Shown here: in pieces, positions 1 through 40,980 of the stretch
Numbering within the stretch: position 1 is the stretch's first letter
How the letters are laid out: each line of letters begins with the position of its first letter
Assembly: GCA_023954655.1 (NCBI GenBank)
Contig: JAGSHH010000004.1
Span: 1-40,980 of the forward strand
Origin: Colwelliaceae bacterium
Lineage (GTDB): Bacteria; Pseudomonadota; Gammaproteobacteria; Enterobacterales; Alteromonadaceae
Length of the DNA: 40,980 nt
Direction: 5' to 3'
The notes under the pieces: model-generated
What the model was told of the DNA's origin: nothing
Seen by the model: the letters and a program-made list of their open reading frames with translations, nothing else
Database searches by the model: none
Program-made: the position numbers and the translations under genes

Positions 1-177
1 TGTAGAAAGCGTAATGAACGATTAATCAATTATATCGATAACCCTGAAAGTCTAGATAAAATGCATTCGCCTGTTGGTCTTGATATTGGCAGTAAAACAC
101 CATTTGAAATCGCGATTTCTGTATTAGCTCATGTTATTCAAAAGCGTAGTCAATTAGAAAGCCGTCAAAGTAAATAA
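1..177 (+). CDS. XdhC family protein, C-terminal fragment (truncated by window edge)
   Basis: Frame 1 reads ...CRKRNERLINYIDNPESLDKMHSPVGLDIGSKTPFEIAISVLAHVIQKRSQLESRQSK*; the 'SPVGLDIGSKTP-EIA' motif is typical of XdhC/CoxI proteins. Confidence 0.75.
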   Translation, partial: CRKRNERLINYIDNPESLDKMHSPVGLDIGSKTPFEIAISVLAHVIQKRSQLESRQSK

Positions 178-469
178 GTTATTAATCTCATCTAATATGA
201 ACTTTTTATTGGTCGCAACAGTACTAAATTTGATAACATTTTTTTTCATATTAGTTTAATTTACCCAGCACTTTATTGACTATGAGTATAATAAAAGTAC
301 ATTTTGACTATATTTATCTCTATGTTTATGATGAATAAAACGTAAAATAAATGTATGACTATAAATGAAAAATCTAATTTGAATTTTCATTTAAGTAATC
401 CTTACCTTAAAAGGGCTGCCTATCTTCAATAGTCTGGTGTTACAACGAAAATAAGTTGAGACTACAATA

Positions 470-1327
470 ATGAAACTCAATACCGACAGGCTAAATGCTT
501 TCTATCAAGTAGCATTAGATAAAAGTTTTTGTAAAGCAGCAGATACGCTTTTTATCACTCAATCTGCGCTTTCACAACGTGTGCTTAAAATTGAACAAGA
601 AATAGGGAGTAAACTCCTAATACGCAGTAACGATGGTATTGGTTTAACGGAACAAGGAAAACTGCTGTATAAATATGCTTCTGAGCAACAAGCAAGAGAG
701 CAAGATGTTTTAAATAATATTTCCGGTCGGAGCGCTATTGCTAATGGAATCGTTCGTATTGGTGCTTTTAGCTCTGTTATGCGTTCAGTGATTATGCCTT
801 CACTTATTCCACTAATAAATTCTCCTCATCAATTGAAAGCTGAGTTTTATTCTAAAGAGTTAAGAGAATTACTGCCCTTATTGATGTCTGGAGAAGTAGA
901 TTTTATTGTTACAGATGAAGTGTTTGATGATCCTCTTATAGAATCTATTGTACTTGGAAGTGAAACTTTAGTGCATATTCGTAACAAAACCTTGTCTCAT
1001 CGAGTTACACCTCCCTGCTTTTTAGATCATGATGTGCATGATATGACAACCTTTAATTTTTTTGCGAAACAAGGTTTCTCAGACTTTGAATTTGATCGTA
1101 GTTTTTATGATGATGTATATGGCATATTAGATGGGGTTAGGCTAGGTTTTGGTGAAGCAATTATTTCTCAACACATGATCAAAGGAGACAAAAGTTTAGA
1201 AGTGGTATCACATGAGCAGCCATTTCAAAGTCCTGTTGTACTTTCTTATGTAAAAGATCGATATCTTTCTACTTTGCAAAAACAAATCATTGAACATTTA
1301 GAAGAGAATGTTCCCTCCTATTTATAA
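470..1327 (+). CDS. LysR family transcriptional regulator
   Basis: N-terminal wHTH 'RLNAFYQVALDKSFCKAADTLFITQSALSQRVLKIEQEIGSKLLIR', ArgP-like N-terminus. Confidence 0.85.
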   Translation: MKLNTDRLNAFYQVALDKSFCKAADTLFITQSALSQRVLKIEQEIGSKLLIRSNDGIGLTEQGKLLYKYASEQQAREQDVLNNISGRSAIANGIVRIGAFSSVMRSVIMPSLIPLINSPHQLKAEFYSKELRELLPLLMSGEVDFIVTDEVFDDPLIESIVLGSETLVHIRNKTLSHRVTPPCFLDHDVHDMTTFNFFAKQGFSDFEFDRSFYDDVYGILDGVRLGFGEAIISQHMIKGDKSLEVVSHEQPFQSPVVLSYVKDRYLSTLQKQIIEHLEENVPSYL

Positions 1328-1533
1328 TTTTCATTTTTTTAAATAAACTAAAATATTATTCTATAAAAATTTTATAACTTATTGTTTTAAAAGTTTTAAA
1401 GTTAAATTAATACCCTGATTAAAATTATTAATTTTACTGTCATTTGATTCAGCGATACGCTGTTGGCGAATGGATGCATTAGATCAAATATGCAGTGCTA
1501 GTGTATTGAATTATTTTAAAATGGAGTCGAAAA

Positions 1534-2262
1534 ATGAAAAAATTATTTATTTCTTTATACGGAGTTATTGCGTATATCATAGGGTTGTCTGGTCTTAGCG
1601 CTTTTATGCTTTTTATGGGAGGTTGGGAGTTTCTACCTATTCATATTAATTCTAATGTTGAGGTAGGTAGTCCGTCACAAGCCATAATAATTAATGTGTT
1701 AATTCTAACTTTATTTGCTATGCACCATAGTATTACTGCACGTGCATCATTTAAAGAAAAGTTAACTCAGTATATTCCTGTGGAAATAGAACGTAGTACT
1801 TATGTACTTATATCTGGACTCTTTATGTACATTATGTGCTTTTATTGGCAACCAGTAGCAGGTACTGTTTGGAATATAGAGAACACATTCTTAAACATCT
1901 TATTGAAAGTTATTCATGTTACCGGCTGGCTTGTCATGGTTGCGGCAACGTTTGAAATTGATCATTTTCATTTAATGGGATTAAAACAAAGTTTAACAAC
2001 CGATGTTGTTGAAGGTAAAAAATTAAAAGAAAGCTTTTTGTATAGCATCGTAAGACACCCAATTCAAACAGGAGTTCTAATGGGAGTTTGGTCTACAGCA
2101 TACATGAGTATGACTCAATTAATACTATCAATTGGTTTAACTTTCTATGTTGTTGTTGGTCTGTATTTCGAAGAAAAATCTCTTATCGCACATTTTGGCG
2201 AAACTTACCTTAATTACAAGAAAAGGGTACCTGGCGTTATTCCATTTTGGCCTACCAATTAA
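1534..2262 (+). CDS. Isoprenylcysteine-carboxyl-methyltransferase-like membrane protein, probable MddA-type methanethiol S-methyltransferase
   Basis: Multi-TM protein with 'FAMHHSITAR', 'ERSTYVL', 'GWLVMVAATFEIDHFHLMGLKQ', 'YSIVRHPIQTGVLMGVW', resembling MddA/NnrU-like families from memory. Confidence 0.6.
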   Translation: MKKLFISLYGVIAYIIGLSGLSAFMLFMGGWEFLPIHINSNVEVGSPSQAIIINVLILTLFAMHHSITARASFKEKLTQYIPVEIERSTYVLISGLFMYIMCFYWQPVAGTVWNIENTFLNILLKVIHVTGWLVMVAATFEIDHFHLMGLKQSLTTDVVEGKKLKESFLYSIVRHPIQTGVLMGVWSTAYMSMTQLILSIGLTFYVVVGLYFEEKSLIAHFGETYLNYKKRVPGVIPFWPTN

Positions 2263-2286
2263 TCCACTATTAATTATGAGGGGGGG

Positions 2287-2835
2287 ATGTTCATGATAGG
2301 CTTTAGATTAATAGCATTCTGTAAAACTATTACTTTGTGTTACTTGATGACGATAAGTTCACAAAGCTATGCAACATTAATTTTTCAATTTGATAATGCT
2401 GAAATACCTGAAATTGACTTTGTCGGTGTAGAGTCTACAAATGTACATTTATATTTTGGACCTGATTTGCTAGAAATAGGTGATTCGTTTGACTTATTAA
2501 TTGGTATCACACCAGGTTCTAACGAATTGGCTTCAGCACTGAATGTGCACTTTGATTTAGATGATATCAGTGGTTTTGGCTTTGGTGGAGCGCTTGAATT
2601 AACACCTTCAACTGAACAGTTTTTCGTTACAATCATGAAAACTTCAGGCTCTTTTAATGTTAGTGAAGTTTCAGCATATTTTATTAATCATGGTGAAGGT
2701 GCTAGTTTTCATGGTGTTGCGCAGCGACCTGTAGACACAATAGGTGTACCTGAGCCCAAGTCGATATTACTTTTATTATTGGCGCTAGTATTTTTGTGGC
2801 CAGTGATAATTTGTAATACTTACCATAATGCATGA
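2287..2835 (+). CDS. Secreted protein with PEP-CTERM-like C-terminal sorting signal
   Basis: N-terminal signal sequence; C-terminus 'VPEPKSILLLLLALVFLWPVIICNTYHNA' (PEP motif plus hydrophobic helix). Confidence 0.55.
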   Translation: MFMIGFRLIAFCKTITLCYLMTISSQSYATLIFQFDNAEIPEIDFVGVESTNVHLYFGPDLLEIGDSFDLLIGITPGSNELASALNVHFDLDDISGFGFGGALELTPSTEQFFVTIMKTSGSFNVSEVSAYFINHGEGASFHGVAQRPVDTIGVPEPKSILLLLLALVFLWPVIICNTYHNA

Positions 2836-2853
2836 AGGGCATAGCCACATAAA

Positions 2854-2892
2854 ATAAACTGTTATTGTATTATTCAATCTATAACAGTTTAT
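2854..2892. repeat. Perfect 12-bp inverted repeat, hairpin downstream of the PEP-CTERM-like CDS
   Basis: ATAAACTGTTAT - 15 nt - ATAACAGTTTAT. Confidence 0.7.
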
Positions 2893-3193
2893 AAAATAGA
2901 TTTTATGGTTTTTTAAATTAATTGTATAAATTATCATTCATTCAAGATTCGCCAGGAAATATCAAAACTTGGATATTCTTGATATGCAAACCATGGAATT
3001 CCTACTTGTGTATATTTTTACGCTTAAGGCTCTGTTTTTAAATCATATTGACCTCACTTTATGGAATATTACTAATAATAATTAATATATTATGTCGATT
3101 ATGTTTTACTTGTGACATATTATGTCTTCTAGGTTAGGCGTTATTTATTTTAAATAATAATGTCGTGTAATAATTTCCAAGGAGAGGTTTAAA

Positions 3194-3676
3194 GTGCAAA
3201 ATGTATTAGAAAAAAAACTTCCAAAAGCTCAATCAACAATTTCCTTAAATAAATTGGTGTTGTTGGCTTTTTTGTTTGTGTTTTTATATTTTGTCTACGA
3301 TACATATGAAGAACATCTAGCTGAACAGGCTAGAACTTCGGTTTTAGCTTTAAATCCTCAAGTTAGCGATATTTATTTTTTAGATATGAGGCTAATTAAG
3401 GATAATTTACAACATAAAGATAAATATAAACTTGCTAAAGTTGTACGTGTAACTGAAGATAACGTGGCAATCGTATATGGAAGGTTTTTCTATCAATGGC
3501 AATATTCAGTAGTCACTAGTATCCAATACGGTGATTTAAGTAACGATAATTATTTTCTCCCCATACCAGAATATATTCCTTTAAATAAAGTTAGGAAAAT
3601 GGAAAATAATGGGGCGATTTATTTAATTAAACGTCCGGTTAGAAATCAACTTTATGGTAATTTTGTTAGACCTTGA
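3194..3676 (+). CDS. Hypothetical single-TM membrane protein (GTG start)
   Basis: ORF with AAGGAGAGG upstream of GTG; one N-terminal hydrophobic segment. Confidence 0.6.
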   Translation: MQNVLEKKLPKAQSTISLNKLVLLAFLFVFLYFVYDTYEEHLAEQARTSVLALNPQVSDIYFLDMRLIKDNLQHKDKYKLAKVVRVTEDNVAIVYGRFFYQWQYSVVTSIQYGDLSNDNYFLPIPEYIPLNKVRKMENNGAIYLIKRPVRNQLYGNFVRP

Positions 3677-3700
3677 TTAAGTGCAATATCACAAGAGTAT

Positions 3701-4225
3701 ATGACTGGGTTGATACCAGTTTTATCGGGTTCGGTCCTATTTAAAAACTTTCAATACCTAAAGAAAGGAGATAGATTTATCGCAAAAATTAATATCAAAA
3801 TTGATAATGCATCAAAAACAGATTACCTTGATTTAATTGAAATTTGGGAAAGGTCAGTTCGAGCAACGCATGATTTTTTACCAGAAGAAAATATTAAAAC
3901 GTTAAAACCACTAATATTAAAACATTACTTTGACGCTGTAGATTTAAGAGTTGCTAAAAATGAACACAATATTATTGTTGGTTTTATTGGTGTAGCTGAA
4001 AGTAACATAGAAATGTTGTTCATCTCACCTGAGTATCGTAACCATGGCATTGGTTCTTTATTATTAAAAAATTCAATTGAGCATCAAGCAGCGTTTAAAG
4101 TTGATGTAAACGTACAAAACCCAGCTGCTATTGGTTTTTATAAGTATTTAGGCTTCAAAGAAGTTGGTAGCTCTCCTATAGATGGGCAGGGCAATCCTTT
4201 TCCACTTCTACATATGGAGTTATAA
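3701..4225 (+). CDS. GNAT family N-acetyltransferase (start uncertain)
   Basis: 'IEIWERSVRATHDFLPEENI', 'MLFISPEYRNHGIGSLLL', 'NPAAIGFYKYLGFKEVG'; family N-terminus aligns near residue 27-30. Confidence 0.8.
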   Translation: MTGLIPVLSGSVLFKNFQYLKKGDRFIAKINIKIDNASKTDYLDLIEIWERSVRATHDFLPEENIKTLKPLILKHYFDAVDLRVAKNEHNIIVGFIGVAESNIEMLFISPEYRNHGIGSLLLKNSIEHQAAFKVDVNVQNPAAIGFYKYLGFKEVGSSPIDGQGNPFPLLHMEL

Positions 4226-4339
4226 ATATAACAAATCATCTATAATAAATTAGATGGGTGATTTACATATTTACAATATTTGAAACTAAATATTAAAGCA
4301 TTAAGTAAATATAGGTAATTAGAAAATATAGGAGTTAAT

Positions 4340-4546
4340 ATGTCTAAGAGTTGGCAGTGTCCTAAGTGTGATTGCAGGGAATATGATACTGATACTATTG
4401 CTACTACTGGTAGTGGTTGGTCTAAAATATTTGATATGCAAAATCGAAAATTTACTGCTGTAATTTGTTCTAACTGTACTTATACAGAATTTTACCGAGG
4501 AAAAACTAGTACTTTAGGGAATGTTTTCGACTTATTTACTCATTAG
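4340..4546 (+). CDS. Small zinc-ribbon protein
   Basis: WQCPKCDCREYDT...AVICSNCTYTEFYR: two CxxC knuckles. Confidence 0.7.
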   Translation: MSKSWQCPKCDCREYDTDTIATTGSGWSKIFDMQNRKFTAVICSNCTYTEFYRGKTSTLGNVFDLFTH

Positions 4547-4591
4547 AGAGTACTGTTTTTTTTATAAGGGCTATTAACAGTTCGGTGTGAT

Positions 4592-4966
4592 ATGAAACCA
4601 CATGGTCAATACAAAGTTACCCTTGAAGGGAGTGTTGTACACGTTTTTCCTGAAGGAGGCTTTAATGAGGAAGGAATTCAGGAAATGCATGAACATGTTT
4701 TGTTAGTTGCCCCAAAAAATAAACAATGGGCATTGTTCGAGCACCCAAAGGACTTAGCAGGTCTAACGCCAGAAGCACTAAAAGAGTTAATAGTGTCCTA
4801 TAAACGTTTTAGTAAACAAAATTGTAAAGTCATAGCTTTAGAGGTTTGTACTACATGGAAAGATGTCATCATAAACCAGCTAAGTAGTAATCTTGATATT
4901 CCTTTTTATTTAAGTAGTGACTCAAATGAATTAGATAAATTAATAAGGCCATATTTAAGTGATTGA
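4592..4966 (+). CDS. Hypothetical protein, SpoIIAA/STAS-like
   Basis: Complete 124-aa ORF; fold assignment is a guess. Confidence 0.5.
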   Translation: MKPHGQYKVTLEGSVVHVFPEGGFNEEGIQEMHEHVLLVAPKNKQWALFEHPKDLAGLTPEALKELIVSYKRFSKQNCKVIALEVCTTWKDVIINQLSSNLDIPFYLSSDSNELDKLIRPYLSD

Positions 4967-5079
4967 ACTTTAAATAATAATTAGGTTTTTTATTCAATAG
5001 CTTCGTCTAGTTAGTTAAAATACTGATAATCGAGCGTATAAGGAAGAAACTCGAGTTTAAGCGTAAAATACGTTTTCAT

Positions 5080-5430
5080 ATGCTTAGTAAAGAAAGTCTG
5101 GAATTAAATATGAATGTTGTTAAATGCGTCATTTTAAAGTTGTTGTTACTTTTGCCCATAACTACAGTGGCTGGTAAATCTGGTGGTGTTGATTTAAGTG
5201 AGATCATTTCTAAAGAAGAATTTTTATCATATAAAGATGTTGGAGAATTTATAGATCAAGCACCTAAAGTAACCATTACTGTTAAACCTGAACAAAAAGA
5301 TATTAAAGAATATGGGAAGGGGGTTGTTAAATCATTAACCGGTTCAGATTGTAATCGAGATGGAAAGATGGATGATAATGCGACCTGTAATGCTGCTTAT
5401 TATAAATTATGGATTAAATATTCACGTTAA
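5080..5430 (+). CDS. Hypothetical exported protein (start may be the ATG at 5110)
   Basis: Hydrophobic N-terminal segment followed by a polar region. Confidence 0.45.
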   Translation: MLSKESLELNMNVVKCVILKLLLLLPITTVAGKSGGVDLSEIISKEEFLSYKDVGEFIDQAPKVTITVKPEQKDIKEYGKGVVKSLTGSDCNRDGKMDDNATCNAAYYKLWIKYSR

Positions 5431-5552
5431 TATTTGATAATTCCAAGTGAATAAAACGTCATATTCTTTTGCTCTCTACTTTTCAAACTTATAGAATACT
5501 GCAAATTATTTTCAATAATGTCTCCCTTAGTAAATTTTAGGTTAAAATTAAT

Positions 5553-5747
5553 ATGTTCAATGGTTATAACAGCAGAGTCATAACTCCTTGTGTGGGGCAA
5601 TGTGGTTTAAATGACGATGATATTTGTAGTGGTTGTTATAGAAGTAAAAAAGAAATATCTGATTGGTTTGATAAAACAGATGATGAAAAAATAGCGATAG
5701 TTATCAGATGTAAAAAACAGATTGAAATGAAAACGTCTAGTCATTAA
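5553..5747 (+). CDS. DUF1289 family protein
   Basis: 'TPCVGQCGLNDDDICSGCYRSKKEISDW' is the DUF1289 signature. Confidence 0.8.
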   Translation: MFNGYNSRVITPCVGQCGLNDDDICSGCYRSKKEISDWFDKTDDEKIAIVIRCKKQIEMKTSSH

Positions 5748-5769
5748 AAATGTTATATATTAAGCGATG

Positions 5770-5976
5770 TTAATTATTTTTTTTGGATTCTTCTTCGTTT
5801 GATTGTTGTTCGGTTTGAGTTGATGAATTATCTAATTTTTCATCATCAAAAAGAATGCTAAGTCCTTGTTTCTCTAAATCATCAAATTGATCTGTTTTAA
5901 CCGCCCAAAAGAACAAATAAATCCCTAATGCTGTTAATAGAATAGCAATAGGGATCAATATATAAATAATACTCAT
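5770..5976 (-). CDS. ccoS: cbb3-type cytochrome oxidase assembly protein CcoS
   Basis: 'MSIIYILIPIAILLTALGIYLFFWAVKTDQFDDLEKQGLSILFDD' adjacent to ccoI. Confidence 0.9.
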   Translation of the reverse strand: MSIIYILIPIAILLTALGIYLFFWAVKTDQFDDLEKQGLSILFDDEKLDNSSTQTEQQSNEEESKKNN

Positions 5977-5990
5977 ATTAAAGTTAACCC

Positions 5991-8381
5991 TTAGTTTTTT
6001 ATTTTTAATAATCTAAGTGAATTGCTGATCACTAATATCGAACTTAATGACATACCAATAACTGCCATATATGGCGTAATGTGACCAGAAACTGCTAAAG
6101 GTAATACTATTGCATTATAGCCAAAAGCCCAGCCATAATTTTGCCAAATAATACGCTTAGTTTTAGTTGCCGTTTTTTTAAGTATTAATATTGACGCTAA
6201 ATTGTTATTTAGCAATATGACATCGGCACCACTTTTCGCGATATCTGTGCCACCTCCCATTGCTATTGATACATGCGCTGCACCAAAAACAGGGGTGTCG
6301 TTAATTCCATCGCCAACCATAGCTACATTACACTCTTTTTGTAGTTCTTTAATCTTCTCCATTTTATCGGTTGCTGACAATTGACTATAAACTTGGCCTA
6401 AGTTTAAAGAAGATTGAACCTGATTACAGCCTAATTGGTTATCTCCAGATACCATACAAGTGCGAATGTTTTGATGATGTAATTGTGCAATTAAGTCGTG
6501 AGATTCTTTTCTAACTTTATCTTTTAAATAAAATGCAGCTACTGTTTTACCATCAATAGTCATTATACATTGTGCGTTTTTATATATGTCGAGTTGTTCT
6601 TCAATTAACAGCCACTGAGGTTTGCCAATAGAAACTTTCTTGTTATTAATTAACCCAGAAACTCCCACGCCAGATAATATTTCTATAGCTTCAGTTTTAT
6701 AAGAAAAATCTCTATAAACTGAAAATGCTTTAGCAATAGGGTGTTCTGAATGGGCTTCTAATGCAGAAGCGTATCCATAAATAGCTTCTTTTGAATAGCT
6801 TTTATCTATAATTGAAAGTTGATTTATAGAAAAGTCACCTGATGTTAGTGTACCTGTTTTATCAAAGGCGATTAAATCAACAGCAGGAATAGTTTCCATA
6901 ACATGCCCCGATTTGATCATAACCCCTGAACGATTCAAGCGTGTAGTTGCACAAGTTAAGGCTGTTGGTGTTGCTAAAGATAGAGCGCAAGGGCATGTGG
7001 CCACTAATACTGAGAGGGTAATCCAAAAAGCCTCGCTGGGTAAATGTTGTTGCCAATACCAAGCCGTAGCTATTGCGGTTAATAAAATAATTGCCACAAA
7101 GTATTGTGCTATTTTGTCAGAAAGTTTTGCAAGTTTTGGCTTATGGGCTTGTGAGGCTTCACTAATACGAATTAATTGGCTGAGGAATGAATGTTGTCCA
7201 GCATGTTTTACTTCAACAATTAGATTACTATCGCCATTAATTGTACCTGCGAAGACATTCTCTCCAATAGTTTTATTTATAGGTAGTTGTTCACCCGATA
7301 ACATAGCTTCATTTAATTGGCTTGCACCTGTAATTATTACACCATCTGCAGGAATTGTTTCACCTGGTTTTATAATCACTTGATCTTGTGGTTCTAATTT
7401 TCTCGCGACAACAAATTCTTCTTTGTTATTCTTTAGACGTATAGCGGTCATCGGCATTAATTTTAATAGATTTGCTGATACTTCAGCCGCCCTGTTTCTA
7501 GCCCTAAATTCTAAAAATTTACCGATTAATAGTAAAAAGGTAAACATTGATACTGATTCAAAATAGACTTCGCCGCTTTGGTTAATTGTCGCCCAGGTAC
7601 TTGCTGAAAAAGCCAAAATAATTGCAATGGATACAGGTACATCCATTGATAGGCGTCGCACTTTTAATGCATTGATAGCTCCTAAATAGAAAGGGAGAGC
7701 ACCATAAGTGATAATAGGAATAGTAAGAAATAAACTGATATACCTTAAGTAAATTAAGTTATGAGATGACATATCAGAAAAAGCACCAAAATATAAACCT
7801 ACCGCTATCATCATTACTTGCATCATTAAAATGCCGGATATACCCAATCGTTTGATAAAAGTTTTACTTTGCTTTTGGTTTGCTTCTTCAATATCACTTG
7901 CTTTGAATGGTTGTGCTTTGTAGCCAATTTTATCTATAGCGATTAGTATTTCACTGAGTTTCAATGTTGCATCGTGCCATTTTACGGTAGCTCGTTGTGT
8001 AGTTGCATTTACTGTTATTGAAAAAATCCCTGGTAATTTCGTTAGCTGCATCTCAATTAACCAGGCACAAGCTGCACAACTTATCCCTTCGACGGTTAAT
8101 ATGGTTTCTTTATATTCTCCTGTATGTAAAGCAAATTCATCTTGTAGACTTTCATCATCAAGTAAGATTGTTCGCTTTAATTGCTCAGGAATTAAGGTTT
8201 CACTCTTAGGAGCTACTTCTGTTCTAAACCGATAGTAATCGGTTAGATTATTATCCACAATTGTTTGTGCAACAGCTTCGCAGCCAACACAACACATGGC
8301 TTGTTCAATAGTATCTATTTGAACAAACAGAGATATACCTTTGGGAATTACTTCCCCACAATGAAAGCAAGAATGGGACAT
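5991..8381 (-). CDS. ccoI: Heavy-metal translocating P-type ATPase CcoI/FixI
   Basis: N-terminal FHCGE..CCVGC metal site, 'GISCAACAW', 'CPCAL', 'DKTGTLTSG', 'MVGDGINDTPV'. Confidence 0.9.
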   Translation of the reverse strand: MSHSCFHCGEVIPKGISLFVQIDTIEQAMCCVGCEAVAQTIVDNNLTDYYRFRTEVAPKSETLIPEQLKRTILLDDESLQDEFALHTGEYKETILTVEGISCAACAWLIEMQLTKLPGIFSITVNATTQRATVKWHDATLKLSEILIAIDKIGYKAQPFKASDIEEANQKQSKTFIKRLGISGILMMQVMMIAVGLYFGAFSDMSSHNLIYLRYISLFLTIPIITYGALPFYLGAINALKVRRLSMDVPVSIAIILAFSASTWATINQSGEVYFESVSMFTFLLLIGKFLEFRARNRAAEVSANLLKLMPMTAIRLKNNKEEFVVARKLEPQDQVIIKPGETIPADGVIITGASQLNEAMLSGEQLPINKTIGENVFAGTINGDSNLIVEVKHAGQHSFLSQLIRISEASQAHKPKLAKLSDKIAQYFVAIILLTAIATAWYWQQHLPSEAFWITLSVLVATCPCALSLATPTALTCATTRLNRSGVMIKSGHVMETIPAVDLIAFDKTGTLTSGDFSINQLSIIDKSYSKEAIYGYASALEAHSEHPIAKAFSVYRDFSYKTEAIEILSGVGVSGLINNKKVSIGKPQWLLIEEQLDIYKNAQCIMTIDGKTVAAFYLKDKVRKESHDLIAQLHHQNIRTCMVSGDNQLGCNQVQSSLNLGQVYSQLSATDKMEKIKELQKECNVAMVGDGINDTPVFGAAHVSIAMGGGTDIAKSGADVILLNNNLASILILKKTATKTKRIIWQNYGWAFGYNAIVLPLAVSGHITPYMAVIGMSLSSILVISNSLRLLKIKN

Positions 8382-8400
8382 AAGTGTTTTTTACGAATAC

Positions 8401-8913
8401 CTAATTTGCTTCAATAGGCTTGGGTATAATATTAATAAAGCTTGATTGGGGAAGAGTGATGGTATTTTGGATTTTCCAATGGTTTTCAAAAGGTGTAATT
8501 GTAATGCGCCATTTACCAGATATATCATTTGTAATGAATTGTCTAAAAGAGCCAGCCGCATCGGGTGTCATTGCAAAATAAAAGTCTTTTTCTTGTTGTG
8601 TAGGATGATAAAAATTAACGTTTAATAGTGGAAACTCTTTATCAATTCCTGTCGGTTTTATAACTAATTCATTGTTTGAATATTTGAGCGCAAATGCCAT
8701 ACCTAATTTTTGAGCATGCTTAATTTTAGATATTTCTAAGTTTATAGCTTTACCTTTTTTATAATAATCACCAACAACTAAGGTATCAGGATTAGTATTC
8801 GCGATAATTAATGTAGTTATACCTGCTATAACAGCAGATAGAGGGAGAAAAAATACTAACCAAGCCCAAGGTTCTTTGTACCAAGACGTTTTCATGTGTT
8901 TACTTATTACCAA
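8401..8913 (-). CDS. ccoH: FixH family protein (CcoH)
   Basis: 'WYKEPWAWLVFFLPLSAVIAGI...VVGDYYKKGKAIN' and position upstream of ccoI. Confidence 0.85.
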   Translation of the reverse strand: MVISKHMKTSWYKEPWAWLVFFLPLSAVIAGITTLIIANTNPDTLVVGDYYKKGKAINLEISKIKHAQKLGMAFALKYSNNELVIKPTGIDKEFPLLNVNFYHPTQQEKDFYFAMTPDAAGSFRQFITNDISGKWRITITPFENHWKIQNTITLPQSSFINIIPKPIEAN

Positions 8914-8956
8914 TAAAAGTGGGTTTATTATACGTGCTTTGATTAAAGCAAACCAA

Positions 8957-8992
8957 TAAAAAAGCCTCAGTGAATGTCACCAAGGCTTTATA
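8957..8992 (-). terminator. Rho-independent terminator downstream of ccoP, upstream of ccoH
   Basis: Minus strand: AAGCCT TG GTGA CAT TCAC TG AGGCTT followed by TTTTATT. Confidence 0.75.
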
Positions 8993-9010
8993 AAAGTCTA
9001 CATATTGTAA

Positions 9011-9979
9011 TTAGTCTTGAGAAAGGCTGTAAACATAAGCGCTGATTACGTGCACTTTCTGTTCACCTAATATATCTTTCCAAGCAGGCATAACACCGGC
9101 ACGACCATAACGAATTGATTGTTCTATCCCTTTTTGTGAAGGGCTATATAACCAAATGTTATCGGTTAAATTTGGTGCACCTAATGGTAAGCCCATTGCT
9201 ACACTTCCTTTCCCGTCAACACCGTGACAACCAGCACACATTGCAAATTTTTCTTGGCCAGATTTAGCCGCGTCAGCATTAACTTCTCGGCCACTTAAAC
9301 TAATTACATAGGCAGCAACATCTTTTACGCCTTGGTCACCACCTAACATAGTTTCCCAAGCGATCATGCCTTGTGCTTTACGGCCTTCCATAATGCTATG
9401 TTTAATTGCATCACTAGAACCACCATACAACCAATCTTTATCTGCAAGATTAGGGAAGCCTGTTGTACCACGAGCATCAGAACCATGACATTGTGAACAG
9501 TTTTGTATAAACAAACGCTGTCCAACTTTTAATGCTTCTTCATCTGTTGCTAATTCTTCAATACTGCGAGCGGCAAATGCATCGAAGATAGGTCCAAATT
9601 TAGCGTCAGCTGCTTTAACTTCCATATCATATTGAACGATAAGGTTGTTTTCTTTAGCATTAGCGGCTTGAGCTTTAGAGTCTTCAAGGTTCATTATGCT
9701 TTGGTTAGAGCTTGTCCAGCCAAATAAACCCTTGAAATTACCTAAGCCAGGGTACATTAGTAAATAACCAAAGCCCCATACAATAGTTATTAAGAAGAAA
9801 GTGCTCCACCATTTAGGTAGTGGGTTATTTAATTCTTCAATGCCGTCGAAAGTGTGTCCCATAGACTCACCTTCTTCAACGCCTGCAAAATTCTTCAAAC
9901 ACCAGCGCAATAATAAGTAACAACCTACTAAAGTACCCAATGAAAGAACCGTTATCCATATACTCCAGAAACTAGACAT
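9011..9979 (-). CDS. ccoP: cbb3-type cytochrome c oxidase subunit III (diheme CcoP)
   Basis: Two CxxCH motifs (CSQCH, CAGCH) and CcoP N-terminal membrane domain. Confidence 0.93.
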   Translation of the reverse strand: MSSFWSIWITVLSLGTLVGCYLLLRWCLKNFAGVEEGESMGHTFDGIEELNNPLPKWWSTFFLITIVWGFGYLLMYPGLGNFKGLFGWTSSNQSIMNLEDSKAQAANAKENNLIVQYDMEVKAADAKFGPIFDAFAARSIEELATDEEALKVGQRLFIQNCSQCHGSDARGTTGFPNLADKDWLYGGSSDAIKHSIMEGRKAQGMIAWETMLGGDQGVKDVAAYVISLSGREVNADAAKSGQEKFAMCAGCHGVDGKGSVAMGLPLGAPNLTDNIWLYSPSQKGIEQSIRYGRAGVMPAWKDILGEQKVHVISAYVYSLSQD

Positions 9980-10148
9980 TATTAGTATCCTGTTTGTTTA
10001 TTTCTTCTTTGCGATCTTCTTCGAATATAGAATTTGCTGCTTTATCAAAGCCAGACTTACGTTTCTTACTATACGACCAAACCACAATGATGATAAATAG
10101 TGCCAAAATTAAGAGGGCAATTAAGCCTCTGAGTGTTCCATAATCCAT
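9972..10148 (-). CDS. ccoQ: cbb3-type cytochrome oxidase subunit CcoQ (58 aa, absent from the ORF track)
   Basis: Minus-strand translation MDYGTLRGLIALLILALFIIIVVWSYSKKRKSGFDKAANSIFEEDRKEEINKQDTNNV*; overlaps ccoP start by 8 nt. Confidence 0.9.
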   Translation of the reverse strand: MDYGTLRGLIALLILALFIIIVVWSYSKKRKSGFDKAANSIFEEDRKEEINKQDTNNV

Positions 10149-10152
10149 AATA

Positions 10153-10809
10153 TTACTTCAACGCATGACCAAGTGATTGCAAATATGCAACTAATGCATC
10201 CATTTCTGTCTTACCTTTCACAGCTGCTTGAGCTCCTGAAATGTCTTTTGCAGAATATAAAGGGATAGCATTACCTTGATCATCTTTATGAGTTCTATTA
10301 CGTGTTAAGAAGTTAAATGTTTCTAACTTCTTAGCGGTTATGGCGCCATCAAGTTTATTTTCGTTAAGCCACTTATAAGATGGCATGTTCGACTCTGGCA
10401 CAACAGAACGTGGGTCAGTAAGATGAGCAATATGCCAATCGTCACTGTAACGCCCACCTACACGTGCTAAATCAGGACCTGTACGTTTTGAACCCCATAA
10501 GAAAGGGTGCTCCCAAACATGTTCACCTGCAACTGAATAATGTCCATAACGTTCAGTTTCCGCACGAAATGGACGAATCATTTGGCTATGACAATTACTA
10601 CAACCTTCACGTATGTATAAATCACGACCTTCCATTTCTAGAGCTGTGTAAGGACGAAGATTATCAACAGGTTGTGTTGTTTCTTTCTGGAAAAATAACG
10701 GTGTTATTTCCACCAAACCACCAATACTGATTGCAAAAATGGTAAAGATGAAGAATAAGCCAACGCTTTTTTCGACTTTTTCATGTTTATTTTCATGTTT
10801 AATACTCAT
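10153..10809 (-). CDS. ccoO: cbb3-type cytochrome c oxidase subunit II (CcoO)
   Basis: '[28 protein letters not shown]', '[21 protein letters not shown]'. Confidence 0.95.
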
Positions 10810-10820
10810 GGTTTGTCTCC

Positions 10821-12242
10821 TTAAGCTACTTCAACAGGCTTAAGACTTCCGTCTTTAGCACCAATTGTTTTAAACATGTTGTAAGCCATTAATATAAATC
10901 CAGCTACCACTAGTACACCACCTAAGAAACGGATGAAGTAAAATGGGTAAGAGGCAGTTAAGCTTTCAACAAATGAATAGGTTAAGGTACCGTCTGTATT
11001 TACAGCACGCCACATTAACCCTTGCATTACACCTGAAATCCACATTGCTACAATGTATAAAACTATACCGGCAGTATGCATCCAAAAATGCACGTTGATT
11101 AATTTAATACTGTACATGCGTCCTTGGTTAAATAATATTGGGATCAAATGGTACATAGCACCGATTGAAACCATAGCAACCCAACCTAAAGCACCAGAGT
11201 GAACGTGACCTACAGTCCAGTCAGTATAATGAGAAAGAGCGTTAACAGATTTAATCGCCATCATCGGACCTTCAAAAGTAGACATACCGTAGAAAGATAA
11301 TGAAACGATTAAGAAACGAAGAATTGGATCATGGCGAAGTTTATGCCATGCGCCAGAAAGCGTCATAATACCATTTATCATACCACCCCATGATGGTAAG
11401 AAAAGTACAATAGACATTACCATACCTAAGCTTTGTGCCCAGTCTGGTAAAGCTGTGTAATGTAAATGATGAGGTCCCGCCCAAATATATAATGATACTA
11501 ATGCCCAAAAATGAACAATAGATAAACGGTATGAATAAACAGGGCGCTCTGCTTGTTTTGGAACAAAATAATACATCATCCCTAAAAAGCCAGCTGTTAA
11601 TAAGAAGCCAACAGCATTATGACCATACCACCACTGCATCATGGCATCTATAGCGCCTGAATATAATGAATAGGACTTCATCATTGAAACAGGGATTGCC
11701 ATGCTGTTACCAATATGTAAAACCGCCACAGTAATGATAAAGCCACCAAAGAACCAGTTAGCCACATATATATGTGATGTTTTGCGCTTAACTAATGTTC
11801 CAAAGAACACAATGGCGTAACTCACCCAAACTACAGCAATGAGAATATCGATTGGCCACTCTAATTCTGCATATTCTTTACTCGTGGTATAACCAAGAGG
11901 AAGAGTAATAGCAGCTAAAACGATAATGGCTTGCCAGCCCCAAAAAGTAAAAGAGGCAAGTTTTCCACCAAACAATGCTGTTTTACATGTTCGTTGTACA
12001 ACATAATAAGAAGTGGCAAATAAAGCACTGGTACCAAACGCGAAAATAACAGCATTGGTATGTAGTGGACGAAGACGAGAATAGGTTAACCAGGGTGTAT
12101 CAAAATTTAATGCAGGCCAAATTAATTGAGCGGCAATAAGAACACCTACTAGCGTACCAACAATTCCCCAAATAACAGTCATGACGGTAAATTGTCTTAC
12201 CACATCAAAGTTATATGACGGCTGATCAAGCGTTGTTGTCAT
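10821..12242 (-). CDS. ccoN: cbb3-type cytochrome c oxidase subunit I (CcoN); start corrected to [14 protein letters not shown]
   Basis: Catalytic subunit motifs ('[15 protein letters not shown]', '[10 protein letters not shown]', '[14 protein letters not shown]'); first 25 residues of the listed ORF look like 5' UTR. Confidence 0.95.
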
Positions 12243-12302
12243 TTTTATTGTTCCGTTAACAAAGTTAGTTTTACTATCATTGAAATAATTATATTTCTTA
12301 AA

Positions 12303-12318
12303 TGTGATATAAGTCACG
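12303..12318. promoter_or_regulatory. CRP-like site in the ccoN leader
   Basis: TGTGA-TATAAG-TCACG. Confidence 0.4.
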
Positions 12319-12365
12319 TAAGCGGGAGCTAAGTACTATATCAGCTGTAATTTTACCTTTGAGCA

Positions 12366-12379
12366 ATGATTTAGATCAA
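12366..12379. promoter_or_regulatory. FNR box 1 upstream of ccoN
   Basis: ATGAT-TTAG-ATCAA versus FNR consensus TTGAT-N4-ATCAA. Confidence 0.75.
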
Positions 12380-12388
12380 TTAAAAACT

Positions 12389-12402
12389 ATGATTTAAATC
12401 AA
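12389..12402. promoter_or_regulatory. FNR box 2 upstream of ccoN
   Basis: ATGAT-TTAA-ATCAA; 23 bp from box 1. Confidence 0.7.
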
Positions 12403-12586
12403 TAAAAACGAATTCCCATACTTAAATTACGGGATTAAAATATATTTCGTTTAATTATTGAACTATAAAGTAAAATTATTATAAAAAACTGTAGACTACA
12501 TACTGTGTTTAAGCTAGGTAATAGAAAGGAAATAGCTAGATATAAAAGACTAAAAGACAATAGTCATAGGCGTAATAATGTGGTAA

Positions 12587-13330
12587 TCATAAATTTGCAA
12601 GGGCTAATAATTCGTCTTCATTTACAATTGATAATTGTTTGCCAGATTGCTTAATGAAACCTTCTTTTTGGAACTTAGAAATAGTTCGGCTTAGAGTTTC
12701 TCTTCTCAAACCTAAAAAGTTAGCGATATTGTCACGGCTAATGGTTAAATTAACCTCACCATTTTGGTTGTCATAAGCCGATTTCCTTTGAATTATATTT
12801 AGAATAAATGCGGCGATTAAACTTTCTGCAGTTTTCTTTGCTATAAATGATTGAAACTGACCTTGAGACATTGCACTTTGCTTAGTCAGTAAGTCTATTA
12901 AACTTAATTGTAAATCTGGAACTACTTGGCTACAGGCTTTGAAATTTTCGATATTAACTTTACAAACAGAACTTTCACTTAAGGCAATTGCATTGTACGC
13001 GTACATTTTAGGGTGGATGGCATCTTCACCAATTAATTCACCAGGAAATCGAAATCCTATAATTTTTTCTTCGTTAAGACTATTTCGTTGGGTTAACTTG
13101 TAAGAACCTGAGCAAACAGCATAAATTTCAGTTAATGCTTGATCTTGCTTGAATAATAACTCATTTACCGTAGAAGAAACTTTTTTAGAAAGATAATTGT
13201 CACTAAAGTTTAATGGTGTTTTTTCAGTTTCTACTGGTGTGCAGATAGGCTCCATTGCACAGTCGCTACAAGCAATGTAATTGTGACTTTTGTCACAGGT
13301 GTTCTGTGGTGTGTGGCATGTATTTTTCAT
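12587..13330 (-). CDS. fnr: FNR-family oxygen-responsive transcriptional regulator (Fnr/EtrA)
   Basis: C21-X2-C24-X5-C30 cluster motif, cNMP-type domain, HTH 'LTISRDNIANFLGLRRETLSRTISKFQKEGFI'. Confidence 0.9.
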   Translation of the reverse strand: MKNTCHTPQNTCDKSHNYIACSDCAMEPICTPVETEKTPLNFSDNYLSKKVSSTVNELLFKQDQALTEIYAVCSGSYKLTQRNSLNEEKIIGFRFPGELIGEDAIHPKMYAYNAIALSESSVCKVNIENFKACSQVVPDLQLSLIDLLTKQSAMSQGQFQSFIAKKTAESLIAAFILNIIQRKSAYDNQNGEVNLTISRDNIANFLGLRRETLSRTISKFQKEGFIKQSGKQLSIVNEDELLALANL

Positions 13331-13421
13331 AAGTTATAACAGTTTATTCATTAACCTAATGATTATATTGGTAATTATATTTATTAGGCTTTTATTATAT
13401 AAGAGGTATATTTTTATTTAT

Positions 13422-13435
13422 CTGATCATAATCAA
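13422..13435. promoter_or_regulatory. FNR box between fnr and a lipoprotein gene
   Basis: CTGAT-CATA-ATCAA; on the minus strand a TATAAT at 13399-13394 places the box at about -41.5. Confidence 0.6.
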
Positions 13436-13475
13436 TATCAGGTACACTAAATCAAAATATTTAAATGTTATTAAA

Positions 13476-13916
13476 ATGCGTAAATTATCTTATTCTCTTT
13501 TGATTCTTCTTTTGCTTTGTGGCTGTTCACCAAAGAAAAAAGAAAATGCTTTTGTTAAACCTCATTGTTTAAATAGTCAGAGCCAATGCCATGTAAATAA
13601 TGCATTGGGAAGCTTTGATATTCTTTTTAATGTAAATGCTGTTGTTACAGAGCAGGAGTTTACAATAAGTGTAAAGACTAACTCAAAAAATGAAGATATC
13701 GAAGTAAAAGGATTTCTTGAAGGAAGAGATATGTTTATGGGAAAAATACCTCTTTTTTTTAATAACTCGCAAAAGCAAACGTTCACTTCAAAAGTAATGT
13801 TGGGAAGCTGTACAGAAGAATATATGGTTTGGCGTATGTGGTTAATCATTACTGATAAAAATAATACTGAAAATAATACAAAATTTTATATCGATTTTAC
13901 CAGCAAAAGAAGCTAG
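13476..13916 (+). CDS. Small lipoprotein (start trimmed from the ORF track to MRKLSYSLLILLLLCGC)
   Basis: Lipobox LLCGC; upstream part of the listed ORF overlaps the fnr 5' end and is implausible. Confidence 0.6.
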   Translation: MRKLSYSLLILLLLCGCSPKKKENAFVKPHCLNSQSQCHVNNALGSFDILFNVNAVVTEQEFTISVKTNSKNEDIEVKGFLEGRDMFMGKIPLFFNNSQKQTFTSKVMLGSCTEEYMVWRMWLIITDKNNTENNTKFYIDFTSKRS

Positions 13917-13976
13917 CTATTCAGGTGTTTCAATATGAGTTTTGTAAAATTGATCTTATCAATTGAAATAATTCGA

Positions 13977-14600
13977 TTAACTAATTGCTAACCAAATTGC
14001 GACCCCAATCATTAACAATCCAGATATTTTATTAAGTAATTGAACATTGTTTTTTTGTGTCAGAAAACGACCGATTGTTTTTCCTCCTGTTGCATATAAC
14101 ATCATGCAAAAAAATTCAGATAAAATGATAATAGCAACTAAAACAGATAGTTGGGTCGGTAACGCGTAATTATTATTAATAAAGGGTGGTAATAAAGATA
14201 TCATAAAAGCCCAACCTTTTGGGTTTGCTATAGCTGTAATAAATCCTTGATTAAATAATTGCTGTCTACTAAAAGTTAAAGTCTCATTTTGTTCATTAGA
14301 CAGAGAAAGCTTTCCTTTAGAACGCCACATATTAATACCAATAAAGAATAAATATAGTGCTCCAATTATTTTAAGTACATTAAAAAGTTGAGGCATTTTT
14401 ATCATTATTGAAGAAACTCCTAACACAGATAAAATTGCAACCGTTGCCACACCGAGTAATTCACCCCACATCATCCATAAGGTTTTTCTAACACCAATTG
14501 ACATACCTAACGTCATTGCAAGTGTCATACACATTCCAGGGGTAATACTGACTAAAAAGAAAGTCGGAATGAAAATTGAAATCAATGTTAAATCTAACAA
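13977..14600 (-). CDS. LysE/RhtB family translocator
   Basis: 'FFLVSITPGMCMTLAMTLGMSIGVRKTLWMMWGELLGV', 'NPKGWAFMISLLPPFI'. Confidence 0.88.
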   Translation of the reverse strand: MLDLTLISIFIPTFFLVSITPGMCMTLAMTLGMSIGVRKTLWMMWGELLGVATVAILSVLGVSSIMIKMPQLFNVLKIIGALYLFFIGINMWRSKGKLSLSNEQNETLTFSRQQLFNQGFITAIANPKGWAFMISLLPPFINNNYALPTQLSVLVAIIILSEFFCMMLYATGGKTIGRFLTQKNNVQLLNKISGLLMIGVAIWLAIS

Positions 14601-14926
14601 AAGAGATCCTAAAATGGTTGGAATGCGTAAATAATAGAAGAAACTAAGTTTATAGAAAAGTTAATTAAAAAGTTAAATTTATTAAGCTTCATATATATCT
14701 ATAATTTTTTTTAATTGTTATCTATGGAATGTTAAATATTATTTTACCAAGCTGATTGCTTTAGGTTTTAGTAAATGAATACGTTAAATTATCCGTTCGA
14801 CCTTTAAAACCTGTTATTCATCGCTCTTGATTAACTGAAAGTAAGTTTTTGTAAAGTCGTTACATTTTTCTATTATTATTGATTACAATTTATTTATTGA
14901 AAATAGCATGAGTGGTTTCTTCTTTT

Positions 14927-16351
14927 ATGAATAGCCTTTTTATTACGAAAACCAAACAATGGTTTATTGTTGGTGTAACAACTATTTCCTTAATAGCTTG
15001 TTCTAATACTTCAGAACTTAATAAAAATATTAGAAATATAAACTTACCTTCCTCTTGGCAAGAAAATGACGATAAGTTGAAAGTTAATGATAACTGGTTA
15101 CTTGAATTAGGTAATTCGCAAATACAACAAATTGTGAAAACAGCAATTTCAGGGAATCATCAATTAAAAATCCAAGCATATAACGTAGAAATACAAAAGC
15201 AGCAACTGATTGTTTCTGGTAGTACACTATGGCCCTCGCTTGATTTATCTTTTCGTTCTGGAAGAAGTAAAAACAACTCATTTGATACCTACTCAAACTC
15301 AAATTCTGTTGATTTGAATTTATCTTACGAATTCGATTTATGGGGAAAATTATCAGATGCTGATCAACAAGCAAATTTAAATTATTTAGCTGAGAAAGCT
15401 AATTTTGAATACAATAAACAGCAATTAATTGCTGACGTTGTTATTACTTGGTTTGCCATTACTGAAGCGAATAATCTATTGTCGTTGTATGAAAGTAGAG
15501 TTAAGAATTCAAGGCAAAACCTAGATATTATTGAATCTAGTTATAATAGTGGTTTAGGTTCAGCACTAGATGTATACCTCACTCGAAATGAATTAAATAA
15601 TGAGTTAACCCGAGTATCTGATCAACGAATAACTAAAACTAAGTTAATAAGAAAACTCGAGCGTTTAGTTGGTGAGTACCCAAAAGGAAAGCTTACAGTA
15701 ATTGATGATTTACCTCTCTTATCTGATGATATTCCTTTAGGGCTTCCATCTGATCTCATTAGTAGAAAGCCAGACTTGATGGCCAGTTGGTATCAGCTAC
15801 TTGCTAAAGATGCCGGCCTCGCTTATGCGCATAAACAACGATTTCCAAGTATTAATTTAACTGCTTCGTTAGGCGATAGTAATAATGATATTGAGAAATT
15901 ACTATCTGGTTCTTCACTTGCTTGGTCTTTGTTTGGTAATTTGTCAGCACCTTTGTTTAATGCAGGTCGTTTAGAAGCTAACGAAGAAAAGATGCGTTTG
16001 ACATTGAAGCAAGGTGAACAACAGTACCTTAATAGTTTATATAACGCATTTTCTACGGTGGAAAATGCAATCACTGAAGAGAAAGGCTTAAAGCATAGTT
16101 ATCAAACTATGCTATCTGCAAAGGATAATGCGGAGATTGCATCAACTTTATCATTCGAACAATATCAAAGTGGTTTAGTGAATTACACAACCGTGCTTGA
16201 TGCTCAAAAGCGTTCTTTTGAAGCACAAAGTAATTTAATTAAAATTAAAAACCGGCTAATCGCTAATCGCATTCAATTACATTTAGCACTCGGTGGTGAT
16301 TTCACTGTCTCTAATGAAAGTGCCACAAATCTAAAAGCAAAGGCTGAATAA
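14927..16351 (+). CDS. Efflux transporter outer membrane lipoprotein (TolC/NodT family)
   Basis: Lipobox SLIAC; OEP repeats 'SALDVYLTRNELNNELTRV' and 'LVNYTTVLDAQKRSFEAQSNLIKIKNRLIANRIQLHLALGG'. Confidence 0.88.
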   Translation: MNSLFITKTKQWFIVGVTTISLIACSNTSELNKNIRNINLPSSWQENDDKLKVNDNWLLELGNSQIQQIVKTAISGNHQLKIQAYNVEIQKQQLIVSGSTLWPSLDLSFRSGRSKNNSFDTYSNSNSVDLNLSYEFDLWGKLSDADQQANLNYLAEKANFEYNKQQLIADVVITWFAITEANNLLSLYESRVKNSRQNLDIIESSYNSGLGSALDVYLTRNELNNELTRVSDQRITKTKLIRKLERLVGEYPKGKLTVIDDLPLLSDDIPLGLPSDLISRKPDLMASWYQLLAKDAGLAYAHKQRFPSINLTASLGDSNNDIEKLLSGSSLAWSLFGNLSAPLFNAGRLEANEEKMRLTLKQGEQQYLNSLYNAFSTVENAITEEKGLKHSYQTMLSAKDNAEIASTLSFEQYQSGLVNYTTVLDAQKRSFEAQSNLIKIKNRLIANRIQLHLALGGDFTVSNESATNLKAKAE

Positions 16352-16353
16352 TT

Positions 16354-17643
16354 ATGTCTCAAGAATCATTTTCACATTCATCAACAGAATCAAAAGCAAG
16401 CAAAAAGAAAAAGCTTATTATTATTGCTGTGATCATTGGTATTACACTTTTATTAATGAAGGTTATTTCTAGTAATCCACCCAAATCAAAACGTTTTAAA
16501 CCATCAAAATCTGCACAGATGACAGTTGAAACAAGAGTTCTAACGCCGCAAAGTTATCCAATAAAAGTTGAAAGTTTTGGTACTGTTAAACCTCGCACAC
16601 AAAGCATGCTTTTTGCTCAGGTTTCAGGAGAAATTACTAAGGTGAGCGAACAGTTTCGCGATGGTGGTTTTTTTGATAAAGGTGATGTTTTAGTTCAACT
16701 AGATGATAGAGACTACACTACAGAAGTTAAAGTTTCTCAAGCAAATTTATTATCTGCTAATCAATCATATATAGAAGAGCAAGCACGTGTAGAACAAGCT
16801 AAAGCAGATTGGCAACGTTTAGGAAATGGTAAACAAGCAAGTGCTCTAGTTTTGCGACAACCACAACTCGATGCAGCTAAAGCTAAAATGCTTTCAGCGC
16901 AAGCTCAATTAGATAAAGCTCAGCTTTCGCTAGAAAGAACAAAAATAATTGCACCTTATGCTGGCCGCATCTTAAAAAAACAAGTTGATGTTGGCCAGTT
17001 GGTTACTGGAAATACGCAGCTAGCATCGATTTTTGCAATTGATTATGTCGAAATAAGATTACCAATTAAGAATAAAGATTTAGCTTTAATTAACCTTCCT
17101 GAAGAATATAGAGATATAGGTGAGCAAGGCAACAAAAACGATGTAAAACTAACGTCTGACTTAATTGGTGAACAATCATGGCAAGGTAAAATTATTCGAA
17201 CCGAAAGTGCTATTGATGAACAATCTCAACAACTTTATGTTGTAGCTCAAATCGATCGTCCATATGATGCCAAAACTTCTACAGCTGCTCCAATTAAAAT
17301 TGGCCAATATGTCACTGCTGAAATTTCAGGAAAAGTAGTTACTGATGCTTTAGTGATACCAAGCAGTGTTATCTATCAAGGTAGCTATGTTTATACTGTA
17401 GAAAATGGTTTATTAATTCGCAAAGTGGTAACTCTTGGTTGGCAAAATGGTAAACAATCTATAGTTAAGTCTGGTCTTGAATTTGGTGATGAACTCGTTC
17501 TCACTTCATTAGGTCAAGTTAGCTCAGGAACTCCAGTTGCTATTGAAGGAAAAGAACAAAAAAAAGGAAATAGAAAAAGTAAAAAAAGTCGCGATGGAAA
17601 TACTAAAAAAAGATCAAATAAAAGCAAAGGTGAATCATTATGA
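16354..17643 (+). CDS. RND efflux periplasmic adaptor (MFP)
   Basis: Lipoyl/hairpin adaptor motifs; immediately followed by RND permease with 4-nt overlap. Confidence 0.9.
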   Translation: MSQESFSHSSTESKASKKKKLIIIAVIIGITLLLMKVISSNPPKSKRFKPSKSAQMTVETRVLTPQSYPIKVESFGTVKPRTQSMLFAQVSGEITKVSEQFRDGGFFDKGDVLVQLDDRDYTTEVKVSQANLLSANQSYIEEQARVEQAKADWQRLGNGKQASALVLRQPQLDAAKAKMLSAQAQLDKAQLSLERTKIIAPYAGRILKKQVDVGQLVTGNTQLASIFAIDYVEIRLPIKNKDLALINLPEEYRDIGEQGNKNDVKLTSDLIGEQSWQGKIIRTESAIDEQSQQLYVVAQIDRPYDAKTSTAAPIKIGQYVTAEISGKVVTDALVIPSSVIYQGSYVYTVENGLLIRKVVTLGWQNGKQSIVKSGLEFGDELVLTSLGQVSSGTPVAIEGKEQKKGNRKSKKSRDGNTKKRSNKSKGESL

Positions 17644-20600
17644 TCGCTTGGTTTGCTCGAAATCACGTAGCGGCAAATCTTTTATTAATTACGATATTAA
17701 TTCTAGGCTTGTTTAGTTTATCTGTACGGATCCCATTAGAGGTTTTTCCATCATTTGCCACTGATCGCATTAATGTAAATGTTTCCCTGCGAGGTGCTAC
17801 ACCTGAAGATGTTGAAAAGAGTATCTCAATACGCATTGAAGAGGCCATTCAAGATCTAGAAGGTATCAAACAAATTGCGAGTCGTTCTTCAGAGGGATCT
17901 TCAGCTGTTAATATTGAGGTTGAAGGCGGTTATGATGCTAGAGACGTTTTAGCGGATATTAAAAGTCGTGTTGATGCGATTAATACATTCCCTGTAGATG
18001 CCGAAAAACCCGTTGTTTCTTTAGCTACACGTAAACGTGAAGTTATTTCTGTAACCGTAGCTAGTATTTATGGTGAAAAAGAAACACGTGAGTATGCTGA
18101 AAAAATTCGTGATGATTTATTAAAAATCCCTACGATTACACAAGCAGATCTTAGTGGTGTACGCAATTACGAAGTGTCTATTCAAATCCCACAAGATAAA
18201 TTACAGCAATATAATTTAACTATATCTAAAGTTTCATCTGCTATTAGTAATTCGAGTGCTGACGTTTCTGCGGGCAACCTAAGAACACAGGGTGGCGATA
18301 TTTTATTATTGTCCAAAGGGCAAGCTTATCGTAAAGATGAATTTTCTCAAATTGCCATTAAAACTAATAAAGATGGTTCTATTTTACGTTTATCTGATAT
18401 TGCGCATATTAATGATGGTTTTGAAGAAACTCCAGTACGTACGCGTTTTAATAGTAAGCAGGCCGCTTTTATCGATATTTATCGAATAGGACCTCAAAGT
18501 GCAATAGATGTTGCTGATGCAGTAAAAAACTATATAGATGGTCAGCAAAGTAATGTTCCTGAAGGTGTCGAACTAAGTTATTGGGATGATGATTCTCAAA
18601 TAGTTAAAAACAGAATAGCGACGTTAACAACCAGTGCGATGCAAGGTGGTATTTTAGTACTGGCATTGTTAAGCCTGTTTCTTCGACCTTCAATTGCGTT
18701 CTGGGTGTTTATTGGTATCCCAATATCATTTATGGGGGCTTTTATAGCTATGCCATTTTTTGGCATTACACTAAATATTATGAGTTTGTTTGGCTTTATT
18801 TTGGTCTTAGGTATCGTTGTCGATGATGCCATAGTTACCGGGGAAAACATCTATACTCATTTGAAAACCTCTGAATCTGGTGAAGAAGCTGCGATAAGGG
18901 GTACACAAGAGGTTGCCACCCCTGTTACTTTTGGCATTCTAACAACTGTAGCAGCTTTTTTACCATTAGCATTCATAGAAGGGGCTCGAGGGGCATTGTT
19001 CGCACAAATCCCTGTTGTTGTTATTCCTGTATTACTGTTTTCTTTAATTGAATCTAAATTTGTTTTACCTTCACACTTAAAGAATTTAAAACTACGTAGT
19101 GAAAAATCAAAGACATCAAAATTCAGTCAATTTCAACAAAAATTCGCTGATGGCTTTGAAAGTACTATTTTGCGTTACTATCAACCTCTATTAAAAAAAG
19201 CGACAAATTTTAAAACAGCGACTTTTCTCGGATTTGTTGGTGTGTTTTTAATAATTGTTACTTTGATAATGAGTGGTTGGACTAAATTCATTTTCTTTCC
19301 AAGAATTCCAAGTGAAACGGTAAGAGTTTCTCTTACATTACCTGCGGGTTCTCCATTTGAAGTTACCAATAAACATATTCTAAAAATGACAAAGAAAGCA
19401 GAAGAATTACGAGCAAAATATATTGATGAAGAAACTAACGAAAGTATCATTATAAATATTTTAGCAACTACTGGTGGTAGAGGTGGTACTTCAAACAAAG
19501 GCAACGTTCGTTTTGAAATTACACCACCTGAGTCTCGAAGCTTATCTGTAGGTTCAGCTCAGTTGGTTCGAGAGTGGAGAGCGTTAATTGGACCTATTCC
19601 TGGTGCTGAAAGTCTAACGTTTAGAGCGGAGATAGGGCGTTCATCTGATCCCATTCAAGTGCAGTTGAAAGCAAGTTCATTAGATACCCTTAAAGAAATT
19701 ACTGATAAAGTTAAATTACGCTTGGCAACTTACCCGACCGTGTTTGATATTGAAGATAGTTTATCCGATGGCAAAGAAGAGCTCCAAATTGAGCTAACTG
19801 AACAAGGAAAGGCCTTAGGGTTAACACGAGTCAGTATTTCAAGAGAAGTACGCAGTTCGTTTTTCGGTTCTCAAGTTCAACGGATTCAGCGTGGCAGAGA
19901 TGATGTTAGGGTCATGGTACGTTTACCATTAGATGAACGTAGGACAACAGCTGATCTAGAAAATATCTTAGTTGCTACTCCTAATGGAGGATCAGTTCCT
20001 TTATCGCACGTCGCAAAATTAATACCAGGTAAAAGTCCATCAACAATATCTAGAATCGATCGCTTTAGAACCGCTAATGTTAAAGCTGATGTTGAAAAAC
20101 AAAATACTAATATGACAGTACTTCAAGCCGATTTAAAAGAATATTTAGATGAATTGCTAATACAATATCCAGGTGTTAGTCACTCTTTGGAAGGTGAAGC
20201 TAAAGAACAACGTGAATCTTTTGGTTCATTAGGTTGGGCATTAATATTTGTGTTTTTTATTATTTACGCTTTATTAGCCATTCCATTCAAGTCTTACTTA
20301 CAACCTATAATTGTGATGAGTGTCATTCCTTTTGGCATGATTGGCGCAGTAATTGGTCATTGGATTATGGGGATGGAACTCACCATAATGAGCTTACTTG
20401 GTATGTTGGCATTAATTGGTGTTGTCGTGAATGATTCGCTGGTATTAGTTGATTTTATTAATAAGAAACGTGCTGAAGGAAAAGCTCTTATGGAAGCTGT
20501 TCTTACAGCAGGTTCATCTCGATTTCGTCCGGTCATGTTAACGAGTTTAACAACCTTTATTGGTTTAATGCCTCTATTGTTTGAACAATCTACACAAGCA

Positions 20601-20753
20601 CAGTTTTTAATACCAATGGCTGTTTCTTTAGGTTTTGGAATATTGTTTGCTACTTTTATTACCTTAATATTAGTGCCCGTAAATTATTTAATTGTTGAAC
20701 GTTTGAAGGAATTGTCAGGTATTAAACCTACGATATATGCACTTGAAAATTAA
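17640..20753 (+). CDS. RND efflux permease (AcrB/AcrD/AcrF family)
   Basis: 1037-aa protein with duplicated RND TM motifs. Confidence 0.93.
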   Translation: MIAWFARNHVAANLLLITILILGLFSLSVRIPLEVFPSFATDRINVNVSLRGATPEDVEKSISIRIEEAIQDLEGIKQIASRSSEGSSAVNIEVEGGYDARDVLADIKSRVDAINTFPVDAEKPVVSLATRKREVISVTVASIYGEKETREYAEKIRDDLLKIPTITQADLSGVRNYEVSIQIPQDKLQQYNLTISKVSSAISNSSADVSAGNLRTQGGDILLLSKGQAYRKDEFSQIAIKTNKDGSILRLSDIAHINDGFEETPVRTRFNSKQAAFIDIYRIGPQSAIDVADAVKNYIDGQQSNVPEGVELSYWDDDSQIVKNRIATLTTSAMQGGILVLALLSLFLRPSIAFWVFIGIPISFMGAFIAMPFFGITLNIMSLFGFILVLGIVVDDAIVTGENIYTHLKTSESGEEAAIRGTQEVATPVTFGILTTVAAFLPLAFIEGARGALFAQIPVVVIPVLLFSLIESKFVLPSHLKNLKLRSEKSKTSKFSQFQQKFADGFESTILRYYQPLLKKATNFKTATFLGFVGVFLIIVTLIMSGWTKFIFFPRIPSETVRVSLTLPAGSPFEVTNKHILKMTKKAEELRAKYIDEETNESIIINILATTGGRGGTSNKGNVRFEITPPESRSLSVGSAQLVREWRALIGPIPGAESLTFRAEIGRSSDPIQVQLKASSLDTLKEITDKVKLRLATYPTVFDIEDSLSDGKEELQIELTEQGKALGLTRVSISREVRSSFFGSQVQRIQRGRDDVRVMVRLPLDERRTTADLENILVATPNGGSVPLSHVAKLIPGKSPSTISRIDRFRTANVKADVEKQNTNMTVLQADLKEYLDELLIQYPGVSHSLEGEAKEQRESFGSLGWALIFVFFIIYALLAIPFKSYLQPIIVMSVIPFGMIGAVIGHWIMGMELTIMSLLGMLALIGVVVNDSLVLVDFINKKRAEGKALMEAVLTAGSSRFRPVMLTSLTTFIGLMPLLFEQSTQAQFLIPMAVSLGFGILFATFITLILVPVNYLIVERLKELSGIKPTIYALEN

Positions 20754-20796
20754 TGGATGGTTACTCTGCTTGAGATAAGCTTCATCAAATAAATGT

Positions 20797-20825
20797 GGCT
20801 TTGCACTTTATTTTAAGTCAAAGCC
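20797..20825. repeat. Hairpin downstream of the RND operon
   Basis: GGCTTTG-C-ACTT-TATTTT-AAGT-CAAAGCC; no clear T-tract. Confidence 0.5.
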
Positions 20826-20913
20826 AAATAAGGTCATATTTATTGGTAGAAGTTGTTAAATGGTTTGTTAAACTATCCCCAATAAATTTTTCAATTGTTA
20901 ATTTGAGTGTTAT

Positions 20914-21279
20914 ATGACTAATAAAATAGAACCAGAAGAAACTATTTTTTCTAAAATCATTAGACAAGAAATTCCAACGCCGTTGTTATATCAAGATGAA
21001 TTAGTGACTGCTTTTCGTGATATTTCACCACAAGCAAAATGTCATATTTTAATTATTCCTAATAAGTTGATCCCAACTGTTAATGATATTGTAGAGCAAG
21101 ACGAATTAACTCTTGGTCGCCTTTTTACAGTGGCTAATAAATTGGCTAAAGAAGAGGGCATTGCAGATGATGGTTATCGGTTGATCATGAACTGTAATAA
21201 TCATGGTGGTCAAGAGGTTTATCATATTCACATGCACTTAGTTGGTGGTCAACCAATGGGTAAAATGTTAAATATTTAG
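20914..21279 (+). CDS. hinT: HIT family nucleotide hydrolase (HinT)
   Basis: '[19 protein letters not shown]', '[17 protein letters not shown]'. Confidence 0.92.
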
Positions 21280-21451
21280 TGTTATTGTTATAATTGGTTA
21301 TTTTACCAGTGACTTTATTTTTAATCTTTCATCTACATCTTTTAATACATTTAAATGAGATAGAGTGTGTGAAAGCCACGATTAATTGTAGTGAAGTTCT
21401 ATCCAAGCTAATCCATACTTTAGAGTAAGTTAATTAAAAAGAGTATATTGT

Positions 21452-22525
21452 GTGAAGTGGGCAAAGTTTATTGAAGATAAAGACAAATTATTCTGGTTTG
21501 TACATAGTGCAGGTTGGTTTGGATTTGCTTTGGTTTATTATCTTAGTTCATTACTTCATGATCTTCGTGATATCTTTGTCGTTATTATTTTCTTAAATGC
21601 TTATGCTGGTTGGTTGTTTACCATTCCTCTGCGCTATATATATCGATATGTTTGGAATTTAACCCCTATTAAAATTGCTGTTAGTGTTATTTTAGCATCA
21701 TTAATAACCGGTGTGATGTGGCAAATTGTTCAAAACATTAACTTCTGGGAAATATATAAGCACGGTTATCGTCCTGATCATATTATTTATTATACAAGAA
21801 ATGGCTTATTTTCATTTTCTATAATTTTGAGCTGGAGTGTTTTGTATTTTGGTACTAAATACTATCAGATGTTGCAAAAAGAAAAACAAAACGTGCTTCA
21901 AGCCAACACTGTAGCTCACCAAGCACAGTTGAAAATGTTACGATATCAATTAAATCCTCATTTTTTATTCAACACCCTAAATGCAATTTCAACATTGATT
22001 TTAGTGAAAGAGAATACGACTGCAAATGCGATGGTAACAAAATTAAGTGAGTTTTTACGTTACTCTTTAGATAAAGATCCAATGAAAAAAGTCACTTTAG
22101 AAAGTGAGCTGCAGGCACTAAGATTATATTTAGATATTGAAAAAGTACGTTTTGAAGAACGACTGCAAGTTGTTTGTAACATTGCCGATGATTGCCAAGA
22201 AGCTTTAGTACCAAGTATGGTTTTACAACCGTTAGCTGAAAACTCAATAAAGTATGCTATTGCAGTACAGGAGCAGGGGGGAACTATTACAGTAAGTGTT
22301 ACTAAATTTGGTCAAGATTTGTTGATTGAATTGTCTGACAACGGTCCAGGTGCCGACATCAAAGATGGTAATCTATTTCGTGAAAATGGTGTTGGTTTAG
22401 CTAATACTCGAGAACGTCTACAAGCACTATATGGTCATGAATTTTCATTAGTTGTTTCCAATAATACACCTAACGGTGTTAAAGTTAATATAAGAATGCC
22501 GTATGAAACTGGAACGATTATATGA
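21452..22525 (+). CDS. LytS/AlgZ-type sensor histidine kinase (GTG start)
   Basis: His_kinase family motif 'LRYQLNPHFLFNTLNAIS', C-terminal 'NGVGLANTRERLQALYG'. Confidence 0.9.
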   Translation: MKWAKFIEDKDKLFWFVHSAGWFGFALVYYLSSLLHDLRDIFVVIIFLNAYAGWLFTIPLRYIYRYVWNLTPIKIAVSVILASLITGVMWQIVQNINFWEIYKHGYRPDHIIYYTRNGLFSFSIILSWSVLYFGTKYYQMLQKEKQNVLQANTVAHQAQLKMLRYQLNPHFLFNTLNAISTLILVKENTTANAMVTKLSEFLRYSLDKDPMKKVTLESELQALRLYLDIEKVRFEERLQVVCNIADDCQEALVPSMVLQPLAENSIKYAIAVQEQGGTITVSVTKFGQDLLIELSDNGPGADIKDGNLFRENGVGLANTRERLQALYGHEFSLVVSNNTPNGVKVNIRMPYETGTII

Positions 22526-23346
22526 GTAAAGTCTTATCAACAATTATTGTAGATGATGAAACATTGGCAAGAAAAGGTTTAGCTATTCGATTAAAAGAAC
22601 ACCTAGATATAAAGCTTATTACCGAATGTAGCAATGGTAGGGAAGCTATTGAAGCTGTACGCGCTTATAAACCAGACTTAATGTTCTTAGATATACAAAT
22701 GCCTGGCTTAGATGGATTTGAAGTAGTTAAAGAAATAACGGAGCAAGGCCTTGCATTACCTATGGTTGTTTTTGTAACTGCATTTGATCAATATGCACTT
22801 AAAGCGTTTGAAGTACATGCTCATGATTATTTATTAAAACCTGCTGATGAATCACGACTTGCTCAAGCATTAGACAAAATCAGAGAAAAACTAAACGGTG
22901 AAGAAAGCATACAACATAAAGAGCAATTAGTACGTTTAGTAAGTGATGTAACGGGTAATGATTGCTCCGATATTTTAAATGATTTAGAACATAACAAACC
23001 AGTTAATATCTCTCATTACTCAGATGTCTTGGCTATTAAAGATGCTGGTGAAGTCAGTCGTGTACCAGTTAAAGATATTTTATGGATAGATGCTGCTGGT
23101 GATTACATGTGTGTTCATACTGACCAAAATACACACATATTACGTAAAACTATGAAACAGTTAGAAGAAAACTTAGATCCTAAGCAGTTTATTCGAAGTC
23201 ATCGTTCTACTATTGTAAATAAAAACTATATTAATAAATTTTGTAGTCAACTTAATGGTGAATATTACCTTGTAATGAATAACGGTAAAGAACTTAAAGT
23301 TAGTCGTAGCTATAAAGAAAAAGTAAAATTAGCAGTAACAAATTAA
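22522..23346 (+). CDS. LytTR-family response regulator
   Basis: REC domain 'TIIVDDETLARKGL', C-terminal LytTR domain 'IRSHRSTIVNKNYIN'. Confidence 0.92.
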   Translation: MSKVLSTIIVDDETLARKGLAIRLKEHLDIKLITECSNGREAIEAVRAYKPDLMFLDIQMPGLDGFEVVKEITEQGLALPMVVFVTAFDQYALKAFEVHAHDYLLKPADESRLAQALDKIREKLNGEESIQHKEQLVRLVSDVTGNDCSDILNDLEHNKPVNISHYSDVLAIKDAGEVSRVPVKDILWIDAAGDYMCVHTDQNTHILRKTMKQLEENLDPKQFIRSHRSTIVNKNYINKFCSQLNGEYYLVMNNGKELKVSRSYKEKVKLAVTN

Positions 23347-23415
23347 ATTTTTCAGCTATTGAAAGAAAAATAAATAACCTTATATCTTATTTAATGTTGG
23401 CAAAGTAATTATTTT

Positions 23416-23832
23416 ATGTGGCGTAAATTAACATTCATAGTGTTTTTAATCGTATTAACTAAAGTAGTTAATGCATCGCCGATCTCTACAACAAACCATA
23501 ATGAATATTCACAACACCTCTCAATTTCTACTGAAAATCAAAACTATTCTATTGATGCATCTGAGGAGTCGAAAGAGTCATATAATATCCCTAGGTTTAA
23601 TCGGATTAATCCATCGATATTTACTGCAGAAATACAAATAACTCCTAATTATTTTTTGGAAATAGAGTTTTTTAAAGTAAAGCTAACACCAGCCTTATTT
23701 AAAAATTTAACAAACCCTCCTGTAAATATTCAGTGGTTTGAACAATTAAGTCATAATACTAATTCATCGCGACTTTCTGGTTGGAAAGATGGCAACATTC
23801 TATATTCATCCCGCACTAGATATCACAGTTAA
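23416..23832 (+). CDS. Candidate VemP-like secreted translation-arrest peptide upstream of secD/secF
   Basis: 138 aa; signal peptide MWRKLTFIVFLIVLTKVVNA|SP; C-terminus SRLSGWKDGNILYSSRTRYHS resembles the VemP arrest segment as recalled; immediately upstream of secDF paralog. Confidence 0.65.
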   Translation: MWRKLTFIVFLIVLTKVVNASPISTTNHNEYSQHLSISTENQNYSIDASEESKESYNIPRFNRINPSIFTAEIQITPNYFLEIEFFKVKLTPALFKNLTNPPVNIQWFEQLSHNTNSSRLSGWKDGNILYSSRTRYHS

Positions 23833-24010
23833 TTCATAACATCTCATAGATACAGTTCTATATAACTATCGTACTTTTGAACTGTTAAAGCAGCAATTTT
23901 ATTGTTCCAATTCTGATGATTAATCATCAGGTGTTTCCTGTATTTGAAATTTAGCCGTTGGCATAAACAAATTTAGGAATATTTTATTAGAGATTTTATG
24001 ATGAATTTAC
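23828..24010 (+). promoter_or_regulatory. Predicted mRNA structure sequestering the secD start region
   Basis: GUUAAUUCAU (23828-23837) pairs with AUGAAUUUAC (24001-24010) with one U-U mismatch; AUCUC (23841-23845) pairs with GAGAU (23990-23994). Confidence 0.45.
23913..23930. repeat. Perfect 18-nt palindrome in the vemP-like/secD intergenic region
   Basis: CTGATGATTAATCATCAG. Confidence 0.8.
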
Positions 24011-25827
24011 GTACACCGAAGCATGGTAGACATTTTAAATGGCAAAATATTGTCATTATTTTTATATTATTTTTTATGTTAATTAGTGCATTACCGAACT
24101 TTTATTCAGACAAAGTGAATATTAGTCTTATAAGTAGCAACATTTCAAAAGACCCAATTTCGATTCAAGATATTAATCATTTATTTACTGATAACAGTAT
24201 TTCTGTTGATGAAATTAAGTCATTTAAAAACACCACTAACATTACCTTAAGCAACAAAGATGATCAAAAGGCTGGGGAAAATCTATTAAGACAGATGTTT
24301 GAGAACAATTACACTATCAACAGTTCAATAGTGAATAATTCTCCAGCATGGTTAAAGTCGTTAAATGGTAAGCCTATAAAATTAGGCTTAGATTTGAGTG
24401 GAGGTGTACTTTTTGTTCTTGATGTTGATACTGACCAAGCACTTTCTGACAGAGTAAAAAGTATTACTTTAGAGATTAAGTCCTTAGCAATAGAAAAACG
24501 AATCAGATTAAAGAATATTGAACAAATAAATAACCACTCAATTGTCATTGCATTATCTGCAAAACAAAAATCTAACCAACAAATATTATTAAATATAAGT
24601 AAAAGCTATCCAGAATTAACTCATAAAAAATTAGATAAAAACAAAATGCTTTTAACTTATTCAGAAGAAAAACAAGTTGAATTTCGTCAAGAAACGATGA
24701 AACAAACACTTAAAACGATGAGAGGAAGAATTGAGGAGCTCGGTATAACTGAGGCCGTAACACAAAAACAAGGAAAAAATAGAATACGAATTGAGTTACC
24801 CGGTGTACATGACCCTGAAGAAGCAAAAAGAATTATAGGTGCTACAGCTTCATTAAATTTTTATCAATTGGCTGAAAATTCAAAAGCAGCGGGGGTTCTA
24901 CAAATGATTGATAAGAATGGCCGAAAACTAAGAATGAACAGTCAGGTTGTCTTTTCTGGTGATCATATTCATAACGCCCGAGCAGGTAAAGATGAACTAG
25001 GAATGCCATTAGTAAACCTTTCTTTAGATGCCGTGGGCGGTAAAAAAATGTCTGCGTTTACTAAGAAAAATATAGGTAAACCTATGGTGACCGTATTTTC
25101 AGAATACTATAGGAATGCCGATAATAAAATGATCAAGAAAAGCAAAGTGATCAATGTAGCTACTATTCAGCAACATTTGGGATCTCAATTTAGCATTACA
25201 AATATGTCGAGCTCTATTGAAGCTCAAGAGTTAGCACTTTTATTACGTGCTGGCTCATTAACTGCACCTGTAACGATTGTTAAACAAAGAAGCATAGAAG
25301 CAACCTTAGGTGTTGAAAATATAAATAATGGTTTTAAAGCGTTAGCTATAGGTATTTCTATTACTTTATTATTTATGGCTTTTTGGTATAGAGCTCTTGG
25401 AGTCATTGCTAATGTTGCATTGGCTCTGAATTTAGTGAGTTTACTCGGCTTGATGTCATTACTACCCGGTGCTGTTTTAACGCTTCCTGGGATAGCTGGT
25501 TTAGTTTTAACAGTAGGGATGGCGGTCGATACCAATGTGCTCATTTTTGAACGAATAAAAGAAGAACTTAAACGGGGCCGTCAATTACTGTATGCAATAG
25601 AAAATGGTTATAAGAGTGCATTTTCAACCATATTAGACGCCAATATAACCACTCTTATAACAGGGATTATTTTATATTCTATCGGCTATGGCCCTGTAAA
25701 AGGTTTTGCCATTATTTTATGTTTAGGAATATTAACTAGTATGTTTACAGGAGTGTTCGTTTCAAAGGCATTAACTAACTTTTCAATTCGTAAAAATAAA
25801 GCACAGTTTATTGGAGTAAAATTATGA
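23998..25827 (+). CDS. secD: Protein-export membrane protein SecD (second-type paralog)
   Basis: 'KLGLDLSGGVLFVLDVD', 'GLVLTVGMAVDTNVLIFERIKEEL'; not flanked by yajC/tgt/queA. Confidence 0.9.
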   Translation: MMNLRTPKHGRHFKWQNIVIIFILFFMLISALPNFYSDKVNISLISSNISKDPISIQDINHLFTDNSISVDEIKSFKNTTNITLSNKDDQKAGENLLRQMFENNYTINSSIVNNSPAWLKSLNGKPIKLGLDLSGGVLFVLDVDTDQALSDRVKSITLEIKSLAIEKRIRLKNIEQINNHSIVIALSAKQKSNQQILLNISKSYPELTHKKLDKNKMLLTYSEEKQVEFRQETMKQTLKTMRGRIEELGITEAVTQKQGKNRIRIELPGVHDPEEAKRIIGATASLNFYQLAENSKAAGVLQMIDKNGRKLRMNSQVVFSGDHIHNARAGKDELGMPLVNLSLDAVGGKKMSAFTKKNIGKPMVTVFSEYYRNADNKMIKKSKVINVATIQQHLGSQFSITNMSSSIEAQELALLLRAGSLTAPVTIVKQRSIEATLGVENINNGFKALAIGISITLLFMAFWYRALGVIANVALALNLVSLLGLMSLLPGAVLTLPGIAGLVLTVGMAVDTNVLIFERIKEELKRGRQLLYAIENGYKSAFSTILDANITTLITGIILYSIGYGPVKGFAIILCLGILTSMFTGVFVSKALTNFSIRKNKAQFIGVKL

Positions 25828-26744
25828 ATCAATTAATTTTAAAACAGGCAGAAAGCCTAACTAAGTTTCGCATTGTTAGTTTTTATTGTGCTGTAATATT
25901 TATTTTTATTGCTTTATTTGGATTAATTAACAACGGACTTAATCTGGGCTTAGACTTTACAGGAGGTTATTTAACAGAGTTTTCAACAGAAAATTCAATT
26001 TCTCAAGACAAAATGGAAGTATTATTGACGTCATTTTTACCTGACTCCTTTCACTTATCATCTGCAGATGATGGCACCCATTGGAGTGTTCAACAAATTG
26101 ATAATGATATTAGTCTTAAAGGCAAGTCATGGTTAACCGAGTTTTCTAATCAAAGTGGATTAACTATAAGCCCACAAGATGCTATTTACATTGGTAGTCA
26201 GGTTGGTGAAGAATTAATTAACCAGGGGGGATTAGCCTTGTTAACTGCAATGATTATTATATTGCTGTATTTATCTTTTCGATTTGAATGGCGGTTGGCT
26301 GCTGGTTCAGTCATTGCACTTTTTCATGATGTTATTATCGTGATCGGTATTTTTGCATGGTTTGAAATTCCATTTGATTTAACTATTTTAGCTAGCTTAT
26401 TAGCTATCATTGGGTATTCGTTAAATGACTCAATTATTGTTGGCGACAAAATACGTGAAATTATGAAAAGAAACAAAGATAAAGAGATAGATACCGTGAT
26501 AAATATTGCAATAAAAGCAACAATTGAAAGAACACTAATAACATCAGGTACTACACTTGCTACAATAATAGCTATATGGATATTTGCAGGAGACTCTTTA
26601 GCTGGATTTGCCATAGCTCTTTTTGCTGGAGTTTTAGTGGGTACATTTTCTTCAGTTGCTATTTCTGCAACAGTACCTCAATTACTTGGCCTAACTACAG
26701 ATTATTATGTCAAAAAAGAAGAAGAGGTTTGTCATTTACCTTAA
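25824..26744 (+). CDS. secF: Protein-export membrane protein SecF (second-type paralog)
   Basis: 'NLGLDFTGGYLTEF', 'IIGYSLNDSIIVGDKIRE'; 4-nt overlap with secD. Confidence 0.9.
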   Translation: MNQLILKQAESLTKFRIVSFYCAVIFIFIALFGLINNGLNLGLDFTGGYLTEFSTENSISQDKMEVLLTSFLPDSFHLSSADDGTHWSVQQIDNDISLKGKSWLTEFSNQSGLTISPQDAIYIGSQVGEELINQGGLALLTAMIIILLYLSFRFEWRLAAGSVIALFHDVIIVIGIFAWFEIPFDLTILASLLAIIGYSLNDSIIVGDKIREIMKRNKDKEIDTVINIAIKATIERTLITSGTTLATIIAIWIFAGDSLAGFAIALFAGVLVGTFSSVAISATVPQLLGLTTDYYVKKEEEVCHLP

Positions 26745-26812
26745 TGAGTTTAACAGCCCAAGTTTTTATAAACGAGTTATATAGAAAGGTTAGTCTTTAG
26801 AGTTCTTAATTG

Positions 26813-26844
26813 TAGTGTACCTACTCTACAGGGTAGGTACACTA
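26813..26844. repeat. Perfect 12-bp inverted repeat spanning the pfkA stop codon
   Basis: TAGTGTACCTAC - TCTACAGG - GTAGGTACACTA. Confidence 0.8.
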
Positions 26845-27875
26845 TGTACTGTTGTTTTTTCACTTTGAGGATCTGTTTGTTCTGTGAGTGCTAAAATATT
26901 TTCTTGAGCATCAATGAGTATTTGACTGACTTGTTTTTGATGTTTGATTGCTTCACTTAAAGGGATCAAACAAATTGAATTATTTTGTTCTGCTATCATC
27001 ACATTAGATTTATCTGTAGAGATCGCTTGAATTGCACTTACCCCCATCTTAGTAGCTAATATTCGATCTTTAGCGACAGGAGAGCCTCCTCTTTGAATAT
27101 ACCCTAAAGTACACAACGGGCAATCTATCCCTGTTTTTACTTTTAACTCATTAGCTAAGGCTTGACTACCATTTGGCCATAAATTTTCAGCTATAACGAT
27201 TAAATAACTTTTATGGTGATCGTTTTTAGCTTTAATTATTTGATTTGCGATTAAATCAATAGTCAACTTTTCATTTTTTTTATGAAAGTTTTCAAAAGAG
27301 ATTACCTGTTCTGCAGCACAAGATATACCAACATTGAAAGTAATATGACCGCTATTTCTTCCCATAAGTTCTACTAGAAAAACACGTTCAAAAGCATCTG
27401 CAGTATCACGAATTTTATCAATAGCTTCTATCGCAGTATTTACCGCTGTTGAAAACCCTATTGTGAAATCAGTGCCATCTACATCATTGTCAATGGTGCC
27501 AGGAATGCCTATCACTTGTCATTGCCATTGTTCCTGTATTGCCAATAAACCATTAAATGAGCCATCACCACCGATCACAATAAGTGCATCGATTTTATTT
27601 TTCATTAATACATTTACTGCTTGATCAATACCTTCGCTACTGTGCATTTCTTTACAACGGGCACTTTTTAATATTGTTCCACCACGGTGAATAATACTAT
27701 TGACATCATTTATGTGTAACTGAGTGACTTCGTTATTCAATAAGCCATTGTAACCATGAGAAAAACCAAAAATATTGTAGTGATATTTATGAGCGGCTAA
27801 GACTATTGCACGTAATGCTGCATTCATTCCTGGAGCATCACCACCACTGGTTAAAACAGCAATATTTTTAGTCAT
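26826..27875 (-). pseudogene. pfkA: 6-phosphofructokinase interrupted by one in-frame TGA (27521-27519)
   Basis: Two ORFs in the same frame; joined reads [40 protein letters not shown]. Confidence 0.85.
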
Positions 27876-27900
27876 AGAAAACCTTTTTTATATCAGAATT

Positions 27901-27925
27901 ATTTATCTATCTACTGTAGATAAAT
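27901..27925. repeat. 9-bp inverted repeat upstream of pfkA
   Basis: ATTTATCTA - TCTACTG - TAGATAAAT. Confidence 0.6.
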
Positions 27926-27980
27926 TTAGCACTTAATTTATTGATTTAGAATATAGCGATGATAAATAACAGAGGGGATC

Positions 27981-28022
27981 AAAAAAGGTAACTCTTTAAA
28001 AACTTTAAATGAGTTACCTTTA
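27981..28022 (-). terminator. Rho-independent terminator downstream of pyk
   Basis: Minus strand AAAGGTAACTC...GAGTTACCTTTTTT. Confidence 0.8.
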
Positions 28023-28051
28023 GATAATGGCGGAACTTTAAATGTTTACTC

Positions 28052-29503
28052 TTATGAAATATGTTCTTTCTTAACAGTCAATATTTTTAAAGTGTTAGTT
28101 GCACCAACAGTTTCCATTAAATCCCCATGAGTAAAAATAACTTTATCATCGATAGCGAGGTCTGCATTATTAAGAACAGTTTTTAAAACATCATCAGATA
28201 AACCATCATTTGTGCTATTGGTTGAATCAAACTCAACAGGGTAAACGCCTCGGTAAATGGCAGTTTTGTTTAATGTTTTATCATGACGTGATAAAGAGTA
28301 AATCGGTAGACCTGAAGTAATACGAGACATTAATTTACTTGTATGGCCAGATTCTGTTAAAGCAATAATTGCTGTTACACCATCTAAATGGTTTGCAGCG
28401 TACATGGCCGAAAGAGATATTGTTTCAGAAATTTCTGAGAAAGTAAGCTCCATACGATGTCCAGAAGTATTTACTGAACGATGCGTTTCTGCACCCAAAC
28501 ATACCTCTGACATTGCTTTAACTGTTTCAACAGGATATTTACCTGCCGCAGTTTCAGCACTAAGCATTACAGCATCAGTACCATCAAGAACAGCATTAGC
28601 AACATCCATAACTTCTGCACGAGTTGGCATTGGTTGCTCAATCATAGTTTCCATCATTTGTGTTGCAGTGATTACTACACGGTTTAATTGACGGCTTCTT
28701 GCGATGATATGCTTTTGTTTACCTACAAGGGCAGCATCACCAATTTCAACACCTAAATCACCACGAGCTACCATAACTACATCAGATGCTAAGATAATAT
28801 CATCTAAAATTTTGTCGTCATTTACGGCTTCAGCTCGTTCAATTTTCGAAACAAGGCGTGCATCACAACCTGCTTCTTGTGCTAATAAGCGTGCTTCGCG
28901 CATATCAGCAGCATCACGAGGAAAAGAAACGGCAAGAAAATCAACGTTGATTTTAGCTGCAGTTTTAATATCTTCTTTATCTTTGGTTGTTAATGCTGGT
29001 GCAGTTAAACCACCACCTTGACGGTTAATACCTTTATTGTTTGATAAAGGTCCACCCACAGTTACTTCAGTGAATACTGAAGGGCCTTCAGTTTTCAAAA
29101 CTTTAAGCTGAACTCTTCCATCATCAAGTAATAAAATATCACCTTCCGTAACATCTTCAGGTAATTTTTTGTAATCGATACCTACTTTTTCTTGGCAACC
29201 TTCGCCTTTAGCTAAAGTCGCATCTAACTCAAACTTATCTCCGATGGCAAGTTTGATAGGTCCATTTTTAAATGTTGATACACGAATTTTAGGACCTTGT
29301 AAGTCACCTAAGATTCCGACATATATTCCAAGTTCTTTTGCTACTTCACGTACTGTATTCGCTCGTTGGATATGATCTTCAGCAGTTCCATGCGAGAAAT
29401 TTAAACGGACAACGTTAACACCGGCAGCGAGCACATTTTTTAACGTTTCTCTATCTTCAGTTGCTGGACCTAACGTCGCAACAATTTTCGTTCTTCTAGG
29501 CAT
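28052..29503 (-). CDS. pyk: Pyruvate kinase
   Basis: '[37 protein letters not shown]', '[12 protein letters not shown]', '[38 protein letters not shown]'. Confidence 0.95.
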
Positions 29504-29537
29504 TTTAATCCTTAGTATAAAACTAATTAATAATGAA

Positions 29538-30389
29538 TTATGATTCTTTGCGTTCGAAACGTGAGCTTCGTAAGCTATCTTTTACTTTCTTTAAGTTATC
29601 TCTAAACTTAGTACCACGACGTAATGTAAAGCCGGTAGCTAAAATATCAATGAGCGCTAACTGTGCAATTCGAGAAGACATTGGCATATATAAATCAGTG
29701 TCTTCAGCTACATCTACTGATAAGACAATATTACATTCTTTAGCTAATGGCGTACCTTCTGTAGTGATACCAATAACAGTGGCATCATTTTCTTTAGCTA
29801 AGCTAGCTACTTCTACTAAAGACTTTGTTCTTCCAGTATGAGAAATAACCACAACAACATCACCTTGCTGACTATTAATAGCACTCATGCGTTGCATTAA
29901 TATGTCATCAAAATAAACAACAGGGACATTGAAGCGAAAAAACTTGTTAAGTGCATCATGGGCAACGACTGCTGAGGCACCTAAACCAAAAAATGAAATT
30001 TTGTTAGCTTGTGTTAATAAATCTACTGAACGATTAATTGTTCCTGTATCTAAACTTTTGCGTGCTAGCTCAAGGTTAGCCATAGTTGATTCAAATATTT
30101 TTGCTGTATATTCATCAGCACTATCATTCTCATCAACGTGTCTGTTTACATAAGGGGTACCGTTTGCCAAACTTTGTGCTAAATGCAATTTAAAATCAGG
30201 GTAACCTTTAGTATCTAAACGTCGACAAAATCGATTTACTGTAGGCTCACTGATATTTGCTTGTTTAGCTAATGCAGCAATACTTGCATGAATAACCGTA
30301 CTCGGTGATGACATAATTACTTCAGCAACTTTTCGCTCTGATTTACTAAATGTGTCTAACTCATTAGCTATCTTTTCTAAAATATTCAT
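29538..30389 (-). CDS. hexR: RpiR-family transcriptional regulator HexR
   Basis: RpiR HTH plus SIS domain; divergent from zwf and upstream of pyk. Confidence 0.92.
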
Positions 30390-30574
30390 TCATTACCACC
30401 GTAGTTATTTTTATTAAGTGTAATTAATTTTCTCAACTTTAAACAGAAAAAATGTAAATTTATTTCATTTTTCTTATTAATATAAAACAAAATGGCATTT
30501 TTTTGCAAATGTTTAATAATAAGAAGGTGGATTATTTTGCTTATAAGTGTTGCGAACTCAATTATTACTTGTTT

Positions 30575-30589
30575 TGTTGTAAAATTACA
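30575..30589. promoter_or_regulatory. Candidate HexR operator
   Basis: TGTTGTAAAATTACA versus recalled HexR consensus TGTARTTWAATTACA (13/15). Confidence 0.5.
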
Positions 30590-30635
30590 AAAAGTTCTTT
30601 ACTGAACTGCCAACAAGCGCTAAATTAGTGCTAAA

Positions 30636-30650
30636 TGTAGTTTAGTTACA
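30636..30650. promoter_or_regulatory. HexR operator upstream of zwf
   Basis: TGTAGTTTAGTTACA versus TGTARTTWAATTACA (14/15). Confidence 0.7.
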
Positions 30651-30681
30651 ATTAGATTATTAAAACTAGAGAATTATTCTT

Positions 30682-32151
30682 ATGAAAAACACCGATTATC
30701 AGTCTGCTAGTGAAATTGTACTCTTTGGTGCGCTTGGTGATTTATCTCGCCGTAAATTATTACCTGCACTTTATCAACTTGACCAAGTTGGTTTATTAAA
30801 TCCTGACAGCCGTATTGTTGCTGTTGCTAGGCAAGATATTAGTCTTGAAGAACTCACTAAATTTGTTATGGATAATTTGACGGAGTTTGTTAAAGAAGGA
30901 TTAGATAAAGAAGTAGTTGAACGTTTTAAAGCTCGTCTCGTTTATCAACAATTAGATTTTAAAGACTTAAATGCTTATAAAAACTTAGCGACAACACTTT
31001 CAGCTGGTCATGAAACACGTGTTTATTATTTCTCTACACCACCTGCTATTTATGGCGACATTTCAGACGGTTTGAAAGAATCAGGGTTAATTACTGACGC
31101 TGATAGAGTCGTCATGGAAAAACCTATTGGGCATTGTTTAGAATCATCAAAAGTGATTAATGATCAAGTATCACGTTATTTTAAAGAAAACCAAATTTAT
31201 CGTATTGACCATTACTTAGGTAAAGAAACGGTACTTAATTTACTTGTATTACGTTTCGCTAATTCTTTATTTACCAATAACTGGGATCGTAACAGTATTG
31301 ATCATGTACAAATAACTGTTGCTGAAAGTGTTGGTATTGAGGGGCGTTGGGGGTTTTATGATGATGCTGGCCAAATGCGCGATATGATCCAAAATCATTT
31401 ATTACAAATTCTCTCATTATTAGCAATGGAACCACCAGCAGATTTAAGTGCAGACAGTATCCGTGCTGAAAAACTAAAAGCGGTTAAAGCATTGGTACCG
31501 ATTGATCGGACTAATGTAAAAGAAAAAACCGTGCGTGGACAATATGCAGATGGTTATTTAAATGGTAATCCTGTTCCTGGTTATTTAAACGAAGAAGGCG
31601 CCAATGCAAATAGTAACACAGAAACATTTGTTGCTATTAAAGCTGAAATTGATAATTGGCGTTGGGCAGGCGTTCCGTTCTACTTAAGAACTGGAAAAAG
31701 AATGCCAGCTAAACATAGTGAAATAGTTGTTCATTTTAAACAACAAGCGCATAACATCTTTAAAGATAGTCATGCGGACTTACCAGCAAACAAATTGACT
31801 ATTCGTTTACAACCTGACGAAGGTGTTGAATTGCAAATGATGAATAAAATTCCTGGAATTGCATCACAAATGCACATTCAGGAAAACAAACTTGATTTGA
31901 GCTTTTCTGATACCTACGAAAATCAACGAGTTGTTGATGCCTATGAACGCTTAATGCTTGAAGTGATAAATGGTAATCAATCATTATTTGTCAGCCGAGA
32001 TGAAGTAGAAGCCGCTTGGACTTGGGCTGACAGTATTATTGATGCTTGGCAATCAACTAATGAATCACCTAAACCATATGCAGCGGGTTCTTGGGGACCA
32101 GTTTCTTCAATTTCATTAATCGCACGTGATGATAGGCAGTGGGTAGAATAA
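30682..32151 (+). CDS. zwf: Glucose-6-phosphate 1-dehydrogenase
   Basis: 'FGALGDLSRRKLLPALYQL', 'RIDHYLGKETVLNLLVLRFAN'. Confidence 0.96.
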   Translation: MKNTDYQSASEIVLFGALGDLSRRKLLPALYQLDQVGLLNPDSRIVAVARQDISLEELTKFVMDNLTEFVKEGLDKEVVERFKARLVYQQLDFKDLNAYKNLATTLSAGHETRVYYFSTPPAIYGDISDGLKESGLITDADRVVMEKPIGHCLESSKVINDQVSRYFKENQIYRIDHYLGKETVLNLLVLRFANSLFTNNWDRNSIDHVQITVAESVGIEGRWGFYDDAGQMRDMIQNHLLQILSLLAMEPPADLSADSIRAEKLKAVKALVPIDRTNVKEKTVRGQYADGYLNGNPVPGYLNEEGANANSNTETFVAIKAEIDNWRWAGVPFYLRTGKRMPAKHSEIVVHFKQQAHNIFKDSHADLPANKLTIRLQPDEGVELQMMNKIPGIASQMHIQENKLDLSFSDTYENQRVVDAYERLMLEVINGNQSLFVSRDEVEAAWTWADSIIDAWQSTNESPKPYAAGSWGPVSSISLIARDDRQWVE

Positions 32152-32840
32152 TGTATCAATTAAATGAATTTGCAAAACGAGAAGATTTAGACAAACAACT
32201 TGCAGATCAAGTTGCTGAAATTCTAACAAATGCTATTGCTATTAGAGGTAAAGCAAGTATTGCTGTTTCAGGTGGTTCAACACCTAAAGGCTTTTTTACA
32301 GCTTTATCACAAAAAGACCTATCTTGGAGTGATATTACTATTACATTAGCTGATGAACGTTGGGTAACAATAGAGAGTGATGCCAGTAATACTCGTTTAG
32401 TTCATGAGAATTTACTTCAAAACAAGGCAGTTAATGCTAAGTTTTTTCACTTAAAACAAGGTGAGAAACTTTGTAGTGAAACTCTATGTGATTTGAATTT
32501 AGCAGCTAATACAGCACTATTACCCCTTGATGTACTTATTTTGGGTATGGGTGAAGATGGACATACTGCTTCTTTGTTTCCATGCAGTGATGAAATTGAT
32601 GAGTGTTTTTCAACTAAAGAACCTTTATTAAAAGTAATTCCTAAAACAGCTCCTCACGACAGAATTTCATTTAGTTTTTCATCATTAAAACAAAGTGAAA
32701 ACGTATTTCTACACATCAGCAGTGAAAATAAAAAATCTGTACTTAATAGTGCTTTAGCTGGAACCGATATTAAACAAATGCCAATTAGGGCATTTTTACA
32801 AGATCCTGAAATCAATACCAATGTGTATTGGGCGGAGTAA
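32151..32840 (+). CDS. pgl: 6-phosphogluconolactonase (likely start MYQLNEFA)
   Basis: 'AVSGGSTPKGFF', 'LADERWV', 'LGMGEDGHTASLFP'. Confidence 0.93.
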   Translation: MYQLNEFAKREDLDKQLADQVAEILTNAIAIRGKASIAVSGGSTPKGFFTALSQKDLSWSDITITLADERWVTIESDASNTRLVHENLLQNKAVNAKFFHLKQGEKLCSETLCDLNLAANTALLPLDVLILGMGEDGHTASLFPCSDEIDECFSTKEPLLKVIPKTAPHDRISFSFSSLKQSENVFLHISSENKKSVLNSALAGTDIKQMPIRAFLQDPEINTNVYWAE

Positions 32841-32843
32841 ATT

Positions 32844-34685
32844 ATGAATAATTCAACGGCTGTACCGATGAAAAAAGAAATTGTTGATATTACCAATAGA
32901 ATAATCGAACGTAGTAAGGCGACACGTCTCCCTTATTTAGCAAGAATAGATGCTGCTAAAGCAGACACTGTACATAGGGCTAATTTAGCTTGTGGTAATT
33001 TAGCACACGGTTTTGCCGCTTGTGGTAAAGAAGATAAAGATATCTTAAGGGGTGTTAATCACTCTGATGTTGCGATTGTTTCTGCTTATAATGAAATGTT
33101 ATCTGCCCACCAACCTTATGAAACGTATCCTGCTATCATTAAAAAAGCAGTAAAAGAAACTGGCGGTATTGCTCAGTTTGCTGGTGGTGTTCCTGCTATG
33201 TGTGACGGTGTTACACAAGGTCAAGATGGCATGGATCTTAGCTTGATGAGTCGTGATGTTATTGCAATGTCTACGGCAGTAGCATTATCCCACAATATGT
33301 TTGATGGTGCTGTAATGCTTGGTATTTGTGACAAAATTGTCCCAGGCTTATTAATTGCTAGTATGTCATTTGGTCATTTACCTATTGTTTTTGTTCCTGC
33401 AGGACCTATGCCTTCAGGTATTCCTAACAAAGAAAAAGCACGTGTTCGCCAACAATTTGCCAAAGGTGAAATAGGTAAAGATAAGTTATTAGAAGCCGAA
33501 TCAGCTTCTTATCATGCACCCGGTACTTGTACCTTTTTTGGTACTGCTAATTCAAATCAACTAGTTGTTGAGTTTATGGGTTTGCATTTACCAGGTGCAT
33601 CTTTTGTTCAGCCAAATACCCAATTACGTGAAGAATTAACAAAAGCTGCTGCTCGCCAAGTAACAAGAATAACCCAACAATCGGGCAATTATATGCCGAT
33701 TGGTAAAATGGTTGATGAGCGTTCTGTTGTTAATGCAATCGTTGCATTATTAGCAACTGGCGGTTCAACTAATTTGATCATGCATATTATAGCATTTGCT
33801 AAAGCTGCTGGAATTATCATCAATTTCCATGACTTTCATGATCTTTCTGAAGTTGTACCATTGTTAACACGTATTTATCCAAATGGTCATGCCGATGTAA
33901 ACCACTTCCAAGAGGCTGGTGGTATGGCATTATTATTTAAAGAATTGATAGACGCTGGCCTTATTCATGAAGATGTTGAAACAATTTGTGGTAAAGGTCT
34001 TACTCGTTATACACAAAAGCCAGTTATTAAAGATGATCAATTAGTTTGGGTTGACATCCCTAAAGTTTCTGGTGACGACGAAGTTATTGCAACTTTTGAA
34101 AAACCATTTAGTCATCATGGTGGTTTATTAACACTTAAAGGTAATATCGGAACTTCTGTAATTAAAACTTCTTCTATGCCTGTTGATGATGTTGTTATCA
34201 AAGCACCAGCTATAGTATTTGAAGATCAACATGAAATAGATGTTGCTTTTAATGCCGGTGAGTTAAATAAAGATTTTGTTGCAGTTGTTAGGTTCCAAGG
34301 TCCAAAAGCTCGTGGTATGCCTGAATTACACAAGCTTACACCTCCTCTTGGTGTATTACAGGCTAATGGTCACAAAGTAGCACTTGTTACTGACGGTCGA
34401 ATGTCTGGAGCTTCGGGTCGTGTACCTGCTGCTATTCATTTATGTCCTGAGGCATTAGATGGCGGTATAATCTCTAAAATAAATTCTGGCGATATGATTG
34501 AATTAAATTGTTCAACAGGAGAGCTAAACTTACTTGTTGATGAAGCAGAATTAAATCAACGTCCATGTGCTCAATTCCAAAAGAATAACCACCATTTAGG
34601 CATGGGACGTGAGTTGTTTGGCGCTATGCGTCGTAATTTAAGCACTGCAGAAACAGGGGCTTGTTCCTTGTTTGATGATGAATAA
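32844..34685 (+). CDS. edd: Phosphogluconate dehydratase
   Basis: 613 aa with ILVD/EDD motifs 'VPAMCDGVTQGQDGMDLSLMSRDVIAMSTAVALSHNMFD'. Confidence 0.96.
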   Translation: MNNSTAVPMKKEIVDITNRIIERSKATRLPYLARIDAAKADTVHRANLACGNLAHGFAACGKEDKDILRGVNHSDVAIVSAYNEMLSAHQPYETYPAIIKKAVKETGGIAQFAGGVPAMCDGVTQGQDGMDLSLMSRDVIAMSTAVALSHNMFDGAVMLGICDKIVPGLLIASMSFGHLPIVFVPAGPMPSGIPNKEKARVRQQFAKGEIGKDKLLEAESASYHAPGTCTFFGTANSNQLVVEFMGLHLPGASFVQPNTQLREELTKAAARQVTRITQQSGNYMPIGKMVDERSVVNAIVALLATGGSTNLIMHIIAFAKAAGIIINFHDFHDLSEVVPLLTRIYPNGHADVNHFQEAGGMALLFKELIDAGLIHEDVETICGKGLTRYTQKPVIKDDQLVWVDIPKVSGDDEVIATFEKPFSHHGGLLTLKGNIGTSVIKTSSMPVDDVVIKAPAIVFEDQHEIDVAFNAGELNKDFVAVVRFQGPKARGMPELHKLTPPLGVLQANGHKVALVTDGRMSGASGRVPAAIHLCPEALDGGIISKINSGDMIELNCSTGELNLLVDEAELNQRPCAQFQKNNHHLGMGRELFGAMRRNLSTAETGACSLFDDE

Positions 34686-34700
34686 ACTACGGAATTAGTC

Positions 34701-35675
34701 ATGAGTCAAATAATTAATCTTGTCGCTGATATAGGAGGTACCAATATACGTATTGGTATTTTCGAAAATGACGAAACAGTTAAATCATTAAAAGTATTTC
34801 GATGTAGTGAATACCCAAGCTTATCGGCGGTGATCAAAACTTACATTGATGAAAACCAACTAAACAAAAAGTCTATTAATGCTTGTTTAGCGATAGCTTG
34901 TCCTGTTGAAAATGATTTAGTTTCAATGACAAATTTACCTTGGGAGTTCTCTAAAACTGAACTTAAAGCAGAATTGTCATTAAACAAATTATTATTAATT
35001 AATGATTACACCGCTATCGCTCATGCTGTTCCTTATTTAAACGATGAGCAAAAGGTACAAATTGGTGAAGGTACAGTAGTTCAAAGTAAACCTATTTCAA
35101 TTTGTGGCCCAGGTACAGGTTTAGGAGTTGCTAATGTCATTCCTTCTGGTGAGAACCAATGGCAGGCCCTAAGTGGAGAGGGCGGGCATGTTGATTTTGC
35201 ACCTGTTGATGAATTAGAAACAAAAATACTTTTATTTCTATTGAAAAAATACCAGCACGTATCATATGAACAGCTATTGTCAGGACTTGGCTTAGAACAA
35301 ATATATCAAGCACTTAATCATATTGAAAATGCAAATTTACCTGACTTAACTGCACAAGAAATTTCAGAAAAGGCTTTATCTAATAGTTGCGATTTGTGTG
35401 AAAAAACTTTGGCACAATTTTGTAAAGTATTAGGAAGTTTTTCAGGGAATTTAGCACTTACATTAGCCAGCTTTGGCGGTCTGTATATTGCAGGTGGTAT
35501 TGTACCGCGATTTATTGAATATTTTAAACAAAGTGAATTTAGAAGTCGTTTCGAGAGTAAAGGTCGTATTACATTTAATAATACAATACCTACTTTTGTG
35601 ATCACAGAATCGCAGCCTGGAATTTTAGGTGCCTCGGCATATCTTCGACAACACAATCTTCAAAACAAAGGATAA
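34701..35675 (+). CDS. glk: Glucokinase
   Basis: 'LVADIGGTNIRIGIF', 'GPGTGLGVA', 'GEGGHVDFAP', 'LYIAGGIVPRF'. Confidence 0.93.
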   Translation: MSQIINLVADIGGTNIRIGIFENDETVKSLKVFRCSEYPSLSAVIKTYIDENQLNKKSINACLAIACPVENDLVSMTNLPWEFSKTELKAELSLNKLLLINDYTAIAHAVPYLNDEQKVQIGEGTVVQSKPISICGPGTGLGVANVIPSGENQWQALSGEGGHVDFAPVDELETKILLFLLKKYQHVSYEQLLSGLGLEQIYQALNHIENANLPDLTAQEISEKALSNSCDLCEKTLAQFCKVLGSFSGNLALTLASFGGLYIAGGIVPRFIEYFKQSEFRSRFESKGRITFNNTIPTFVITESQPGILGASAYLRQHNLQNKG

Positions 35676-35684
35676 ATAGGAATT

Positions 35685-36335
35685 ATGACCTTATCTCAAA
35701 AATGGCAAGTTGCGCCAAAAGATCTTTTCGCCATGGGACCTGTTGTTCCTGTACTCGTTATAAAGGATGTTGAAGATGCATTACCTATTGCAGAAGCACT
35801 ACTTGCCGCTGATGTAAAAGTTCTAGAAGTAACGTTAAGAACACCTGCCGCTTTAGATGTCATTAGCACTATAGCAAAAGCTTTACCTGAAGCTGTTGTT
35901 GGTTCTGGTACTGTTACTAATCGTGAACTATTACAACGCTCAGCCGATGCAGGTTCAAAATTTGCAATTAGCCCAGGTTTAACAAAAGATTTATTACAAG
36001 CAGGAAACGAAGGGGATATTGCCCTTATTCCTGGCATATCATCGATTTCAGAGCTAATGGATGGTATTGATTATGGTTATGACCATTTTAAATTCTTTCC
36101 TGCAGAAGCATCAGGTGGCGTGAATGCCATTAAATCTATTGGTGGACCATTTGCTGATATTCGTTTTTGCCCAACAGGTGGCATTAACTTAAATAATATC
36201 AATAATTATTTAGCACTTCCAAATGTTGCATGTTGTGGGGGCTCTTGGTTAGTGTCAGATGAAATTATTGCTCAAAAGAACTGGAAAAAAATTACTGAGT
36301 TAGCCAAACAAGCTTTAGAGCATGTTAGAGGTTAA
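35685..36335 (+). CDS. eda: KDPG/KHG aldolase
   Basis: 'VPVLVIKDVEDALPIAEALLAADVKVLEVTLRTPAAL', 'FKFFPAEASGGVNAIKSIGGPF'. Confidence 0.95.
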   Translation: MTLSQKWQVAPKDLFAMGPVVPVLVIKDVEDALPIAEALLAADVKVLEVTLRTPAALDVISTIAKALPEAVVGSGTVTNRELLQRSADAGSKFAISPGLTKDLLQAGNEGDIALIPGISSISELMDGIDYGYDHFKFFPAEASGGVNAIKSIGGPFADIRFCPTGGINLNNINNYLALPNVACCGGSWLVSDEIIAQKNWKKITELAKQALEHVRG

Positions 36336-36386
36336 TTATTATTACTTTATAAATGCTTAAATTTTAGATTAAGCTTATATAAATAT

Positions 36387-36423
36387 AAAAAAGCGCTAAT
36401 GATTTCTCATTAGCGCTTTTTTT
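36387..36423. terminator. Bidirectional Rho-independent terminator between eda and fabA
   Basis: AAAAAAGCGCTAATGA-TTTC-TCATTAGCGCTTTTTTT. Confidence 0.9.
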
Positions 36424-36440
36424 AAAGAATTAATTCAGCT

Positions 36441-36956
36441 TTAGAAGGCTGAAGTATCAGCAAAAAGGCCAACTTTTAGATCTTTAGCAGTGTAAATTTC
36501 TTTACCATCAACACTAACTGAACCGTCAGCAATACCCATAAATAACTTACGTTTAATAACGCGCTTTAAATTAATTTTATAAGTTACTTTTTTGGCTGTA
36601 GGTAAAATTTGGCCAGTAAACTTCACTTCACCAACACCTAATGCACGACCACGGCCTGGTCCACCTGCCCATCCTAAGTAAAAACCGACAAGTTGCCACA
36701 TAGCATCTAAACCTAAACAGCCCGGCATTACAGGGTCACCTTGGAAGTGACAATCAAAAAACCACAAATCTGGCGTAATATCTAATTCAGCTATAATTTC
36801 ACCTTTATCAAATAAACCACCTTCTTCAGTGATCAAATTGATACGGTCCATCATGAGCATATTGCCTTTAGGCAATTTACTGTTACCTTCACCAAAAAAG
36901 TCTGTGGTGCCAGCATCGATCAAATCTTCTTTTGAAAATGAATTTTTTTGTGTCAT
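36441..36956 (-). CDS. fabA: 3-hydroxydecanoyl-ACP dehydratase/isomerase
   Basis: '[12 protein letters not shown]', '[32 protein letters not shown]'. Confidence 0.96.
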
Positions 36957-36995
36957 GGGAATGATATTACTCTCTTACTTTTAAAGGCGCTACTC

Positions 36996-37015
36996 TAGCG
37001 TACACTTGTACGCTA
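36996..37015. promoter_or_regulatory. FabR-like operator upstream of fabA
   Basis: Perfect palindrome TAGCGTAC-ACTT-GTACGCTA 40 bp upstream of the fabA ATG. Confidence 0.6.
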
Positions 37016-37112
37016 AACAACTCCGAACAGTTATTTTTTAAAAGTTTATTTGTCATAAATCATTATTTAGGTAAAATATAGTAACGCATAACTTTTATAG
37101 AAGTTTGATATT

Positions 37113-37376
37113 GTGAATAATAAGGTTGAAAAGAAAAAAGCGTTAACCAATGCGGAAAAACAAAAACGATATAGAGAGAGACAAAAAGATCGTGGTAAAC
37201 AAGAAATGAGAGGTTATTTATCACCTGAAGCAAAAGAATGTTATAAATTAATATCGGAACAAACTGGCTGGAATGACAGCGTTATTTTAAGTAATGCGGT
37301 TAGATTAACTTACGCAGCATATAAAAATGGTCAAATAGGCTTATTGAACAACTGGCTAAATAAAAACAAATTATAA
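37113..37376 (+). CDS. Small hypothetical protein, basic N-terminus, possible DNA-binding (GTG start)
   Basis: 'KKKALTNAEKQKRYRERQKDRGKQEMRGYLSPEAKECYKLISEQTGWNDSVILSNAVRL'. Confidence 0.5.
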   Translation: MNNKVEKKKALTNAEKQKRYRERQKDRGKQEMRGYLSPEAKECYKLISEQTGWNDSVILSNAVRLTYAAYKNGQIGLLNNWLNKNKL

Positions 37377-37527
37377 AACATCTTTGTAATATTTAATTAC
37401 ATTTAGGTCATTAGTTATTATTTAGTTTTATATGAATTAGATTGTTTTACTTTAAAAATCGCTATATTCTTGGCTCAGGCTATAATCATTGCCATTCCAA
37501 CCACACAAATAAAAAGGTAACTTTCCT

Positions 37528-38172
37528 TTGATAAATGTTTTACTTGTAGATGATCATGAGTTAGTTCGAACTGGTATTCGAAAGATTCTAGACGAAGTTA
37601 AAGGGCTTAAGGTTATTGGCGAAACCCAAACAGGTGAAGAAGCTGTTCAGTTTTGTAGAAAAACAGAGCCTGATGTTGTGTTAATGGATATGAATATGCC
37701 AGGTATCGGCGGTTTAGAAGCGACTAAAAAAATCATTCGTTATGCGCCTGATGTAAAAGTAATTGTTTTAACAGTTTATTGTGAAGATCCAATCCCTACT
37801 AAAGTGATGCAAATAGGTGCTGCTGGCTATTTAACAAAAGGTGCTGGGCCAGATGAAATGGTCAATGCGATTCGTGCTGTTAATAGTGGTCAACGTTATA
37901 TAACGCCTGAAATTGCTCAACAAATGGCATTAAGTCAATTTAAATCAGCAGAAGAAAATCCATTTAATGTATTGTCTGAGCGTGAATTACAAATTATGTT
38001 AATGATCACGCGTGGCGAAAAAGTGCCTAATATTTCAGAGCAGTTAGTATTAAGTACTAAAACTATAAATAGTTACCGCTATCGTATGTTTGAAAAGCTT
38101 AATGTGGGTAATGATGTTGAACTTACACATTTAGCCATTCGACACGGTATGCTCAAAACAGAAAAGCTTTAA
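37528..38172 (+). CDS. uvrY: GacA/UvrY/VarA-type response regulator (TTG start)
   Basis: 'INVLLVDDHELVRTGIRKIL', LuxR HTH 'LSERELQIMLMITRGEKVPNISEQLVLSTKTINSYRYRMFEKL'; followed by uvrC. Confidence 0.92.
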   Translation: MINVLLVDDHELVRTGIRKILDEVKGLKVIGETQTGEEAVQFCRKTEPDVVLMDMNMPGIGGLEATKKIIRYAPDVKVIVLTVYCEDPIPTKVMQIGAAGYLTKGAGPDEMVNAIRAVNSGQRYITPEIAQQMALSQFKSAEENPFNVLSERELQIMLMITRGEKVPNISEQLVLSTKTINSYRYRMFEKLNVGNDVELTHLAIRHGMLKTEKL

Positions 38173-38201
38173 TCTTAATTCTCATTGCTTAAATTATAAA
38201 A

Positions 38202-40040
38202 GTGACAACATCTCTTCCTGAATTCGATCATCAAGCATTTCTGTCTGTTGTAACGCAACAGGCAGGGGTTTACCGAATGTACGACCTCGATCAAACCATA
38301 ATTTATGTCGGTAAAGCTAAAGATTTAAAAAAACGCTTATCCAGTTATTTTAGAAAAGATGTCGGAAGTAACAAAACCAAAGCCTTAGTTAAACAAATTT
38401 CTGCTATTGACGTGACTGTAACGCATACAGAGGGTGAAGCATTAATTCTCGAAAACAATTACATCAAAAAGTATCAGCCTAAATATAATATTTTACTTAG
38501 AGATGACAAAACCTATCCGTATTTATTGATAACCGATCACCAACACCCTAAGTTAGGTTTACATAGAGGTGGAAAGAAAGTTAAAGGAGATTATTTTGGT
38601 CCATATCCAACAGTAGGTGCAGTTTGGCAAAGCTTACGTTTAATGCAAAAACTTTTTCCTATTAGGCAATGTGAAGACAGTTATTATCGTGCTAGAAGCC
38701 GTCCCTGCCTTCAATATCAATTAAATCGATGTTCAGCACCCTGTGTTAATAAAATTTCAGATAACGATTATCTACAGCAAGTAGAATTAGCTAAATTATT
38801 TTTAAAAGGTAAAAGCTCGACAGTTATTGAACACTTAGTAAGTAAAATGGAAAAATCCAGTATCGAGCTTGATTTTGAAAATGCAGCTAAATATCGTGAT
38901 CAAATTTCGACATTACGCAAAGTTCAGCAACAGCAATATGTTAGTGGCATAGCTGCTGAATTAGATGTGATAGGAATATTTCGTGATAAATCGCAAGTTT
39001 GTATTCACCTTTTGTTTATTCGAGATCATAAAATACTAGGAAGCAAAAGTTATTTTCCTAGTATTCCAGCCGGTACAGAAGACAATGAAATTGTACAAGC
39101 ATTCATTAGCCAGCATTACTTTGGGCAAGATATTAAAGCAGGAAAAATTCCTAAAGAAATCATTCTCCCTTTTTCTATAGACCATTTAGATGAGTTCCGT
39201 ACATTATTGTCAGACCAAGCTAACTATGAAGTAAAACTTTCCTTTAAAGTACGTTCAGAAAGAGCTAATTATATTAAATTAGCAAATACTAATGCTGAAA
39301 GTGCATTAGTCACTAAAAATAGCCATAAAGAATCAATGCAAGCAAGATTTACTGCTCTAAATGAGGTGTTTGATCTTGAAAATGGTATTAATCGTATCGA
39401 ATGTTTTGATATAAGCCATACCATGGGGCAACAAACTATTGCATCTAACGTTGTCTTTAATCAAGAAGGTCCATTAAAAAGCGATTATAGACGCTATAAT
39501 GTGCATGGAATAACCCCCGGCGACGATTACGCTGCAATGGCATTCGCCTTAAATAAGCGTTATGGCAAAGTGACTGATATTGATAAATTACCCGATATTG
39601 TATTTATTGATGGTGGTAAGGGACAACTTGCAAAAGCAGAGCATTTTTTCAATGAGCTAAATTTAGATAGAACACCTTTATTAGTTGGTGTAGCAAAAGG
39701 TGAGTCTCGCAAACCAGGATTAGAAACTTTAATTTTAGCGGGTAGCCATCAATTAATAACATTGCCCGGAAATTCACCAGCTTTACATTTAGTTCAGCAT
39801 ATCCGAGATGAATCTCATCGGTTTGCCATAGCAGGGCACAGAGCTAAGCGACAAAAAGTCAGTAAAAAATCAGTATTAGAATCTATCCCTGGTATAGGCG
39901 CTAAAAAAAGACAAACCTTATTAAAGTATCTAGGGGGCTTACAAGAAGTTGTAAAGGCAGATATTACTTCTTTAGAAAAGGTCCCAGGGATAAGTTCTGA
40001 TTTAGCAGAAATTATTTATAATACATTACATGACAATTAA
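38202..40040 (+). CDS. uvrC: Excinuclease ABC subunit C
   Basis: GIY-YIG N-terminus 'GVYRMYDLDQTIIYVGKAKDLKKRLSSYF', C-terminal HhH. Confidence 0.96.
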   Translation: MTTSLPEFDHQAFLSVVTQQAGVYRMYDLDQTIIYVGKAKDLKKRLSSYFRKDVGSNKTKALVKQISAIDVTVTHTEGEALILENNYIKKYQPKYNILLRDDKTYPYLLITDHQHPKLGLHRGGKKVKGDYFGPYPTVGAVWQSLRLMQKLFPIRQCEDSYYRARSRPCLQYQLNRCSAPCVNKISDNDYLQQVELAKLFLKGKSSTVIEHLVSKMEKSSIELDFENAAKYRDQISTLRKVQQQQYVSGIAAELDVIGIFRDKSQVCIHLLFIRDHKILGSKSYFPSIPAGTEDNEIVQAFISQHYFGQDIKAGKIPKEIILPFSIDHLDEFRTLLSDQANYEVKLSFKVRSERANYIKLANTNAESALVTKNSHKESMQARFTALNEVFDLENGINRIECFDISHTMGQQTIASNVVFNQEGPLKSDYRRYNVHGITPGDDYAAMAFALNKRYGKVTDIDKLPDIVFIDGGKGQLAKAEHFFNELNLDRTPLLVGVAKGESRKPGLETLILAGSHQLITLPGNSPALHLVQHIRDESHRFAIAGHRAKRQKVSKKSVLESIPGIGAKKRQTLLKYLGGLQEVVKADITSLEKVPGISSDLAEIIYNTLHDN

Positions 40041-40149
40041 TTTAATATCTGTGTAGAATAAAGCTATTAAGGCTTGTATTGTTATTTTTCTTTTTAGTAT
40101 TTTAGATAACTTTGTACGCGATATAACAATAATGTAGTGTGAAATTTTT

Positions 40150-40731
40150 ATGTGGACTATCCCCAATCAAATAACCTTGTTTAGAATTCTTTTAATCCCT
40201 GTTTTTATTATCGTTTATTATCTACCTGTTTCATGGAATCATTTTGGTGCCTTTGCTGTATTTTGGGTAGCGTCAATAAGTGATGCATTAGATGGTTATT
40301 TAGCAAGGAAACTAAACCAATCTTCTGCTTTTGGTGCCTTTATCGACCCTGTTGCTGATAAATTAATGGTCGCTGCAGCACTTATTATGATAGCTGAGGA
40401 ATATCAACAATGGTATATCGCTGTACCAGCGATGATTATGATTGCTCGAGAGATCTTTATTAGTGCCTTACGTGAATTTATGTCTTCAAGAGGGAAAAGA
40501 GATACTGTTGCTGTATCTACTTTAGGAAAATATAAAACAGCCGCTCAAATGCTCGGTATTATGGGGTTAATTTGGCAACCTAGCCAGAGTGATGCTTTAC
40601 TCAATTATTTATATATTCCACATGAATTAATTATTTTTGCGGCCTATTTATTTTATGCAATAGCTACCTTTTTAACTGTTTGGACTATGCTTATCTACTT
40701 TAAAGCTGCTTGGCCCGAATTAAAAGACTAA
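40150..40731 (+). CDS. pgsA: CDP-diacylglycerol--glycerol-3-phosphate 3-phosphatidyltransferase
   Basis: 'NQITLFRILLIPVFI', 'SDALDGYLARKLNQSSAFGAFIDPVADKLMVA'. Confidence 0.95.
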   Translation: MWTIPNQITLFRILLIPVFIIVYYLPVSWNHFGAFAVFWVASISDALDGYLARKLNQSSAFGAFIDPVADKLMVAAALIMIAEEYQQWYIAVPAMIMIAREIFISALREFMSSRGKRDTVAVSTLGKYKTAAQMLGIMGLIWQPSQSDALLNYLYIPHELIIFAAYLFYAIATFLTVWTMLIYFKAAWPELKD

Positions 40732-40732
40732 A

Positions 40733-40810
40733 TCAACTGACTAAAAACCAAGCGAAATGGCTGCTTAGGTATCAAAAAAACAGCATTTTAGACGGTTTTT
40801 AACCAGTTGA
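40733..40810. repeat. 17-nt imperfect inverted repeat after pgsA
   Basis: TCAACTGACTAAAAACC (40733-40749) and GGTTTTTAACCAGTTGA (40794-40810), 2 mismatches. Confidence 0.6.
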
Positions 40811-40842
40811 ATTAAAATTGAAATTAATTTGAAAGTAAAGGG

Positions 40843-40870
40843 TTGACTCGTTAATATTTCAATGTAAAAT
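40843..40870 (+). promoter_or_regulatory. Sigma70 promoter for tRNA-Gly
   Basis: TTGACT - 16 nt - TAAAAT. Confidence 0.65.
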
Positions 40871-40903
40871 GCACCACCAGTTGACAGGGAGTCAACAGAT
40901 GAA

Positions 40904-40979
40904 GCGGCTGTAGCTCAGCTGGTAGAGCATCACGTTGCCAACGTGAATGTCACGAGTTCGAGTCTCGTTAGCCGCTCCA
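40904..40979 (+). tRNA. tRNA-Gly (anticodon GCC)
   Basis: GCGGCTG acceptor, anticodon stem-loop CACGTTGCCAACGTG, T-loop TTCGAGT, encoded CCA; 76 nt. Confidence 0.95.
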
Positions 40980-40980
40980 A

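Follow-up and report, generated by a model that had tools for sequence, protein, structure and literature searches.

An open reading frame (ORF) at positions 23416–23832 (+) of the window, the 40,980-nucleotide stretch of a Colwelliaceae contig that we analysed, very probably encodes an ortholog of VemP, an export-sensing peptide that would control the downstream secD2F2 operon by a predicted translation arrest. An earlier note on this DNA had proposed a divergent VemP-type monitor here, and that reading is supported by the C-terminal motif, by a tail of constant length (8 residues), by the orthology of the adjacent SecD2 and by a helix predicted to hide the start of secD. Counted against a VemP ortholog are the absence of the VALN sequence, an unusual residue (R135), the weak single-sequence similarity to VemP and a masking helix that is not universal. 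We also count against it that uL22, the tunnel protein contacted by VemP W143, was not found in the bacterium's own genome, an assembly that is about 80% complete.

The ORF encodes 138 amino acids, and its coordinates and translation agree with the earlier note, which had described a protein without a recognisable enzymatic domain. No Pfam or NCBIfam match rose above its cut-off, and COX6A and Filaggrin were rejected as sub-threshold noise in these searches. The start codon is backed by MWRKL, which is conserved among relatives. From the sequence and a hydropathy calculation, positions 23416–23478 (+) form a hydrophobic, signal-peptide-like segment (MWRKLTFIVFLIVLTKVVNA, followed by SP) with small residues where cleavage would be plausible, although the placing of the site is a guess. 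A spacer follows, containing the element Y56-N-I-P-R60 of the form [F/Y]-N-x-x-R (23581–23595, +). The arrest-type motif R119-L-S-G122-W123-K124-D-G-N127-I-L-Y130 (23770–23805, +) and the 8-residue tail SSRTRYHS (23806–23829, +) complete the protein, whose C-terminus is SRLSGWKDGNILYSSRTRYHS. Intact secD and secF genes follow on the same strand, secD after a gap of 165 nt. Directly upstream, also on this strand (21452–23346), lie genes for a sensor histidine kinase and a response regulator which, judging by their translations, look like LytS/LytR. Beyond secF, on the minus strand (26826–27875), a 6-phosphofructokinase-like gene is split into two same-frame ORFs by an in-frame stop near 27519; judged from its translation, it is a pseudogene or an assembly error.

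Matches to the ORF at E ≤ 1e-3 occur in about 75 of 399 family genomes. In our named collection, further homologs come from Colwellia piezophila, C. psychrerythraea, C. hornerae, Cognaticolwellia, Pseudocolwellia, Litorilituus, Thalassotalea, Thalassomonas, Paraglaciecola, Aliiglaciecola, Shewanella, Aliikangiella, an uncultured Kangiellaceae bacterium and Vibrio species. By far the most homolog loci have secD 70–350 nt downstream, and in the bacterium's own genome this ORF is the sole significant match to a motif of this kind. Across an alignment of 33 diverse homologs (A2), R119, G122, W123 and Y130 are invariant (33/33), with W107, K124 and N127 conserved in at least 90%. Because synonymous codons differ among close relatives at the invariant C-terminal residues, selection acts on the peptide. 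Conservation reaches the very last residue (Y136, H137, S138) in alignment A1, the unbiased source for these positions, as the close-relative codon subset was chosen by motif. R60 is nearly invariant in A1, and the [F/Y]-N-x-x-R pattern is kept in 28 of 32 close relatives; R135, in place of T135, is found in none of the other 31. From the motif tyrosine to the stop codon there are exactly 8 residues in 76 of 86 homologs, a few having tails of 5, 7, 9, 12 or 17, whereas the length before the motif varies widely (s.d. 19 residues). We read the fixed tail length as a fixed geometry between the arrested ribosome and an RNA arm that follows it. Chance similarity of the motif is ruled out by its conservation across loci together with the SecD tree described below.

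Several individual loci depart from this pattern. One genome (G200) carries an intact copy (L036) and a second vemP-like copy (L044, 2262–2593) that is apparently broken, lying in two frames without the GWKDG part of the motif. In Thalassotalea sp. 42_200_T64 (L032/L098), an early stop codon leaves 5 rather than 8 residues after the motif. Upstream of secD, loci L049, L053, L057, L052/L106 and L056 have motif variants in which the asparagine is missing (GWKESSQLY, GWKDTRVMY, GWKDSRPLH) or the motif arginine is replaced by lysine. Such natural variants are useful for probing which residues are required.

In a single-sequence phmmer search of all PDB chains, 5nwy, the nascent chain of VemP, was the one match at E ≤ 10 (E 0.15), with RLSGWKDGNILY aligned to RISGWKETNAMY; the VemP arrest segment given in the earlier note proves correct. 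With the A2 profile, 5nwy was the sole significant match (E 0.0033; next 5.2), placing the similarity of the C-terminal segment above background, and SGWK, on whose conservation the earlier proposal depended, is indeed conserved among orthologs upstream of secD. The earlier note, for which the rest of the protein is not obviously VemP-like, needs correcting in that homology extends beyond the motif, with about 60 preceding residues conserved in the Colwellia-type family, and in that the end nearest the peptidyl transferase centre, SSRTRYHS, is unlike the VALNSQF of VemP. The A2 profile also matched 132 of 151 Vibrionaceae genomes at a threshold of E ≤ 1, at which some matches may be chance. 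Among those retrieved was L186, a VemP that scarcely differs from 5nwy (E 3e-87) and is encoded 164 nt upstream of secD. The divergent Vibrionaceae homologs L143 and L146 found nothing in phmmer searches of the PDB; the link to Vibrio alginolyticus VemP is made by the A2 profile and L186.

R119, G122, W123, Y130, K124 and N127 correspond to VemP arrest residues, as far as their importance is relayed by later papers citing the mutational scan of Mori 2018, and the Vibrio motif is given as HRIxGWKETNAMYVxLNxx (PMC7897499). In VemP the arrest geometry runs from W143 to Q156 (PMC8887479); the window protein keeps the W+13 spacing to the Gln156 position but not the residues. The Y-N-I-P-R60 element is a possible counterpart of VemP F81-N-x-x-R85, in which Arg-85 has a described role (PMC7793623, PMC11470409). 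We noticed this match post hoc, and it is no more than suggestive. VemP has an SHS, with Arg-85 three residues behind it, and a hydrophilic-x-P motif; in the window protein the hydrophobic run before R60 is weak, and no counterpart of P67 was seen at the VemP spacing.

The secD2 gene (609 aa, 23998–25827, +) scores 768.8 bits with NF009545 (cut-off 728), and secF2 (306 aa, 25824–26744, +), which overlaps the end of secD at a single start/stop junction, scores 248 bits with TIGR00966 (cut-off 160). Another secDF set lies on a separate contig (C38) of the same genome, making that of the window the second set. In a tree of 23 SecD proteins from 11 genomes, the VemP-linked SecDs, including those of Vibrio and the window, form one clade (100/100) apart from SecD1. 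The NF009545 cut-off is passed by the window SecD and most SecD2s but by no SecD1, one SecD2-clade protein (G384) falling slightly below it. On the evidence as a whole the window locus is an orthologous vemP–secD2F2 operon, not merely a shared motif. The SecD1F1 of V. alginolyticus runs on Na+, and its SecD2F2, induced by VemP at low Na+, presumably on H+ (PMC7897499, PMC11470409); by analogy, the two sets here may use the ions in the same way.

The leader between the two genes could hide the secD start. Region 23824–24015 has a folding energy of −40.3 kcal/mol (z −3.1), a stability that none of 200 shuffles attained, and in its minimum-energy structure 23834–23845 (+; TCATAA/ATCTC, right after the vemP stop codon) pairs with 23990–24001 (+; GAGAT/TTATGA), covering the secD Shine–Dalgarno sequence (GAGAT) and start codon. 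An energy-based duplex test of stop against start regions, using mononucleotide shuffles, proved too noisy (mean z −0.66). In its stead we used a helix score with positional and swapped-pair controls, calculated for 84 loci: the highest-scoring ungapped helix that a 20-nt segment, moved along the sequence, can form with the region of the secD start. Scores of 15.6–16.7 are confined to positions no more than 12 nt from the stop codon of vemP, against a background of 11.6–12.4. Own arms score 16.7 and swapped arms 13.2, and none of 2,000 permutations reached the own-arm value. The arm sequences themselves differ by clade (AATTCATC/GATGAATT; CGTTCTC/GAGAACG; CTCTGTTA/TAACAGAG; GACTTCCTTC/GAAGGAAGTC), and such clade-specific pairs are, on sequence grounds, compensatory changes. 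Vibrionaceae secD loci show similar behaviour, and the helix is not evident in all homologs, some Vibrionaceae being among those without it.

The sequences show the orthology, the motif, the operon, the paralog class, the conserved masking helix and the constraint on the peptide; from these we infer that translation stalls, at which codon it does so, that export releases the stall and that secD2F2 is induced. The signal-like N-terminus would direct the nascent chain to the Sec translocon. If export is slow, the C-terminal R-x-x-G-W-K-x-x-N-x-x-Y in the exit tunnel would stall elongation near Tyr136 (23821–23823, +), the predicted P-site codon, which aligns at W+13 with VemP Gln156 and lies two codons short of the last sense codon. 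A ribosome holding codon 136 in its P site would have its edge about 15 nt downstream, near 23836 and inside the 5′ arm; once stalled, it would cover the stop codon together with the beginning of the adjacent arm. Thus occupied, the arm could not base-pair with the ribosome-binding site and start codon of secD, and SecD2F2 would be made. When export works, pulling would free the ribosome, the helix would re-form and secD2 would remain off.

Because the last residues of the window protein differ from those of VemP, the exact arrest codon is an assignment by alignment. There is a small but appreciable chance that the ribosome stalls while terminating, or on some other codon close to the end, instead of at the VemP-equivalent position. 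Conservation up to Y136, H137 and S138 in A1 and the nearly constant distance from motif to stop would suit such a stall, whereas W+13 falls exactly on the Q156 position and the few homologs with longer or shorter tails argue against it. It is quite improbable that the ORF is a plain upstream frame coupling its translation to that of secD, with passing ribosomes opening the helix without arrest and the C-terminus conserved for some other role, for example in a small exported protein. The helix by itself would give coupling, and arrest is a prediction here for a protein whose last residues are unlike those of Vibrio VemP. Coupling, however, predicts neither the invariant R..GW(K)..(N)..Y across families nor the fixed 8-residue tail (76/86) nor a profile match to VemP, and a terminating ribosome would open the helix just briefly. 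Least probable of all is transcription attenuation, in which the peptide would affect RNA structure and not secD translation initiation: an 8-bp terminator-like hairpin does lie between the genes (23912–23931, +; 1 found, 0.2 expected), but its T tail is poor, and arms of unrelated sequence all keep the pairing potential between stop codon and secD start.

VemP-like ORFs also stand in front of genes other than secD. At 19 loci from many genera of the Alteromonadaceae family (L068, L069, L070, L071, L072, L074 and L306–L318), one of them in a genome of the window's genus (G077), a VemP-homologous ORF lies 44–160 nt upstream of an exported S41 peptidase. These ORFs begin with a signal or transmembrane segment and carry a motif of the [R/K]-x-S-x-W-[K/R] type at the C-terminus, the tryptophan motif being degenerate in some, and profile–profile comparison of five of them with VemP gave 98.6% probability over 73 columns. 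A helix masking the peptidase start again peaks at the stop codon (16.5 versus about 11; 1 of 5,000 permutations). In one Vibrionaceae genus, 11 of 53 genomes encode VemP-like ORFs (RLGGWKESN.QY) 65–105 nt upstream of RodA (L188–L191, L197, L221, L276–L286, L319–L322). This RodA was a second copy beside the main RodA in all five genomes checked, resembling SecDF2 beside SecDF1; the helix signal at these loci is weak. DedA/VTT-domain genes follow VemP-like ORFs at L184, L194, L195, L222 (the same as L137), L323, L325, L208, L193 and L210, with gaps of more than 400 nt in the last two; the DedA/VTT gene is itself followed by RodA in L184 and by SecD in L323. A ChaA-type Na+(Ca2+)/H+ antiporter takes the place of secD in L111 (Vibrio inusitatus), L117 (V. 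comitans), L120/L207 and L209. As a single case, an uncultured Pseudohongiella sp. (L110, 3905–4333) has a VemP-like ORF ending in RLSGWKDGNFQYRSLALAHG upstream of an ADOP/FtsX-type ABC permease.

Published screens took just ORFs upstream of secA, secDF and yidC (PMC10987492), and our literature search found no paper on VemP-like ORFs in these other settings. By their sequences, these ORFs are candidate arrest peptides. We lean towards the view that VemP-type arrest modules form a re-usable regulatory cassette, wired in marine gammaproteobacteria to non-export genes (S41 peptidase, RodA2, DedA/VTT, ChaA). If so, failing export or membrane insertion of the sensor peptide would switch on membrane or cell-wall genes; these loci suggest that export-monitoring arrest peptides regulate beyond the export machinery, and they supply constructs for testing it.

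The vemP–secD2F2 operon has been called specific to Vibrio (PMC11470409). Our analysis instead presents it as an old operon common to Vibrionaceae, Shewanella, Colwellia-type bacteria and Kangiellaceae-like lineages. It also offers a series of naturally occurring arrest sequences that keep the tunnel-constriction part constant and vary beside the peptidyl transferase centre (PTC), so that the residues needed for VemP arrest become directly testable.

Compared with VemP–SecD2F2 of V. alginolyticus, the window locus, from a Colwellia-type lineage rather than Vibrio, shares the signal-like N-terminus, the C-terminal R-x-x-G-W-K-x-x-N-x-x-Y, the position upstream of a secDF2 paralog, the single SecD2 clade and, at the stop codon of vemP, an arm that could hide the start of secD. 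It differs in length (138 versus 159 aa), in a spacer largely unalignable to that of V. alginolyticus VemP and in its last residues, SSRTRYHS as against VALNSQFSA, which lack YVxLNxx; the PTC-proximal VALN-Q part of Vibrio VemP is replaced by SSRT[T/R]Y. Given that PTC-proximal residues also vary in most Vibrionaceae members, YVxLNxx does not define the wider family. As a family, VemP is not new. Fujiwara 2024 (PMC10987492) describes a VemP cluster of 339 sequences defined by an RxxxWKxxNxxY-like motif, the same definition as for the window motif; as far as the published description goes, that cluster may already include Colwellia-type members. SecM–SecA of Escherichia coli is likewise an export monitor upstream of its target, in which the stalled ribosome opens a helix masking the Shine–Dalgarno sequence; it differs in its motif, FxxxxWIxxxxGIRAGP, lacking from the window ORF, and in its target, secA in place of secD. 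In uDF_RQH_Enterobacterales of Alteromonas naphthalenivorans (Fujiwara 2024, PMC10987492), an arrest-type upstream ORF precedes secDF2, as in the window, and a stem-loop covers the Shine–Dalgarno sequence of secDF2. Its motif is RGPP, as against RxxGWKxxNxxY; RAPP/RGPP/HAPP/QAPP-like (RQH) sequences are absent from the window ORF, whose last 30 residues contain no proline. By analogy, the predicted stop-codon arm scheme of the window matches both the SecM-type scheme and the uDF_RQH-type scheme shown for Alteromonas (PMC10987492).

Follow-up and report, generated by a model that had tools for sequence, protein, structure and literature searches.

A leader-like open reading frame lies directly upstream of secD2 and secF2, and in the same direction, in a 40,980-nt stretch of Colwelliaceae DNA (the window, meaning the whole stretch analysed). 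This raises the question of whether the locus is a VemP-type secretion-monitor switch, in which a stall on the leader would free a masked secD2 start. VemP is a textbook force-sensing arrest peptide that has been studied in Vibrio. We consider that the window locus is such a switch with a probability of roughly 0.86. Its features are as follows.

23416–23832, forward strand: vemP-like leader ORF of 138 aa, with homologues before secD in nearly all Colwelliaceae-type loci
23770–23805, forward strand: arrest motif R119-LSG-WK-DG-N-IL-Y130, invariant in alignment A1
23821–23823, forward strand: inferred stall codon Y136 in the P site, at Trp+13, as for Q156 in V. alginolyticus VemP
23832–23839, forward strand: P1 5' arm (register A, ATTCAT, 23832–23837; register B, TCATAA, 23834–23839)
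23841–23845, forward strand: second 5' arm, AUCUC, with pair probability 0.91–0.99 in the window and weak conservation
23852–23885, forward strand: internal hairpin ACAGTTC...GAACTGT, in the window fold only
23912–23931, forward strand: internal hairpin TCTGATGATTAATCATCAGG, whose two sides are both changed in relatives
23990–23994, forward strand: GAGAT, the likely secD2 Shine-Dalgarno region and AUCUC partner, kept before the secD start in family loci
23996–24006, forward strand: P1 3' arm, over both candidate start codons (register B, 23996–24001; register A, 24001–24006)
23998–25827, forward strand: secD2 (NF009545/PRK12933 SecD, E 4e-231)
25824–26744, forward strand: secF2 (TIGR00966, E 1e-73)

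The N-terminus of the leader (MWRKLTFIVFLIVLTKVVNASP; MWRKLTFIVFLIVLTKVVNA-SP) looks like a signal peptide when judged by eye; the C-terminus is RLSGWKDGNILYSSRTRYHS. Residues 119–130, RLSGWKDGNILY, match exactly the VemP consensus RxxxWKxxNxxY given in PMC10987492, and the motif columns are invariant in alignment A4 as well as A1. The motif Trp stands 15 residues before the stop, a spacing shared by 89 of the 122 homologues surveyed. Searches with the leader ORF returned no Pfam or NCBIfam family, and Rfam gave no match at E up to 1. The sole PDB match was the VemP nascent chain, along the motif stretch and at non-significant E values of 0.15 and 0.27; consistently, only the motif region aligned with V. 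alginolyticus VemP, with no significant similarity outside it. The window ORF translation has no RAPP/RGPP-like motif near its C-terminus. Nor does the leader carry the GIRAGP motif of SecM, and the gene that follows it is secD, not secA.

The window corresponds to contig C48 of a 3.0-Mb assembly that is 81% complete. A second secD, 42% identical and with an adjoining secF-like match, was found on contig C38, so the genome has a Vibrio-like set of two. The secD2 start is likelier to be the second ATG, at 24001, because several relatives retain that one alone. In one assembly (L033 / L048) the secD2 frame is broken soon after the start, with the leader and helix arms retained. Further along the window, a 6-phosphofructokinase-like gene (26826–27875, minus strand) is present as two ORFs with an in-frame stop at about 27519 between them, which reflects either a nonsense change or a sequencing error.

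The first-pass annotation had proposed that the leader's stop region pairs with the secD start and that AUCUC pairs with GAGAU just upstream. The bases it named are correct (GTTAATTCAT at 23828–23837, ATGAATTTAC at 24001–24010, ATCTC at 23841–23845 and GAGAT at 23990–23994), and the pairing itself was confirmed: folding of the single sequence closes it, and RNAalifold and covariation across relatives support it. When 23780–24030 was folded alone, the closure formed, but with an unexceptional energy (z -0.78, with 37 of 200 shuffles doing as well), so chance can be excluded only by comparison with relatives. The hairpin at 23912–23931 also scores as terminator-like, without a clean T run.

The annotation had also fixed one register, TTCAT with ATGAA at 24001, and this is refined here. 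Two registers arise because of the tandem ATGATG at the secD start. The proposed one, register A, uses the second ATG and is favoured by most relatives, but at 37 °C its pair probabilities for the window sequence reach only 0.18–0.43. By minimum energy the window prefers register B, TCATAA (23834–23839) with TTATGA (23996–24001), because it is stacked on and continuous with AUCUC x GAGAU (probabilities 0.91–0.99). Directly after TTCAT, A replaces C in the window and in two relatives (L011 and L014); register B is the longer in these two relatives (9 versus 7 bp), and in the window it has 6 bp against 7 for register A. Whichever register forms, both secD start codons lie in or beside the helix. 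The AUCUC x GAGAU pairing is strongly predicted in the window but weakly conserved, with at least 4 bp in 11 of 36 relatives against 5.3 expected, and we did not retain it as an independently conserved helix given this weak support.

A family-wide search yielded 30 secD2 loci. In the close family, the non-coding sequence that immediately follows the vemP stop keeps TTCAT(C), its position differing by one base between groups, and the secD start in 36 distinct relatives is the complementary (G)ATGAA. A perfect 7-bp complement lies within 14 nt of the stop in 19 of these 36 loci, whereas 0.022 would be expected. Without being given the helix, RNAalifold recovered this closure from 19 relatives, in which both sides carry A-U to G-C and C-G to U-A changes. 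Pairing holds in 90.0% of cells over 35 distinct arm pairs, against 24–56% in slid controls. The covariation that the annotation had named as a check was evident: 14 cells are changed on both sides versus 4.0 in shuffles (0/500 as many). Swapping arms between loci weakened the pairing, with 8/2000 swaps doing as well as the native arms. The shuffles leave relatedness in, yet the matched changes fall in several separate lineages: GTTCATC with GATGAAC (L025, L026 and L029), GTTCATTT with AAATGAAC (L027 and L028), AATTCATTA with TAATGAATT (L009) and ATTCATTA with TAATGAAT (L035). The arms persist across loop lengths of 125–522 nt. A good helix was missing at L017 and L022, both Colwelliaceae-type loci. 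Because matched changes keep it across many genera, we take the stop x start pairing to be real. Per-locus duplex energies against shuffles were too noisy for AU-rich arms and were replaced by profiles of contiguous pairs by position.

VemP-like leaders were found in 58 of 395 genomes in an order-wide search, and a class-wide profile search detected VemP in only 2 of 369 genomes, each of which belongs to the same family as the window. Named genomes carrying the leader include Colwellia, Cognaticolwellia, Pseudocolwellia, Litorilituus, Thalassotalea, Thalassomonas, Aliikangiella, Shewanella and Vibrio. A Colwellia-type vemP-secD2 locus also occurs in NZ_JAGHQT010000019.1 (L047), titled Endozoicomonas sp. 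G2_1, a label that may be wrong. We then scanned each position along the leader for the best complement to its own secD initiation region at 93 loci from 12 clades. The clade-averaged complementarity peaked in 14-nt windows starting 2–4 nt before the end of the vemP stop (clade-balanced mean z 1.92; sd over offsets 0.38), and when secD starts were swapped between clades the observed score was never reached (0/2000 permutations). Arm pairs include TTCGTTCTC x GAGAACGAA (L078 and L141), TCTCTGTTA x TAACAGAGA (L066), TTTTCATCT x AGATGAAAA (L084), TTAATTTCAC x GTGAAATTAA (L113) and AGTTAATCTCA x TGAGATTAACT (L075). Most Vibrio relatives whose C-terminus resembles that of the reference VemP (e.g. 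RLSGWKETNAMYVALNSQFSA) have a stop x RBS duplex, as at L144 (-26.9 kcal/mol) and L162 (TAGACATCATT x GATGATGTTTA), so the rule also holds in the lineage where the mechanism was worked out. A stop-proximal arm is missing from two clades: one Vibrio group, with a weak signal near -20, and f2, with a helix at +24. The f2 loci (L092, L106, L109, L110, L112, L114, L115, L117, L120, L123 and L125) represent a different geometry, in which the stop (W+19) falls four codons beyond its usual position and the complementary arm follows about 24 nt downstream of it.

These results support a model in which the bases of the vemP stop and those immediately following it would act as an anti-initiation arm, pairing across about 160 nt with the Shine-Dalgarno/start region and keeping secD2 closed; from the predicted folds and the covariation, the mRNA structure probably masks the secD2 initiation region. 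When the Sec channel fails to draw the leader peptide through, the ribosome would arrest about two codons before the stop and cover the arm, so that the secD2 start would become free and the spare SecDF pair would be made; export force would release the arrest. In V. alginolyticus VemP the stall places Q156 in the P site (PMC5449182). If, as assumed here, its footprint extends 16 nt counted from the first base in the P site, a ribosome that stalls on the equivalent codon, Y136, would cover the 5' arm to about 23836, and the arm would stay under it because the stop follows 15 residues after the motif Trp. The annotation's proposal that a stalled ribosome covers the 5' arm thus agrees with the motif spacing, but the freeing of the start region is predicted only in part. 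When the stall is modelled, the expected number of stop-arm pairs with the initiation region drops from 12.5 to 5.3 for the window at 37 °C; for the Colwelliaceae mean it drops from 6.0 to 1.3. The unpaired probability of the window initiation region rises from 0.30 to 0.46 at 37 °C and from 0.23 to 0.39 at 15 °C. The opening is predicted to be partial in the window because AUCUC x GAGAU, part of its preferred register, lies past the ribosome edge.

Other explanations for a helix between stop and start were weighed against the same data. Complementarity might have arisen by chance in an AT-rich intergenic region, and the ordinary folding energy of the window would fit this; however, it is contradicted by the 7-mer count (19/36 versus 0.022 expected), the covariation (0/500), the clade swap (0/2000) and RNAalifold, leaving chance an extremely improbable account. 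Another candidate is an RNA thermometer, in which an AU-rich stop x start helix would melt with temperature in a cold-adapted group and the leader peptide would matter little. The AU-richness of the helix, its position over the start codon and the fact that the relatives are Colwellia speak for it. Against it are the position of the arm, which is fixed with respect to both the arrest motif and the stop, the same geometry in Vibrio and Shewanella-type clades with G+C-richer arms, and the invariant arrest motif; we find it very unlikely.

Plain translational coupling would dispense with regulated arrest altogether, since the helix would be opened by every ribosome that arrived at the vemP stop or terminated there. 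From the geometry, a terminating ribosome would cover the arm too, and in the uDF_RQH leader a premature stop brought expression below the arrest-defective level (PMC10987492). Coupling alone, however, does not need RxxxWKxxNxxY, which is near-invariant across clades with its Trp 14–19 residues upstream of the stop (15 in most), and we consider it very unlikely. The VemP-type reading is instead supported by the motif, by the conservation of a non-coding arm and by the way in which that arm tracks its own partner both within the family and between clades.

The mechanism and the family are known from Vibrio (PMC5449182, PMC7793623, PMC11470409). As here, V. alginolyticus VemP is a leader with the same arrest motif directly before secD2-secF2, in a genome with two secDF pairs, and an mRNA structure masks the secD2 initiation region (PMC5449182, PMC7793623). 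The window differs in that the start codon itself is the main target, the arm sequence is different, and the loop in this family is 125–522 nt long with internal hairpins. Two further systems described in PMC10987492 are alike in outline. The uDF_RQH_Enterobacterales leader of Alteromonas naphthalenivorans is likewise an arrest peptide upstream of secDF2, with a stem-loop that partly masks the secDF2 SD, but it arrests by an RGPP motif, which the window ORF lacks. Escherichia coli SecM is likewise an exported leader whose arrest opens RNA over the SD of the next gene, secA, but its motif, FxxxxWIxxxxGIRAGP, and its target gene differ from those of the window. None of the papers in the literature collection searched was found to deal with VemP in Colwellia or Shewanella. 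Fujiwara et al. (PMC10987492) list 339 VemP-like sequences, which may include these genera, and we make no claim to a first discovery of VemP there. The mechanism being known, what is added here is the covariation evidence, the correction of the register and the stop-proximal arm as a general rule.

VemP-like leaders were also observed before genes outside the Sec machinery. S41-type peptidase genes lie directly downstream at L122 (606–1574), L126 (707–1693) and L128, identified by Pfam match for the former two and by resemblance for L128. On the minus strand at L091, a VemP-like leader precedes a VTT-domain (DedA-type) ORF (496–1167) by 330 nt. Post-stop arms of 9–13 nt are complementary to the RBS/start of the peptidase gene at the three S41 loci (TAAACCTTATTGA x TTAATAAGGTTTA at L126, GTTCACCTT x AAGGTGAAT at L122) or of the L091 gene, where the post-stop ATCCGGTGT matches ACACCGGAT at the gene start. 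In Vibrio, VemP-like ORFs lie upstream of a Na/Ca-exchanger-type gene at L069, L071 and L072 (Pfam match for L069 and L072), and the species include Vibrio inusitatus and V. comitans; at L072, from an uncultured Vibrio, the exchanger is followed by a VTT-domain (DedA-type) gene. No clear post-stop arm was seen at these three exchanger loci; the intergenic regions of L069 and L071 contain a tandem ACGTCAGT repeat. A Pseudohongiella-labelled assembly has a MacB/FtsX-type permease (L068, 2922–5294) after a VemP-like ORF, with a weak post-stop arm. We give about even odds to the idea that VemP-type leaders form a portable cassette of arrest peptide plus post-stop antisense arm that has been re-aimed at non-Sec genes.

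This analysis places VemP in Colwellia, Thalassotalea, Thalassomonas, Shewanella, Aliikangiella and others, and gives a simple general rule: the anti-initiation arm immediately follows the leader stop, with constant spacing to the arrest motif. The natural compensatory variants of the arms suit reporter tests, and the rule predicts the targets of unknown leaders, genes outside the Sec machinery included.
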